Shown: positions 1 to 64,000 of the stretch, in pieces
How positions within the stretch are numbered: position 1 is the first letter of the stretch
How the letters are laid out: each line of letters opens with the position of its first letter
NCBI GenBank assembly: GCA_031263195.1
Contig: JAISGD010000016.1
Span: 1 to 64,000 of the forward strand
DNA: 64,000 nt
Direction: 5' to 3'
Origin: Campylobacteraceae bacterium
Lineage (GTDB): Bacteria > Campylobacterota > Campylobacteria > Campylobacterales > Campylobacteraceae
The notes under the pieces: model-generated
Databases searched by the model: none
What the model was told of the DNA's origin: nothing
The model's input: the letters and a program-made list of their open reading frames with translations, nothing else
Program-made: the position numbers and the translations under genes

Positions 1-360
1 TTTCGCATACATCCTTAAATGCTCGTACTATATCGCCGTTATCAACCGTAACATTTACCTCTTGTTCTACACAAGGAATATAAGTATCGTAAGTATTATA
101 TATCCATATCTCAACGTCGTCTCTTACACCGTTGTTGTTTGTATCAATACCTAAAAGAGTGGAATCGTTTATTTTTGGGTCGGGGCAGGGTGGAAGTTGA
201 TATCCGTGTTTTATCTCTCCTCCGCCCGTGCAGACGTATTTAGATCCTGTATCACTGCCCGTATTGCCGCCGTTTGAATTATTTGACTTTCCTCCACCTC
301 CACACTGCAGCCAACTAAAGCCAAAGCTAAAACCGTTGAGAGAATAACTACCCTTTTCAT
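1..360 (-). pseudogene. Lipoprotein gene, frameshifted and cut by the window edge
   Basis: The ATG at 360 opens a lipoprotein signal peptide, MKRVVILSTVLALALVGC, with a classic lipobox. The ATG follows an AAGGA-type ribosome site about 8 bases upstream. In this frame translation stops after about 49 residues. One frame over, directly after the lipobox, an open frame begins CGGGGKSNN and runs to the window edge with no stop. It is rich in Gly, Asn, Ser and Asp, as is usual for the linker and start of a surface lipoprotein, and includes a Ca-binding-like DTNNNGVRDD stretch. Adding one base near 301-303, for example making the sense strand read AGTTGTGGA, would join the halves. I cannot tell a true mutation from a sequencing error or an off state. 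The passenger domain lies outside the window and is unknown. Confidence 0.6.
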
Positions 361-396
361 TTACAAATTCCTTGACCATTTAGATAAGTTTTGGTT

Positions 397-402
397 ATTA
401 TA
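397..402 (-). promoter_or_regulatory. Predicted -10 box of the edge lipoprotein gene
   Basis: The minus strand reads GATATAATAAC here, about 37 bases before the ATG at 360. The same GATATAATAA(A)C core lies upstream of the GLUG lipoprotein gene (38372-38377), so the two may share a promoter type. No clear -35 box is visible, which is normal for this phylum. Confidence 0.4.
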
Positions 403-504
403 TCATAAAGAATATATAAAATTAAAAAAATAAGAGTTTTTTATTAGATAAATTATACTGTTGTGGTTTTGTAATTATTTGTTTTATGCAATGACAAGAA
501 GATG

Positions 505-598
505 GATTGCTTCGCCGATAAAATCGGCTCGCAATAACAGATGGTGCGTTACATGTAAAAGAGTAATTTCGCCATTGCGAGCGTCAGCGCGGCAATCA
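505..598. repeat. Two inverted palindromic units of the ATTGC...GCAAT type
   Basis: Unit A (505-535) starts GATTGCTTCGCCGAT and ends ATCGGCTCGCAAT, so it folds on itself. Unit B (571-598) reads CATTGCGAGCG, a short spacer, then CGCGGCAATC. Its reverse complement begins GATTGCCGCGC and ends GCTCGCAAT, so B is a diverged copy of A in opposite orientation. Similar ATTGCGAG...GCAATC palindromes are scattered between genes in many unrelated bacteria. The remainder of 361-701 is AT-rich, with the edge-gene promoter and nothing else I can name. Confidence 0.6.
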
Positions 599-701
599 AT
601 TTGTTTTGTTATAGAACGCATAAGCTTCCATTATATTTTACATAGTAAATATAAATTTTATATCTATACACTTTTTTCCTATATAGATTTAAACTCTCTA
701 T

Positions 702-1277
702 CTAAAACTTATATCTCTCAAAAAGCCACATTATCGCAAACATCGTAACACCTGTTTTGGGTTTACTATCGTCATACATAAACTCTTTTGCCTGCGATAC
801 AGGCAGATAAAATATCTCTATCTGCTCGTCGTGTATACCTCCGCCGCTATTTTTTCGCATACTCTCATCTATTTGAGCGAAAAACAGTGTTTGCTTTGAG
901 CCTGAAAAACCAACACCCGTACAAAAAGTAAATATTCGCTCAAGTGATGACAGAGACACATCATAGCCGCACTCCTCAAGTATCTCTTCACGCATAGTCT
1001 GCTCTTCGCTCTCATTTTTATCAAGTATACCTGCGCACATTTCATAAGTAAAACCGCTGCTTTGCGGGTCATTCATATAAACTGCCGGACGAAACTGTTT
1101 GACTAAAATAAGTGCCTTTTTTTCAATATGATAAAGTATACAGGCGACGCTGTCATGCGTTTTGATACAATCCCATCTTTTTTGTTTGCCATTCTCTTCG
1201 TAAAAAACACTGAACGGTTTCACATATTGGGATACTGTGTTCTCCTCTATCTTTACTATCTTTATCTCGCGCTTCAT
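702..1277 (-). CDS. Nudix hydrolase, UDP-sugar/ADP-ribose diphosphatase type
   Basis: This 191-residue protein has a Nudix box starting at GILDKNESEEQ and ending EEILEECGY. The family pattern is G-x5-E-x7-R-E-U-x-E-E-x-G-U; here the Arg position is Glu while the metal-binding Glu residues remain. The YEMCAGILDK and EECGY segments resemble the UDP-glucose diphosphatase branch (human NUDT14-like). The predicted role is cleavage of a nucleoside-diphosphate sugar or ADP-ribose into two monophosphates in the cytosol. The ATG lies three bases after the stop of the upstream peptidase gene and is preceded by GAGGGA, so the two are probably co-transcribed. The exact substrate cannot be read from sequence. 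Confidence 0.85.
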   Translation of the reverse strand: MKREIKIVKIEENTVSQYVKPFSVFYEENGKQKRWDCIKTHDSVACILYHIEKKALILVKQFRPAVYMNDPQSSGFTYEMCAGILDKNESEEQTMREEILEECGYDVSLSSLERIFTFCTGVGFSGSKQTLFFAQIDESMRKNSGGGIHDEQIEIFYLPVSQAKEFMYDDSKPKTGVTMFAIMWLFERYKF

Positions 1278-1280
1278 AGC

Positions 1281-2465
1281 TCATCCCTCTTCGCGCAATA
1301 TATCAACTATATAGACAAAATTGCCATGTGCCACCGGTGAGTTCCCATTGGAACGCGCTGTCTCTATCTCGCCTCTCATACTCTCGATGTACTCGTTAAA
1401 ATCTGTCTTCTCTTTACCTGCAAGCGCACTCTTAGCTATCTTGATAACGCTTGAGGGATTTATCGGTTGATTATTTTTATAAAGCCCAAAATGCAGATGC
1501 GGTCCGGTACTAACACCTGTATTTCCTACATAAGCTACAAGCTCGCCTTTTTTTACATATTTGCCGTTTTTGAGAGATTTAGCAAAACCGTTTAAATGAG
1601 CATAAAGAGTAGTATATCCGCCTTCATGAGCAATCTTTACGACTTTACCATATCCATTCATAGTACCCGCAAAAGTTACTTTGCCATCCCCTGCCGTTTT
1701 AACGGGAGTATTCATAGGCGCAGCATAGTCTATACCGAAATGTGCGCGGTATTTTTTCAGTATCGGATGCCATCGTTTTAAAGTAAAAGGCGACGAGATT
1801 CTTGTGTATTTAAGAGGCGTCATCAAAAAAAAGCCTTCTATCTCTTTACCGTCGTTGTTGTAGTATCTTCCTTTGGGCTCATAGTAAAATACATACTCTT
1901 TTTTACCGCTTATATCAACCATAGCGGCTTTTATCAAAGGGTGCGCAAATTGCGAACCAAGTCTGGTTTTTTCTTTATACAAAATGACAAAATCAGTTCC
2001 AGCTCTTAGTCTTTTAAAATCCACGCTGCCTTGAAACGAATTGACAAATTCATTTGCTAAAAGCGTATTGTTTGTAAGCGCGATAATATCCTGATAAGGC
2101 GAAAGTTGCAGATTAAACACAAGTTCTCTTTCGTTTTCCTGATACGCTGCCGGAGTAAATTGGACTGTATAACTATCGTCTTTTTCTTTATATATATGAA
2201 GCTGCAGCTCACCGCCGCCGACAGGGATCAGTATCTGCCTTATATCGCCTTCATTGCCGCGCAAAAGGTAATATTTTGTGCCGGCGTATATCTCCGCCGC
2301 CATCTCTTTATCTTCCATATCAAGCGAATAATAGAGTGAAAACGGCAGTGAATTTTTCTCCAAGAACATCAGAAATGTTTCACCTTTTTCCCAATAGTAC
2401 TCCTCTGCTCTTGAGCCAAAAGCCAAACTCATCACGAGAGTAATAAAAAGGATAATGCGTATCAT
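1281..2465 (-). CDS. M23 family peptidoglycan peptidase, Csd3/Pgp3-like
   Basis: This is a 394-residue periplasmic protein with an N-terminal signal peptide (about residues 1-20, ending GSRA). The C-terminal third is an M23 LytM domain with the zinc ligands H242 and D246 in HFGIDYAAP and H323/H325 in GPHLHFG. The long N-terminal half resembles the inhibitory region of H. pylori Csd3 (HdpA) and C. jejuni Pgp3, which trim DD-crosslinks and pentapeptides and set helical cell shape. By analogy this is a cell-shape endopeptidase/carboxypeptidase. It is the first gene of a two-gene unit with the Nudix hydrolase and is transcribed away from the PgbA-like gene. Confidence 0.88.
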   Translation of the reverse strand: MIRIILFITLVMSLAFGSRAEEYYWEKGETFLMFLEKNSLPFSLYYSLDMEDKEMAAEIYAGTKYYLLRGNEGDIRQILIPVGGGELQLHIYKEKDDSYTVQFTPAAYQENERELVFNLQLSPYQDIIALTNNTLLANEFVNSFQGSVDFKRLRAGTDFVILYKEKTRLGSQFAHPLIKAAMVDISGKKEYVFYYEPKGRYYNNDGKEIEGFFLMTPLKYTRISSPFTLKRWHPILKKYRAHFGIDYAAPMNTPVKTAGDGKVTFAGTMNGYGKVVKIAHEGGYTTLYAHLNGFAKSLKNGKYVKKGELVAYVGNTGVSTGPHLHFGLYKNNQPINPSSVIKIAKSALAGKEKTDFNEYIESMRGEIETARSNGNSPVAHGNFVYIVDILREEG

Positions 2466-2617
2466 AATCTGTCGCCTTTTATTTTAAAATTCTAAATAAA
2501 AACAAGGATTTTAGCCTATTTTTTCTTATATTTTTATGTTACAGGTCAAGCTGTTAATCTTTTTTAAAAGCAATTAGAGTATAATCTCGCATAAATTTTT
2601 TCAAGAAAAGGCGCGTT

Positions 2618-3352
2618 TTGTTAAAAAGAGTGATTGTATTTTTATCTTTAACTATAACATTTCTCTTGGGCGCGTATGACAAACCGCTTTTTGAAGAATA
2701 TAAAACCACACTCAAAACAGTAGATAAAACCCGCGCTGTTATTGACGACTCCCCATTGATAATGGTAGGTTCAAGCGGTATTATACTGCATACATTTGAA
2801 AATCAAGAGAGTATGATAATAGCCAGAGCGATGGTTATAAGTAAAGACGGCAAAAATGCCGCTTTGGAGATTATCCCGTTTGACTCGCTTACGCAAAATA
2901 ATTTTCCAAAAATGTCTATAGAACCAAAAACCGACGATATTATCATATTAAACTACCTTTATGGACGTTCGCTGATAGTAACTCCAAACTATGAGTCATT
3001 CAAAAAGATAACAGACTTTTTTATAGATATAGAGTGGATACATCCCGATATAACAGCGGCATTTCTGGCTAAAAGATATATCCCAAATCCGGACAGAAAG
3101 CGTTTTCGCGAAATGTGCAGCATCAATATGACAGGACTCATAGCCTTTAACATGAATAATATGGGGTATTTTGTAGATTGTGTCTCATTTAAAGTCATAA
3201 AGGCTTTCAAAATACCCATTGAAAGTGACAAAACAATCTTACCGTTTTATAGCCGCATATCAGAACATATCGGAACTTATCCTATTAATTTAGGCACAAA
3301 AGAGATTACGGATTATAACGAATACTATAAGCATCTATTAGGAGTAAAATGA
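2618..3352 (+). CDS. PgbA-type N-terminal domain protein
   Basis: This 244-residue protein starts at a TTG preceded by AAAAGGCG. A hydrophobic signal peptide covers about residues 1-19 (LKRVIVFLSLTITFLLGAY). The body matches, as far as I can judge by eye, the N-terminal domain shared by the H. pylori plasminogen-binding proteins PgbA and PgbB and found across Campylobacterota. The lysine-rich C-terminal tail that binds plasminogen in H. pylori is absent, so host binding should not be assumed; the core is probably a general periplasmic or envelope domain. A TATAAT box lies at 2580-2585. The stop overlaps the ATG of the next gene by four bases, so the two are coupled. Confidence 0.75.
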   Translation: MLKRVIVFLSLTITFLLGAYDKPLFEEYKTTLKTVDKTRAVIDDSPLIMVGSSGIILHTFENQESMIIARAMVISKDGKNAALEIIPFDSLTQNNFPKMSIEPKTDDIIILNYLYGRSLIVTPNYESFKKITDFFIDIEWIHPDITAAFLAKRYIPNPDRKRFREMCSINMTGLIAFNMNNMGYFVDCVSFKVIKAFKIPIESDKTILPFYSRISEHIGTYPINLGTKEITDYNEYYKHLLGVK

Positions 3353-4731
3353 TAGATACTCCGCATATCAAAGCTTTAACTGAGATAGTTGGGGTTGAAA
3401 ATATCTATACCGACAAAGCCCACCTCATCGCATACTCTTATGACGCTACAAGAAATAGATTTGAACCGGATGCCGTTTTGTTTCCGCGCGATGAAAAAGA
3501 TGTAAGCGAAATTTTACGATATTGCGATAAAAACGGCATTATCATTGTACCAAGAGGTGCTGGAAGCGGATTTACCGGCGGAAGCTTAAGTATCAAAGGC
3601 GGTATTATACTCGCATTTGAAAAACACATGAATAAAATCCTTGAGATTGATATGGATAATATGGTCGCTGTAGTGCAACCCGGTGTTATCAATATGGAAT
3701 TGCAAAAAGCGGCGGAAATGAGAGGCCTTTTCTATCCGCCTGATCCGGCAAGCGAAGAACACTCTACCATCGGTGGTAACGTCAGCGAGAATGCCGGCGG
3801 TATGAGAGCAGCGAAATACGGTATCACAAAAGATTATGTGATGGCTTTGCGCGCGGTATTGCCCAACGGAGATATCATAAGAGCCGGAAAACGCACAATC
3901 AAAGATGTCGCCGGATATAACATCGCAGGCATCTTAATAGCCAGCGAAGGTACGCTTGCCGCCATCACGGAAATAACTCTCAAGCTTATCGCCAAACCGA
4001 AATTTACAAAAACTGCTTTAGGCGTTTTTCCAAGCGTACGCCACGCTATGAGTGCGGTTTATAAGACATTTGCCAAAGGTATTACGCCCGTAGCTATGGA
4101 ATTTTTGGACAATCTCAGCATTCGTGCAGTAGAAGAGAGATTTCATAAAGGTTTACCAAAAGACGCCGGTGCTATTTTAATAGCCGATGTAGACGGAGAT
4201 GAGCCGACTCTGCTTGACGAGCAGATACTGAAAATAAGTGAAGTTTTTAAAGAAAACGGTTGTAATGACTTTAAAACAGCTAAAAATGAGGATGAAGCTA
4301 AAGATTTGTGGTTTGCAAGGCGAAACTGTTCTCAAAGTATCACTATATACGGAAGTAAAAAACTCAATGAAGATATTACCGTGCCGCGTAGTAAATTGCC
4401 ACAGTTGCTTGAAGAGATAGAACAAATAGCTAAAAAATATGATGTTTTAATCCCTTGTTTCGGGCATACCGGAGATGGAAACGTGCACACAAACGTTATG
4501 GTGGATGGCAGCAATAAAGAGCAGTTGGATATAGGGCATAAAGCGATTGAAGAGATTTTCAAAATAGCGATCGACCTTGGCGGCACACTAAGCGGAGAAC
4601 ATGGTATCGGTATCTCAAAAGCGCCGTTTATGCATTTGGCGTTTAACGAAGCTGAAATGGGACTTTTTCGAGCCATAAAAAAAACATTTGACCCAAATAA
4701 TATCTTAAATCCATACAAGATGGGTATATGA
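3349..4731 (+). CDS. glcD: FAD-linked oxidase, GlcD/lactate dehydrogenase family
   Basis: This 460-residue flavoprotein has the PCMH-type FAD-binding domain: VPRGAGSGFTGG near residue 70 and the PDPASEEHSTIGGNVSENAGG loop near 130-150. The C-terminal oxidase domain carries the CFGHTGDGNVH and SGEHGIG motifs. The family oxidises 2-hydroxy acids such as glycolate or D-lactate and passes electrons to the quinone pool, often with an iron-sulfur partner. No GlcE or GlcF homologue is adjacent, so the acceptor and substrate are open. It is translationally coupled to the PgbA-like gene and followed after 10 bases by the YihY gene. Confidence 0.9.
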   Translation: MIDTPHIKALTEIVGVENIYTDKAHLIAYSYDATRNRFEPDAVLFPRDEKDVSEILRYCDKNGIIIVPRGAGSGFTGGSLSIKGGIILAFEKHMNKILEIDMDNMVAVVQPGVINMELQKAAEMRGLFYPPDPASEEHSTIGGNVSENAGGMRAAKYGITKDYVMALRAVLPNGDIIRAGKRTIKDVAGYNIAGILIASEGTLAAITEITLKLIAKPKFTKTALGVFPSVRHAMSAVYKTFAKGITPVAMEFLDNLSIRAVEERFHKGLPKDAGAILIADVDGDEPTLLDEQILKISEVFKENGCNDFKTAKNEDEAKDLWFARRNCSQSITIYGSKKLNEDITVPRSKLPQLLEEIEQIAKKYDVLIPCFGHTGDGNVHTNVMVDGSNKEQLDIGHKAIEEIFKIAIDLGGTLSGEHGIGISKAPFMHLAFNEAEMGLFRAIKKTFDPNNILNPYKMGI

Positions 4732-4741
4732 TGCCGGATAG

Positions 4742-5629
4742 ATGATGAAATTTTTGCAAAAAATCAGAGAATTTTATGCGTTATTAAACAGACTAAACGA
4801 CAAGGACTTGATGACATACGCCTCAAGTCTTAGTTTTCACACAATGCTCTCAACTATCCCCGTACTGCTTTTGACTTTCTCTATCATTACCAAACTGCCG
4901 AGCTTTGACGAGCATTACAACGTAATAAAAGGCTTTATATTCAACTCTCTTTCGCCGTCAAATCCTGAGATTATCTCCGAATATATAGACAAATTTTTAG
5001 GCAATACAACACAAATAGGTATATTTGGTTTTATAACTATGCTTATCGTCTCCGTACTTTTTTTTAGAGATTATGAGGGTATTTTCAATAAAATTATGCA
5101 TACAAATCCACGTTCATTTTGGCATTCGCTCTCATCATACTGGACACTTATAACATTGGCGCCTATATTGCTTGGCGTATCATTCTATCTATCCAAAATC
5201 ATACAAAGCTTTTTGGAAGGGTACGGCAGCCATATAAATATTTTGACCATATTTCCATATCTCGTCGTTTGGACACTGTTTTTTACTATCTATATGATAT
5301 CCTCAAATGCAAAGGTTACGTTAAAAGCCGGTATGATATCATCATTTTTAGCATCGCTGATATGGTATATATCCAAAACTTTTTTTGTACTCTACGCCAC
5401 TCACAATCAAATCTATCAAACAATATACGGACCATTTAGCGTAGTGTTGTTTTTATTTGTGTGGGTATATATCTCATGGGTTATATTTTTATATGGCGCT
5501 AGGGTATGCTATCTGTTATGTTCGGAGAAAAAGAAAGAAACCGCCGCCCAAAATCATCAAAGGGAGCATAAAAATCTTTCGCCGCGCCGATTGAAGCGAA
5601 ATAATGATATAGATAATCAACAGCCATAA
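4742..5629 (+). CDS. YihY/BrkB-family inner membrane protein
   Basis: This 295-residue protein has about six hydrophobic segments and the family opening DLMTYASSLSFHTMLSTIP (near residues 20-38). It belongs to the YihY/BrkB family, once called ribonuclease BN by mistake; its biochemical role is unknown and it is not a nuclease. The C-terminal tail (about residues 258-295) is hydrophilic and basic. It is encoded by DNA that on the other strand encodes the end of ComEC: the two genes overlap tail-to-tail by 114 bases. It probably sits in an operon with the FAD-linked oxidase. Confidence 0.85.
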   Translation: MMKFLQKIREFYALLNRLNDKDLMTYASSLSFHTMLSTIPVLLLTFSIITKLPSFDEHYNVIKGFIFNSLSPSNPEIISEYIDKFLGNTTQIGIFGFITMLIVSVLFFRDYEGIFNKIMHTNPRSFWHSLSSYWTLITLAPILLGVSFYLSKIIQSFLEGYGSHINILTIFPYLVVWTLFFTIYMISSNAKVTLKAGMISSFLASLIWYISKTFFVLYATHNQIYQTIYGPFSVVLFLFVWVYISWVIFLYGARVCYLLCSEKKKETAAQNHQREHKNLSPRRLKRNNDIDNQQP

Positions 5630-6784
5630 AGGAATTTTCACATCTACACTATATGCTTTAAAACTCAAAAGATCGATAATAAAACTATCCAGTATTCCGC
5701 CTTGTCCTATTAAATGCAAAACAGTCTCTATCGGATAAAAAAGAACGAACAGCATGCTTAACGGTATGCAGGCAAATTGTGTTATGCTTAATATGCCAAA
5801 CCAATAGTGACTTATGGGTACCATAGCCAAAAAGAGCCAGAAGTTAATAATAACCGCGCTTTGCCAGACTTTAAATTTATCTCCGAAATGGCGCGCATAT
5901 ACAAATATATAAAAAACACCGAAGCAAGACAGAATAAATCCGACGTTGAAAGCCAAATGAGGAAAAAACGCTATCAAAAGTGCGGCGCACAAAAAGAGCA
6001 GTTCAAAATTGATAATATTAACCCCGCGCCAAAGGGTCAAAAATCCCAAAACTCCCATAACATAAGAGCGCAAAAACGAAGGCGTCATATCAATCAGCCA
6101 TAAATAACCGCCAAGCAATAAAAATACAATAAGCGAAATATCCCAACGCGCGTTTCGGTAGGGAAAATATCTATTTTGAAAAAAGCGATAAGGAAACTTT
6201 AAACACGCATATAAAAGACCAAATATAATACCCAAATGAAAACCGCTTATAGCGATTACATGCGCTGAACCCAAAAGTTGCACTGCATCTCTTAGTTCCT
6301 TTGATATAGGAAGAGCTAAAAATAGCGCGCCGAATAACTCTTGCATAATAGTTTCTTGATGCTGAGATGCTATAAGAGCGTAAATTTTATCTCTTAATTT
6401 TGGTCCTGTACCATCATTCGCCCAAACTAAAATACCTGTTGCATAAAATCTGCGCTTTATAAAAGAGAGAAAATCAACTTCATCCGTTTTGACGCGAAAC
6501 CCTACGCGCATATTTTCCCTCAACTCATCTTTAGCAAAATACGCCACCGTTAGAGTAATACCGCTCTCATTTTTGATATAAAGCCGTCTATATCCTCTGC
6601 CATCTTTCGCAACAAGAGGAATAATATTGATTAAATCACCTCTGAATGTTGCCCAGTTATAACTCTTAAACTCTAAAAAATCAACGTATTTAACAATAAT
6701 ATTGATTAGAAGTATGGCAGCTAAAACTACCAAAACAACCGCCATCTCAAATTTTCTCTGAAATAGCGGCAGATATGGCTTCAC
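5516..6784 (-). CDS. comEC: ComEC/Rec2 family DNA-uptake channel, short form
   Basis: This 422-residue polytopic membrane protein carries the competence-domain signature HVIAISGFHLGI (near residues 174-185) and a TPSFLRSYVMG segment. ComEC forms the inner-membrane channel through which single-stranded DNA enters during natural transformation. The protein lacks the C-terminal metallo-beta-lactamase domain of longer ComEC proteins, which fits the compact versions of Campylobacterota. It starts at a GTG, three bases after the dnaB stop, so it is probably expressed with dnaB. With dprA at 56.9-57.7 kb this suggests the organism can take up DNA. Confidence 0.88.
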   Translation of the reverse strand: MKPYLPLFQRKFEMAVVLVVLAAILLINIIVKYVDFLEFKSYNWATFRGDLINIIPLVAKDGRGYRRLYIKNESGITLTVAYFAKDELRENMRVGFRVKTDEVDFLSFIKRRFYATGILVWANDGTGPKLRDKIYALIASQHQETIMQELFGALFLALPISKELRDAVQLLGSAHVIAISGFHLGIIFGLLYACLKFPYRFFQNRYFPYRNARWDISLIVFLLLGGYLWLIDMTPSFLRSYVMGVLGFLTLWRGVNIINFELLFLCAALLIAFFPHLAFNVGFILSCFGVFYIFVYARHFGDKFKVWQSAVIINFWLFLAMVPISHYWFGILSITQFACIPLSMLFVLFYPIETVLHLIGQGGILDSFIIDLLSFKAYSVDVKIPLWLLIIYIIISLQSARRKIFMLPLMILGGGFFLFLRT

Positions 6785-6787
6785 GAT

Positions 6788-8197
6788 TTACTCCGGTAAG
6801 CCGCCTGTATCCATTCGACTCACTGTGTAGGATTGCTCTGCCGCCATCTTGTCGGCAAACTTAGTATAAGCTTTATGAAACGCAACTTCCACCGTACCGA
6901 TAGGACCGTTTCTATTTTTACCAATAATGATTTCCACATCCTCTATCGGGCGTTTTACAAAGGTGGTTTTGTACTCTTTGCCATCCCTTTTCGCCTTCTC
7001 TTCGCGCTCCTTCTCTTCGCGCTCTTTGTAAATCTCACCTCTATATACGAAAAGTATAATATCCGCATCCTGTTCAATCGCGCCGGACTCTCTAAGGTCG
7101 CTTAATAAAGGTCTTTTATCATCCCTGCTCTCAAGGCTTCTATTAAGCTGCGAGAGCGCAACTATAGGGATATCGAGTTCGCGTGCCAAAAGCTTTAGTC
7201 CTCGACTGATTTCGCTTACTTCCAAATGCCGTTCTTTACCACCGCTAACCCCTGTCATAAGTTGTAGATAATCTATAACACAAAGCGAGATTTCCGGATG
7301 CTTCATCTTTAGTTTTCTAAGTTGAGCGCGAACTTGATGTATATTGATATTGCCTTGATCATTCACAAAAAACTTTTTCCTCGAAAACTCATCTATAGCG
7401 TCGGACAGTCTTGTCCACTCGTCATCTCCAAGATTTCCTATTTTAAGGTTTTGAAGCGGTATAGACGTTTTCGCGCTTAACATTCTTAGCATTAACTGCT
7501 CAGCCGGCATCTCTAAAGAGAATATCGCAACTCCTTTATTGTTATCAAGGCAGTGTCCGGCGATATTTAAGCAAAACGCCGTTTTCCCCATAGACGGACG
7601 CGCTGCGATAACTACGAAATCACCATTATTAAACCCTGTCGTAAACTTGTTGAGATTATAAAATCCCACATCAAGTCCCGTTATCATAGTGTTGCCTTTG
7701 GCTTTCATCTGTTTAATATGCTCAATCGTAGCATGCGTCATCTCAGGAGCTTCTCTAAACTCTTTTTCACCGGACTCCTGAGTGATTTTGTATAACTCCT
7801 GCTGAACCACGTCTACAGCTTCCCGCGCCGGTAAATCCTTCTCTACGGCATTGTCGTTTATCATTCCGGTTAATGCGATAAGTTCCCTTTTGATAGCCTT
7901 ATCTTTTATCTCTTCGGTATAAGCTTTGACAGTGGTTAAAGGATTTGTAGACAGTATATCCAGCATCGCGCTTTCATCAAAACTTCTCTCGCGACTTAAA
8001 ATTTTTTTCAAAAACTCTTCATCTATAGGCAGCTCTTCTCTCTCGCAAGTTATCATAGCTGTAAATATATTCTTATGAGCGGGCAGATAAAAATCGGTTG
8101 GTTTCAGTCTTGCCGATACATCCTCAAAAAGCATCGGATTAAATATAATGGAGCTCAGGATCGAACGCTCTATATTAATATTGTGCAGATTAACCAT
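6788..8197 (-). CDS. dnaB: Replicative DNA helicase DnaB
   Basis: This 469-residue protein has the DnaB N-terminal domain ([10 protein letters not shown] near residue 10) and a RecA-like C-terminal helicase domain with Walker [11 protein letters not shown] at about 199-208. Further motifs are [18 protein letters not shown] and [15 protein letters not shown]. As a hexamer it unwinds DNA at the fork. Its start overlaps the 3' end of ispG by eight bases and it is followed closely by comEC, giving a three-gene unit ispG-dnaB-comEC. There is no intein. Confidence 0.97.
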
Positions 8198-9260
8198 TAA
8201 ATCTCTCCTTTGAAGCTTCCATCTCCACCTCCTCTAAAAATCTCTTTATCAAATCCTTCTCACTTATTTTGGCGATAACTTCGCCTTTTTTTATAATAAG
8301 TCCGCTTTTGTTGCCGAACGCTATCGCCACATCAGCCTCTTTAGCTTCGCCTATCGCATTAACGGCGCAACCCATGACAGAGATATTTAAAGGCATCTTT
8401 ATATGCGCCGTTTTTTCTTCTATCTCTTTGACAGCTGTTACAAGATTTGCCTGTATACGCCCGCAAGTCGGACAAGATATAATATTAACACCCTCTTTAG
8501 TCCTGCCGCTGTCTTTGAGTATGGCGCGCGCAACTTCTATCTCTTTTTCAAGTTCGCCCGTGATGGACACCCTTACAGTATCTCCTATACCATCAAGCAA
8601 AAGAGAGCCTAATGCTATGGATGATTTTATAGTTGAATGGAACAGCGTACCGGCTTCCGTAACGCCCAAATGAAACGGATACTCCGTCAAGGGACGCAAT
8701 GTTCTATAAGCTTCTACCGTGCGTATAGCGTCGCTTGCCTTTAAAGAGATCTTTATATTTGTAAAGTCCAAATCCTCAAGATATTTTATATTATAAATAG
8801 CAGATTCTACCATGCCTTTTTGTGTATTGCCGTATCTATTTTCAAACTCTTTTTCCAAACTTCCGCCGTTCACGCCGATGCGGATAGGAATATTGCGCTC
8901 TTTGCAAACTTTTACAACCTCTTTAACGCGTGATTTTTCACCAATATTGCCAGGATTTATTCTGATACAATCCACAACTTCAGCCGCTATCAAAGCCAAA
9001 CGATAATTAAAATGGATATCCGCTACAAGTGGTATGGAAACTTGCGATTTTATCTCTTTTAAGGCGTATGCATCTTCATAATTCGGAACAGCTACGCGTA
9101 CGATATCGCATCCTGCTCTTTCAAGTCTTTTTATCTGCTCTACAGTTGCTTTTACATCATACGTTTTGGAAAATGTCATAGACTGCACGCTTATGGGCGC
9201 ATCACCGCCGACAAGCACACCGCCTACGCTTATCTGTTTTGTTTTAAATCGCTCTCGCAT
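8190..9260 (-). CDS. ispG: 4-hydroxy-3-methylbut-2-enyl diphosphate synthase
   Basis: IspG (GcpE) is the iron-sulfur enzyme that converts MEcPP to HMBPP in the non-mevalonate isoprenoid pathway. The 356-residue length is standard for bacteria. The N-terminal TIM-barrel begins [19 protein letters not shown], and the C-terminal cluster domain supplies Cys in SCPTCGR and SVMGCAVN. The ispDF fusion at 16.4-17.6 kb serves the same pathway. It is first in the unit with dnaB and comEC and divergent from the thiC riboswitch region. Confidence 0.97.
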
Positions 9261-9337
9261 TTTTTGATTTTGCCTATATAAAATGAGGTAAAATCATAAC
9301 ATAAAATGATTTTATCTTCGCTTTATGAAAAAACAAA

Positions 9338-9343
9338 TATAAT
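9338..9343 (+). promoter_or_regulatory. Predicted -10 box for thiC
   Basis: TATAAT lies about 11 bases before the first conserved riboswitch segment, so transcription would begin just upstream of the aptamer. This supports one leader carrying the riboswitch and thiC. Confidence 0.5.
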
Positions 9344-9353
9344 CTTTATGTTA

Positions 9354-9424
9354 ATCGGGGTGCTGATTTTTTCGGCTGAGATTATACCCTTTGAACCTGT
9401 ACAGGTAATGCTGTCGTAGGGATT
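9354..9424 (+). promoter_or_regulatory. TPP riboswitch (THI element) upstream of thiC
   Basis: The leader has the conserved THI-box blocks in order: CGGGGTGCTG, then GGCTGAGATTATACCC, then TTTGAACCTGTACAGG, then TAATGCTGTCGTAGGGA. These form the TPP-sensing aptamer. Binding of thiamine diphosphate should lower thiC expression. Only about 60 bases separate the aptamer from the ATG and I see no strong terminator, so control of translation start is more likely than attenuation. Confidence 0.95.
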
Positions 9425-9485
9425 TACTTCCGTATCTTAATTCCTAAAAATGCGTTTTTCCTGTTTTATTACCAAAAGGACAAAA

Positions 9486-10787
9486 ATGCTTTATCACACA
9501 CAACAAGAGGCCGCTAAAAACGGTTTCATAACCCGGCAAATGAGAGAGGCTGCCCAATATGAAGGTATAGATGCTAAGATCTTAATGGATATGGTAGCAT
9601 GCGGCAACGCCGTTATACCGGCGAATAAAAACCATAAAAACTTACTCCCGAAAGCTATAGGAGAGAAACTGAAGACAAAGATAAATGTCAATATCGGTAT
9701 CTCAAAAGACAGCAGCAATCAAAACGAGGAACTTAAAAAAGCACATTTAGCCATAGAGCTTGGTGCAGACGCTATTATGGATTTGAGTACTTCGGGTAAC
9801 ACAAGAGCTTTTCGCAAAGCTTTGGTAGACACAACCGCATTATTAGGTTCCGTGCCGATATATGACGCGTTGGTATTTTACAAAAAATCGCTCAAAGATA
9901 TCAATGCTAAAGAGTGGCTTGATGTAGTTAAAATGCATGCACAAGACGGTATAGATTTTATCACTATCCATGCCGGGCTAAACCGTCAAACAGTTCAAAG
10001 ATTCAAAAATAATAAAAACAGAATAACAAATATCGTTTCGCGCGGCGGCTCTTTGATATTTGCATGGATGGAGATGACAGGTAATGAAAATCCGTTTTTT
10101 GAGTATTTTGACGAATTATTGGAAATCTGCCGCGAATATGACGTAACGTTAAGTCTTGGAGACGCTTGTCGCCCAGGTTCTATCAATGACGCCAGCGACG
10201 CTTGCCAAATAGAAGAACTTATCACACTTGGCGAACTTACAAAAAGAGCATGGGCAAAAGATGTACAGGTGATAGTAGAAGGACCTGGTCATATGCCTTT
10301 AAATCAGATAGAGACAAATATGAAAATACAAAAGTCTCTCTGCCATGGCGCGCCTTTTTACGTACTAGGACCGTTGGTAACCGATATTGCTCCGGGATAT
10401 GATCATATAACTTCCGCTATCGGCGGAGCATTAGCTGCATGGCATGGAGCGGCGTTTTTATGTTATGTAACACCGGCCGAACATTTGAGACTGCCAAACG
10501 CCGAAGATATGAAAGACGGCATCATTGCTTCAAAAATAGCCGCTCACGCCGCCGATATAGCCAAAGGTGTCCCAAATGTTATTCAATGGGATAACCAAAT
10601 GAGTGAAGCACGTCAAAAAGTTGACTGGAAGAGTATGTTTAGTATTGCGATTGATCCCGAAAAAGCAAAACGCTACAGAGAAGAATCTAAACCGGAACAC
10701 GAAGATACTTGCAGTATGTGCGGCGAGTTTTGTTCAATGCGAAATATGAATAAAATCTTAAACGGTGAGAACGTTAATATCATTTAA
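9486..10787 (+). CDS. thiC: Phosphomethylpyrimidine synthase ThiC, short form
   Basis: ThiC is a radical-SAM enzyme that turns aminoimidazole ribotide into HMP phosphate, the pyrimidine part of thiamine. I chose the ATG at 9486, giving 433 residues, because AAAAGGA lies just upstream; an in-frame ATG 36 bases earlier would add a poorly conserved extension. Motifs include [20 protein letters not shown] and the C-terminal cluster motif CSMCGEFC. Spacing of the three Cys is C-x2-C-x3-C, one residue shorter than the C-x2-C-x4-C I know for long ThiC. The gene stands alone behind the TPP riboswitch. Confidence 0.96.
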
Positions 10788-10797
10788 AAATTTATGC

Positions 10798-11085
10798 TTA
10801 TTTTAGCGCGGTGAAAAACTCATCCTTTTTATAAAGATAAGCCACAGGCGGATTGGAGTCTATTTGGCAGATAAGCCTGCACTCCTCTATGCCTGCCATA
10901 TCAAAAGCTTTCGAGAAAACTTCAAATATATAAGCTATAGTATTAAAAACAGGCGTAGTACTTATGCCTGTATAAGCGAATTGCTCATTTTCCGCACATT
11001 CGAACCCTTCTTTTAGAATGTACTCCTCAAACAATGCTTTATTTATCGTTTCTTTTACATCCAGTACCACTAAAACTTCGCTCAC
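10798..11085 (-). CDS. Conserved-looking small protein downstream of dsbD
   Basis: I do not recognise this 95-residue cytosolic protein. It starts at a GTG overlapping the dsbD stop (GTGA), so it is made by translational coupling to dsbD. It is acidic, with no signal peptide or membrane segment. Cys occur at CAENE and in ECRLICQID. The opening SEVLVVLDVKETINKALFEE suggests a small alpha/beta fold. The coupling hints at a link to thiol transfer, but that is only context. Confidence 0.7.
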   Translation of the reverse strand: MSEVLVVLDVKETINKALFEEYILKEGFECAENEQFAYTGISTTPVFNTIAYIFEVFSKAFDMAGIEECRLICQIDSNPPVAYLYKKDEFFTALK

Positions 11086-12740
11086 TCTTCAAGTCTCTTT
11101 AGATACTCCAGAAACTCCATCTCATCTTTAAAGCCTATTATACGGTCCAATTCTACGCCATTTTTAAAAAAGATAATTGCAGGCGGCCCAAAAAGTGAAA
11201 AACGCCTCATTAATTCTTGGTCTTGACTACTATTTTTCGTTACATCTACCTTTAAAAGCGTAAATATTTTCAATGCTTCCTGAACGCTTTTTTTGTTTAG
11301 AGTCTTCTCTTCAAACTCCGCGCACGCAATGCACCACGCAGCAGTAAACTCAAGCATTGTGAGTTTTTGGCTCTTTAATGCATCATCAAGTTCGCTTATA
11401 TTTTTTATATCTTTGAAGTTAAGTGATGATGTTGGAGTATTTTGGAGCGAATTTGAGTCATTAAAAATAATTCCCGCCAAAAGAACCACGCTATAGATAA
11501 ATATCAAAACAGCGGCGGTTTTCAATATTTTTTTGATTTTAAATCTTGAACCTACAATAAAGAGATATACGCTAAAAACAAATGTCAAAGATACCCATAA
11601 TATTGAAGTAATATTCGCCGGTATCACGCGTGAGAGCATATACACTGCAACGCAGAGCATAATAAACCCGAATATCTGCCCCACGACATCCATCCAAAAT
11701 CCGGGCTTTGGTAAAAATTTACCCGCACTTGCCCCAACTATTAACAACGGTACGCCCATACCCATACTCATCACAAACAGAGCCGTTCCGCCAAGCAACG
11801 CGTCTCCGCTTTGACCTATGTATATCAAAGCTCCGGCCAAAGGCGCTGCTACGCAAGGACCGACCATCAAAGATGAGATAAAGCCCATCAATGCTACTCC
11901 GAGTATGCCGTTTTTTTCACCGCTGAATTTTGAGAGTTTTGCCTGCCAAGACAGCGGCAGCTGAAATCTATAAAGCCCAAACATTGAGAGTGATAATAGC
12001 ACAAATATTGCACTAAATGCCGCTATCACCCAAGTATTTTGAAGGTACATTTGCAGATTTGAGCCGAAAATACCGGCTAAAATACCGGCTATCATATACG
12101 CCAACGACATAAAAAAAACATACACAAACGAGAGCCAAAAACCTTTTTTTAGAGTCATACTATGTTTTGACTGTTTAGCGATGATAGATGAGAGTATCGG
12201 TATCATAGGGAATGTGCAAGGCGTCAAAGAGAGCAGCAATCCAAACCCAAAAAAACTCACAAGCGAAATTACAAAATTGCTATCGCGCAGCATATCGGTG
12301 ATACTACTTTGTTCCGAAGAACTTACAATATCAGTCCTGTATACGGAATTCATCGGCGGATAACAGATAATACCCGCTCCTGCACAGCCTTGATAATTCA
12401 CTTGCAAAACAGTCTTGCCTTTTATGCCGTTAGAGCGCAAATACTCCTTTGATACAACTGTTTCATAAAAATTAAAATAGACATTCTGTTCTTTAAAAAC
12501 TTCAGGTTTTTGCGATGAAAGAGTCGATGTGAGATTTAATCTTTTAGGCGATGTAACCTCTACCAAAAGCTTATCCGCTAGTATGTAAATGCCTTCAGCC
12601 ATATCTATTTTGATAATAATATATCCGTTTTTCTCCTCAAAATTCACATTAAAAGCCTCTTCCGGCGAAAGTATCTTTATCTCTTGCGCAAAAAGCGAAG
12701 CGCATAATAAAAGTAGAATCGTAGCAATTTTTTTGAACAT
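11082..12740 (-). CDS. dsbD: Thiol:disulfide interchange protein DsbD
   Basis: DsbD carries reducing power from cytosolic thioredoxin to the periplasm for disulfide isomerisation and cytochrome c maturation. The 552 residues show all three parts: a signal peptide (about 1-18) and periplasmic alpha domain with CAGAGICYPP; a membrane domain of about eight helices with TPCTFPMIPIL and VGPCVAAPLAGAL, whose Cys pair is the transmembrane relay; and a C-terminal thioredoxin-like domain with WCIAC. The start ATG is 104 bases from the divergent ppk2 gene. A small unknown gene is coupled downstream. Confidence 0.95.
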   Translation of the reverse strand: MFKKIATILLLLCASLFAQEIKILSPEEAFNVNFEEKNGYIIIKIDMAEGIYILADKLLVEVTSPKRLNLTSTLSSQKPEVFKEQNVYFNFYETVVSKEYLRSNGIKGKTVLQVNYQGCAGAGIICYPPMNSVYRTDIVSSSEQSSITDMLRDSNFVISLVSFFGFGLLLSLTPCTFPMIPILSSIIAKQSKHSMTLKKGFWLSFVYVFFMSLAYMIAGILAGIFGSNLQMYLQNTWVIAAFSAIFVLLSLSMFGLYRFQLPLSWQAKLSKFSGEKNGILGVALMGFISSLMVGPCVAAPLAGALIYIGQSGDALLGGTALFVMSMGMGVPLLIVGASAGKFLPKPGFWMDVVGQIFGFIMLCVAVYMLSRVIPANITSILWVSLTFVFSVYLFIVGSRFKIKKILKTAAVLIFIYSVVLLAGIIFNDSNSLQNTPTSSLNFKDIKNISELDDALKSQKLTMLEFTAAWCIACAEFEEKTLNKKSVQEALKIFTLLKVDVTKNSSQDQELMRRFSLFGPPAIIFFKNGVELDRIIGFKDEMEFLEYLKRLEE

Positions 12741-12844
12741 TTAAAAACCCTAAAAATTTATTTGATAATTCTATCCAATGTTGATAAACTGGACATTAAG
12801 CCTTTATAGGTTATGATTAAGCAAAATATTAAAAGGGGAATTGT

Positions 12845-13717
12845 ATGGGTAAAAAGTCCGCAGAAGAAGCTGCTATTTTGGAAAACGGCAAACAAGAAAA
12901 TCCAAAAGATAAAGAGGATTTGGTGCAGGTATGGGTCAAAAAAAGCAAACTTGATTATGAAAAAAAGTTACGAGAGTTACAAATAGAGCTTTTAAAACTT
13001 CAAAAATATGTAAAAGAGAGCGGACTTAGGATACTCATCATCTTTGAAGGACGCGACGCAGCAGGTAAAGGCGGCACGATAAAAACAATGACTGGACATA
13101 TCAATCCCAGAGGTGCACGCGTCGTGGCTCTTGAAAAACCATCCGATAAAGAGCGCACGCAGTGGTATTTTCAGCGCTATGTAGAGCATTTGCCTTCAGC
13201 CGGAGAAATAGTCTTTTTTGACCGTTCGTGGTATAACCGCGCAGGGGTTGAACCTGTAATGGGATTTTGCGCTAAAGAAGAGTATCAAGAATTTTTGATA
13301 GAGGTACCGAAATTTGAGTCACTTATCGCAAGATCGGGCATAAAGATATTTAAATTCTACTTTTCCGTTACAAAAGAGGAGCAGAAAAAGCGATTTGAGG
13401 AGCGCAAACGAGACCCTTTAAAACACTTTAAACTTTCATCGATAGACGAAAAAGCTCAAGAATTGTGGGATCAGTACACTTTAGCCGAATACTCTATGTT
13501 CTTGGCGTCTCATACAAAAGAATGTCCTTGGGCGATAGTCTATTCGGACAATAAAAAAAAGGCTCGTCTTAACACTATACGCCACCTTTTAAGTCAAATA
13601 GACTATCCGAATAAATCCAAAAAAGATATATTTAAAATCAACGGCGATTTATTTAAAACAGGCGACCAAGTGATACAAACAGCTACAAACGGAGTCATAG
13701 CGTTAGAAAAAAAGTAA
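12845..13717 (+). CDS. ppk2: Polyphosphate kinase 2
   Basis: PPK2 moves phosphate between polyphosphate and nucleotides, usually making GTP or ATP. The 290-residue one-domain form has Walker A GRDAAGKGG (near residue 62), Walker B FFDRSWYNRAGVE and the basic lid KRDPLKHFKLS. The length fits class I enzymes, which use nucleoside diphosphates. The ATG follows a strong AAAAGGGG site. It is a single-gene unit divergent from dsbD and convergent with dapD. Confidence 0.93.
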   Translation: MGKKSAEEAAILENGKQENPKDKEDLVQVWVKKSKLDYEKKLRELQIELLKLQKYVKESGLRILIIFEGRDAAGKGGTIKTMTGHINPRGARVVALEKPSDKERTQWYFQRYVEHLPSAGEIVFFDRSWYNRAGVEPVMGFCAKEEYQEFLIEVPKFESLIARSGIKIFKFYFSVTKEEQKKRFEERKRDPLKHFKLSSIDEKAQELWDQYTLAEYSMFLASHTKECPWAIVYSDNKKKARLNTIRHLLSQIDYPNKSKKDIFKINGDLFKTGDQVIQTATNGVIALEKK

Positions 13718-13826
13718 CTCAAAAACATTAGTGAAGATAAAATCTACTGCGACTAAGGCTCTACAAAAAAATCGAGCAGTTTATCGGCGGCTATTTTGGT
13801 GCTTATTTTTAAATTGTTGTCATATC

Positions 13827-13848
13827 GGCAAAATTCACATATTTTGCC
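13827..13848. terminator. Possible hairpin between ppk2 and dapD
   Basis: GGCAAAA and TTTTGCC form a 7-base-pair stem with an 8-base loop in the 199-base gap between two convergent genes. No T run follows directly on either strand, so this is a weak candidate for a bidirectional stop. Confidence 0.3.
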
Positions 13849-13916
13849 AAACTGCCGCCCTTTTTTCTAATTTTCTTTAAAAGCCTGCAAAAAAGATTTT
13901 TACCGCATGCTTTAAA

Positions 13917-15128
13917 TCAATGCAAGTCAGCGTTCAAAACCACTTTTCTATTTGACCTGCTTACCGTCATCATGCCTGTTTGGCTATCTCTTCTAAAGTG
14001 CAGTCCATTTAAATTTGATAATTCTATAGCTTTAAAGATATAACCGCCATTATTCTCCTGCTGTTTAAATTTAAATTTCGGATTTATCTCAAGTATAAGT
14101 TTTATCTGCTCTTTTGATATAAATACTTTCGTACCTTCAAGCACAGCTACACCAGCATCTACGATACAACCATCGCCAAGCGGCACACCGGTAACGGAGT
14201 TTGCGCCAAGAAGAGTATTTTTGCCGATAGATACGGGGTTACCGTTTGTGCCGCTGAGCACTCCGAGTACACTGGCTCCTCCTCCGATATCGCTTCCATC
14301 GCCAACTACCACAGATGAACTTATGCGCCCTTCAACCATTACGGCACCTGTTGTTCCGGCATTGAAATTAATATAGCTGGCTCCGGGCATCAAAGCTGTA
14401 CCTTTTGCTAAATATGCCCCCATTCTCACTTTTGATGCATCCATTATGCGCACATTCTCTTCCGGTATAATATGCTGTAAAAATCGAGGAAATTTATCAA
14501 CAGCATTAATAAAAGGATATGAACCTTCCAATTTTAACTCTATCTCGTTTGCTTTGAGCCAATCAATCTCTATAGGCACATTAACGCACCAAGCAACATT
14601 TTCCAAAAGTCCGAATATGCCGTTAAGATTTAGTGAACGAAGCGGTGCTTTACCAAGAGAAAGAGCGTAGAGTTTAAGATAAACACTTTCTATGGATTCG
14701 CATTTGGTATCCTCAAATAGAAAAACTATCCTGAAATTATTTTCCAGACCTTCGTTTTGCGATATTCTATATAGTGTTTTTATCACTTGCGTATTTATAT
14801 GCGCATCACTATATGCCTCTTTTAAATAGATATTCAAGATACTTATCGCGTTTTTTACAAATTTTTTTTTCACATCATAAGTAAATTCGCTCCCGCTAAA
14901 ATCCACCTCAACTTCGCTCTCTATCAAAGCGCCTATAAATGCTGCGGCAGAAGCATAATTTTCTCTCCAATTCACTACAGGAAAAGTCGCCTGTAAAATC
15001 TTCTCATTATGCAATTGTCCTCTATCTACTCTGGCTATGCCAAAGCCGATGGGTTCGCGGTAACCATCTGTTTTTTTTATTTTGGCTATATACTCTTTAA
15101 ACTTCTTTTCGCTCTCTATCGGTTTCAT
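13917..15128 (-). CDS. dapD: Tetrahydrodipicolinate N-succinyltransferase, long form
   Basis: DapD adds succinate to tetrahydrodipicolinate in the succinylase branch of diaminopimelate and lysine synthesis. The 403-residue length is that of the long DapD type rather than the roughly 275-residue E. coli type. The C-terminal half is a left-handed beta-helix with hexapeptide repeats, seen in GTALMPGASYINFNAGTTG, VGDGSDIGGGASV and GKNTLLGANSVTG. An ATG with GAGGGAG upstream sets the start. The mrp gene precedes it by 15 bases on the same strand. Confidence 0.93.
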   Translation of the reverse strand: MKPIESEKKFKEYIAKIKKTDGYREPIGFGIARVDRGQLHNEKILQATFPVVNWRENYASAAAFIGALIESEVEVDFSGSEFTYDVKKKFVKNAISILNIYLKEAYSDAHINTQVIKTLYRISQNEGLENNFRIVFLFEDTKCESIESVYLKLYALSLGKAPLRSLNLNGIFGLLENVAWCVNVPIEIDWLKANEIELKLEGSYPFINAVDKFPRFLQHIIPEENVRIMDASKVRMGAYLAKGTALMPGASYINFNAGTTGAVMVEGRISSSVVVGDGSDIGGGASVLGVLSGTNGNPVSIGKNTLLGANSVTGVPLGDGCIVDAGVAVLEGTKVFISKEQIKLILEINPKFKFKQQENNGGYIFKAIELSNLNGLHFRRDSQTGMMTVSRSNRKVVLNADLH

Positions 15129-15143
15129 AAATACTCCCTCAAG

Positions 15144-16241
15144 TTAATTTATCTCGCATGCCGCTTTGGAAGACACAGGTTGAATAGTGCTATTGTCGCC
15201 GCTAAAGCCCTCTATCTTTTGCCATAAAGATGAAGCTGCCTCTTTATAACGCTTTGCGCTTATCGTATCCGAGTGAAATATCACAACAGGCTCTCCGCTA
15301 TCTCCGCCTTGCCTTATTTTCGGTTCTAAAGGAATTTCAGCCAAAACCGAAGTATTATATCTTTTGGCAAGATCATTTCCTGTTTTTTGTCCGAATATGT
15401 CATACTCTTTACCGCACTCCGAACAGATAAATCCGCTCATATTTTCAACAATGCCTGCCACTGCAATATGCAGTTTTTCAAACATATCGAGGCTTCTTTT
15501 AGCATCATCAAGCGCGACAGTTTGAGGCGTAGTAACGCAAATTCCGCAAGTAACAGGCACATTTTGAGCTAAGGTCAATTGCGCGTCGCCGGTTCCGGGC
15601 GGCATATCTATAAAAAGCACATCCAAATCGCTCCACAAAATATCGCTCAAAAGCTGCTCGATAGTCTTCATAATCATCGCACCGCGCCAAATCAAAGACT
15701 GTCCTTCGCTCATCAAAACACCCATACTCATCATCTCAAGTCCGTAAACTCTCAAAGGTTTTATTTTATTGCCGTTAACTTCGGGCTTTTGATCTGCAAG
15801 TCCTAACATTCGCGGAATATTCGGGCCATAAATATCAGCGTCCAAAATTCCAACGCTTTTACCCTGCTCTACGAGAGCCAAAGCCAGATTGACCGCAGTA
15901 GTAGATTTACCAACACCGCCCTTGCCGGAACTGATCATGACAAAATTTTTGATATTTGGGACTATATTTTTGCCGGATTGCGAATTACTTTTGATTTCAG
16001 ACTGTTTTGGTTGGAGTACCGTTATTTCACTTTCTATTCCATTGTTATGTAAAATTTCCATCGCATCAATTTTAATTTTTGAAGCAACTTGCGGATTGGC
16101 GGATGGTATCTCTATCAATACAAAAGCTTTATCCTCTTTTATCTCAATCTTTTTTACAAAGCCAAATGTTGCGATATCCTTTTGAAAGTCAGGATAAGTA
16201 ACAAAACTTAGCAGCTTTTTCACTTCATCTTCGTTCAACAC
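15144..16241 (-). CDS. mrp: Mrp/ApbC-type iron-sulfur cluster carrier ATPase
   Basis: This 365-residue protein has an N-terminal MIP18/DUF59 domain (about 1-80) and a P-loop ATPase domain with SSGKGGVGKSTTAVNLA. It has the C-terminal Cys pair CSECG, which resembles the CxxC of Mrp/NBP35 proteins that bridge a cluster in the dimer. The family assembles or delivers iron-sulfur clusters in the cytosol. The start is a GTG with AGAGAGGA upstream; no in-frame ATG is nearby. It is co-directional with dapD. Confidence 0.93.
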   Translation of the reverse strand: MLNEDEVKKLLSFVTYPDFQKDIATFGFVKKIEIKEDKAFVLIEIPSANPQVASKIKIDAMEILHNNGIESEITVLQPKQSEIKSNSQSGKNIVPNIKNFVMISSGKGGVGKSTTAVNLALALVEQGKSVGILDADIYGPNIPRMLGLADQKPEVNGNKIKPLRVYGLEMMSMGVLMSEGQSLIWRGAMIMKTIEQLLSDILWSDLDVLFIDMPPGTGDAQLTLAQNVPVTCGICVTTPQTVALDDAKRSLDMFEKLHIAVAGIVENMSGFICSECGKEYDIFGQKTGNDLAKRYNTSVLAEIPLEPKIRQGGDSGEPVVIFHSDTISAKRYKEAASSLWQKIEGFSGDNSTIQPVSSKAACEIN

Positions 16242-16429
16242 ATATTCCTCTCTTTAAAAAATGTATCGGTTTTTCACACTTATTGTACTAAAAATCCATA
16301 ATAAATTGTCAAAAAAGGCAAAAACAGCCAAAATTGGCTAACCTTTAATTGACAAAATGTAACACAAAAAAGATAAAAAAAAGCTTTTGAAATGTATAAT
16401 ATCGTAACACTTTACTAAGGACATTAAAA

Positions 16430-17569
16430 TTGCTTGATATATCGTTAATAGTGCTAAGCGCGGGCGAATCCAGCCGTTTCAAAGCAAAAACCAAGAAACA
16501 GTGGTTACGTTCCGGTAACAATCCGTTATGGCTTAACATAACAAATTCACTCGCCTCATGCTATGCATTCAAAGACGTGATAGTAGCAGGAAGTGCGGAA
16601 GAGTTGGCATATATGTACAAATTTTGTGATTATAAAATCATCAAAGGCGGTACAACAAGACAAAACTCACTCGCAAACGCGCTTCAATATATACAAAGCG
16701 AATATGTTTTGGTAAGCGACGCAGCAAGATGCACCGTGCCTGGATCCCTCACTCTAAGATTGTTGGAAGAAGCCAAGAGCGCGGATATTATAGTACCGTA
16801 TCTGCCGGTAACCGACACTGTAACATATGAAAATAACACTATCAATCGCGACAAAGTTAAGCTTATCCAAACACCGCAATTATCAAAAACACAGGTTTTA
16901 AAAGCCGCACTTTCAAAAGAGAGTGAATTTACTGATGAGAGCAGCGCAATAAACGCATATGGCGGCAGCGTTAAATATATATTGGGTGATATAAGAGCTG
17001 AAAAATTAACGCTGGTGCATTCTAAAAACAACCCTCTTTCGCTGCTTTCACCGCCTGCATCCGCAGTATTTACGGGGATTGGCTTTGATGCGCACGCATA
17101 CGAAGAAGGTAAAACAATGTATCTTGGAGGCGTAAAAATAGAAGATAACTACGGTTTTAAAGCTCACTCCGACGGAGATGCTCTGATACACGCTTTGATA
17201 GACGCACTGCTGGGAGCAGCTGGAGCTGGAGATATAGGGGAGTGGTTTCCCGATACCGATATGAAATATAAAGATATGGATTCAACTAAACTGCTTGAAA
17301 GTATTGTACTGTTTTTGACGCGAGTGGGATTTGAGATTGTTCATTGCGATATTACGGTTATCGCGCAAAAACCAAAAATCTCACCGTTTAAACAGGCTAT
17401 GTCAAAAAAATTGGCACACATTTTGGGTATATCGCCTATTCACATTAACATAAAAGCTACAACAACAGAAAATATGGGTTTTACAGGACGCGAAGAGGGT
17501 ATCGCCGTACAAGCTGCGGCTACTCTAAGATATTATGATTGGACTACAGATGAAAATATTAATTGTTGA
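16430..17569 (+). CDS. ispDF: Bifunctional IspD/IspF enzyme
   Basis: One 379-residue chain joins the MEP cytidylyltransferase IspD (residues about 1-205, with LSAGESSRFKAKTKKQW and DAARCTVP) to MEcPP synthase IspF (about 215-379, with GIGFDAHAYEEG, HSDGDALIHALIDALLGA and a C-terminal TGREEGI). The IspF metal ligands D-x-H are present. The fusion is typical of Campylobacterota and some alphaproteobacteria. It starts at a TTG after TAAGGA; a TATAAT box is at 16395-16400. It overlaps the regulator gene by 20 bases. Confidence 0.95.
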   Translation: MLDISLIVLSAGESSRFKAKTKKQWLRSGNNPLWLNITNSLASCYAFKDVIVAGSAEELAYMYKFCDYKIIKGGTTRQNSLANALQYIQSEYVLVSDAARCTVPGSLTLRLLEEAKSADIIVPYLPVTDTVTYENNTINRDKVKLIQTPQLSKTQVLKAALSKESEFTDESSAINAYGGSVKYILGDIRAEKLTLVHSKNNPLSLLSPPASAVFTGIGFDAHAYEEGKTMYLGGVKIEDNYGFKAHSDGDALIHALIDALLGAAGAGDIGEWFPDTDMKYKDMDSTKLLESIVLFLTRVGFEIVHCDITVIAQKPKISPFKQAMSKKLAHILGISPIHINIKATTTENMGFTGREEGIAVQAAATLRYYDWTTDENINC

Positions 17570-18437
17570 AAATGAAGTCTATTTAGCGCAAAGTATTTCA
17601 ACCAAATTATTAGAGGCGGGATACACTTGCGAAATAGTTACAAATATCAAAGATGCTCTGAAAAATGAGAAATATGACGCCGTATTGCTATCCACAAATA
17701 TATCCGGTCAGAATTTTTATCCCATTATTGAGAAACATAAAAACTCTATCATCATCCTGCTTATCTCATATATAAGCTCTGATACAATACTCAATCCCAT
17801 CAAAGCGGGCGCAAGTGACTATATCCAAAAACCTTTTATGATAGAGGAGTTGCTGCGAAAATTGCAGCACTTACAGCTTCATAAAAAACTTTTAAATGAA
17901 AATAAAACGTTTAGCGACTATACAGACAATCTCTTTTTGAGCAGAAAACCTAAAGAGAGTATTACAAAAAAGATTACCTCTCCATTGCTTGTCACAAGCT
18001 CTTTACAGACTTATGCGGACGCTCTTGTGTTTAATTACTCCAAAGAGTTTGGGGAACAATTTAATTTTATATCGCTCTCATCAGACAGCGCGCTTGACAA
18101 AATAGCCAAAAACGACCCCGGAGCGTTAATGTATATAGTCAATCTGCAAGAGATTAAAAACAGCGAAAAGAGTAAAATCTTTAATATCATAGAGCATAAA
18201 AAGGTCATCATCTCCTCTACAAATACAAATGAGGAAGCGCCGTATGAGACTATCCGCATAAGCTCAAACGATAACTTTTTTGAAAAGATAAATATTTTAA
18301 CAATTGACGATTACATAAAAAGCGTTTTAATGCATTTTCAGGATAAATTACCGGACACGGAATTAGCGAAAAAGCTTGGCATATCAAGAAAAAGCTTATG
18401 GGAAAGGAGAAAGCGATATGGTATTAGAAAAAAATGA
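17550..18437 (+). CDS. HP1021/Cj1608-type atypical response regulator
   Basis: This 295-residue regulator has an N-terminal receiver-like domain (1-115) and a C-terminal helix-turn-helix of the Fis kind (ELAKKLGISRKSLWERRKRYG). The usual phosphorylated Asp is replaced: the strand reads VLLSTNIS, with Ser48 at that position, so it cannot act as a normal phospho-switch. Gene order after ispDF matches H. pylori HP1021 and C. jejuni Cj1608, orphan regulators that bind oriC and control many genes. I chose the ATG at 17550; an upstream start adds only five residues. Only one Cys (Cys27) is present, whereas HP1021 is reported to sense redox state through several. Confidence 0.88.
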   Translation: MKILIVENEVYLAQSISTKLLEAGYTCEIVTNIKDALKNEKYDAVLLSTNISGQNFYPIIEKHKNSIIILLISYISSDTILNPIKAGASDYIQKPFMIEELLRKLQHLQLHKKLLNENKTFSDYTDNLFLSRKPKESITKKITSPLLVTSSLQTYADALVFNYSKEFGEQFNFISLSSDSALDKIAKNDPGALMYIVNLQEIKNSEKSKIFNIIEHKKVIISSTNTNEEAPYETIRISSNDNFFEKINILTIDDYIKSVLMHFQDKLPDTELAKKLGISRKSLWERRKRYGIRKK

Positions 18438-19245
18438 GGAGATTACACAGTGCCTAAAAAAACTGGAAAACTCAAATCATATAAGGAGTATTGGGCAGCA
18501 GATTGAAGAGGCAAAAATAAAATTATCAGCCGTGAAAGTATCGGCTATCATAATGGTTGCCAATCCATTTCACAGAGCACACGAAAGACTTGTGAGGATA
18601 ACGCTTGAAAAGAGTGACTTGGTTGTCATTTTTTTGCTTGAGTCACAAGAACTCAGAGAACTCTTACCATTTGCTTTACGCCAAAAAACACTTCAATATT
18701 TTGTGGATAATTATCTGCACAAAAATCGCGTTTTGGTAATACCGCTTAATAATGACGCTTTTGATAATAATTGTTTCAACACTGCTACTCACGGTATTGT
18801 CGCCAAGCATCTTGGGTGCGATACATTAGTTGTCGGAGAATATCACAAAGGTATTGGCTTTTATTACGACGACAACCATCTTAAAACATCGCTTGACGAG
18901 TATGATGAATCTGCAATTATAGAAGTTATATCTCGCTTTGTATTTTGCAACGAATGCAATACATTAGTTAGCGTCAAAACCTGCCCTCACGGTACACACC
19001 ATCATATTAAATACAATTCCTCATCTCTTATGGCACTTTTAAAAGATGGCATTTTGCCGCCGGCGGTATTGATGCGCAAAGATATATCGGCTATAATCTT
19101 AAGTGCTATTTATCCGAATCGCTTTAAAAATATAGCACAAATCTATAATGACCTTTTCCCTGGTACAGGATTAATAGAAATGCATAGCGATGAAGATTTT
19201 TACATGGAACTGATGAAGCTTTATCAGACAACATCCTTAACTTAA
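18418..19245 (+). CDS. Sulfate adenylyltransferase-like nucleotidyltransferase
   Basis: This 275-residue protein follows the regulator gene, overlapping it by 20 bases; the ATG at 18418 has AAGGAGA upstream. It matches the Cj1609 position in C. jejuni, annotated there as sulfate adenylyltransferase. The core motif NPFHRAHERLVRI is of the HxGH type used by ATP sulfurylases and related nucleotidyltransferases. A zinc-site-like cluster, CNECNTLVSVKTCPHGTHHH, sits near residues 180-200. It is much shorter than a true ATP sulfurylase (about 390-570 residues) and no sulfate-assimilation genes surround it. The substrate is uncertain. Confidence 0.75.
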   Translation: MVLEKNEEITQCLKKLENSNHIRSIGQQIEEAKIKLSAVKVSAIIMVANPFHRAHERLVRITLEKSDLVVIFLLESQELRELLPFALRQKTLQYFVDNYLHKNRVLVIPLNNDAFDNNCFNTATHGIVAKHLGCDTLVVGEYHKGIGFYYDDNHLKTSLDEYDESAIIEVISRFVFCNECNTLVSVKTCPHGTHHHIKYNSSSLMALLKDGILPPAVLMRKDISAIILSAIYPNRFKNIAQIYNDLFPGTGLIEMHSDEDFYMELMKLYQTTSLT

Positions 19246-19255
19246 AGGAGAGATT

Positions 19256-19759
19256 TTGCAAAAAATTTTTTTGACATTTTTTTATTCCGGTCTTTTTCCG
19301 AAGGCTCCTGGCACAGCCGGAACAATAGCAGGAGCTATTTTGGGCTGGCTGATATTAAAAATCCTGCCTGTAAGCACACTGTTTTTACTGACTATTTTAG
19401 TAAGCGTTATCGCTATAGGCGTCATAAACAGTTACGAAACTGCCTCAAGTACGCATGATAACAGTCAAATAGTTATAGACGAAGTTATCGGAGTTTGGCT
19501 GGCTATGTGCATTTCAGCGGACTTTTTAGCTCCCACAGGCTCACAAATAGGCATAGTGCAACTCTTTATAATTATTATATTTTTCAGGCTTTTTGATATA
19601 GCCAAACCATCTGTCGTAGGATATATAGACCATAAAATCAAAGGTGGTCTTGGCGTTGTCGGCGATGACGTTGCAGCCGGAATTTTTGCCGGTATTGTCA
19701 GTGCAGCATTATGGAATCTTATAAGACAATTTGATATAGTGCAAAGTTACAATTTTTAA
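19256..19759 (+). CDS. pgpA: Phosphatidylglycerophosphatase A
   Basis: PgpA removes phosphate from phosphatidylglycerophosphate to give phosphatidylglycerol. The 167-residue membrane protein has the family features FSGLFPKAPGTAGT-like start (YSGLFPKAPGTAGT), the acidic VIDEVIGVW motif and RLFDIAKPSVVGYIDHK followed by VVGDDVAAG. It has about four membrane segments. It starts at a TTG directly after AAAGGAGA. It is the last gene of the ispDF-regulator-adenylyltransferase-pgpA run. Confidence 0.92.
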   Translation: MQKIFLTFFYSGLFPKAPGTAGTIAGAILGWLILKILPVSTLFLLTILVSVIAIGVINSYETASSTHDNSQIVIDEVIGVWLAMCISADFLAPTGSQIGIVQLFIIIIFFRLFDIAKPSVVGYIDHKIKGGLGVVGDDVAAGIFAGIVSAALWNLIRQFDIVQSYNF

Positions 19760-19873
19760 AGGCGGTAAAACTATCTCATTTTTTACTTCAACAATAGATA
19801 TGAAATATGCTTGCACAAGTAAAGATTAATACGATAAAAAGCGAAACGAAAATTATAAATTTAACTTGTAAAA

Positions 19874-20051
19874 GAGTTTGTGCCTATCAATCAAATTATA
19901 CACAAAAACGATATCAAAGCAGATATATTGAATTTCACTGTTTTATATTATTGGTTTTCAGGCAATCGCTGAAAATACCGATACCACAAGTGATAAGGCA
20001 GTTATAACTATCAATAGTAATTTAGATATTACCAAAACTGCCTATATTTAG
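19874..20051 (+). pseudogene. Remnants of a surface-protein gene between pgpA and yigZ
   Basis: The 349-base gap 19760-20108 has no intact gene. Two neighbouring stretches look coding but lie in different frames. The first reads EFVPINQIIHKND and then ADILNFTV (from 19874). The second reads AENTDTTSDKAVITINSN and ends at a TAG at 20049-20051. The Thr/Asn/Asp-rich second piece resembles repeats of large bacterial surface proteins. Neither has a start. An overlapping 66-codon frame at 19807-20007 has unlikely composition and was not called. Confidence 0.3.
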
Positions 20052-20108
20052 AATGTATTGCTGCAACCACATTCAATCTCTATAATTCTACCAACTTCAT
20101 AACAACAA

Positions 20109-20672
20109 TTAAAACTGTGCCAAAAAATCCGCCAGCTCCTCTTTTTGACGTGCCGTTAATTGAAGATGCCAAACGACTTCATCAAAACCGAATGTTCTAT
20201 TTTCAAACTCTACGCCAAGCTTTTGCAAAAAATGCTCAGCGCGAGGTACAAAGGCGTATTTGCAAGCAAATATAAACTCCTCCTTTTGCTCGTAGAAATA
20301 CGTTTTTGCCTCGTCTAAAACTATCTTTGCCGCCGTTCCGTAAGCCCTCACTAGTCCTCCGGTGCCAAGCTTCACACCGCCGAAATAACGCACTACCAAA
20401 ACGCAGATATTTACAAATTCCGCACCTCGCAAGACATTAAGTATGGATTGAGCTGATGTACCTTTCGGTTCACCGTCGTCACTGCCGTTTTCTACTATTT
20501 GGCTATATTCGTTTAATCCTCTATATGCCCAAACGATATGCGCTGCTTTGGGGTGTTGGACTTTAAGTTTCGCGCGCAAAGCGTCAAATTCGCTGATTGG
20601 CGCAGCATAAGCGATAAAGATTGACTTTTTGATCTCATATCGGCAAAAATTTATATCATTTAGTGTCTGCAT
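20109..20672 (-). CDS. yigZ: YigZ/IMPACT family protein
   Basis: This 187-residue protein belongs to the UPF0029/IMPACT family. The N-terminal domain carries AHIVWAYRG, SDDGEPKGTSAQSILNVL and the conserved VVRYFGGVKLGTGGLVRAY. A small ferredoxin-like C-terminal domain follows. Eukaryotic IMPACT controls the Gcn2 kinase; the bacterial role is not settled. It stands alone, between a gene remnant and the divergent pgi gene. Confidence 0.92.
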   Translation of the reverse strand: MQTLNDINFCRYEIKKSIFIAYAAPISEFDALRAKLKVQHPKAAHIVWAYRGLNEYSQIVENGSDDGEPKGTSAQSILNVLRGAEFVNICVLVVRYFGGVKLGTGGLVRAYGTAAKIVLDEAKTYFYEQKEEFIFACKYAFVPRAEHFLQKLGVEFENRTFGFDEVVWHLQLTARQKEELADFLAQF

Positions 20673-20771
20673 TAGTGAATTTTAACAAAAAGCACCTAAA
20701 AAATTTGCAAAATAAAGTTAAAATTATATACAATAATAGACTTTATCTTAAAATATTAGGGGAGAAGTAAA

Positions 20772-22007
20772 TTGTTCACAAATAGACTTTTTTTTGACAT
20801 ATCGGATACACAAAAAACAGAAGAGCTTCGAAGTAAAATATTAACCGAATACAATTCAAATCAAACAGGATATTACAATTTGCCGATTGAGAATGAGAAT
20901 TTGCTTTCCGATATAGACATATGGAGCAGTAAAATACGAAATATACAAAATATCATTGTTATCGGTGTTGGCGGAAGCTCCTTGGGAACAAAAGCTATCT
21001 ACTCCATGCTCCATCATGAGAAAAAAGCAAATACACCCAATCTCTGTTTTTTGGAAAATATTGACCCTATCACTATCAAAAAAACTCTACAAAACATCAA
21101 ATTTGAAGAAAGTCTCTTTTTTCTTGTGTCAAAATCCGGAACTACTCTTGATACTATATCTATCGCTAAAATTGTCATGGTGCATTTTGGAATTTTCCCG
21201 AATAATAGATATTTCGGCAAACACTTTGCTGTTATTACCGATAATGGTTCAGCTCTTAATAAATTCGCGAATGAATACGGTCTGAAAAGTTTTTTCGTAC
21301 CCAAAAACGTAGGCGGACGATTTTCAGTGTTAAGCGCGGTTGGTATTGTGCCGCTAACACTTTGTGGAATAGATACAACAAACCTTTTGTCAGGCGCGGC
21401 GGAGTGCAAAGAGGAGTTTTTCATAGGAAAATCAACCGTACTTTTAAAAAAAGCTATAGCTTATACTATTAAAAGCGAACAAAATATCAATGTATTATTC
21501 TCATATTCAGATATATTTTGTGAATTTAACGCATGGTATACGCAACTGTGGGCGGAATCTTTAGGTAAAAAAAGGGGCAATGAACGCGTAGGTTTAACGC
21601 CGATAGGACTGATAGGCGCAATAGATCAGCACTCATTTTTGCAACTTATAGTAGATGGCCCAAAAGATAAAAGTGTAACATTTATAAGAGTAGAGAATAT
21701 GGCAGACAATATACTGATTCCGGATATTTCACTGAAATATATAGAAAAAGCCGACATTAAAAAAGGTATCAGCGCAGCTACACTCTTAAACGAGCAAGCG
21801 CTCGCTACAATGAAAAGCATCATAAGTGAGGGTATTGTCACCGACGATATAATACTTGAAAAAGCCGATGCTTTTCACGCAGGCTATCTTATCTATTACT
21901 TTGAGCTTTTAACCTCTTTGTGCGGATTGCTGCTTGAAATTAATACTTATAATCAGCCTGGCGTTGAAATAGGCAAAAAGATACTACTGGATAAGTTGGG
22001 TAAATAA
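20772..22007 (+). CDS. pgi: Glucose-6-phosphate isomerase
   Basis: Pgi interconverts glucose-6-phosphate and fructose-6-phosphate. The 411-residue chain is the short type common in Campylobacterota. Motifs include VIGVGGSSLGTKAIY (sugar-phosphate isomerase domain), VSKSGTTLDT, NVGGRFSVLSAVG and QLWAESLGKK. It starts at a TTG after AGGGGAGAA; no better start exists. It is convergent with dcd, six bases apart. Confidence 0.94.
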   Translation: MFTNRLFFDISDTQKTEELRSKILTEYNSNQTGYYNLPIENENLLSDIDIWSSKIRNIQNIIVIGVGGSSLGTKAIYSMLHHEKKANTPNLCFLENIDPITIKKTLQNIKFEESLFFLVSKSGTTLDTISIAKIVMVHFGIFPNNRYFGKHFAVITDNGSALNKFANEYGLKSFFVPKNVGGRFSVLSAVGIVPLTLCGIDTTNLLSGAAECKEEFFIGKSTVLLKKAIAYTIKSEQNINVLFSYSDIFCEFNAWYTQLWAESLGKKRGNERVGLTPIGLIGAIDQHSFLQLIVDGPKDKSVTFIRVENMADNILIPDISLKYIEKADIKKGISAATLLNEQALATMKSIISEGIVTDDIILEKADAFHAGYLIYYFELLTSLCGLLLEINTYNQPGVEIGKKILLDKLGK

Positions 22008-22013
22008 ACTGCC

Positions 22014-22574
22014 CTACTTCAAAATCCTTGGCAAAGTTATACCTCTTTGCCCCTGATATTTGCCCGCTTTATCTTTATATGTAACTTCGCATGGCATATC
22101 GCCCTCAAAAAACAGCACTTGAGCAATACCTTCATTGGCATAAATCTTAGCAGGCAGTGGCGTAGTATTTGAAATCTCTATTGTGATATGCCCCTCAAAT
22201 TCCGGTTCAAAAGGCGTTACATTGACTATAATGCCACACCTTGCATATGTACTTTTGCCAAGACATATAGCAAGTACGTTTTTGGGGATTCTAAAATACT
22301 CTATCGTTCTTGCCAAAGCGAAAGAGTTTGGCGGTACGATGCAAACATCGCCTTCATAATCTATAATATTTTTATTCTCAAAATTTTTAGGATCGACCAC
22401 AGTCGAGTTTACATTGGTAAATATCTTAAATTCTCTGCCTACTCTTATATCGTATCCATAGCTACTAACACCGTAACTTACGACATTTGAACCGACTTGT
22501 CCATTCTCAAACGGCTCTATCATTCTATCTTTTAAAGACTTCTCTCTTATCCAACTATCAGCTTTTAATCCCAT
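22014..22574 (-). CDS. dcd: dCTP deaminase
   Basis: Dcd converts dCTP to dUTP for thymidylate synthesis. The 186-residue protein starts [12 protein letters not shown]; an upstream in-frame start at 22658 would add 28 residues of no conservation and was rejected. Motifs are [10 protein letters not shown] (the nucleotide-binding family motif), [18 protein letters not shown] and the catalytic-site segment ending [10 protein letters not shown]. It is divergent from accB; the roughly 100-base gap should hold promoters for both. Confidence 0.95.
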
Positions 22575-22673
22575 ATCTATCCTTAAGAACAAGTTATAAT
22601 GAAGTATGGTATTATAACACAACATTACCGTACATTTCTTTTTTCGCGGTAAAAACAACAGGAGACAAAAAGT

Positions 22674-23135
22674 ATGAATAAACAGGATTTAAATATCAAA
22701 GAATTAATACGCATCTTTGATAAAAGCGGTATGACAAAACTCAAAATAACAGAGGGGGATTTTTGTATAGATATGCGAAAGGATGCCTCTTTACAACCAC
22801 TCACGACTGAAAGTACGCAATCTATTGCAATAGCTCCGACAACGGCTATCCAACTAAAACCAAAAGAGGAGAGTGTGGAATCGCCTAAAAATTCTCTTCC
22901 TACTTTCAAATCACCAATGGTAGGCACATTTTATAAAGCGCCGTCACCTGGCGCGGAATCATTTGTAAAAATAGGCAGTGTAGTTAGAAAGGGACAGCCT
23001 GTAGCTATCGTAGAAGCCATGAAAATTATGAATGAAATAGACGCCGAATTTGATTGCAGAATAGTGGATATTTTAGTTGAAGACGGTCAACCTGTTGAGT
23101 TTGATATGCCTCTGTTTAGCGTGGAGAAACTATAA
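22674..23135 (+). CDS. accB: Biotin carboxyl carrier protein of acetyl-CoA carboxylase
   Basis: AccB carries carboxyl-biotin between the carboxylase and transferase parts of acetyl-CoA carboxylase. The 153-residue chain has an N-terminal helical part (1-35), an Ala/Pro/Thr-rich linker and a biotinyl domain (about 78-153) with EAMKIM, where Lys117 is biotinylated. The start has GGAGA upstream. Stop and accC start overlap by one base (TAATG), as expected for fixed ratio expression. Confidence 0.96.
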
Positions 23136-24469
23136 TGAGTAAAATCAAAAGAATACTGATTGCCAATCGCGGCGAAATTGCTCTAAGGGCCATACGTACT
23201 ATAAAGGAGATGGGAAAACAAGCCATTGCGGTCTACTCTACAGCCGATAAAGACGCTTTGTATCTACAACTTGCCGATGCCTCTATATGCATAGGCGGCG
23301 AAAAATCTTCCCAAAGTTATCTTAGTATTCCATCAATTATCTCCGCCGCAGAGATAAGCGAGTGCGATGCTATATTTCCTGGCTACGGTTTCCTTAGCGA
23401 AAATCAAAATTTTGTGGAAATTTGCGAACATCATAAAATAAAATTTATAGGACCCAGCGCAGACGCAATGATAATGATGAGCGACAAATCAAAAGCCAAA
23501 GATGTTATGAAAAAAGCAGGTGTTCCAGTTATTCCCGGATCTGACGGTGCGCTTATAGATTTGCATGACGCGTATAAAAATGCAGACGAGATAGGCTATC
23601 CCGTCATTATTAAAGCAGCAGCCGGCGGCGGCGGACGCGGTATGAGAGTAGTAGAAAAAAAAGAGGATTTGGAAAAACTCTATTTAGCTGCCGAGAGTGA
23701 AGCGATAACAGCTTTTGGGGACGGCACGCTTTATATGGAGAAATTTATTAAAAAACCACGCCATATAGAAGTACAAGTAATGGGCGACAAATATAGAAAC
23801 GCTATACACATAGGAGAGCGCGACTGCTCCATGCAACGCCGACACCAAAAACTTATAGAAGAATCTCCTGCGATACTTTTAGATGACAATACAAGACAAA
23901 AACTCCATGAAACAGCTATTCGCGCTACACAAGCTATTGGATATGAAGGAGCCGGAACGTTTGAATTTTTGGTAGATGAAAATAAAAACTTCTATTTTAT
24001 GGAGATGAACACAAGACTTCAAGTTGAACATTGCGTGAGTGAAATGGTAAGCGGTCTTGATATAATTGAGTGGATGATAAGAGTGGCTGAAGGCGAAAAA
24101 CTTCCGTCTCAAGAGAGTATCAAACTACAAGGGCACTCCATAGAATGCAGGATAACAGCCGAAGATCCCGTAAGATTTATACCAAGTCCGGGCAAAATCA
24201 GCAAATATATAGTTCCTGGCGGCAGAAATGTACGAATGGATTCTCATGCTTACCAAGGTTATGTCGTACCGTCTTATTATGATTCTATGATAGGAAAGCT
24301 CATTGTATGGGCGGAAGACAGGCAAAGAGCAATAGCAAAAATGAAGCAGGCATTAAGTGAACTTACGATTGACGGTATCAGCTGCACTAAAGCATTTCAT
24401 CAAAAAATGATGGAAAACCCTGACTTTATAAACAACGATTACGATACTAATTATTTGTCAAACCATTAA
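23135..24469 (+). CDS. accC: Biotin carboxylase subunit of acetyl-CoA carboxylase
   Basis: AccC uses ATP to carboxylate biotin on AccB, the first step of fatty-acid synthesis. The 444-residue ATP-grasp protein shows ILIANRGEIALRA (start), AAAGGGGRGMR (glycine loop), ERDCSMQRRHQK and the catalytic EMNTRLQVEH motif. The size is standard. accA and accD are not in this window. A GC-rich hairpin follows the gene. Confidence 0.97.
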   Translation: MSKIKRILIANRGEIALRAIRTIKEMGKQAIAVYSTADKDALYLQLADASICIGGEKSSQSYLSIPSIISAAEISECDAIFPGYGFLSENQNFVEICEHHKIKFIGPSADAMIMMSDKSKAKDVMKKAGVPVIPGSDGALIDLHDAYKNADEIGYPVIIKAAAGGGGRGMRVVEKKEDLEKLYLAAESEAITAFGDGTLYMEKFIKKPRHIEVQVMGDKYRNAIHIGERDCSMQRRHQKLIEESPAILLDDNTRQKLHETAIRATQAIGYEGAGTFEFLVDENKNFYFMEMNTRLQVEHCVSEMVSGLDIIEWMIRVAEGEKLPSQESIKLQGHSIECRITAEDPVRFIPSPGKISKYIVPGGRNVRMDSHAYQGYVVPSYYDSMIGKLIVWAEDRQRAIAKMKQALSELTIDGISCTKAFHQKMMENPDFINNDYDTNYLSNH

Positions 24470-24473
24470 AACA

Positions 24474-24493
24474 GGCGCGCTTAAATGCGCGCC
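24474..24493. terminator. GC-rich hairpin between accC and the SurA-like gene
   Basis: GGCGCGC, TTAAAT, GCGCGCC make a perfect 7-base-pair GC stem, striking in such AT-rich DNA. It lies in the 55-base gap between convergent genes. There is no immediate T run on the plus strand, though CTTTTTGAATTTTT follows after about 15 bases. It probably stops transcription from either side. Confidence 0.5.
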
Positions 24494-24524
24494 GCACTTT
24501 CAGGCAATAAAACTTTTTGAATTT

Positions 24525-25454
24525 TTACGGCAATCTTATTATTGTGATACTTGCTCTTGCCTTTAGCGTTTCAAAATGCTCTTTTATAATCGTACTTTCT
24601 TGAATAGAGGAGAGTTTTGTCATAATAGCATTTTTTGCCTGTTCAAACGGGATAACGCTTTTGCCGTTTTTGGAAACTATTATATATGTCACAAATCCGT
24701 CGCTTGTTTGCATAATAGGCATGCGTTCTCCTACTTCCGATTTGGACAGTAAAGCAATCACTTTCGGATCTTCGTCTATGCTTAAAATCTGCACATAAGA
24801 GCGCGTTACATTTTGCTCTTTGGCTGGATCTATTTGAACGCCAGTTTCATTTGTCAAATTTTCATCACCGATTTTAGCGGCAGCATCGGTCGGATTTTTA
24901 TCCGCTTTATCATCATAAAAAACAGCAGCAATATCATCTGCATTCGCCCCTTCAATCTTCACAACATCAAAACTCTCGAATCTCGTAAACTCTATCAGAT
25001 TATTGTTGTAATAAACAAGCAATTTATCCTCGTCTATGTTCTCATATTTACTGCTCAAAATATATTGATAGAGTCTGTCGCGCTGCAGCTTTTGTTTTAA
25101 CTCCGATCTGTAAGTATCCGCCAAGACGCCTTCTCTAAAAAGCGCACCGTAAAAACTCTGTACACTCATATTATTTTTCGCCGCTATAGCTTCTATCTGT
25201 TGGTTTAGTACAAAATCATCCACTTGGATATTCATCTGTTTTATCTGCGACAGTTCCAGCTTTTCTCTGATCAAAACTTCCAAAGCCTCTCTGGTTGGAA
25301 TATCAAACTGTTTTGAAAGTCTGTATATTTCATACATCGTTATAGGTTCGTCATCAACGACAACCGATATAGCATCTACTAAAGCCGCATTCGCGCTCAC
25401 ACTTAGAAAAAGTCCGAAAATAGCAGCTAAGAAACTTTTTTTGAGCATTGTCAT
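24525..25454 (-). CDS. SurA-like periplasmic chaperone (Cj1289 type)
   Basis: This 309-residue protein has a signal peptide (about 1-22, ending SANA) and a SurA-type N-terminal chaperone domain opening LVDAISVVVDDEPITMYEI. A PpiC-like prolyl isomerase region follows (about 150-280), interrupted by an Asp/Ala/Asn-rich insert near 180-215. Position next to accC and gltX matches C. jejuni Cj1289, a SurA-like protein of known structure. It would guard outer-membrane proteins in the periplasm. The insert may impair isomerase activity. Confidence 0.8.
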   Translation of the reverse strand: MTMLKKSFLAAIFGLFLSVSANAALVDAISVVVDDEPITMYEIYRLSKQFDIPTREALEVLIREKLELSQIKQMNIQVDDFVLNQQIEAIAAKNNMSVQSFYGALFREGVLADTYRSELKQKLQRDRLYQYILSSKYENIDEDKLLVYYNNNLIEFTRFESFDVVKIEGANADDIAAVFYDDKADKNPTDAAAKIGDENLTNETGVQIDPAKEQNVTRSYVQILSIDEDPKVIALLSKSEVGERMPIMQTSDGFVTYIIVSKNGKSVIPFEQAKNAIMTKLSSIQESTIIKEHFETLKARASITIIRLP

Positions 25455-25583
25455 AATCCTTTATTAAGTAAAAATCAATATAATACCGCACTTAAAAATT
25501 GCAATATTAGCATTTTTTTGGTAATCAATCAAATTAAAACGGAACATCACCGGTATTATTTGATGATATGGATAGGATTTATT

Positions 25584-26978
25584 ATGGTTATTACAAGATT
25601 TGCTCCCTCTCCGACAGGATATTTGCATATCGGAGGACTTAGAACAGCGCTTTATAACTATCTATGGGCAAGACGCAACAACGGAAAATTTCTGCTTCGT
25701 ATTGAGGATACGGACCTTAAAAGAAATTCGCTTGAAGCGGCACAAGCAATAGAAGAGGCTTTCAAATGGACGGGGCTTTCATATGATGGCGAAGTAGTTT
25801 ATCAATCTCAAAGATTTGATTTATATAAAAAGTATATCCAAAAACTTTTGAAAGAAAAAAAAGCTTACCTCTGCTATATGAGCAAAGAGGAGTTAGACAC
25901 TTTGCGCGAAGAGCAGACAGCTAAAAAAGAGCGCCCGCGCTATAACGGCAAATACAGGGATTTCAAAGGAGTACCGCCTTTAGGAATAGAACCTGTAGTG
26001 CGCATAAAAGCGCCCCTAAACGGCGAGATAACATTTGAAGACGGCGTAAAAGGGTTCATTAGTTTTAAGGCAGAAGATATTCTGGACGATTTTATCATCG
26101 CAAGAAGCGACGGTACACCTACATATAATTTTACGGTCGTGATTGATGACGCACTTATGGGCGTAACAGATGTTATACGGGGAGACGATCATCTTTCAAA
26201 TACACCAAAACAGATAGTTCTTTACGAAGCTTTAGGCTTTAAAATACCAAAGTTTTTTCATGTTCCGATGATAAACAATCCTCAAGGAAAAAAACTCTCG
26301 AAAAGAGACGGCGCGATGGATGTAATGGAATATAAAAATTTGGGCTATCTAAGTGAGGCACTTTTAAATTTTCTTGTACGTCTTGGTTGGAGCCACGGCG
26401 ATCAGGAGATATTTTCGCTCAAAGAGATGATAGAGTTTTTTGATCCTCATAATATAAATGCTTCCGCTTCTTCATACAATCAGCAAAAGCTTGAGTGGCT
26501 CAACGCTTACTATATCAAAAATGCTCCAACTTCAAAGCTTTGGAGTGAAGCTGCTTTATTTGGCGTGGATTTAAGTGAAGATAAAAACGCTAAAGCTTTG
26601 GCGGATATGCTAAGAGAACGCGCAAAAACAATGGTTCAATTCGTACAAATGACAAACAATATCATAAACGAACCTTTATCATATGATGCGCAAGCCGTAG
26701 AAAAGTTTGTAACAACTTCAAGTGCGGTATATTTGAAAAGCTATATCACATTTTTAGAAGAGTATGGCGGTGATTTTGAGAGTGCGACAAATGAGTTTTT
26801 AGAAAAGAATGCTCTTAAATTAAAAGATATCGCTCAACTCATTCGCATAGCTCTTACAGGTTCGTCTGTCAGTCCATCTATATTTGAAATTATGGATGTT
26901 ATAGGATTACAGGCCGTTTTATTACGGCTTAAGAGATTTTTAGATTTTTTAGAAAAGAAAGGTATGAAAAGTGAGTAA
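25584..26978 (+). CDS. gltX: Glutamyl-tRNA synthetase
   Basis: This class I aminoacyl-tRNA synthetase of 464 residues has the HIGH-like motif [19 protein letters not shown] near the N-terminus and the KMSKS-like motif KLSKRDGAM near residue 240. I start at the ATG at 25584 (GATAGGA upstream), as [12 protein letters not shown] matches the family; the earlier in-frame start adds 22 unlikely residues. Many Campylobacterota carry a second GltX that charges tRNA-Gln; which one this is cannot be told here. It overlaps the malic enzyme gene by eight bases. Confidence 0.95.
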
Positions 26979-28227
26979 AATAACGGAACAAGAGGTTTTG
27001 GATTATCATATAGGCGGAAAAATAGAGGTTACTATTAAAGCTAAATGCGAAAGTTCCAGAGATTTGAGTATGGCTTATACGCCAGGTGTAGCTATCCCCT
27101 GTCTTGAAATAGAAAGAGATAATGAATTGGCTTATACATATACCAATAAGTCAAATTTGGTAGCAGTTGTTACAAACTCCACATCTATTTTAGGGCTCGG
27201 CAAAATAAGTCCCGTAGCAGGAAAGCCGGTTATGGAAGGCAAAGCGGTTTTATTTAAAAAATTCGCAGATATAGACTCTTACGACATTGAGATAGATACC
27301 AATAATACGGATGCATTTGTGGAGATTGTCCGCGCTATCTCGCCGACATTCGGCGGTATCAATCTTGAAGACATAAAAGCTCCGGAATGTTTTGAGATAG
27401 AGACAAAACTGCAAGATGCTGTGGATATCCCCGTTATGCACGATGACCAGCACGGTACAGCGATTATAACAAGCGCCGGACTTATAAACGCGCTTGAGAT
27501 TAGCGGTAAAAACATCGCAGACATAAAGATAGTAGTTTTAGGAGCGGGCGCAGCTGGTATAGCATGTGCTAAAATGTACAGAGCTTTAGGTGCGAAAAAT
27601 ATCGTTATGGTGGATTCAAAAGGCGTCATATATAAAGGCAGAGAAGAGTTTAACGCACATAAAAACCGTTTTGCGATAGATACAAAAGACAGGAATATAG
27701 CAGACGCCATGAGAGGCGCTGATATGTTTTTGGGGCTTTCGCGCGCCAAACTGCTCACGCAGGATATGGTCAAATCAATGAATAAAAACCCTATCATTTT
27801 CGCACTTGCAAACCCAACGCCGGAAATACTGCCCGAAGAGGTAGCAGAAATTAGAGACGATGTTATCATGGGTACCGGCAGAAGCGATTATCCAAATCAA
27901 GTAAACAATGTTCTTGGATTCCCGTTCATCTTTAGAGGGGCTTTGGATATTCGTGCAAAAAAAATAACGGAAAATATGAAAATGGCAGCGGCATTGGCTT
28001 TAGCCAAACTCGCAAAAGAACCTGTACCTGACTACATTAAAAACGCGTATAACGGCAGAGAATTTTCATTTGGTAAAGATTACGTGATACCAAAACCATT
28101 TGACAAAAGAGCGCTTGTCAGTGTCGCGGCAGCGGTAGCAAAAGCAGCGGTTGACGAAGGTGTAGCCAGAGTCAGAGATTTTGATATCAAAGCTTATATA
28201 AAGAGTTTGGAAGAGAAGATTAAATAA
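26971..28227 (+). CDS. NAD(P)-dependent malic enzyme
   Basis: Malic enzyme decarboxylates malate to pyruvate and makes NAD(P)H. The 418-residue short bacterial form has [21 protein letters not shown] and [20 protein letters not shown]. The nucleotide site reads [15 protein letters not shown] with VDSKG at the end of the second strand, leaving cofactor preference open. It starts at a GTG inside the end of gltX, so the two are coupled. It matches Cj1287 by position. Confidence 0.94.
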
Positions 28228-28983
28228 TCTCTTTGCGCTTCCATGTGCAAGGCTTTTAAAGTAAGATTTGAATGTATATTTACTCATCAATGCAAATACT
28301 ATCATGATCCTTTTTATAAGGATCATGATAAAACATCTATAGCTGCATTATTACTTTTTGCATGATAAACGCAAAAAATAAATTCTGTTGTTAAAAAAAT
28401 TTCACTTATATAAAATTTTATCGCTGAAGTACGCTAAGTCGAGCAAAAAAGACCCCTTTGTATAAAAAAATATGTGTGTAATAGCTCACCAGCTGGCAGA
28501 GCGTAAACTATCTGCGCCATACGATAGGTTTTCAGTTTATATTTGATGACTTTTAAAGCCAAACGACTTACTTGCAGCGTTATGAACTGTCCGATTTTAT
28601 GTGTTGCGCTTAGCACGTTAAGAGTGTTTTTTAGAAATAATTTCGAATATGAGGTGAGATTTTTGGGATTTTGACAAAATTAGTAGATGTTTGAGCCTGG
28701 ATTTTATTACGCCAAACTGCTAAATAGCTATAAAAAAACCGTCATAATCTAATATATATTTGCTGCCGGAGAAGCTATCATAGATGCGGCAAATTTTTTG
28801 AATCAAATGTCCACAATAGATATTTTGTTTTTATCTATCTTTCCAGCGCCGGAAAGACTTAAATAAAAAACATGCTATTTAGTACAATTTTAAATCTATC
28901 TTATGATTTTTAAGTACTCATCAAATAAAAACAGGAAATTTGGCTATAATATTTATTATTAATCGATATATTTAGGTAGTGAT
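28228..28983. other. 756-base stretch without a supportable gene
   Basis: Contents seen: a perfect inverted repeat (28301-28329); a minus-strand 60-codon frame (28434-28616) with no recognisable product and no clear ribosome site; a plus-strand coding-like fragment from about 28757 reading AAGEAIIDAANFLNQ, ending with a TAA near 28865 and lacking a start; and a TATAAT box at 28945-28950 serving the next gene. The frames look like decayed gene pieces. No RNA gene was recognised. Confidence 0.45.
28301..28329. repeat. Perfect 12-base-pair inverted repeat after malic enzyme
   Basis: ATCATGATCCTT and AAGGATCATGAT flank a 5-base loop TTTAT. The stem is long but AT-rich and no T run follows on either strand. 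It may end transcription of gltX-malic enzyme or be a protein-binding palindrome. Confidence 0.5.
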
Positions 28984-29403
28984 ATGAGATTTATGGCTTT
29001 TTTTATTTATATATCAGATTTGATTTTGGCATTGAATGCGCTTAAAAACAGCTTTTCAGAAAAAAACTATTTCAATAAAGGTATCTATTTTTTCTTAATT
29101 TTTTTAATAGCCATTGCATTATGTATGACTGTCTCTGTAATTCAGAGTATTTGTAAAGACGAGTATCTGAAAAAACATTTCACGTATCAAACCAACTCAT
29201 TATTGATTTATATCCTGGCGCCAATTATATTTTCTACACTTATCTTACGTTTAGCTTCAATTTTTATTGACAGACATACACTTGATTCATATATACATTG
29301 TACTGAAATTCTTTTGTCGGTCATAGTAGGCATATGGTTTTTTTATAGAAATATTAAAGGTATTATATATTTGATTGTAGATAAAGATCTTAAAAAAAAT
29401 TGA
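28984..29403 (+). CDS. Small membrane protein of unknown function
   Basis: I do not recognise this 139-residue protein. It has four hydrophobic segments: about 4-18, 31-53, 68-90 and 105-125, joined by short charged loops and ending in a basic tail KDLKKN. A TATAAT box at 28945-28950 and a weak AGGTAGTG site before the ATG support expression as a single gene. It is convergent with mqnA, seven bases apart. The composition is that of an integral inner-membrane protein. Confidence 0.65.
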   Translation: MRFMAFFIYISDLILALNALKNSFSEKNYFNKGIYFFLIFLIAIALCMTVSVIQSICKDEYLKKHFTYQTNSLLIYILAPIIFSTLILRLASIFIDRHTLDSYIHCTEILLSVIVGIWFFYRNIKGIIYLIVDKDLKKN

Positions 29404-29409
29404 TTGGAT

Positions 29410-30072
29410 TCATAGCTTTAAGAGCCTTGCCGCTCTTAAAAATCTATCTAACCCCGCTTGCGCTTTTACGTCTATATTGTAAGTAATAAACTTTAAATAT
29501 TCTCTTATATTGTCTCTTGAAATAGCCCGTTTTCGTGCATAATCTTTTAAAATATATTGTGGTATAAAAATTTTTTGTTTTTTAAATTTATCGGCAATTG
29601 CTTTAAAAAATAGATAATGCTTATTAACGCTAAGTCTCGCGAATACAAACGGCAACCGCTCTTTTTGATACCACGCCGCACCCATATCTATATAAACGTT
29701 CGGATTTTCAAGATATAGTTTCAGCGCATTATCACCTATAGTAACTTGACCATTTATACCAAGCGTTTTAGCAAGAATATTTGATGTGGCGGAGTGCGGA
29801 TCTTTAACATAGGCGCCTTTTTTAACGATAACGCTTTTGACCGCTTTTTTTGCCACGATACCTGAATTTATAGTGCGAAGAGATCTATTTACACTTGCAA
29901 TACTTGAGATATAAGCCGCGTCGATTCTACGTTTTTTTAATCCCTCATTTAGCTTGGCAGGATAATTTTTTTTATAGGCTATCGACTGTTTGAAGGAGTT
30001 TGGAAGCGATGATTTTTTTAAAAATATATGAAATGGAAGCATATTTATATAGTCAATTTTTCCGAATGTCAA
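29410..30072 (-). CDS. mqnA: Chorismate dehydratase MqnA (futalosine menaquinone pathway)
   Basis: MqnA dehydrates chorismate to 3-enolpyruvyl-benzoate, the first step of the futalosine route to menaquinone. The 220-residue protein opens GKIDYINMLPFHIF and has the periplasmic-binding-protein-like fold segments ISSIASVNRS, DPHSATSNILAKTLG and GDNALKLY. Campylobacterota make menaquinone this way, and the mtnN product at 32.5-33.2 kb can supply the later nucleosidase step. It starts at a TTG after GAGGATT. It is divergent from slyD. Confidence 0.87.
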   Translation of the reverse strand: MTFGKIDYINMLPFHIFLKKSSLPNSFKQSIAYKKNYPAKLNEGLKKRRIDAAYISSIASVNRSLRTINSGIVAKKAVKSVIVKKGAYVKDPHSATSNILAKTLGINGQVTIGDNALKLYLENPNVYIDMGAAWYQKERLPFVFARLSVNKHYLFFKAIADKFKKQKIFIPQYILKDYARKRAISRDNIREYLKFITYNIDVKAQAGLDRFLRAARLLKL

Positions 30073-30217
30073 GCTACAATCCTCATAATCAAAATAGCGT
30101 ATTATACCGTTTTGAGGCTAAAAATTTGATTTAAAACCCGTACATATGGAAACTCAACTATTCTAAATAATATTTATGATAAAATTTATCGTTTATATTA
30201 AAAATTTAGGAGATTTA

Positions 30218-30775
30218 ATGACAGCTGCAGAAAATCAAGTAGTATCAATGTTTTACAAATTAAAAGACACGGATGGAAATCTACTTGACTCAAATATGGA
30301 TAGTACGCCTCTTTCATTTATCATGGGTAAAAATCAAATTATTGCAGGACTTGAACGCGAAATAGCCAATATGAATCAAGGCGATACCTCACATGTAGCG
30401 ATAAAAGCAATTGACGCTTACGGCGAATACGACAAAAACGCTATTCAAATAGTTCCTATTGAACAATTCGCTGGACTTGAGCTTACAAATGGAATGACGC
30501 TTTACGGTCAAGGCGAGGACGGCAATACTGTCCAAGTTATAGTTAAAGAGTTTAACGACAAAGATGTGACTATAGATTTTAATCACCCGTTGGCGGGGAA
30601 AGATCTCTATTTTGATATAGAAATAGCCGAGATAAGAGACGCCACAGAAGACGAACTTTTAAACGGATGCGTGGAAGGTTCGCATAGTTGCTCATGCGGC
30701 GGGCATGATGACGAAGATGATGAATGCTGTGGTGGACATCATCATGAACACGGCGAATGTTGTGGTAAACACTAA
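30218..30775 (+). CDS. slyD: SlyD-type FKBP prolyl isomerase with metal-binding tail
   Basis: This 185-residue protein has an FKBP domain interrupted by the IF chaperone insert (residues about 1-150; KLKDTDGNLLDSN, SFIMGKNQIIAGLE, NHPLAGKDLYFDIE). The C-terminal tail is packed with His and Cys (HSCSCGGHDD, ECCGGHHHEHGECCGKH) and should bind nickel or other metals, as E. coli SlyD does for hydrogenase maturation. I start at the ATG at 30218, right after TTAGGAGATTTA. The metal tail is overlapped in another frame by the start of the next gene. Confidence 0.95.
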   Translation: MTAAENQVVSMFYKLKDTDGNLLDSNMDSTPLSFIMGKNQIIAGLEREIANMNQGDTSHVAIKAIDAYGEYDKNAIQIVPIEQFAGLELTNGMTLYGQGEDGNTVQVIVKEFNDKDVTIDFNHPLAGKDLYFDIEIAEIRDATEDELLNGCVEGSHSCSCGGHDDEDDECCGGHHHEHGECCGKH

Positions 30776-31526
30776 TTTTATAGCGAACTCCCGCGCTTCA
30801 AAAGAGGCCGGAAGGCTCGCGAATCTTTTGAAAAATCTTAATCTAAACGCCCTCATTATTGGTGAAAGAGGGGTTGGTAAATTGACATTGGCGTCAAACA
30901 TAGTGGACGCAAATATCGTGGACGGTTCTGATCTAAATGCGGTTTTAAATGCAATTAGTTCAAATTCCGTATTGATTATCCGCAATTTTCATAAGATAAA
31001 CAACTATTTTATTTTAAAAGAGGCTCTCTCAAAAGAGCCAACGCGTATTATCGCGACAGCTTTAAAAAAGATTGATGAGAATATAACAGATACGTTTTTC
31101 GGGCTTAAAATATCCATACCGCCGCTTAGCGAGAGACCTGAAGATGTGCAGGATTTGGTAAAAAAATTTCTACAAGAAGCCAAAGAACTTTTTATGCAAG
31201 AAGATAATGATGCAGATGCAGATTTGACAAATATAAATATGGATTTGAGTCAAAACGCTTATTCTTTGAGACGTTCTGTTTATATCGCTTTTATCACGGC
31301 ACAATTTGGCGAAGATGATATTTTAAATATTTTGGAAAAGTTTTTGGCGCAAAAGCTTGGCAGCGGCGACGATTATCGAAAATTGCTTTATATATTTGAC
31401 GTACCGCTTCTTAGGGCTGGATTTACAAAATTTCATTCGCAACTCGCGATATCTAAAAATTTCGGTTTAAATAGAAACACTTTGCGTAAAAAGATATCGG
31501 AATTGCGCAATTTTTTCAAAAAATAA
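30744..31526 (+). CDS. Degenerate sigma-54 activator-like protein with Fis-type HTH
   Basis: This protein of about 260 residues looks descended from sigma-54 enhancer-binding proteins. It keeps a P-loop (IIGERGVGKLTLA), the family segment PPLSERPEDVQDLVKKFL and a C-terminal Fis-like helix-turn-helix (FGLNRNTLRKKISEL). It lacks the GAFTGA loop that contacts sigma-54, and the Walker B acidic pair is replaced (VLIIRNFHKI), so ATP-driven activation is unlikely. No receiver domain is present. The start is uncertain: I chose the ATG at 30744 behind GGTGGA, overlapping slyD by 32 bases; a GTG at 30762 is possible. It lies between slyD and fabD. Confidence 0.75.
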   Translation: MNTANVVVNTNFIANSRASKEAGRLANLLKNLNLNALIIGERGVGKLTLASNIVDANIVDGSDLNAVLNAISSNSVLIIRNFHKINNYFILKEALSKEPTRIIATALKKIDENITDTFFGLKISIPPLSERPEDVQDLVKKFLQEAKELFMQEDNDADADLTNINMDLSQNAYSLRRSVYIAFITAQFGEDDILNILEKFLAQKLGSGDDYRKLLYIFDVPLLRAGFTKFHSQLAISKNFGLNRNTLRKKISELRNFFKK

Positions 31527-31557
31527 CAAATATAAAATTTAAAAATTAGGATAAAAA

Positions 31558-32481
31558 ATGTCAAAAGAGATAGCGTTTATTTTTCCGGGGCAAGGTTCTC
31601 AAATCATTGGAATGGGAAAAGATTTTTACGAAAAAAGTCCGATAGCTAAAGATATTTTCAAAAAAGCTTCCGAAAGACTTGGCATTGACATGCAATCTTT
31701 GATGTTTGAAGAGAATACAAATTTAAATGAAACCGAATTTGCACAGCCTGCCATATTGTTAGTAAGCGCTGTCGCGTTTAAACTTTTTCAAGAAAATGTG
31801 CAAATCACGCCGAAATTCGTGCTCGGACACTCTCTTGGAGAGATAACCTCGCTGATTAGCGTGGGCGCGCTTGACATGTATGACGCGCTGGAGCTTGTAA
31901 GGGAGCGCGGACTTTTAATGAGAAAAGCGTGCGAAGGTAAAAACGCCGGAATGATGGTAATTATCGGACTCGACGATGAAAAAACCGAAAATATATGCAA
32001 AGAAGCGAGAGAAGATGGCAAGCAGATATGGGCTGCGAACTACAACAGCGACGGACAAATAGTGATAGCCGGCATTAAAGACGATTTGAACGAATGTGCC
32101 GATAAATTTAAAGAAGCCGGAGCTAAAAGAGCTATGCTTTTAGCAATGTCGGTGGCAAGCCATTGTCCGCTTTTAAAAAGCGCGCAAAATCCTTTGAAAG
32201 AAAAATTAGAAATTTTTATAAAAGACAAATTTACAGCGCCCGTTATCTCAAACGCGGACGCAAAACCGTATGAAAGCAAAAAAGAGGCTGTGGATTTGCT
32301 TGAAAAACAGCTTATATCGCCCGTTTTATACAAACAATCAATAAGCGGACAAAAAGTAGACGCCTTTATAGAGTTTGGCGGTTCTGTGCTTAAAGGATTA
32401 AATAAGCGTTTAAATGAAGCTCCGACTTACAGTATAACGGATATGGCGACCCTTGAAGAGACGCTGAAAATTATTCGGTAA
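31558..32481 (+). CDS. fabD: Malonyl-CoA:ACP transacylase
   Basis: FabD moves malonyl groups to acyl carrier protein for fatty-acid elongation. The 307-residue protein has the glutamine oxyanion motif FPGQGSQ, the nucleophile motif GHSLGE (Ser near residue 90), the conserved Arg in LVRERG and the catalytic His in SVASHCP. A TTAGGATAAAA site precedes the ATG. It lies 31 bases after the Fis-type gene in the slyD-to-exporter run. Confidence 0.95.
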   Translation: MSKEIAFIFPGQGSQIIGMGKDFYEKSPIAKDIFKKASERLGIDMQSLMFEENTNLNETEFAQPAILLVSAVAFKLFQENVQITPKFVLGHSLGEITSLISVGALDMYDALELVRERGLLMRKACEGKNAGMMVIIGLDDEKTENICKEAREDGKQIWAANYNSDGQIVIAGIKDDLNECADKFKEAGAKRAMLLAMSVASHCPLLKSAQNPLKEKLEIFIKDKFTAPVISNADAKPYESKKEAVDLLEKQLISPVLYKQSISGQKVDAFIEFGGSVLKGLNKRLNEAPTYSITDMATLEETLKIIR

Positions 32482-32545
32482 TTGGTTTTTTACCGATATA
32501 ATTTAAAAAAATGACTGATAAAACTTTTAAATATTTAGGAATAAA

Positions 32546-33238
32546 ATGAAAATAGCTATAATGGGAGCGATGGTCGAGGAGATAACGCCTCTTTTGGAAA
32601 AATTTAAAGAATATAAAGTTGTAGAATTTGCTAATAATAAGTTTTATACCTTAAAATATAAAAACATTGACGTAACTATAGCTTACAGCAAAATCGGCAA
32701 AGTAAACGCGGCTCTTACGGCATCCGTTTTAATAAATATATTTGGCGCTCAAAAACTGCTGTTTTCAGGCGTAGCGGGAGCTGTCGATGAAAATTTGCAT
32801 ATAGGGGACTTAATAGCCGCCGAAGGACTTGTGCAACACGACCTTGATATTACGGCTTTTGGACATCCGCATGGTTTTGTTCCGGAGAGTAAAATTCTAA
32901 TTAAATCGGACGAAGAACTTTTGAAAATAGCCAAAAATACGGCAAAAGCGTTAAATCTCACGTTAAAATCGGGCATAATAGCCACAGGCGACCAATTTAT
33001 ATGCGACGCGAATAAAAAAGAGTGGATAAAAAATACTTTCAACGCGAATGCCATTGAGATGGAAGGAGCAAGCGTCGCATTTGTATGCGACGCTTTGAAT
33101 GTGCCGTTTTTTATACTTCGCGCGATAAGCGACGCGGCTGACGCTAAAGCCGGATTTGATTTTGACGAATTTTTGCGAAGCAGTTCAAAAATAAGCGCGG
33201 ATTTTATCGTATCTATGCTGGATAGATTGGAGAAATAA
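32546..33238 (+). CDS. mtnN: 5'-methylthioadenosine/S-adenosylhomocysteine nucleosidase
   Basis: MtnN (Pfs) cleaves adenine from MTA, SAH and 5'-deoxyadenosine; in Campylobacterota the same enzyme hydrolyses 6-amino-6-deoxyfutalosine for menaquinone. The 230-residue protein shows MGAMVEEITPLL (start), FSGVAGAVDENLHIGD, EMEGASVAFVCD and the catalytic Asp in RAISDAAD. The ATG has TTAGGA upstream. The mqnA gene 3 kb away fits the futalosine role. Confidence 0.94.
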   Translation: MKIAIMGAMVEEITPLLEKFKEYKVVEFANNKFYTLKYKNIDVTIAYSKIGKVNAALTASVLINIFGAQKLLFSGVAGAVDENLHIGDLIAAEGLVQHDLDITAFGHPHGFVPESKILIKSDEELLKIAKNTAKALNLTLKSGIIATGDQFICDANKKEWIKNTFNANAIEMEGASVAFVCDALNVPFFILRAISDAADAKAGFDFDEFLRSSSKISADFIVSMLDRLEK

Positions 33239-33241
33239 GCT

Positions 33242-33994
33242 ATGAATACAAGCAAATCAATACTGCGTTCGCTCGGACGCGCAAACGCGAAATACGGCTT
33301 GATACAAGAAGGAGACAAAGTACTTTTAGGGCTTAGCGGCGGTAAAGATTCGCTCTCTTTAGCACACGCGCTTAAACATACGCAAAAAGTCGCGCCCTTT
33401 GACTTTGTTTATGAAGCGGCTACCGTAACTTACGGTATGGGAGAGGATTTAAATATTTTGCACAAGCATTGCGAGGAACACGAGATAAAACATACTATCA
33501 TAGATACCGCAATCTTTGATCTCGCTAAAGATAAAATAAGAAAAAATTCCTCATTTTGTAGTTTCTTTTCACGAATGAGACGAGGCGCTTTATATACGTA
33601 CGCTTTGGAAAACGGCTTTAATAAACTTGCTTTAGCGCATCATTTAGACGACGCGGCGGAGAGTTTTTTTATGAATTTTATGAATAACGGAACTTTGCGC
33701 TCAATGCCTCCAATATATAAAGCCAATAACGGTATTATTGTAATTCGTCCTTTGATACATGCAAGAGAGAGACAGCTTAGAGATAACGCTCTTTTGAATA
33801 ATCTCCCAACAATAGGCGACGAAGCGTGTCCTGCCATGAGGTTTGATGTGAAAATGCCGCATGCCAGATATGAGACAAAAGAGCTTTTGGCAAATCTTGA
33901 AAAAGCACACCCCAATCTATTTGTATCGCTAAAAGGTGCGTTTGAAAAGGTGCAGATAAACAGCTTTTGTCAAAAAGAGTTTTTAAGTTTTTAG
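33242..33994 (+). CDS. TtcA/TilS-family PP-loop ATPase
   Basis: This 250-residue protein has the PP-loop GLSGGKDSLSLAH used to adenylate a tRNA base before sulfur or lysine transfer. The region SSFCSFFSRMRRGALY and LALAHHLDDAAE matches TtcA, which 2-thiolates C32 in tRNA. Typical TtcA has C-x2-C before SRLRRG; here the second Cys is Phe. The later Cys motif is reduced to one (EACPAMRFD). The iron-sulfur site may therefore be altered or the substrate may differ. It follows mtnN by three bases. Confidence 0.85.
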   Translation: MNTSKSILRSLGRANAKYGLIQEGDKVLLGLSGGKDSLSLAHALKHTQKVAPFDFVYEAATVTYGMGEDLNILHKHCEEHEIKHTIIDTAIFDLAKDKIRKNSSFCSFFSRMRRGALYTYALENGFNKLALAHHLDDAAESFFMNFMNNGTLRSMPPIYKANNGIIVIRPLIHARERQLRDNALLNNLPTIGDEACPAMRFDVKMPHARYETKELLANLEKAHPNLFVSLKGAFEKVQINSFCQKEFLSF

Positions 33995-34002
33995 GATAAC
34001 TT

Positions 34003-34836
34003 GTGATAAACGACCTGCTCAAACTTCAAGAGGATATTTACAAATATGAATGTAAAAAGTGGAGCGAATATGACATGTACTCTTCAAGAGTAAGCTTTTC
34101 AAAAATAGGCGAACTTTATGAAATTGTCTATTTTGGCGACGGATATGACGATAATCCGAATGATATTCCGCAAAATTGCGATAATTTCGCATTCGCTTCA
34201 TTAATTGAGTTGCTTTTAAAAAACTCTTCAAAAATCAAATCTCTTATATTTGCAGGACCTGACGAAGGAGCTAACGGAACTAAAAATTGGGATTTTACGA
34301 GACTTATAAACAGTAAAGTAATTTTTGAAAATCTCGTACATTTTAAAGTGCGTCTTACAGATTTAGGCGACCATAATCAAAGCGTTATAGCAAGCGGTTA
34401 TGATGAAAATGGACAAATAGCAGCTTTAGCGTCAATGATGCCAAAACTTGAAATTTTGCAAGTGCCTTCCGCGCCAAATGAAGATTTTTTCAAACTCAAA
34501 AATTTAAATTTAAAAAAATTAACGATACAAGCAGGATACGATACGCAAAATTTTATAACAAACCTCGCAAATTCGGACAATTTAAAAAATCTCCTCGCGC
34601 TTGATTATACAAATATATTTTATGATTTTGATATTATTGGAACAACTTTTGAAGAGTATAAACTGCTTTTTGAATCAAACTTTTTTGAAAATTGCCTTGA
34701 GAAACGAAAAGTGCCCTTTCACTTTACACTAAGAGATGATAAATTGACATGTGAGCAATTAACTAAACTTCGACAGATAAAAAATATACAGTTTTTATAT
34801 ATAAACTGCAAAGGCGGAGAGTATATAAGAGCATGA
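34003..34836 (+). CDS. Leucine-rich-repeat-like cytosolic protein
   Basis: I cannot name this 277-residue protein. Spaced LxxLxL-like patterns (SLIELLLKNSSKIKSLIFAG, MMPKLEILQVPS, NLNLKKLTIQAG, IKNIQFLYINC) suggest a leucine-rich-repeat solenoid, resembling STM4015-type proteins. There is no signal peptide or membrane segment. It starts at a GTG after TAGGATAAC. Its stop overlaps the MFS gene start by four bases. The C-terminus ends abruptly after GGEYIRA, which may mean the protein once was longer. Confidence 0.65.
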   Translation: MINDLLKLQEDIYKYECKKWSEYDMYSSRVSFSKIGELYEIVYFGDGYDDNPNDIPQNCDNFAFASLIELLLKNSSKIKSLIFAGPDEGANGTKNWDFTRLINSKVIFENLVHFKVRLTDLGDHNQSVIASGYDENGQIAALASMMPKLEILQVPSAPNEDFFKLKNLNLKKLTIQAGYDTQNFITNLANSDNLKNLLALDYTNIFYDFDIIGTTFEEYKLLFESNFFENCLEKRKVPFHFTLRDDKLTCEQLTKLRQIKNIQFLYINCKGGEYIRA

Positions 34837-36275
34837 CAAACCAAAAAGAGCAAACGGCGAATTTTCAAGATATGCCCGAAGTGCAAAAAAATCGCTGGAA
34901 GATATTTATCAGCGTCTCTTTATTCACTTTTATGGCGACGCTTGACGGCAGCATTGTAAATATAGCGCTTCCGACAATTGCCGAGAGCCTTAATATACCG
35001 ATGAATAAATCCATATGGATAGTCGCCGTTTATATGATGACTATCTGCATATTTTTGATACTATTTGGCAAAATAAGCGATATAGTAGGCAAAATAAAAA
35101 TTTTTCGTATAGGCACGCTTGTATTTATCGGCGGCACATTTTTATCAGGTCTTGCAAATTCCTTGGATACGCTTATCGCCGCGCGTATAGTGCAAGCTTG
35201 CGGTGCGAGTATGACGATGTCAACAAATCTTGGCATTATAACCGAGATATTTAAGCCACAAGAACGAGGAAAAGCGTTAGGCTTCATAGGTTCAGTCGTC
35301 TCTTTAGGCAGTATCACAGGTCCTAGCATTGGCGGTATAATCGTACACTATCTTCCATGGTCATACATCTTTTGGCTCAACGTTCCTTTTGGTCTTTTAA
35401 CGCTTCTTCTTGGCGTCAGATATTTGCCAAAAGATGTGTCAAAAACAAAAGGCAGTATTGATTTTGCTGGCTTTTTTATATACGCCGCAGTTATTGTTCT
35501 TTTCTTTGGTTCTATGTTCACAGGACAAGAAATTGGATTTAACAATACCGCGATACAAATATCGCTTGCACTTTCATTACTGTTCGCGATACTTTTCATC
35601 AAATACGAATACGGTAAAACTTCGCCGCTGATAGAGTTCGCGATATTTAAAAACAAATCTGTGACGGTGGGACTTATATGCGCTTTGATAGTATTCGGCG
35701 CGAACTTCTTTTTTGCTATATTAATGCCTTTTTATCTGCAAACGGCAAGAGGTTACGCTCCAAGCGCGGCAGGATTTATCATGATGGCTTTTCCGATAGT
35801 TATGGTTATAGCAGCGCCCATCGCAGGAAGTCTCGCGTATAAATTAGGAGCCGGTAAGCTAACGATATTGGGGCTTAGTATTATCGCGTTTGTGAATTTT
35901 TTGTTCATATTTATAAAAATAGATATGAATATCGCCTATTTTATAATGCTCGTAGGGCTTGTCGGACTTGGCAACGCTATTTTCCAATCGCCTAACAATA
36001 CAATTATAATGAGTTCTGTCGATAAAAAATATCTTGGAATTTTGGGAAGTCTTAACGCGCTTGCTAGAAATATCGGAAATATCGTAGGCGTTACATTTGC
36101 CACAACGATACTATTTGCCGCTATGAGTTTTAAGGCGGGACAACACATCTCAACATATGTTAAAGGCGAAGAAGAGCTGTTTATGTTCGGTATGCATGTT
36201 ACATTTGTCGTATCGATCTTTTTTATCTTATGTGCGTTAATATTGTCCGTATGGCAAGAAAAAAAGAAGTCTTAA
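34833..36275 (+). CDS. MFS exporter, DHA2 (EmrB/QacA) family
   Basis: This 480-residue protein has about 14 membrane segments and the family motifs LDGSIVNIALPTIAESLN (TM1 motif) and FGKISDIVGKIKIFRIG (motif A). Motif C resembles GFIGSVVSLGSITGPSIGG. It should export drugs or other small molecules using the proton gradient. No membrane fusion partner is adjacent, so substrate and path are unknown. It is the last gene of the run from slyD and meets the thioesterase gene with a four-base overlap. Confidence 0.9.
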   Translation: MTNQKEQTANFQDMPEVQKNRWKIFISVSLFTFMATLDGSIVNIALPTIAESLNIPMNKSIWIVAVYMMTICIFLILFGKISDIVGKIKIFRIGTLVFIGGTFLSGLANSLDTLIAARIVQACGASMTMSTNLGIITEIFKPQERGKALGFIGSVVSLGSITGPSIGGIIVHYLPWSYIFWLNVPFGLLTLLLGVRYLPKDVSKTKGSIDFAGFFIYAAVIVLFFGSMFTGQEIGFNNTAIQISLALSLLFAILFIKYEYGKTSPLIEFAIFKNKSVTVGLICALIVFGANFFFAILMPFYLQTARGYAPSAAGFIMMAFPIVMVIAAPIAGSLAYKLGAGKLTILGLSIIAFVNFLFIFIKIDMNIAYFIMLVGLVGLGNAIFQSPNNTIIMSSVDKKYLGILGSLNALARNIGNIVGVTFATTILFAAMSFKAGQHISTYVKGEEELFMFGMHVTFVVSIFFILCALILSVWQEKKKS

Positions 36276-36736
36276 TTATATTTTCTTATTTTCAAACTGT
36301 CTTCTCTTCTTTTTTTCGCTTTTTCCCATCGACGTTGTTCGTCATTGCTTTGCGGGATAAACGGTTCAACAAGCGTCGGCTTACCATTATCATCCACGGC
36401 AACCATTGTAAAGAAACAACTGTTCGTATGCGTGACGGTATGTTTTTGTATATCTTCTGAAATGACTTTTATGCCTATCTCCATAGATGTTTTACCGGTA
36501 TAATTCACGCTTGCCAAAAATGTAACCAATGTTCCAATTGGTATGGGATTTTTAAAAAGCACCCTGTCAACAGAAAGCGTCACCACATCTTTTCCACTGT
36601 ATCTGGCAGAAAGTGCATAAGCTACCTGGTCTAAAAGCTTTAACAAATCCCCTCCATGAACATTTCCGCTGAAATTTGCCATACTTGGCGTCATTAAGAT
36701 AGACATTGTAAGTTGATTTTTTGAAAAATTTTGCAA
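36272..36736 (-). CDS. Acyl-CoA thioesterase, YciA-like hotdog protein
   Basis: This 154-residue single-hotdog protein hydrolyses acyl-CoA. Family features are TPSMANFSGNVHGGDLLKLLDQVAY (split around residues 16-40), where the Asn/His/Gly loop and Asp form the active site, and VDRVLFKNPIPIG. The C-terminal tail is strongly charged (RRWEKAKKRRE). It is a single gene on the minus strand. The 348-base gap that follows upstream (36737-37084) holds only AT-rich DNA and the GLUG-gene hairpin. Confidence 0.9.
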   Translation of the reverse strand: MQNFSKNQLTMSILMTPSMANFSGNVHGGDLLKLLDQVAYALSARYSGKDVVTLSVDRVLFKNPIPIGTLVTFLASVNYTGKTSMEIGIKVISEDIQKHTVTHTNSCFFTMVAVDDNGKPTLVEPFIPQSNDEQRRWEKAKKRREDSLKIRKYN

Positions 36737-37035
36737 GATTACTCCTTTATATTCAATCGATTATTTTTATCAAATACAAATAATTATCCGAAAATTATAG
36801 CAAAAAAATATCAAAATACAGTTTCTTAAAATACAAAATCCATTAAACTCTAATTCTCTTTGAAATAGCACAAGTATTCGGTTAAAACGGTAAACGCTCA
36901 ATAAAAAAATAACAAACATTAGAGAAGTACCTGCATGTCAATATGTGAGATTTTAAAAACAGAGTAATTTATCTTAATCATTATGTATTGTTTTGTCATT
37001 TAATTTCTCACAATGACGAAAAAACCCGCATATAT

Positions 37036-37067
37036 GATTTGAAGTTGACTTACATCAACTCCAAATC
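37036..37067 (-). terminator. Hairpin downstream of the GLUG lipoprotein gene
   Basis: On the minus strand GATTTGGAGTTGA pairs with TCAACTTCAAATC over 13 positions with one mismatch, around a 6-base loop. It lies 18 bases past the stop at 37085. The following T content is modest, so termination is likely but not certain. Confidence 0.55.
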
Positions 37068-37084
37068 AGTAAACATGTTATATT

Positions 37085-38323
37085 TTATAACTCTTGCCAA
37101 TAAAAATAGGGATAGCCGTTGTTTTTATCGCTGTCTATTTTCCAAGGAGCAGTGTCATTATCTCCGAATTGCCAGCCAAGACCCGTTTCATATGTACTCC
37201 GTGTTTTTAACTCTCCTATGGTTTTGTCTATTCCATGATAAATTACATTGCCACCATTTGAAAAACCGTTTTTTGTTAAATAATCTTGAATTGATACTTC
37301 ACCTGTCATACTATTTAATGCGAAATTGTTTGAAATAAAGGTTTGACCTGTATAGTCATTGTTAACACCAATAACACGATTTACTTCATAGTATCTTTTA
37401 ATCAAACCATTGATAGCGACGTTGTTTAAGACGTTGGAATAATCACTAATCCATCCCGCTATGCCACCGAGACCACGAGCATTTGTCATGTTACCGGTGA
37501 TACTTCCCGTGGAGTAAGAGTTTGTTATATTGATAATATAAGAATCTCCTACGATACCGCCAACTTTATAGTAGCCACTGATATTTCCAGTTGAGTAAAC
37601 GTTGGTTATATTGGTCATGTAAGCATTTCCCACGATACCGCCGACATAACTGTAACCGCTGATACTTTTCCCATCCGCCATCTCAACTCCGAGATTTTTT
37701 ATCTGAGCATATTCGGCATTACCGAAAAATCCGATTGCATAATTAGCAGATGTTCTGTTTATCCAGAGATTTGTTATCTTGTGTCCGTTACCATTAAAAA
37801 TACCTGCAAAGGCACCTGTAGAGCTAGATGAGTAACTTCCTACGATATCCACCCGTTGCTGTCAAAACCAACCCCGCTTTCATCTAACGCTATATCGTTT
37901 AAGAGAATGTATTTGCCGGCAAGGTTAGCATTGATAGAGGCTAAAGCATCTTGAGAGATTATCTCTTTAACGTTTGACAGAGCATAAAAGTTTACACTTT
38001 TACTCATTAGAGTATAAGAGGTTACGGATGAACTGCTATCTGCGAGATACCAATCACTAATACCGTACGCCGTTTTGTTTGAATTAAGCGCTACCCTATG
38101 ACCTGATGGCAAATTATCGTATTTAGCTAACAGATTTAAGTTTTCATCATAAAAACTTACCGAATTAGTTGCGCCAGGAGCGTTATTCGCACTTGATGAA
38201 CCTCCGCCACTACAGCCGACCAATGAAAAACTAAAAAAGAAAGCTAATAAGAGAGAGAGAGAGAGAGAACGCTTTAATCTTAAATATATATAAAGCTTTA
38301 AAATGGGTCGTGAAAGACAACAT
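37085..38323 (-). pseudogene. GLUG-repeat lipoprotein gene, out of frame at two places
   Basis: The parts of one surface lipoprotein are present in three frames. The ATG at 38323 follows AAAGGGG by five bases and opens MLSFTTHFKALYIFK. It runs into a (TC)9 tract and stops soon after. One frame over, the h-region (LSLSLLLAFFFSFS) and lipobox LVGC (Cys at 38215-38217) lead into GGGSSSANN and about 120 residues. This frame ends at TAG near 37846. A third frame continues 255 residues with GLUG repeats (YVGGIVGNAY, KVGGIVGDSY, GLGGIAGWIS), FNGNGHKITNLWI and a C-terminal end. One extra TC unit and one extra base near 37851 would restore a protein of about 410 residues. GLUG proteins are often adhesins. 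Confidence 0.7.
38251..38268 (-). repeat. (TC)9 dinucleotide tract inside a signal peptide
   Basis: Nine GA units on the plus strand, (TC)9 on the coding strand, lie between the ATG at 38323 and the lipobox. They encode alternating Ser and Leu in the hydrophobic core. From ATG to the lipobox-frame codon at 38220 is 103 bases, one more than a multiple of three. Ten, seven or thirteen units would bring the two into frame. Confidence 0.85.
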
Positions 38324-38371
38324 GCAGACCCCTTTAATTTGAAATTTATTCATGAAAAATGAATAGTGTTT

Positions 38372-38377
38372 ATTATA
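38372..38377 (-). promoter_or_regulatory. Predicted -10 box of the GLUG lipoprotein gene
   Basis: The minus strand reads TTTTTGATATAATAAACAC. TATAAT is about 50 bases before the ATG at 38323, with AAAGGGG between them. The presence of promoter, ribosome site and ATG in order supports that start. The GATATAATAA core resembles that at 397-402. Confidence 0.45.
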
Positions 38378-38510
38378 TCAAAAATCAATATAAAGATAGC
38401 GGTCTTACCGATAATAATGAATAAAATCTAGAGTTTCTTAATAATCACAAATAAATATAGAAAACGGAAAGAGTGTTTATTTTACACAAAAGCTTTATAA
38501 CAAACAAAAC

Positions 38511-38541
38511 GGTTTGTCTTGGAAAATCTCCAAAACAAACC
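38511..38541 (-). terminator. Terminator of the hrcA-grpE-dnaK operon
   Basis: GGTTTGT...TGGA on the plus strand pairs with TCCA...ACAAACC, a stem of about 11 pairs with a small internal loop. It lies just past the dnaK stop. On the minus strand it is followed by GTTTTGTTTG, a T-rich tail. Confidence 0.6.
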
Positions 38542-38548
38542 AAAAATT

Positions 38549-40441
38549 TTACTCTACTTCAGCGTCTATAACGTCGTCGTCTTTTTTCGGCGAAGCGTCG
38601 TTTTTATTTTCGCTGGCACCGCCGTTAGCACCCTGCTCTTTTTTATATATCTCTTCAGCCAATTTATGACTTACGTCCGTTAGAGCTTTTACTTTAGCGT
38701 CAATCTCATCTTTACTCGCGTTTTCATTTTTCAAAGTCTCTTTTAAGTCGCTTAAAGCCTTTTCTATATTAGCTTTATCGTCAGCCGATATATTTTCACC
38801 CAAGTCTTTGAGTGATTTTTCTGTTTGGTGGATTAGGGCTTCGGCGTTATTTCGCACATCTACCACCTCTTTTCTTTTCTTGTCTTCTTCTTTGTGAAGT
38901 TCGGCGTCTTTTACCATTTTTTCTATCTCTTTTTCATCAAGTCCGGAACTTCCCGTGATTTTAATCTCTTGCGCTTTTCCGCTCGCTTTATCTTTTGCGG
39001 AAACCGTCAAAATTCCGTTAGCGTCTATATCAAACGTAACTTCTATTTGCGGAATTCCACGCGGAGCGGCAGGAATGCCTTCAAGATTAAATTGACCCAA
39101 AGATTTGTTATCTTTAGCAAAATCTCTCTCGCCTTGCAATACATGTATGGTAACTGCCGGTTGATTATCATCCGCCGTTGAAAAAACTTGAGCTTTTTTA
39201 GCAGGAATCGTAGTGCCTTTATCTATTAGTCTCGTCATAACTCCGCCAAGCGTTTCTATGCCAAGGCTAAGAGGCGTAACGTCCAAAAGAAGTACGTCTT
39301 TAACGTCGCCTTTGATAACTCCGCCTTGAATTGCTGCGCCAATTGCAACGACTTCATCTGGATTTACGGATTTATTTAACTCTTTGCCGAAAAACGCTTT
39401 GACTTTTTCTTGTACAAGCGGTACTCTTGTAGAACCGCCGACCATAACTATCTCTTTAATATCTGTTTTTGATACGCCAGAATCTTTTATAACCTCTTTT
39501 ATTTTATCTACCGTTTCGTTTACCAAATCTTCTATCATAGATTCAAATTTCGCTCTTGTGAGTTTTTTGACCAAATGCTTAGGACCTGTAGCGTCTGCCG
39601 TGATAAAAGGCAGATTTATCTCCGTCTCATTGGCTGAGGATAACTCTTTTTTGGCATTCTCAGCAGCCTCTTTCAATCTTTGAAGCGCCATAACGTCATT
39701 TTTCAAATCAATGCCGCTTTCATTTTTAAATTCGCTAACTAACCAGTCTATTAAACGATTGTCAAAGTCGTCTCCGCCCAAAAACGCATTTCCGCCTGTC
39801 GCTAAAACTTCCACCACATTGTCGCCGGTTTCCAGTACGGTTACGTCAAATGTGCCGCCGCCCAAATCATATACCATAATTTTTTCGGCTTCTTTTTTCT
39901 CTAATCCGTAAGCAAGAGCGGCAGAAGTCGGTTCGTTTATGATACGAAGTACATTTAAACCGGCGATAGTTCCAGCCTCTTTCGTCGCCTTTCTTTGCGC
40001 GTCGTTAAAATATGCGGGCACCGTGATAACAGCGTCGGTTACGCTCTCTCCCAAAAAGCTTTCGGCATCTTCTTTTAATTTCATCAAAACTTTCGCGCTT
40101 ATCTCTTGAGGAGTATAAACTTTGCCTGCTATCTCTATTGCGCATGCGCCGTTTCTATCCACGATTTTATAAGGAAGTCGTTTTTTAGCTTCCGCGGCTT
40201 TCTCCTCATTGCTCATAAGACCCATAATTCTTTTTATTGAGTAGATAGTTTTTTGCGGATTTGTAACGGCTTGTCTTTTTGCCGCATCTCCAACTAAAAC
40301 TTCGCCTTTATCCGTATACGCCACAACGGAAGGCGTCGTATTTTTACCCTCTTTGTTTGGTATGACTTTCGCCTCGCCTCTTTCGTATACAGCTACGCAA
40401 GAGTTTGTCGTTCCCAAATCTATTCCGATTACTTTTCCCAT
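38549..40441 (-). CDS. dnaK: Chaperone DnaK (Hsp70)
   Basis: DnaK is the ATP-driven Hsp70 chaperone acting with GrpE and DnaJ. The 630-residue length is standard. Signatures are [16 protein letters not shown] at the start, [15 protein letters not shown], and [15 protein letters not shown] in the ATPase domain. The substrate domain and helical lid follow, ending in the conserved DVIDAEVE tail. It is third in the hrcA-grpE-dnaK operon; dnaJ is not adjacent. Confidence 0.98.
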
Positions 40442-40476
40442 TTTTTATCCTTTTAAATAAATTTTCTCAACCAAAT

Positions 40477-40490
40477 CCGCTAAGAAGCGG
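40477..40490 (-). other. Small hairpin between grpE and dnaK
   Basis: CCGCT and AGCGG form a 5-base-pair stem with a 4-base loop in the 147-base gap. A hairpin here could mark mRNA processing or raise dnaK mRNA stability. It is too short to call a terminator. Confidence 0.3.
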
Positions 40491-40588
40491 CAACTTAAAT
40501 CCAATTTAACGCATTTTCACACAAAATACAGAAAATCTTTGACTTACATGTAACAAAAATATCCTATAAAGTTGATAAAAAAAACAAT

Positions 40589-41149
40589 CTAACGAGCGAT
40601 ACTAACCATCGCGGCTCTTAACACTCTATCTTTAATAGTATAACCTTTTTGAAAGGTCTGGACTATATCCCCGCTATTTTTACCATCGCTCTCTACTTGA
40701 AGCACGGCGTTATGAAAATTAGGATCAAATTTACCGTTGTCTTCTATCTCTTTTATGCCGTGTTTTTCAAATACTTTTTTAAACTGTTCAAGCGTCAAAC
40801 CAATACCGTCTTTTATCTTTTTTGAAACTTCGTCAACTGCCTCATCCGCCGTTTTATAAGCTATCTCAAGCGCGTCTATCACAGGTAGCAAATCTCTCGC
40901 AAACTGCTCATTGGCATAATTTATCGCTTGATATTTTTCTTTTTCGTAACGTTTTTTGATATTTTCAAAATCAGCGTGAGCTCTTATATACCTCTCTTCG
41001 CAAGATTTTAATTTCTCCTCAAGCTCTTTTACGTTTTCGTCCGCGGTTGGCAAAACTTCGTCTTGCTCTACCGTTTCATCGGCGCTTAAAATATTTTCCG
41101 CCAACTCTTCTTTTTCTGCCTTTACATGTTCGCTTTTTTTATCTTTCAT
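40589..41149 (-). CDS. grpE: Nucleotide exchange factor GrpE
   Basis: GrpE releases ADP from DnaK. The 186-residue protein has an acidic, disordered N-terminus (about 1-50), a long coiled coil (KELEEKLKSCEERYIRAHAD onward) and the C-terminal beta domain with the conserved HNAVLQVES and QKGYTIKDRVLRAAMV segments. Its start overlaps the hrcA stop by one base (TAATG). Confidence 0.96.
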   Translation of the reverse strand: MKDKKSEHVKAEKEELAENILSADETVEQDEVLPTADENVKELEEKLKSCEERYIRAHADFENIKKRYEKEKYQAINYANEQFARDLLPVIDALEIAYKTADEAVDEVSKKIKDGIGLTLEQFKKVFEKHGIKEIEDNGKFDPNFHNAVLQVESDGKNSGDIVQTFQKGYTIKDRVLRAAMVSIAR

Positions 41150-41949
41150 TATATCTCCTTAGCTTTATTAAAAAAACTCTCAAAATCGGTGTTTACTCTG
41201 CCTAAACAGAACATTTTAGCGTTATTGCCTCCGATTTTAGCTCTTTGCTTTACAGCCATATAACCGATTGGAACTACCTCTTCAAAATATATTCCGTCTT
41301 TAAGTTCCAAAACAGCTCTTACATTTTTAAAAGAGTCGTATAAAAATCTATTGTCATTTTCTCTTGTCATCTCGTACAAGACGTTTTCGCCCTCTTGAAA
41401 AAGCACTTTTCCCACAAGCATTTGGTCTAATTTTGTACACAACTCGCTAAATCCGACTTTTGTCGAGATAGCGCGCAAATCATAAACGTTAAAACCCAAA
41501 AGCTCATTTAAAAATCTCGCCGCCTCATCGCTGTAAGATATAGTAACTTCGCTATTTGTAAAAATCAAAAGCAAAAAACGGTTCTGGACTTTAATGACCT
41601 CTTTTAACTCTTCATTGTCATAAAACTCCAAAGCGCAATAAAGTTCATACTCTTTAAGGGCGTTTTTTATATTACTCAAGCTTCCAAGCACGATAGTCGT
41701 ATCGGTTTTTAACTTTTCTATCCAATACTTTTTTAAAGCGCTCACTGTGGGTATTCTGCCGCCGCTTATATGAAGCTGCATCAAAATACCTTCATTGCAA
41801 AGCTTATTAAAGTAGGCTCTTATGGTAGACGCCGATATCTCTATAGGCATTTTTGTCTGAAGCTCCGCCGAACCAATAGGCAGATTATCTTCCAAATACG
41901 CCTTAATGATAGCTTCTAAAATTAAATCTTGTTTAAATGTCGCCTTCAT
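41149..41949 (-). CDS. hrcA: Heat-shock repressor HrcA
   Basis: HrcA represses heat-shock genes by binding CIRCE operators. The protein has about 266 residues from the ATG at 41949 and an N-terminal winged helix (DLILEAIIKAYLEDNLPIGS, IEISASTIRAYFNKL). The core is shorter and more diverged than in Bacillus, as is usual in this phylum. An in-frame GTG at 41958 would add three residues but lies inside a CIRCE-like half-site, so I prefer the ATG. It leads the operon with grpE and dnaK. Confidence 0.92.
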   Translation of the reverse strand: MKATFKQDLILEAIIKAYLEDNLPIGSAELQTKMPIEISASTIRAYFNKLCNEGILMQLHISGGRIPTVSALKKYWIEKLKTDTTIVLGSLSNIKNALKEYELYCALEFYDNEELKEVIKVQNRFLLLIFTNSEVTISYSDEAARFLNELLGFNVYDLRAISTKVGFSELCTKLDQMLVGKVLFQEGENVLYEMTRENDNRFLYDSFKNVRAVLELKDGIYFEEVVPIGYMAVKQRAKIGGNNAKMFCLGRVNTDFESFFNKAKEI

Positions 41950-41951
41950 TT

Positions 41952-41960
41952 TTAGCACTC
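41952..41960 (-). promoter_or_regulatory. CIRCE-like half-site at the hrcA start
   Basis: The minus strand reads GAGTGCTAA immediately before the ATG, an exact right arm of the CIRCE consensus (TTAGCACTC-N9-GAGTGCTAA). The expected left arm at 9-base spacing is absent; TTAACTC lies four bases away. It may be a degenerate self-regulatory operator, since HrcA controls its own operon in relatives. Confidence 0.4.
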
Positions 41961-41980
41961 TTTTGAGTTAATTGCTTGTA

Positions 41981-42010
41981 ATTATACAACATTGAGTGTA
42001 CTCTTGTCAA
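41981..42010 (-). promoter_or_regulatory. Consensus sigma-70 promoter of hrcA-grpE-dnaK
   Basis: The minus strand carries TTGACA, an 18-base spacer and TATAAT, both boxes perfect. Such a full -35 is rare in this window. The start point would fall about 25 bases before the hrcA ATG. An imperfect palindrome GAGTACACTC lies inside the spacer and could also serve a repressor. Confidence 0.75.
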
Positions 42011-42077
42011 GTCTTAAGATAAGTTAATTGCTATAAAGAAACTTTAGTCCATATCACTCATATTTTAATGCACTGCT

Positions 42078-43133
42078 TTAACTCAAGAAAAGAGTAATTT
42101 CGTCGGCTAGAAAATAATTACTGTTATATAGCCTATCATCTTTGATATACGCCTTTTTACCGTCTATCAGCATATCAATTTTACTTCTTTTTTGTTTTGA
42201 AAAAAATTCCAAACTTATACCTATATTTGAGCGCATCGCCAAAAAAAGCCTCTCCAATCTCAACTCTTTTTCACTCAAATTTTCCACTCTTTGAGTAAGC
42301 GGCGATTTGATATATTCTTTCAAATTTTTATCAGAATAAAAACGTTTCCCATTAACAAATCCTACAGCCGAACACCCTATACCTATATAGCTTTCATGCT
42401 GCCAATACTGTTTATTGTGAAAGCACTCATAGCCTCTTGAAAAATTTGACACTTCATACTGTGAAAATCCCTCGTTTTTTAGAATTTTTACAAGAGATTT
42501 TGCCAAATGCAAAGACTCTTTTTTGACATTTGGCATTTTAAAAAACGGGGTTTTCTTTTCAAGTGTCAGCGAATATGCGCTCAAATGGTTTACAGGAAGC
42601 AATGAAGCTGTTTTAATATCGTTTTCCAATAGTTTTTTTGTATCCATCTTCGTATCATATATAATATCAACGGAGATATTATTAAATCCGACTTTCCACG
42701 CGTTTAAGACAGCTTCTTTCGCTTCTTTTTGGCTATGGATTCTGCCTAAAAATCTTAACTTTTTATCATTAAAACTTTGAACGCCAAAACTCACACGATT
42801 AAAACCAAGCCTCCTCATTTTTGAAAGCCATTCAAATGAAGCGGAGTTTGGGTTCGCCTCTGTAGTTATTTCCGCTTTCTCGTCTAAAAAAGGCGCGAGT
42901 TTGTCCATAAACGGTTTTAAAAGTTCGGATGGAAATGCTGATGGCGTACCTCCGCCGACAAAAACAGATGCTATATTTTTCGGACAAAATCTCTCCAGCT
43001 CAAACTCAAGCTGCTTTACGATAGCTTTAGCATACTCCTCTTTAAGAGTATTTTTATTCGTATAAGATACAAATGCACAATACGGGCACTTACTTTCACA
43101 AAATGGGATATGCAGATATAAAATCAATTCCAA
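42078..43133 (-). CDS. hemW: Radical SAM heme chaperone HemW
   Basis: This 351-residue radical SAM protein has the cluster motif CESKCPYCAF (C-x3-C-x2-C) and the VFVGGGTPSAF motif. HemW binds and delivers heme; true HemN coproporphyrinogen dehydrogenases are about 100 residues longer and have extra N-terminal motifs missing here. It starts at a TTG. It matches Cj0580 by position, divergent from rppH. Confidence 0.9.
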   Translation of the reverse strand: MELILYLHIPFCESKCPYCAFVSYTNKNTLKEEYAKAIVKQLEFELERFCPKNIASVFVGGGTPSAFPSELLKPFMDKLAPFLDEKAEITTEANPNSASFEWLSKMRRLGFNRVSFGVQSFNDKKLRFLGRIHSQKEAKEAVLNAWKVGFNNISVDIIYDTKMDTKKLLENDIKTASLLPVNHLSAYSLTLEKKTPFFKMPNVKKESLHLAKSLVKILKNEGFSQYEVSNFSRGYECFHNKQYWQHESYIGIGCSAVGFVNGKRFYSDKNLKEYIKSPLTQRVENLSEKELRLERLFLAMRSNIGISLEFFSKQKRSKIDMLIDGKKAYIKDDRLYNSNYFLADEITLFLS

Positions 43134-43231
43134 ACTCTTCTAAAAATCTATTTCACACTTCAACGCTTAAAAATTTACACAATTTTAATCACATCTTAGC
43201 TACCATTATAACAAAAATTTGAGGCTGATAA

Positions 43232-43717
43232 ATGTCAAAAATATTAATTGAGGGCGATAAAAAATATCGTCCTAATGTTGCTGCGGTTGTCGTTTCATCA
43301 GAGTATCCATTTAAATGTAAAATTTTCATAGCGCAAAGAAGCGATGTAAAAAACGCATGGCAATTCCCTCAAGGCGGTATAGACGAGGGGGAGAGTCCAA
43401 ACGAAGCGCTTTTACGAGAACTTAAAGAGGAAATAGGTACAAAAAAAATAGAAATTATAGCCGAATATCCCAATTGGCTCTCATACGATTTCCCAAATAA
43501 AATAGCCAAAAAAATGTATCCTTACGATGGGCAAAAACAGAAATATTTTCTTGTTCGGCTACAAAAGAACGCTAAACTTAATATTAAAACAAAACACCCT
43601 GAATTTATAGATTATAAATTTGTAGACGCGCAGGAGGTTTTAGAGCATATCACCCATTTTAAAAAATCTGTATATAAAAAAGTGTTGGAATATTTTAAAA
43701 AAGAAGGATATTTATAA
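43232..43717 (+). CDS. rppH: RNA pyrophosphohydrolase
   Basis: RppH removes pyrophosphate from the 5' end of mRNA, which triggers decay. The 161-residue Nudix protein has a full Nudix box (GGIDEGESPNEALLRELKEE, then IG) and the family features YRPNVAAVV, NAWQFPQGG and QKYFLVRL. It is the first gene of the long operon to cmoA and shares TAATG with lysC. Confidence 0.93.
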   Translation: MSKILIEGDKKYRPNVAAVVVSSEYPFKCKIFIAQRSDVKNAWQFPQGGIDEGESPNEALLRELKEEIGTKKIEIIAEYPNWLSYDFPNKIAKKMYPYDGQKQKYFLVRLQKNAKLNIKTKHPEFIDYKFVDAQEVLEHITHFKKSVYKKVLEYFKKEGYL

Positions 43718-44919
43718 TGTTGATAGTTCAAAAGTACGGTGGCACAAGCGTAGGAACTTTGGAGCGTATCCGTACGGTAGCCGACAGAGTAGTAGAGTCA
43801 AAAGAGAGCGGGAATGATTTGGTCGTTGTAGTTTCGGCGATGAGCGGAGAAACAAACAAACTTATCGAGTATGCCGAATTTTTCAGTAAAACGCCCTCGC
43901 AAGCCGAAATGGATATGCTTTTATCCGCAGGTGAGAGAGTAACAAGCGCGCTTTTGGCGATAGCTTTAAATGAGCTCGGATACCCGTCCGTAGCTATGAG
44001 CGGCAGGCAGGCAGGAATTATAACCGACAGTTTCCATACAAAAGCGCGTATAGACCATATAGACACTGCTTTTATACGAGAAGCTCTTGATAATGGTAAG
44101 ATAGTCGTTGTAGCAGGCTTTCAAGGCACCACAAAAGATGGTAGAGTAACGACTTTGGGACGCGGCGGAAGCGATTTGTCGGCTGTGGCTATTGCCGGCG
44201 CTTTAGAAGCTGATTTATGCGAAATATTTACTGATGTGGACGGTGTCTACACTACCGACCCAAGGATAGAGCCTAAAGCTAAAAAGCTTGATAAAATTAG
44301 TTATGACGAAATGCTGGAGTTGGCAAGTTTGGGTGCAAAAGTGTTGCAAAACCGCTCTGTAGAGCTTGCCAAAAAATTAAATGTAAATATCATAACAAGA
44401 AGTAGTTTCAATAAAAATGAAGGAACTTTAATCACAAAGGAAGAAAATATTATGGAGCAAGCTATTGTAAGCGGAATAGCGCTTGATAAAAATCAAGCAA
44501 GAATCACACTAAGAGGTGTTGTCGATAAACCGGGTATTGCCGCGAGTATTTTCAAAAAATTGGCCGATAGCAATATAAACGTTGATATGATCATACAAAA
44601 TGTCGGCGTTGACGGTACGACCAATCTTGGTTTTACCGTCCCGCAAAATGAATTGGAATTTGCCAAAAAGATTATGGAGGAGTTACAATCTTCCGAAAAA
44701 CTTGAGTACGACAATGATATAGTCAAAGTTTCAATCGTCGGCGTGGGTATGAAGTCTCATAGCGGTGTTGCGGCTTTAGCGTTCAATGCTTTGGCAAATG
44801 AAAATATAAATATAGAGATGATAAGTACAAGTGAGATAAAAATCTCCATGATTATTAATGCTAAATATGCCGAACTTGCCGTCAGAGCGCTACATAAAGC
44901 ATATCGTTTAGATAAATAA
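43717..44919 (+). CDS. lysC: Aspartate kinase
   Basis: LysC phosphorylates aspartate, opening synthesis of lysine, diaminopimelate, threonine and methionine. The 400-residue monofunctional enzyme has VQKYGGTSVGTLERI, VVVSAMSGETN, GRGGSDLSAVAIA and two C-terminal ACT domains (about 265-400) that usually bind lysine or threonine for feedback control. Its single-base overlap with rppH shows coupling. dapD in this window is later in the same pathway. Confidence 0.96.
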   Translation: MLIVQKYGGTSVGTLERIRTVADRVVESKESGNDLVVVVSAMSGETNKLIEYAEFFSKTPSQAEMDMLLSAGERVTSALLAIALNELGYPSVAMSGRQAGIITDSFHTKARIDHIDTAFIREALDNGKIVVVAGFQGTTKDGRVTTLGRGGSDLSAVAIAGALEADLCEIFTDVDGVYTTDPRIEPKAKKLDKISYDEMLELASLGAKVLQNRSVELAKKLNVNIITRSSFNKNEGTLITKEENIMEQAIVSGIALDKNQARITLRGVVDKPGIAASIFKKLADSNINVDMIIQNVGVDGTTNLGFTVPQNELEFAKKIMEELQSSEKLEYDNDIVKVSIVGVGMKSHSGVAALAFNALANENINIEMISTSEIKISMIINAKYAELAVRALHKAYRLDK

Positions 44920-44920
44920 T

Positions 44921-45472
44921 ATGCAAGAAAAGTTTCAACAATGGACGCTTGAAGCGATAAGAAAAGAGGGTGCGCGCTTAAGTTGGCTGGAAGAGAAAAG
45001 ACTTGAATGGACGCCATTATTGGCTTCTACATTAAAAAAGATGCTTGACGGATACACATTTATCATTATGAACGATAAAGATTATGAGTGGTTCTGTGAG
45101 TATATGCTGCTCTCTATCAACAGACCGACAAAAGATCGCCCATTCGTTCCTTTTGTTAATATCAAAAGTATTTTTCCCAATATCGATCTTTTAAAAAGCA
45201 ATGAGGATTTTGAGATCTTAGAAGATATGCTTTCTTTGATGTTTCAAGATGCTTATACGTTTTTTTATGTCGGTAAAAGCAACGATATCAAATATCGCAT
45301 AGCCAAAAGAAAATATGACAGTTTTTTGTGGATAATAGGCGAGCAAGTGCAAAACAGTTTTTATCTGGATTCGACTGATGAGAGGCTGGACATGAAGTTA
45401 TTGGAGCTTTTCAAACTTTTAAATCGCAGTATTGACGCAGTACTTGGCGGTGAGGTTTCATTTGAGGATTGA
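44921..45472 (+). CDS. hobA: DnaA-binding replication factor HobA
   Basis: HobA is a Campylobacterota protein that binds DnaA domain I and arranges DnaA at oriC; its structure resembles DiaA/SIS proteins. The 183-residue length and the segments EGARLSWLEEKRLEWTPLLAS, RPFVPFVNIKSIFP and FFYVGKSNDIKYRIA (near 120-134) fit the family. It starts one base after the lysC stop and its end overlaps holB. It matches Cj0583 by position. Confidence 0.92.
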   Translation: MQEKFQQWTLEAIRKEGARLSWLEEKRLEWTPLLASTLKKMLDGYTFIIMNDKDYEWFCEYMLLSINRPTKDRPFVPFVNIKSIFPNIDLLKSNEDFEILEDMLSLMFQDAYTFFYVGKSNDIKYRIAKRKYDSFLWIIGEQVQNSFYLDSTDERLDMKLLELFKLLNRSIDAVLGGEVSFED

Positions 45473-46073
45473 TGAGAGTTATATCCTTGTTTGCAGGGAC
45501 TTGGATAAGATAAAAACATATATAATGGATAATTACCAAAATACAAATCTTAAGATTTTTGCGCCTGATGATTTTTTGCTTGAAAATGCCAAGGAAGTCA
45601 TAAGAGAAGCATATATCGCTGAAAGTAAGCAAAAAGTCATAGTGATGGTTTCCAAAAGTTTCAATCTCATTGCGCAAAATTCGCTTTTGAAGATTTTGGA
45701 AGAACCTCCGAGAAACATCACTTTTATAATGTGCGCACCCTCAAGAATGATATTTTTGCCGACTGTGCGTTCGCGGCTGACGATAAAAACGCTTGAAGCC
45801 GACGTAAAGCTGCAAAAGAGCGGGCTTGATTTTAAAAAGATGGGAATAAGCGAGATATACTCATTTGTAAAACAGAAAAAATATATAGAAAAAGATGAGT
45901 TAAAATCACTTATACAAGGTATTATAGAGGAGATTTGCGAGCAGGATATCAAGCTTAGCGCGTATGAACTTAGCTTTTTTGAAAAACTGCTCCACTTGGC
46001 GGAATTAAACTCTTCAAGCTCAAATCTTCTTTTATGCGCTCTTCTTACGATTTACAACAGGAAAAATAGATGA
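45462..46073 (+). CDS. holB: DNA polymerase III delta-prime subunit, short form
   Basis: The protein is about 203 residues. It has the clamp-loader segments NSLLKILEEPPRNITFIM and FLPTVRSR, but no P-loop and no C-terminal collar domain of normal size. Very short delta-prime subunits are usual in Campylobacterota. I chose the TTG at 45462, which follows GGTGAGG by five bases and overlaps hobA by 11 bases; a longer frame exists but has no better start. It loads the sliding clamp with HolA (61.7-62.7 kb) and DnaX. Confidence 0.85.
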   Translation: MRIDESYILVCRDLDKIKTYIMDNYQNTNLKIFAPDDFLLENAKEVIREAYIAESKQKVIVMVSKSFNLIAQNSLLKILEEPPRNITFIMCAPSRMIFLPTVRSRLTIKTLEADVKLQKSGLDFKKMGISEIYSFVKQKKYIEKDELKSLIQGIIEEICEQDIKLSAYELSFFEKLLHLAELNSSSSNLLLCALLTIYNRKNR

Positions 46074-46855
46074 AAACAAAAATAATGGGTATTTTAAATA
46101 TAAACTTTGATAGCTTTTTTGAAGGCAGCAGAACCACAATAAATGAAGCGGAACGAAAAATTATACAAATGATAAATGATGGCGCAGATATGATAGATAT
46201 AGGTGCGCTCTCTTCAAGACCCGGCAGCGAGATGATAAGTGAAGAGGACGAATTAAAAAGAGTGCGCGGCGTTTTAGATATAGTCAAAAAAAATAGATTT
46301 TATGAAAAGACGCTGTTCAGCCTTGATAGTTATTCGCCGCTAACACTTGATTATGCGCTGAATTGTGGCTTTAAGATAATCAATGATATAACGGGACTGG
46401 CAAACGATGACGTCTGCTTGACAGCCAAAAAACACAATGCCACAGTTTGCATTATGCATATGAAAGGAGAGCCTAAAAATATGCAAGCAAACCCAGAATA
46501 CAGCGATGTTGTCAAAGAAGTCGGAGATTTTTTTCAAGAAAGAATAGACAAGGCAAAAAGTTTTGGTATAAATGATATTATACTTGATGTAGGTATAGGA
46601 TTTGGCAAAGGATTACAGCATAATATAGAACTTATAAAGTGCCACAGAGATTTTTTGCATTTCGGATATCCGCTGCTTATAGGAGCCAGTCGAAAATCAA
46701 TGATAGACAAAATAATACCATGTGAAGTCAAAGACAGACTCCCGGCTACTCTTATCATTCATGCGGAAGCAGTCAGAAACGGCGCGTCAATAGTAAGATG
46801 CCACGATGTAAAAGAGCATTTGCAAGCGCTAAGGGTATTCGAGGCGATAAAATGA
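46070..46855 (+). CDS. folP: Dihydropteroate synthase
   Basis: FolP joins pterin diphosphate to p-aminobenzoate in folate synthesis and is the sulfonamide target. The 261-residue TIM barrel has DMIDIGALSSRPGSE, CIMHMKGEPKNMQ, DVGIGFGKGLQHN and GASRKSMI. Loop 1, usually N-x-T-P-D-S-F, reads NINFDSFFEGSR, so the conserved Thr-Pro is Asn-Phe. It overlaps holB by four bases (ATGA). Confidence 0.92.
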   Translation: MKTKIMGILNINFDSFFEGSRTTINEAERKIIQMINDGADMIDIGALSSRPGSEMISEEDELKRVRGVLDIVKKNRFYEKTLFSLDSYSPLTLDYALNCGFKIINDITGLANDDVCLTAKKHNATVCIMHMKGEPKNMQANPEYSDVVKEVGDFFQERIDKAKSFGINDIILDVGIGFGKGLQHNIELIKCHRDFLHFGYPLLIGASRKSMIDKIIPCEVKDRLPATLIIHAEAVRNGASIVRCHDVKEHLQALRVFEAIK

Positions 46856-47289
46856 TGAGTTATATAAAACTCTTTTTTATAAATATTTTTGGATATTACG
46901 AATTGTGGATGCTATGGCTTTTTCTTTTTATAGCCCTAACTTTTATCATAACGATAATATTTATTTTAAACAGAGGCGAAGAGTATAAAAAATTCAACTC
47001 TATCTCTTTATACAATGTTATTTGGAAATGGAGATATAAAAAAAGTAATATCATATACCTTTGGTGCTACTGTCCCGAATGTGGCAGCGAATTGATATGC
47101 GATGACGAATATTGCCGTTCCACCATAATGCTCACCAATAAAACCACTTTTTTGATATGCCGACAATGCGGTGAAATAGAAAAAGGCAGAGTTATAGGCG
47201 GAGATAGAAATTATCTTTTGAGGATGGTCAGATTTGAGATACAAAAGCGTATTAAAAACAGTACATATAAAAACGAGGCTAAAACATGA
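46852..47289 (+). CDS. Membrane-anchored zinc-ribbon-like protein
   Basis: I do not recognise this 145-residue protein. One or two N-terminal membrane segments (about residues 8-42: ELWMLWLFLFIALTFIITI) precede a soluble part with two Cys pairs, CYCPECGSELICDDEYC and FLICRQCGEIEKG, likely a zinc ribbon. The basic C-terminus faces the cytosol if the usual charge rule holds. The start ATG overlaps the folP stop and its stop overlaps the ligA start, both by four bases. Nothing else shows its function. Confidence 0.75.
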   Translation: MMSYIKLFFINIFGYYELWMLWLFLFIALTFIITIIFILNRGEEYKKFNSISLYNVIWKWRYKKSNIIYLWCYCPECGSELICDDEYCRSTIMLTNKTTFLICRQCGEIEKGRVIGGDRNYLLRMVRFEIQKRIKNSTYKNEAKT

Positions 47290-49262
47290 ATTATCAAGAG
47301 TATAAAACCGCACTTACGCAGTTAAATTCTTGGGCATACGCCTACTATGTTTTGGACGCCCCGTTAGTTACGGACGAGGAATATGACAAATTATATCATG
47401 CCGTTTTGGATTATGAAAATGAAAACCCCACTCTCATAGACGCCTCATCGCCTACAAAAAGAGTTGGCGCGACAGTATTGGAGAGCTTTACAAAAGCAGC
47501 GCATTTAAGCCGCATGTGGAGTATGGAAGATGTATTTGACGAACAAAATTTAGACGATTGGATAAATAGAGTTTACAAAATAAAGAGAGATTTTACGTTT
47601 TATTGCGAGCCCAAATTTGACGGCGCGAGCCTAAATCTTATATATGAAAACGGTCTATTGCGTCAAGCTATAACAAGAGGCGACGGCGTACAAGGCGAAG
47701 ACGTTACAAATAATATCAAAACTATACGTTCTATCCCGCTTGTCGTAGATTACCAAAATACTTTCGAGGTGCGCGGTGAAGTTTTAATAAAAAAGAGTGA
47801 TTTTGACACTTTAAATAAAGAACGCGAAAAAAACAACGAACCGCTTTTTGCAAATCCGCGAAACGCGGCGGCTGGCAGCTTAAGACAGCTTGATCCTACC
47901 GTTACCGCTTCAAGAAGACTTATATTTTATCCGTGGGGTATTGGGCAAAACAGCTTTGAGTTTAATACTTTAAGCCAAAAGATGGAATTTATTTATTCGC
48001 TTGGATTTCTCCAGCCGCCATTGAGACTTGTATGCAAAAATGTTGCCGATGTACACAAACTTTACAATACATTTATCCAGAAACGCGATGAAATCCCGAT
48101 GATGATGGACGGAATGGTCGTTAAGATAGACGAGACAGCGCTTCAAGAGGAGTTAGGATATACCGCTAAATACCCTCGCTGGATGGTCGCATTTAAATTC
48201 CCGCCATTAGAAAGAAATACACAAGTGCTTAGTATTTCCTTGCAAGTCGGACGCACGGGCGTAGTAACGCCTGTAGCAAATTTGAAGCCTATAGATATAG
48301 ATGGCGTTACAGTTGAGCGAGCAACGCTGCACAATTTTGACGAAATAGACAGAAAAGATATAAGAACGGGCGATTTTGTAACTATTATACGAAGTGGCGA
48401 TGTGATACCAAAGATTATACAAGTGCAAAAAACGAAACGAAATGGCAGTGAACAGACACCAACACGCCCTATAAATTGCCCTGTATGCAACAGCGAACTG
48501 TTGGATGAAGGAGCGCTTATAAAGTGTCAAAATCTAAAATGCGATGCGAGAGCGCAGGCATCGCTTATATTTTTTGCCTCAAAACAGGCGCTAAATATCG
48601 ACGGACTTGGGAAAGAGATCATCAAAACACTGTATAATGCGGGATTTATCAGAAATATCACAGATATCTTTTCGCTTAAAATAGAACAACTGCTAACGCT
48701 TGAAGGATTTAGAGAAAAGAAAGCTCGAAATATATTAAAAGCCATCACCAATACCAAAAAAAGCGAGCTCTGGCGCGTTATCAATGCGCTTGGCATAGAA
48801 CATATAGGCGAAGCGGCAAGCAAAAAGATAGCGCGTAGTTTCGGGCTTGATTTTATGAATGTAAGTGAAGAAGAGATAGTCGCTCTTGATGGATTTGGCG
48901 TGCAAATGGTCAAATCATTTATGGAGTTTGCACGTGTAAATAAAAAATTGATAGATAAACTGCTGCTTTTAATAGAACCGCTTACAGACAAACAGGATAT
49001 CGCGCCAAATCCACTAAAAGGCAAAAATATCGTCTTAACAGGAGCGTTAAGCGTATCAAGAGACAGCATAAAAGAGTTTTTGGAGAGCGTCGGCGCCAAA
49101 ATAAGTTCTTCAGTCTCATCCAAAACGGATTTTGTCATTTATGGAGAGGAAGCCGGCAGTAAATATGATAAAGCTTTGAGTTTGGGTATTTCCTTAATGA
49201 ATGAATACGAATTTAAACAGTTTTTACAAGAGAGTGACTTAAAAACAGATGTTTTCGCATAA
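47286..49262 (+). CDS. ligA: NAD-dependent DNA ligase
   Basis: LigA seals nicks during replication and repair. The 658-residue protein has all domains in order: NMN-binding Ia (YYVLDAPLVTDEEYDKLY), adenylation with the nucleophile Lys in EPKFDGASLNL, OB fold, four-Cys zinc finger (NCPVCNSELL to KCQNLKCDA), helix-hairpin-helix repeats and a C-terminal BRCT domain (about 580-650). It overlaps its neighbours on both sides. Confidence 0.97.
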   Translation: MNYQEYKTALTQLNSWAYAYYVLDAPLVTDEEYDKLYHAVLDYENENPTLIDASSPTKRVGATVLESFTKAAHLSRMWSMEDVFDEQNLDDWINRVYKIKRDFTFYCEPKFDGASLNLIYENGLLRQAITRGDGVQGEDVTNNIKTIRSIPLVVDYQNTFEVRGEVLIKKSDFDTLNKEREKNNEPLFANPRNAAAGSLRQLDPTVTASRRLIFYPWGIGQNSFEFNTLSQKMEFIYSLGFLQPPLRLVCKNVADVHKLYNTFIQKRDEIPMMMDGMVVKIDETALQEELGYTAKYPRWMVAFKFPPLERNTQVLSISLQVGRTGVVTPVANLKPIDIDGVTVERATLHNFDEIDRKDIRTGDFVTIIRSGDVIPKIIQVQKTKRNGSEQTPTRPINCPVCNSELLDEGALIKCQNLKCDARAQASLIFFASKQALNIDGLGKEIIKTLYNAGFIRNITDIFSLKIEQLLTLEGFREKKARNILKAITNTKKSELWRVINALGIEHIGEAASKKIARSFGLDFMNVSEEEIVALDGFGVQMVKSFMEFARVNKKLIDKLLLLIEPLTDKQDIAPNPLKGKNIVLTGALSVSRDSIKEFLESVGAKISSSVSSKTDFVIYGEEAGSKYDKALSLGISLMNEYEFKQFLQESDLKTDVFA

Positions 49263-50121
49263 GTTAGATAAAAATGAGATAAATGCATTGGCGTTAGGTG
49301 AGTTTGACGGTATTCACAGGGCACACAGAAAACTGATAGAACAGCTCGGCGCGTACGGAGCGATGGTCATTATAGATAAAAACAGAGCCGATGTCACACC
49401 AAAGAGAAGACGTGATGAATTTGTGCCGAATCAATGCTTTTATTATAATTTTTCTAATATTAAAGATTTGAGCAGCGAAGAGTTCATCGCACTTTTAAAG
49501 CAAGATTTTCCAAATGTCGATAAAATAGTTGTCGGTTATGACTTTCGTTTCGGCAAAAATAGAGCGGGCGACATAGAAGAATTGGGCAGACTTTTTGATG
49601 GCAAAGTCGTGATAGTACCGGAGTTTTGCTATGATGGTATTGCAGTGCATACAACAAAAATCAGAGCTTTTTTACAGGCATGCGAGATATTTCAAGCGAA
49701 TAGACTGCTTGGGCGCGAATATGCTCTCATAGGCTTTGTTCAAAAAGGACAAGGACTTGGCAGTAAAGAGTTATATCCAACGATAAATTTGAGAGTTGAC
49801 GAGTATTTGGTGCCGGGGTTTGGCGTTTATGCCGGTAGAATAAGAATAAAAGAGAGTATATTTGATAGCGTCATATTTATAGGTCAGCGGCTTAGTACAG
49901 ACGGAAATTTTTCACTTGAAACACATATTTTGGATAAAAAAATAGATATAAAAGATAATGAAAAATGCGAACTCTTTTTCGTCGATTTTATCAGACAAAA
50001 TAGAAAATTTTCTAAACTCGACGATTTAAAAGCACAAATAACCAAAGATATAAAAAATGCAAGAGAATCTTTAAAGTCATGCAAAATATATCCTGACCAA
50101 CTGATAAGAGTGACAAGATGA
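49249..50121 (+). CDS. ribF: Bifunctional riboflavin kinase/FAD synthetase
   Basis: RibF makes FMN and FAD from riboflavin. The 290-residue protein has the adenylyltransferase domain (LGEFDGIHRAHRKLIE, VGYDFRFGKNRAGD) and the C-terminal flavokinase domain (GFVQKGQGLGSKELYPTINL, GVYAGRI). The first motif reads GEFDGIHRAH where most enzymes have G-x-F-D-G-x-H-x-G-H, so Ala replaces a Gly. It overlaps ligA by 14 bases. In C. jejuni tlyA sits between the two; it is absent here. Confidence 0.93.
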   Translation: MFSHKLDKNEINALALGEFDGIHRAHRKLIEQLGAYGAMVIIDKNRADVTPKRRRDEFVPNQCFYYNFSNIKDLSSEEFIALLKQDFPNVDKIVVGYDFRFGKNRAGDIEELGRLFDGKVVIVPEFCYDGIAVHTTKIRAFLQACEIFQANRLLGREYALIGFVQKGQGLGSKELYPTINLRVDEYLVPGFGVYAGRIRIKESIFDSVIFIGQRLSTDGNFSLETHILDKKIDIKDNEKCELFFVDFIRQNRKFSKLDDLKAQITKDIKNARESLKSCKIYPDQLIRVTR

Positions 50122-50828
50122 AAGATAGAGTATTTGCTAAACCTATTGATAAACAGTTTGAATTTGACGAAACGGTAGCGAGCGTATTTGACGATATGTT
50201 AAGCCGTTCTATTCCGTTTTATGCAGATGTTTTGAATCTTGTATGCGAATTAAGCCTGAAATACGCAAATGAAAACTCAACAATAACAGACCTTGGATGC
50301 TCTACGGCAAATACGTTGTTATCTATAGCCAAATCGGCTAAATTTCCACTGCATCTAAAAGGGATTGACAACTCTGAAGCCATGTGCGAAAGGGCGCACC
50401 AAAAGATAAAAGCGTACGGCGCAAATATAGAGATTATAAACGGCGATATCATGAGGCAGGATTTTGGCGTAAACTCCGTCATCATCGCCAATTATATGTT
50501 TCAATTTGTCCGCCCACCCAAAAGAGCGGAATTAGCCCGTAAGATATATCGCGGCTTGGACAAAAGCGGTGTTTGTATATTCAGCGAAAAAATTATTTAT
50601 GAAAATAAAACTTTAAATAAAAAAATGATTGATTTATATCTTGCGTTCAAAAAACAACAAGGCTATAGTGACTTTGAAATAGCACAAAAGAGAGAATCAC
50701 TTGAAAATGTCCTTGTGCCGTACACAGAAAAAGAAAATATAGATATGATGAAAACATCTGGTTTTGATGAAGTCATCAGCGTATTTAAATACGCTAATTT
50801 TGCAACATTTTTAGCTGTAAAAACGTAA
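50118..50828 (+). CDS. cmoA: Carboxy-S-adenosylmethionine synthase CmoA
   Basis: CmoA makes carboxy-SAM from SAM and prephenate for cmo5U34 modification of tRNA. The 236-residue methyltransferase-fold protein has FDETVASVFDDMLSRSIPFY, TDLGCSTANTLLSI, GIDNSEAMCERAHQK and IANYMFQFVRPPKR, all family hallmarks. CmoB is not in the window. It is the last gene of the operon and overlaps ribF by four bases. Confidence 0.95.
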   Translation: MKDRVFAKPIDKQFEFDETVASVFDDMLSRSIPFYADVLNLVCELSLKYANENSTITDLGCSTANTLLSIAKSAKFPLHLKGIDNSEAMCERAHQKIKAYGANIEIINGDIMRQDFGVNSVIIANYMFQFVRPPKRAELARKIYRGLDKSGVCIFSEKIIYENKTLNKKMIDLYLAFKKQQGYSDFEIAQKRESLENVLVPYTEKENIDMMKTSGFDEVISVFKYANFATFLAVKT

Positions 50829-50830
50829 AT

Positions 50831-51139
50831 CTAATTTCCTCCAATAATTATAACTTTACCATTATCCGTTTTATATGTATCATTCACATAATGTACAAAC
50901 CAAGAACTTAACATCATTTTTTCTGTAAGTATTTGTTTCATTTGCTTGTGTGCAGTCAATCACAAAATACTGTAAACGTAAACTTTCACACCTTTGAAAC
51001 TTGAGTGTTATTGGCTTTTTATTACAATGGAGGCTTACTTTTTACCGTGCATCGCATAGATTGCCTTTCACCTAAGGCATGATCTTTCCAAGAAAATTTT
51101 ATTTTTAAATTAGCTAAATGCAGAAGAATGGTTAGAGAA
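50831..51139 (-). pseudogene. Decayed coding remnants, minus strand
   Basis: The 380-base gap 50829-51208 holds two minus-strand pieces with coding-like composition. One (51139 down to a TAA at 51022) ends GERQSMRCTVKSKPPL and has no start. The other (50941-50831) is a 36-codon frame, MKQILTEKMMLSSWFVHYV then DTYKTDNGKVIIIGGN, whose frame continues upstream past one TGA as FKGVKVYVYSIL. I do not recognise the source. They look like scraps of lost genes rather than working small genes. Confidence 0.3.
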
Positions 51140-51208
51140 GTTTAGATTTTAATATAATTACAACGATAAATGTTCGTACATATTAAGGATAATTTCTGTT
51201 ACTGTATT

Positions 51209-51457
51209 TTACACGAATAAATCTTTCCTTGTATTTTTTAAATGCTTTATGACTTTTACTATCTCATCAAAGCCCATAGGCGCATCCTCATCACCGCCTA
51301 ATACCTCATCCATTCCGTCCAAATATGCGTCTATCGTCTCTTCAAGCCGTGCTTTTTTCACTCCGGCGAAGTACAAAGCCGCCTCCAACATGTCGGCAAG
51401 TTGCAATGACAATTCTTTAATCTCGTTTTGATACTCTTCTGTCTCTTCGTGATTCAT
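51209..51457 (-). CDS. Small acidic protein coupled to the DHH phosphoesterase
   Basis: I do not recognise this 82-residue protein. It is strongly acidic and helical, with likely coiled-coil segments (EEYQNEIKELSLQLADMLEA) and a Gly/Asp patch GGDEDAPMGFDE. There is no signal peptide or Cys. Its ATG overlaps the phosphoesterase stop by four bases, so it is translated with it. A role tied to that enzyme is possible but only inferred from coupling. Confidence 0.65.
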   Translation of the reverse strand: MNHEETEEYQNEIKELSLQLADMLEAALYFAGVKKARLEETIDAYLDGMDEVLGGDEDAPMGFDEIVKVIKHLKNTRKDLFV

Positions 51458-52488
51458 TTCAATTCCTCTTTTGATTTTATCAAATCAACTATCTGATTTT
51501 TAATATTTTCATACAAAAAACTGTCGCGAAATCCTACCAATGCGCCACCGCTCGCGTTTGGATGTCCGCCGCCGTTTGCCAACTCACAAGCTATTTTACT
51601 TACATCAACTTTACCATTAGCTCTAAAACTCACCGTTCTTCTTGAAGTTACGTCCATGAAAAAGTCATAGTCTGGATTTTGCGTTAAAAAATCATTGCCT
51701 ATAATCGAAACGGCGCCGATATTAAACGTAAGGATACCTTTTTTACCTTTGTAAACGATACTCATTTTATCTTTAAATTTATTTAGCTGTCCTACATTGT
51801 ACTTCGACACAAGATTGCCCAAAGTATCTTCTTTACCGTTTTGAAAAAAGCTCTTCTTGATCGTGTGAATACTGTCTTCAAGTAGTATATGGGCCTTTTT
51901 TTTATCGGTGTACTCCATGCTATTTTGCAGCAACCAAAACATAAACTCGGTATTAGCCTCATCAAACATAATGCGATTTAACTCTTTGGCATTTGCGATA
52001 AGATTTAAACATACTTTGCCAAGTTCAAAATCAAGACTGTCGTCTATCCAGATATCCACAGCGTTGATAACTTCTGCTAATTTTTTAAGTCGTTCATCTT
52101 CACCGTAAATCTTAGAGAAAAAGTCATAAGTAATTTTAGCTGCACTCCTTGAAGTATCAAGAAAATACCATGTATATTTGTTAGCACACTCATTACCGCT
52201 TTGATGATGATCTAAAAGCATCAGTTTAGTAGAACTTTGGATGCTTTTGAGCCTCTCTTCAAAAGCTTTTGCCTGTTCAATCGTGAGATTTAAGTCGGTT
52301 ATGAGTATGATATTTATCTGTGCTGCTCCAACCTCTATATCGCGTAAGATTTGAGCATATTTTTCATCTATCTCTCTGCCATAATTTGAATTGTAAAATT
52401 TTATATTTTTAAAATAATGCTTTGTTATAAATTGACAGCCGTAACCGTCAAGATCTGTGTGTGACAAATGAAAAACAGCATATTGCAT
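51454..52488 (-). CDS. DHH-family phosphoesterase
   Basis: This 344-residue protein has the DHH superfamily metal motifs HTDLDGYGCQFI, ITDLN, LLDHHQSG and VDIWID, plus the DHHA1 substrate motif GGGHPNASGG near the C-terminus. The layout is that of small-nucleotide phosphodiesterases such as NrnA or cyclic-di-AMP hydrolases, acting in the cytosol. Which substrate it uses is not clear. It follows the Rrf2-type gene on the same strand after 24 bases and is coupled to a small acidic protein. Confidence 0.85.
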   Translation of the reverse strand: MQYAVFHLSHTDLDGYGCQFITKHYFKNIKFYNSNYGREIDEKYAQILRDIEVGAAQINIILITDLNLTIEQAKAFEERLKSIQSSTKLMLLDHHQSGNECANKYTWYFLDTSRSAAKITYDFFSKIYGEDERLKKLAEVINAVDIWIDDSLDFELGKVCLNLIANAKELNRIMFDEANTEFMFWLLQNSMEYTDKKKAHILLEDSIHTIKKSFFQNGKEDTLGNLVSKYNVGQLNKFKDKMSIVYKGKKGILTFNIGAVSIIGNDFLTQNPDYDFFMDVTSRRTVSFRANGKVDVSKIACELANGGGHPNASGGALVGFRDSFLYENIKNQIVDLIKSKEELK

Positions 52489-52512
52489 AATGTTCCTAAC
52501 TGTGATTTAAAA

Positions 52513-52917
52513 TTACTCTTTTATAATATCTTGAAGTGTTATCGTACCTAAAAAATCATCTACCTTACCTTGAAATCGATTGAAAAAAGGCCAGATTTTG
52601 CAATATTCGGCACGATTATTCGGGCAGTCGGATATGGATGTAGCACACTCAAAAACAATCGTGGGTTTTTTTTCAGCACACTCTACTATCTCTTTAATCG
52701 TCAATTTTTGTGGATCACGAGCAAGTATAAACCCTCCCTTGGCTCCCTTAAACGACTTTAAAACATCTGTTCTGGCGAGGCATTGAAGGACTTTTGCCAA
52801 AAAGCTTTTTGAGATGCCAAGCTGTGTTGAAAGAGTGTCAACATCTTGTGGAGCGTTTCTTTGCGCTATGATGATCAATGAAAGCAAGGCATACTCACTG
52901 GCTTTAGTCAACAGCAT
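52513..52917 (-). CDS. Rrf2-family transcriptional regulator
   Basis: This 134-residue protein has the Rrf2 winged helix (LTKASEYALLSLIIIA, LGISKSFLAKVLQ, KGAKGGFILARDP). A C-terminal Cys cluster, ECATSISDCPNNRAEYC, has C-x6-C-x7-C spacing. IscR and NsrR use C-x5-C-based clusters to hold an iron-sulfur cluster, so a redox or NO sensor is likely but the spacing differs. It is the first gene of a three-gene minus unit; its target is unknown. Confidence 0.88.
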   Translation of the reverse strand: MLLTKASEYALLSLIIIAQRNAPQDVDTLSTQLGISKSFLAKVLQCLARTDVLKSFKGAKGGFILARDPQKLTIKEIVECAEKKPTIVFECATSISDCPNNRAEYCKIWPFFNRFQGKVDDFLGTITLQDIIKE

Positions 52918-53064
52918 AATCTTTTCCTATCGTTAAAATTTTTATCTAAACGCGTGATTTTACTAAAAGTTTCCTATTTTTGGGTTTAATTACGATAGTT
53001 AATTAGGACTTTTTTAATCTTTTATAATTCGATTTTTTTATTTTAGTTATTTTTTTGGTTTTAA

Positions 53065-53073
53065 TGCTATAAT
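53065..53073 (+). promoter_or_regulatory. Extended -10 promoter of rpsO
   Basis: TGCTATAAT is an extended -10 box, with periodic T-rich runs upstream instead of a -35. This is the classic promoter form of Campylobacterota. It lies about 45 bases before the rpsO ATG. Confidence 0.7.
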
Positions 53074-53117
53074 TCGCTCCCCATATAGGGAAATTTTTAC
53101 CAGTCAGGAGGTCAGCA

Positions 53118-53390
53118 ATGGCTTTGGATTCGGCAGCTCGTAAAGAGATTATTCAAAAATTTGCAAGAAAAGAGGGTGACACAGGCTCTCCGGAAGTGCA
53201 AATAGCGCTTTTAACAGGTCGTATTGTATATTTGACGGAACATTTAAAGATCAATGTCAAAGACCATTCGTCCCGTTTAGGACTTTTGAAACTTGTAGGA
53301 CAGAGAAAACGCCTGCTAAAGTATCTTAAAAGCAAAAATTACGCCAAATACCAAGAAGTTATCAAAGAGTTAAGCATCCGCGATAAATAG
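53118..53390 (+). CDS. rpsO: Ribosomal protein S15
   Basis: S15 binds 16S rRNA early in small-subunit assembly. The 90-residue length is exact for the family. Signatures are [46 protein letters not shown] (within residues 41-70). The ribosome site CAGGAGGTCAGCA is strong. It is a single-gene unit with its own promoter and terminator. Confidence 0.98.
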
Positions 53391-53398
53391 TATTGGCA

Positions 53399-53445
53399 AG
53401 GGAGTTTTTGGAGGCTTACGCACTAAAAACTTCCGAAATTTTTTT
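53399..53445 (+). terminator. Rho-independent terminator of rpsO
   Basis: GGAGTTTTT pairs with AAAAACTTCC around a 15-base loop, and a run of seven T residues follows. It begins about 10 bases past the rpsO stop. The remaining 234 bases up to tatB hold only AT-rich DNA with a probable promoter. Confidence 0.75.
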
Positions 53446-53679
53446 ATTGCCCATTTAAAACACCGCTTTTCTTACTTTAGTTTTAATATGATAAATTTCG
53501 TCAATTGCCACATTTTCTCAAACTGCAAAGTGTTCTATTTTTTACTGTTTTTATAGTCGGTCTATATTATCCGGCACTCTTTTTTACAAAACGCTATTAT
53601 TTGCACAAATTTTTAGGCAAATTTGGCTAGAATAATTTCCGCTATTTACAAAGCTTAAACTTACTTAAAAAGGTCTTTA

Positions 53680-54051
53680 GTGTTTGGTATTGGTTTTTTT
53701 GAATTCATTGTCATAGCGGTTGTAATTATCATATTTTTAGGTCCTGATAAACTGCCTGAAACCATCATAAAAGTCGTCAAAACATTTAAAGCTCTCAGCA
53801 AAACCATCAATGAAGCTAAAAGCGCGATAGAAGAAGAGATAAATATTGAGGAATTAAAAGAGGAGTCCAGAAAATACCGCGCGCTTTTGGAAAAAGATGT
53901 GAAAGAGACGATAAAAAGCATCTCCCTTGACGAATTGAAAGAGCTTAAAGAGAGTGCGGAGGAAGTAAATTCTGCGATTGACGAATTGAAAAATCAAACA
54001 ACGCAGGAGATAAAAACCGACAAAGAAGACGAGGAGCAAAAAAGTGTTTGA
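53680..54051 (+). CDS. tatB: Twin-arginine translocase subunit TatB
   Basis: TatB binds folded, cofactor-bearing proteins with twin-arginine signals together with TatC. The 123-residue protein has an N-terminal membrane helix (FGIGFFEFIVIAVVIIIFLG), the hinge GPDKLPE, an amphipathic helix and a long charged tail, longer than TatA would have. It starts at a GTG. It overlaps tatC by eight bases. tatA is not adjacent. Confidence 0.93.
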   Translation: MFGIGFFEFIVIAVVIIIFLGPDKLPETIIKVVKTFKALSKTINEAKSAIEEEINIEELKEESRKYRALLEKDVKETIKSISLDELKELKESAEEVNSAIDELKNQTTQEIKTDKEDEEQKSV

Positions 54052-54820
54052 AGAGTTAAAACCGCACCTCGTTGAGCTCAAAAAGCGAATTATGATAGCC
54101 GTTGCGGCAATTGTAGTCGGGCTTTTGGTAGCATTTGCTTTTTGGGAATATATTTTACTATGGATAGTAGAACCGCTCTCTTCAGCCGTTTGTGCCGCTA
54201 ATGTAGACTTGAGAGAGTTTGACGCGTCTAAACTTTGCGGCAATGGCACTGGTACACTTATCACTACTAATGTAATAGAGGGACTTTTCACAGCTTTTAA
54301 AATCTCTTTTTTTGCCGGACTTGTCGCGGCCATACCTATTATCTTTTGGCAATTATGGCTTTTTATAGCACCGGGTTTATATGACAATGAAAAAAAATAT
54401 GTTATACCGTTTGTCTTTTTCGCTACTTTAATGTTTACAGTGGGATTTTTCTTTTGCTACTATATTGTACTTCCGATGAGTCTCAATTTCGCTATACATT
54501 TCGGTGAAGGCATATTTGTATATCTTCCTAAAACTGCCGAATATATAGACTTTTTCTTGAAATTCACACTTGCTTTCAGTCTCTCTTTCGAGCTTCCTGT
54601 CATCAGTCTTTTTTTAGCGAAAATCAACTTCATAACTGATAAAACGCTGAAAAACTTCTTTAGATACGCTGTGGTTTTGATATTTATTTTCGCGGCCATT
54701 ATTACGCCGCCGGATGCCATCTCACAAATCTTAATGGCTCTGCCTCTGCTGCTTTTATACGCTCTTTCCATACTGATAGTTCGCTTGGTCAATCCGTATA
54801 AAGAGGAAATGAAAGATTGA
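54044..54820 (+). CDS. tatC: Twin-arginine translocase subunit TatC
   Basis: TatC recognises the twin-arginine signal. The 258-residue protein has six membrane segments and the conserved PHLVELKKRI start region, FWQLWLFIAPGLYDNEKK (near residues 100-117) and an ITPPDAISQILMALPL segment. It starts at a GTG within the tatB end. It is coupled to queA downstream (TTGA overlap). Confidence 0.96.
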   Translation: MFEELKPHLVELKKRIMIAVAAIVVGLLVAFAFWEYILLWIVEPLSSAVCAANVDLREFDASKLCGNGTGTLITTNVIEGLFTAFKISFFAGLVAAIPIIFWQLWLFIAPGLYDNEKKYVIPFVFFATLMFTVGFFFCYYIVLPMSLNFAIHFGEGIFVYLPKTAEYIDFFLKFTLAFSLSFELPVISLFLAKINFITDKTLKNFFRYAVVLIFIFAAIITPPDAISQILMALPLLLLYALSILIVRLVNPYKEEMKD

Positions 54821-55845
54821 ACCCGCTTGACGTAAATCTTTGTGCAAGTTACGACTACTATCTGCCAAAATCCCTTATAGCTTCTCATCCGATAAATCCA
54901 AAAGAGAGCGCGAAACTACTCGTCTACGAGAGAGCTTCAAAGCAGATAACACATGCAAATTTCGGAGAAATTTTCTCATTTTTGCCGAAAAACACAACTG
55001 TTCTTCTAAATGATACAAAAGTCATAAAAGCGCGAATTTTTGGCGTCAAGTCAAGCAGTGGAGCGATAGAACTACTATTTAACTCTCCGCTTGAAAACAG
55101 TAACTTTAAAGTATATATCAAGGGTAGAGTCAAAGTCGGTGCAAAGTTGCTTTTCGACCAAAATCTGCATGCCCAAGTCGTCGCTTTAAGTGATGACGGC
55201 ACAAGAGTCGTAAAATTTTTTCACAATGAAAAAGTGCTTGATACATCAGCGCTTTTCGAGCTTTTAGACAAAATAGGACATATACCGCTGCCGCCATACA
55301 TCAAAAGAGACGACACAAAAGAAGATGAGAGCGATTATCAGACGCTTTTCGCTAAAAACGAGGGAGCTGTCGCTGCGCCGACAGCATCACTGCACTTTAG
55401 CGAAAAGATGTTTGAGGAACTTCAAAAGAGATTTGAGGTGGAGTTTTTGACACTGCACATAGGAGCCGGTACATTCAAAAGTGTAGACAGTGAAAAGTTA
55501 GACAATCATATAATGCATTCTGAGTATTTTTCTATCTCAAACGGAGCAAAACGCCTCATACAAAGCCATAAACCACTTCTTAGCGTTGGCACAACAGTGA
55601 CAAGAACAGTTGAATATTTTATAAGAACAAAAAAACAGCAAGGTTTTTGCGACCTTTTTTTAAACCCGTTGAATCCCCCCGAACGCATCGACTATCTGTT
55701 GACAAATTTTCATCTGCCCCGTTCTACACTTATAATGTTAGTCGCGGGTTTCATTGGGCTTGAGGAGACTTTGCGGATATATAAAATAGCTGTAGATAAA
55801 AAATATCGTTTCTTTTCTTACGGCGATTGCATGCTGATATTGTAG
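54817..55845 (+). CDS. queA: tRNA preQ1(34) S-adenosylmethionine ribosyltransferase-isomerase
   Basis: QueA transfers and rearranges ribose from SAM to make epoxyqueuosine in tRNA. The 342-residue protein has YDYYLPKSLIASHP near the start, LLNDTKVIKARI, APTASLHFS, LHIGAGTFKSV and FHLPRSTLIMLVAGF. The TTG start overlaps the tatC stop. Its 3' end overlaps cobB tail-to-tail by 28 bases. Other queuosine genes are not in the window. Confidence 0.95.
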   Translation: MNPLDVNLCASYDYYLPKSLIASHPINPKESAKLLVYERASKQITHANFGEIFSFLPKNTTVLLNDTKVIKARIFGVKSSSGAIELLFNSPLENSNFKVYIKGRVKVGAKLLFDQNLHAQVVALSDDGTRVVKFFHNEKVLDTSALFELLDKIGHIPLPPYIKRDDTKEDESDYQTLFAKNEGAVAAPTASLHFSEKMFEELQKRFEVEFLTLHIGAGTFKSVDSEKLDNHIMHSEYFSISNGAKRLIQSHKPLLSVGTTVTRTVEYFIRTKKQQGFCDLFLNPLNPPERIDYLLTNFHLPRSTLIMLVAGFIGLEETLRIYKIAVDKKYRFFSYGDCMLIL

Positions 55846-56519
55846 TCGTTTAGTTTTTCCGTCAATATTCGCATTCCAACGCTTGCTTTCTCTTTAATGA
55901 TATTAACAGACGCAAAAGGTGTGTTTACATCATTTGGGTCTATGAGAAAAATCTCGGCATTTCGTTTAGCGTAATGTATCAGTCCTGCAGCGGGATAAAC
56001 TTGCATTGAAGTGCCGATAATCACGATAATATCGGCATTTGATACAACATTAGCAGCTTTTTCTATAAGCGGTACGGCTTCGCCGAACCAAACGATAAAA
56101 GGACGAATTTTTGAACCGTCACTTGCTTTTTCACCAATTTCAATCGCTTTTGTACCTATATCATAAACTTCGCTTTTACTTTCGTTACAGACTTTTGTTA
56201 ATTCGCCGTGTAAATGGATAACGTCCGAACTGCCGGCGCGTTCATGGAGATTGTCTATATTTTGAGTAATGACGGTAACTTGAAAACTGCTCTCAAGCCG
56301 CGCTATTAGTTTGTGACCATCGTTTGGCATGACTTTATCGAGCTGGGCACGGCGTTCATTGTAAAATTTTGTCATCAGATTCGGATTTTTATGCCATCCG
56401 TCAATACTTGCTACTTCCATCACATCATACTTTTCCCATAAACCGCCGCTGTCTCTAAAAGTACTTATGCCACTCTCTGCACTCATACCGGCTCCTGTCA
56501 AAAAGACGACTCGCTTCAT
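55818..56519 (-). CDS. cobB: Sirtuin, CobB-type NAD-dependent deacylase
   Basis: This 233-residue sirtuin has GAGMSAESGISTFRDSGGLW, TQNIDNLHERAG, the catalytic His in HLHGEL and VIIGTSMQVYPAAGL. The segment FYNERRAQL has the Tyr-x-x-Arg pair of class III (SIRT5/CobB) enzymes that also remove succinyl groups. Only one Cys follows HLHGEL (KVCNES), so the usual four-Cys zinc site is missing. It overlaps ruvX by four bases and is last in the ilvC-to-cobB operon. Confidence 0.9.
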   Translation of the reverse strand: MKRVVFLTGAGMSAESGISTFRDSGGLWEKYDVMEVASIDGWHKNPNLMTKFYNERRAQLDKVMPNDGHKLIARLESSFQVTVITQNIDNLHERAGSSDVIHLHGELTKVCNESKSEVYDIGTKAIEIGEKASDGSKIRPFIVWFGEAVPLIEKAANVVSNADIIVIIGTSMQVYPAAGLIHYAKRNAEIFLIDPNDVNTPFASVNIIKEKASVGMRILTEKLNDYNISMQSP

Positions 56520-56896
56520 CTTCTGCTCTCTTTAAATCTCTCCAAAATAATAACTGCAGAGAGCGAATCTGCTCGTCCGTCACGTTTTTGTTTTATAACG
56601 CCCCTCATTCGCTCTTTTGCCTCATATGATGAAAAATCCTCGTCTACAAAAACAATCTCACCCTCGAATTTCAACAGCGATGCAAAATGTCTAATGCGCC
56701 GCCTCATCTCATCGTTTGTCGGCAGCCCAACTGCTAAAGCCTTAACTTTATACTCATGCAAAAATTCGTCCATATCGTGTGCGGCTTGTTCTCTATTGCG
56801 GCGCAAAATGGCATCAAGCGGTACGATAACGTTATCTCTCAAACAAATCGCAATACCGATACGCTTCAAACCCACGTCAATAGCGGCAATACTCAT
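56516..56896 (-). CDS. ruvX: YqgF/RuvX family RNase H-fold protein
   Basis: The 126-residue protein has the RNase H-like fold motifs AIDVGLKRIGIAI at the start, VGLPTN and a C-terminal DEDFSSYEAKERM. In E. coli, YqgF (RuvX) helps process 16S rRNA; some homologues resolve Holliday junctions. The catalytic Asp in AIDVG is present. Overlaps of four bases join it to dprA and cobB. Confidence 0.92.
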   Translation of the reverse strand: MSIAAIDVGLKRIGIAICLRDNVIVPLDAILRRNREQAAHDMDEFLHEYKVKALAVGLPTNDEMRRRIRHFASLLKFEGEIVFVDEDFSSYEAKERMRGVIKQKRDGRADSLSAVIILERFKESRR

Positions 56897-57657
56897 AATA
56901 CCTTCACTCTCATGCCGCTTATCGCTATTTTACCATCAATCTCATACTCGTAAATCTTATCTCCAAATCTTTTCAAGCACTCGTTCAGATCAGCATTTTT
57001 AGTGCAAAATATAAGCAATTCGTCTTTAGGCGTTTCCTCAGCCAGTGGCGCAAACATTTTCACAAATTCGCCAAAATCCTCTATGGTTTTAGCCTGTCCG
57101 TTCTTCACAAGCCGTTCCGTACCTTCGCTCTCCCCTATCCTATGCGGAAAAACATATATCGGTATACCGTATTTTAAGGCATACTCCGCACTTCTCAACG
57201 AACCGCTGTTCAAATCAGCCTGCGCTATGATAAGGGCATTTGAGAGAGCTGTCACAATGCGGTTTCTTAATACAAAATTATATTTTGATATAGGCGCGCC
57301 TTGAGCATATTCGCTTAAGAGCAGACCGCAATTAGAAATCTTTTTCAAAAGCGCATTATTGATTTTGGGATAAAATATATCAAGCGGCGTAGGCAATACG
57401 GCTATTGTATTAGGCATAGCGCCGACATGAGCTGCCGCGTCTACTCCTACTGCACCACCGCTTACCACAACAACACCGGCACTACTTAACATGGAACTTA
57501 ATTTTTCAGTTATATTTTTAGTATATAAAAGAGCTCTTCTGCTGCCTACAATAGCGACGCAAGTACGCTCCAAAAGCCTCAAATCACCCATAGCATAAAG
57601 CTCTTTTACGGGCTCTCTCAGCTTTAAGAGTTTCTCTGGTATCGCTATTTTCATCAT
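56893..57657 (-). CDS. dprA: DNA processing protein DprA
   Basis: DprA protects incoming single-stranded DNA and loads RecA in natural transformation. The 254-residue protein has a Rossmann-like core with CVAIVGSRRAL, VVVSGGAVGVDAAAHVGA and LRNRIVTAL. It has a short C-terminal winged-helix-like part. With comEC at 5.5-6.8 kb it supports natural competence. It overlaps both neighbours by four bases. Confidence 0.93.
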   Translation of the reverse strand: MMKIAIPEKLLKLREPVKELYAMGDLRLLERTCVAIVGSRRALLYTKNITEKLSSMLSSAGVVVVSGGAVGVDAAAHVGAMPNTIAVLPTPLDIFYPKINNALLKKISNCGLLLSEYAQGAPISKYNFVLRNRIVTALSNALIIAQADLNSGSLRSAEYALKYGIPIYVFPHRIGESEGTERLVKNGQAKTIEDFGEFVKMFAPLAEETPKDELLIFCTKNADLNECLKRFGDKIYEYEIDGKIAISGMRVKVL

Positions 57658-58574
57658 AAGTCTTTTAAATAAACAACTTCTACTTCTCTCAAGTCTTCCA
57701 ATGAATTCATTATCACATCAAGCGTTTTGTCATGCGGATGACCTATAGCGATGGCAAAACCTCTCTCTTTGGCTTTGTTTATAGCGATTAGAAGTTGGGC
57801 TTTTATAGCACTCTCTTCTATCTCATTATCCAAAAAGACATCTCTTTGAAGTAATTTTCTGCCTTGCTCGGCAAATATTTCCGGTGCTTTTGTCCGCGCT
57901 ATAGTTCTACTGTCCACAAATATCAAATCCAACTCGTCCATAGCATCAATCAATCTTCTCATAGCAGCCAAATCCGCTGTGAATTTACTGCCAGTGTGAT
58001 TATTATAATAAACAGCGCGCGGAAACTGCTGTTTAAAACGAGAAAGTTTCTCAAGAATCTCATCATAGCTGTCGTTTACCAAAATAGTAACCGCTTCGGG
58101 GCGTTCAAATTTCATAGCTTCTAATGGCAAATGCACCATATAAAATTCACATTTTTTCGCCAACTCTTCCGAAAACAGCGTTTCCGGTTTTGGCGGCAAA
58201 AATGACGGCGTAATATGAAGCGGGATAGACAAAATCTTTTTCACCTGTTTTGGAAATGTAACATCGTCTATGATAATCGCGAGCTTTGGTTTTGTATTTA
58301 TAAGAGGAGCGATGGACGGCGGCGTTTTATTTGCATCCGTTATGATTGTTGACACCGGTGGGAGCGTTGGATGCGTTGTTTGATTGTTTTGAAGACTTAC
58401 ATTGTTCGACGGCAACGCAAGCGGATTTCGCGCCGCATATATCATCGCCGTAGCAATACTCACTATCGATAACAAAATTACTGCTATAGAGACTATAATG
58501 TAGAATTTTGGTATTTTGGATTTTTTAGTTCTTCTTTTGCGTTTTGGAGCGCTTTTTTTTGGAGTTTGTATCAA
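57654..58574 (-). CDS. Divergent polysaccharide deacetylase family protein
   Basis: This protein of about 306 residues has a basic N-terminus (KKSAPKRKRRTKKSK), one membrane segment (about 22-45), a Pro/Thr/Asn-rich linker and a periplasmic deacetylase-like domain beginning KLAIIIDDVTFPKQVKKIL with VHLPLEAM and NNHTGSKFTADLAAM. The family (divergent polysaccharide deacetylase) resembles NodB enzymes, but its substrate is not known. I chose the TTG at 58574 because AAGGA is five bases upstream; a TTG at 58604 is possible. It sits between ilvC and dprA. Confidence 0.82.
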   Translation of the reverse strand: MIQTPKKSAPKRKRRTKKSKIPKFYIIVSIAVILLSIVSIATAMIYAARNPLALPSNNVSLQNNQTTHPTLPPVSTIITDANKTPPSIAPLINTKPKLAIIIDDVTFPKQVKKILSIPLHITPSFLPPKPETLFSEELAKKCEFYMVHLPLEAMKFERPEAVTILVNDSYDEILEKLSRFKQQFPRAVYYNNHTGSKFTADLAAMRRLIDAMDELDLIFVDSRTIARTKAPEIFAEQGRKLLQRDVFLDNEIEESAIKAQLLIAINKAKERGFAIAIGHPHDKTLDVIMNSLEDLREVEVVYLKDL

Positions 58575-58630
58575 AAATGTCCTTAGAGATAAACTCGCAG
58601 CCAAAATACGCGAGTTTATCTAAAAATATA

Positions 58631-61727
<3,097 letters not shown>

Positions 61728-61731
<4 letters not shown>

Positions 61732-62705
61732 TGTATAAAAAAGAGTTTGACGCTATGCTGGCAAGTAAAAATATACCGCGCGCTATTATGTTTTACGGTG
61801 CATGCGATTATCAGCTATCACATTTGGAAGAGAGCGCTTTGTGGCTGTGGCAAGGCGAAGCATTAAAACTCTATTTTGACGAATATGATTTTAAATTAGC
61901 CCGTGCCCACTTAAGTCAAGCATCACTTTTCGGCGATATAAATATCCTTTTGCTCAAACTTGAAAAATGCCCGCCGAAAAAAGAGATGAACGAATTGGTA
62001 GATCTTTGCAAAAAGCAGGATATCAATCGTCTTTTGTTTATCTATTATGGTGAAAATACACAAACTTTCAAAGACGTTTTGCAGTCATTCGGTAAAAATT
62101 TTGTACGCGTATTTAAGCCCAATATTAATGAAGCAACGACTTTTTTATCTCAAGAAGCTAAAAAAACAGGGCTAAACATTCAAACTTCAGCCTTGCAATA
62201 CCTCTATCAAATACAAAACGAAAACCTCTCTTTGGCGGTCAGCGAACTGGTAAAACTATCACTTTTAAATAAAGAGATATCCTATGCGGATGTGAACAGT
62301 CTGGTATTTGGCATGGGCAATGTGGATATGGAAACATTTATCTCTAAACTTTTAAACGGTGAAAATATCATTCAACTGTATAAAACTGTAAGCCAAGACG
62401 GAACAATGAGCGAAGTGAACTTCATCAACGCGATACAAAAACATATCTTTGTGCTTTTCCTGTTTCACGCTTATATCAAGATGAACGGCAGAGCGGACGC
62501 TATGGAGATATTGGGACACCCTCTTCCGCCAAACATTATCACACAAAAAGCCGCTGCCGGTATACGCCTCAAAACAATGCATTTCACAAAGCTATCACAG
62601 CTTCTCATAAATGCAGAGTATGCTTTAAAAACCAATTCAAATTTAGATAAAGAGGCTTTTGTGATAGCGACTCTTCTAGAGATACAAGAGTGCTTAAAAG
62701 GCTGA
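61728..62705 (+). CDS. holA: DNA polymerase III delta subunit
   Basis: HolA opens the sliding clamp in the clamp loader. The 325-residue protein is diverged, with the family opening YKKEFDAMLASKNIPRAIMFYG, LLKLEKCPPKKEM and the C-terminal AAGIRLKTMHFTKLSQLLINAEYALKTNSNLD region (within 275-307). Assignment rests on these, length, and its place after rnr as in C. jejuni. It starts inside the rnr stop (ATGA-type overlap). Confidence 0.88.
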
Positions 62706-63223
62706 TAATCGATTTTGCCGTAAAGAAATAAGAACTCCGAACTTTATGCTACAGTTCTTTTCAGACTTCACCAATTTGCCAAGAAAGAAGCGATTACTTC
62801 AAATCCGTTTTAAGCCTCCATCCAACCAAACATATATGTGTAAGTTTGATTATGTCGGAGCATTTTGTCCGTTTTAACGCTTTTGACAAACTCATGGATG
62901 TTTATCACTCTCTAAATATAGCGATTTTCAAACGCTATCAAAAGTCCAGTAAATTTATCTTTGTTTACAGCCAATAGAACGCTAAATTTTATCCAAATTT
63001 TTACATCCCATTTTATCGGTAATATAAGCGTTTAAAAGTAGTTTTACCGCATATGTTTAAAGCTTTTATAATCAAAAAACCACATATAGAAGAGAGTTAT
63101 TGCACCATAATCACAAAAATTAATAAAACTTCAAAGTTACTTGTAGTAAAATCGCGTCCTATTCTGTTTTAGAATAAATCCTTACTCTTATTAAAGAGTT
63201 TAAAATCCATAAGGAGAAAACAT
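62706..63223. other. 518-base gap between holA and rpsF
   Basis: No gene is supported. Near 62730-62759 AAGAACT and AGTTCTT form an inverted repeat with a 16-base loop followed by TTTTC, a weak terminator candidate for rnr-holA. Near 63160-63175 a short palindrome (TTCT/AGAA) precedes the rpsF ribosome site. The middle is AT-rich with stop codons in all frames. No structured RNA was recognised. Confidence 0.4.
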
Positions 63224-63622
63224 ATGCGACATTATGAACTGCTATTTGTCTTGCGTCCGACGCTGACGGAAGAAGAGACAAAAGCTAAAGTTGACTTTAT
63301 CAAAGAAGTTTTAGAAAAAAATGGTGCGAAAGTAGCTGCACAACTTAATATGGGCACAAGAAAACTTGCCTATACCGTGCGAAAATTCAAGCGCGGACAC
63401 TATACCGTATTCTATTTTCAAGCTCCGGCATCCGCTATCGGCGAAATCGAAAGAATTATTCGTATTAATGAAGAAATTATCAAGTTTTTAACAGTAAAAT
63501 TTGAAAACAAATCAGAGATTGTTCATTGGGAAAAAAGCGTTGCCAAAGCTACCGGCAAAGCCGAAAAAGAGGCTAAACCAGAGACTGATACTAAAGTAGA
63601 AGAAGTGTCTGAAGAGGCGTAA
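63224..63622 (+). CDS. rpsF: Ribosomal protein S6
   Basis: S6 binds S18 in the small-subunit platform. The 132-residue protein has the typical [18 protein letters not shown] start, [20 protein letters not shown] and [18 protein letters not shown]. The last 25 residues form a Lys/Glu-rich tail. The ribosome site AAGGAGAA is strong. It leads the rpsF-ssb(-rpsR) operon, which runs off the window. Confidence 0.97.
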
Positions 63623-63649
63623 ATCGTCATCAAAATTTAAGGATTTCGT

Positions 63650-64000
63650 ATGTTTAACCGCGTAATTTTAGTCGGAAACTTAACCCGCGACATTGAGCTT
63701 CGCTATACGCCAAGCGGAATGGCTATCTGCACGACAGGTATAGCTACAAACCATCGCTTCAAAAAGCAAGACGGAAGTCAAAGTGAAGAGGTGATGTTTG
63801 TAGATATCACACTTTTCGGCAGAAACGCCGAGATAGCAAACCAGTACCTCAAAAAGGGAAGTAAAGTGCTTATTGAAGGGCGATTGAAACTTGATACATG
63901 GAATGACCAAAACGGACAAAAACGCTCCAAACACACTATAACGGTGGATAGTTTGAAGATGATGGACCAAAAAGGTCAGGATAGAAGTGAGGGCGGAAAT
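63650..64000 (+). CDS. ssb: Single-stranded DNA-binding protein (3' end outside window)
   Basis: The first 117 residues of SSB are present: [35 protein letters not shown] and [19 protein letters not shown] form the OB fold that coats single-stranded DNA. The acidic C-terminal tail that recruits partners lies beyond the window. The ATG at 63650 has TTAAGGA upstream. It is co-transcribed with rpsF. Confidence 0.96.

Follow-up and report, generated by a model that had tools for sequence, protein, structure and literature searches.

The window, as we call the whole stretch of 64,000 nucleotides (64 kb) analysed here, belongs to the draft genome of a member of the Campylobacteraceae (G000; 1.79 Mb in 32 contigs). 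Its segment 36272-38549 carries a lipoprotein gene placed between dnaK and an acyl-CoA-thioesterase-like gene, which are direct neighbours in four relatives. When we looked for an orthologue of the window gene beside dnaK, these four relatives showed dnaK and then the thioesterase gene, with no lipoprotein gene between them. Judging from gene order, the window gene would represent either a gain in G000 or a repeated loss elsewhere. The start of another lipoprotein-like gene lies at 2-379 on the minus strand; by eye, it has an ALVGCS-type lipobox in one frame, followed by a glycine-rich stretch and without a TC tract, and the open frame listed there reads LQCGGGG near the lipobox.

Read along the minus strand, a TATAAT box, an AAAGGGG ribosome-binding site, an ATG, an uninterrupted (TC)9 tract, and the lipobox LVGC follow one another exactly as the initial annotation had placed them (Table 1). 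The distance from the ATG to the lipobox-frame codon at 38220, once recomputed, is again 103 bases (38323 minus 38220), so that start and lipobox are offset by one base at the present tract length. Translation of the window from this ATG gives the peptide MLSFTTHFKALYIFKIKAFSLSLSLISFLF* and stops after 30 codons. In its in-frame form, LVGC would follow a basic n-region and a hydrophobic core, and it agrees with the lipobox pattern [LVI][ASTVI][GAS]C. The tract thus sits between ATG and lipobox, where changes in the number of units shift the frame of the gene, and its repeats read as TCT and CTC in all frames, which by the genetic code gives an alternation of Ser and Leu, free of stops, at any length. 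A generic sigma-70 scan of the window returned promoters in no greater number than in shuffled sequences, and the TATAAT box was absent from its list; the promoter call therefore rests on the box itself and on its recurrence in paralogues.

Table 1. Features of the lipoprotein locus in the window
Feature	Position	Strand	Remark
Terminator-like hairpin past dnaK	38510..38542	-	sets the dnaK transcript apart from the lipoprotein gene
Putative -10 box TATAAT, context TTTTTGATATAAT	38372..38377	-	members elsewhere in the family have similar boxes 5' of their starts
Ribosome-binding site AAAGGGG	38329..38335	-	AAAGGGG/AGGAG-type sites before ATG in nearly all members
ATG start codon	38323-38321	-	read from sequence
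Leader frame, from ATG to the stop past the tract, 30 aa at the present OFF phase	38231..38323	-	n-region homologous to that of the in-frame paralogue on G000 contig C3
(TC)9, uninterrupted, part of the signal-peptide hydrophobic core	38251..38268	-	paralogues have n = 10, 11, 12, 13
Lipobox LVGC (TTG GTC GGC TGT)	38212..38223	-	offset by one base from the frame of ATG 38323 when n=9
Mature-protein frame, first part, 127 codons	37840..38223	-	dN 0.17, dS 1.1 against the C27 paralogue
Second frame break	37840..37860	-	differs in length from the C27 paralogue by one base, outside any repeat
Body, second part, 255 codons, GLUG motifs	37085..37852	-	dN 0.31, dS 0.74 against C27

A family of leaders in the genome and across the genus

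Copies of the leader of the window gene, which extends from the 5' untranslated region up to the tract, are found elsewhere in G000 at 85-100% identity, and the same leader and tract precede four further lipoprotein genes there. With n=10 (contig C30) and n=13 (C13) the gene is in frame (ON), in the former as far as the contig end, 98 bases later, and with n=11 (C27) and n=12 (C10) it is out of frame (OFF), as it is with n=9 in the window gene (C2). It had been proposed from the window alone that 7, 10 or 13 repeats would fuse the two frames; the same-leader paralogues bear this rule out, but the window copy is broken again near 37850. Moreover, the long n-region, initially seen as a weak point of the switch, proves not to be one, as a gene on C3 with (TC)4 is ON with the same start and n-region and without the long tract. 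Two more distant tract-less leaders on C24 are also in frame, and another distant copy, on C26, is decayed. The bodies are diverse according to Pfam, with GLUG motifs in several members, an RCC1 propeller in L059 (E=8e-96), and Ig-like plus GLUG domains in L054, while a search with the remaining family bodies returned no domain match.

We found five overlapping matches to a (TC)7 pattern with at most two mismatches, all of them in the tract of the window gene, which is the sole such array across the window; shuffled sequences were expected to give 0.21 and never gave five. We surveyed 14 genomes within the genus and 46 outside it; (TC)9 is present in 11 of the former versus 5 of the latter, and the control repeat (AC)9 in none of the 14. 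A chance origin of the tract was rejected on the shuffles, the enrichment in the genus, and the control. The leader motif itself is found in 11/14 genus genomes with up to three mismatches, and with up to two in 10/14 and in 0/46 genomes from other genera. Past 27 of the 39 distinct TC tracts retrieved from the genus (n>=7), a lipobox of the form [LF]-x-[GNS]-C-G/S occurs within 120 bases.

Nineteen leader-type members have a tract with n>=7 and an assignable start; four are ON and 15 OFF, which is compatible with random phase. Many of the relatives are short-read MAGs, and their repeat counts can be wrong. The ON members have a continuous frame (C13, n=13; L063, n=12; L066, n=10; C30, n=10, to the contig end), and the bodies of the OFF members are open over some 196 to 478 codons, to the exception of the window copy and of one member cut by a contig end. 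Among members with short tracts, L053, L055, L056, and L071 (n=3-4) are intact and in frame, and L061, L067, and L069 are out of frame, with bodies of 37 to 124 codons. The bodies were compared in pairs by simple Nei-Gojobori counting, in which dS was often high; dN/dS is about 0.14 to 0.50, also for OFF-OFF pairs such as those among L059, L072, and L074 (0.30-0.38). These values indicate that the bodies of the family are not generally pseudogenes.

Tract length also differs between species at sister loci of the window locus. At a syntenic position between hypF-like and nikR-like genes, the C3 gene of G000 has n=4 and is ON, versus n=9 and OFF in G004 (C14). A second, likely orthologous pair lies beside an asd-like gene, with n=8 and OFF in G007 (C106) versus n=12 and ON in G008 (C17); the two bodies are 63% identical and synteny holds on one side, the other flank being cut by a contig end. 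We infer that the number of units also changes within one population.

These data point to the following mechanism. Ribosomes would start at ATG 38323 and read the basic n-region (...FKIKAF) into the tract, which would supply a stop-free Ser-Leu-Ser-Leu hydrophobic core in every frame. With a repeat number of 1 modulo 3, the frame would run into the lipobox and the body; with any other, translation would end soon past the tract. Slipped-strand mispairing at replication would add or drop TC units, so that export of the lipoprotein would be toggled in random cells. Bodies of several kinds (GLUG, RCC1 propeller, Ig-like plus GLUG, unknown) would stand behind this common leader, and the window gene would belong to that set. 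We infer slippage within the lineage, as well as expression, lipidation, and surface exposure of the products. The repeats on lipoprotein genes across the genus are very probably a real genome-wide on/off system of a known type, in which the TC tract acts as the switch of a contingency gene belonging to a surface-lipoprotein set with a common leader.

Other dinucleotide tracts were observed in these genomes. A (GA)9 tract on G000 contig C24 (35651-35668; L012:4152-4169), found also in L145 and L149, lies in frame within a TetR-like regulator gene, where it encodes Glu-Arg repeats, and this gene adjoins genes resembling an RND efflux operon. With 9 units in three species it looks conserved, so that variation is not general to such tracts, but the regulator would be truncated by any change in number. 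Three (GA)8-10 tracts with common flanks (L009:3706-3725, L015:4079-4094, and L016:3995-4010, on G000 contigs C1, C30, and C31) lie between genes of annotated size, in short frames that begin M(F/L).., continue with (Arg-Glu)n, and then read (D)(N/Y)LK... By eye, one of these frames reads on and two stop just past the tract, and two lie upstream of lipoprotein genes; another family of genes switched by repeats may be present here. Finally, G049, from another family of the same order, has many tracts of (TC)9 or more on several contigs, and perhaps represents a Helicobacter-like species with the same dinucleotide.

The second frame break and the state of the window copy

The second part of the window gene body matches the Pfam GLUG family PF07581 (E=4.7e-8; 33.4 bits, against a curated cut-off of 20.5), in agreement with the GLUG-repeat body initially assigned to the gene. 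The break near 37850 separates it from the first part. As assembled, the window copy would therefore yield only a truncated lipoprotein at any tract length, and lacks the continuous frame of an ON form; even at a 1-mod-3 tract its switch could restore only about 127 codons. We considered whether the break might be a second switch and dismissed this, as it falls outside any repeat. With respect to the C27 paralogue, both body parts are under purifying selection (dN/dS about 0.15 for the first and 0.42 for the second), which points to a recent break or to an error. The window copy may be retired or mis-assembled.

The first of these possibilities is that the window copy is a dying pseudogene, the tract offset and the break near 37850 both being decay, while its relatives are still switchable. 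The position of the break outside any repeat is consistent with this, as is the presence of clearly decayed leader copies elsewhere (C26, L061, L067). However, selection is seen on both parts of the body, the promoter, ribosome-binding site, ATG, and lipobox are all intact, and the break could itself be recent or an assembly error, so we regard loss of this copy as plausible yet short of probable.

Alternatively, the break, and perhaps the exact repeat counts too, might be sequencing or assembly errors in a gene that is in truth intact and switchable. The draft nature of the 32-contig assembly, the location of several family members at contig ends, and the selection on both halves of the body would all fit such an artefact. 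Against it, sequencing and assembly errors usually fall in homopolymers or repeats and the break lies outside both; furthermore, miscounting alone cannot yield mixtures of ON and OFF members with intact long-tract bodies in many independent assemblies. We consider this explanation possible, if rather unlikely. As to the slipped-strand layout that had been proposed for the locus, the frame rule and the existence of ON and OFF members support it well for the family, but the window copy departs from it by its second break.

Leaders and bodies on either side of the tract

Several members of the family combine leaders and bodies in different ways. In G008, two different leaders (n=12 on contig C5 and n=11 on C14) end in the same 119 bases, and in G000 an identical 119-base leader start on C10 and C13 is followed by different bodies. 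C30 has the leader of C10 and C13, and the start of its body is the same, across 98 bases, as that of C27, which has another leader. Moreover, a site beside glyS holds different lipoprotein bodies in G000 and G005. The assemblies break at the common leader or tract in C10, C13, and C30 of G000 and in C5 and C14 of G008, which points to mosaics of leader and body or to bodies that are duplicated. The contig names of the relatives (k119_) fit breaks induced by repeats at k=119, and the contig ends would consequently mark shared sequence.

As contig ends, these junctions suggest a shuffling of leaders with bodies at the tract; they would reflect either duplications accompanied by exchange there or different arrangements of the same parts. 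We tentatively put forward, as a possibility that we think unlikely on balance, that one TC tract has two jobs across the surface-lipoprotein set of this probable insect-gut genus, slippage for on/off switching and, together with its conserved flanks, a joint at which promoter-leader modules recombine with unrelated bodies (GLUG, RCC1, and others). Were this true, it would mean combinatorial surface variation in a host without adaptive immunity.

It is also conceivable that the tract is mainly a homologous joint for the exchange of promoter-leader modules and bodies, frame shifts being a by-product. The apparent leader-body mosaics at contig ends (C5/C14 in G008; C10/C13 and C30/C27 in G000) and the site beside glyS with different bodies in two species are what would be expected in this case. 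However, repeat-induced breaks in k=119-type assemblies look alike for plain duplications, and switching is a direct fit to the frame rule and to the open bodies under selection. Both roles can coexist; we find it improbable that exchange is the main one. Hardly credible is a start of translation downstream or in the lipobox frame, which would leave the tract without frame control: a TTG exists within the lipobox itself, but a start there would delete the signal peptide, ATG, GTG, and TTG are all absent from the lipobox frame between the upstream stop and this TTG, which rules out an alternative signal-peptide start, and in members with short tracts the frame runs on from the same ATG.

Comparison with known phase-variable genes

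Work on phase-variable surface proteins has mainly concerned vertebrate pathogens, where immune escape is the usual explanation. Our literature search found no paper that describes the present genus, and none connecting GLUG proteins to phase variation. Termite-gut MAGs of Campylobacterales are mentioned in PMC9137090, and from this and the names of the records the relatives (Campylobacteraceae MAGs) probably come from termite guts. Should this origin be true, the switching may be driven by phages, gut protists, niche change, or similar pressures that do not involve antibodies. The family offers many loci on which to test such pressures, as well as the role of the repeat as a joint for module shuffling.

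Coding repeats that switch surface proteins are found in the same phylum. In H. pylori, babA, sabA, oipA, and hopZ have CT repeats in the 5' end of the coding sequence (PMC3960876), and the initial view that a dinucleotide in the signal-peptide code is less usual does not hold for this phylum. The likeness extends to the arrangement as a set, the CT-repeat outer-membrane proteins (babA/babB, sabA, oipA/hopH, hopZ) being several paralogous surface proteins with one kind of switch (PMC10564699). The difference lies in the proteins, which are Hop proteins in H. pylori, whereas here a lipobox precedes GLUG, RCC1, or undefined bodies and the switching is predicted from sequence. Accordingly, Pfam gives GLUG, RCC1, Ig-like, or no domains for our family, and no Hop-type outer-membrane protein domain.

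In Neisseria, the opa genes have CTCTT coding repeats in the leader peptide (PMC3960869), and there are about 11 such loci, dispersed and built on the same leader logic, among which recombination occurs (PMC3960869, PMC3745409). The position of the repeat in the region coding for the leader peptide is thus shared, but the unit is a pentamer there and a dinucleotide here, and the opacity proteins have no lipobox. With regard to the bodies, the likeness is to GLUG-motif proteins (PF07581), whose motif is matched by the window gene and by several paralogues. As far as can be read from the genes, the switch works like those of the H. pylori CT-repeat and Opa genes, and the proteins stand outside those families. 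The design is already well known from H. pylori CT repeats and Neisseria Opa, and it appears here on a set of lipoproteins: a probable Helicobacter-style CT switch that recurs genus-wide in a lineage of the Campylobacteraceae.
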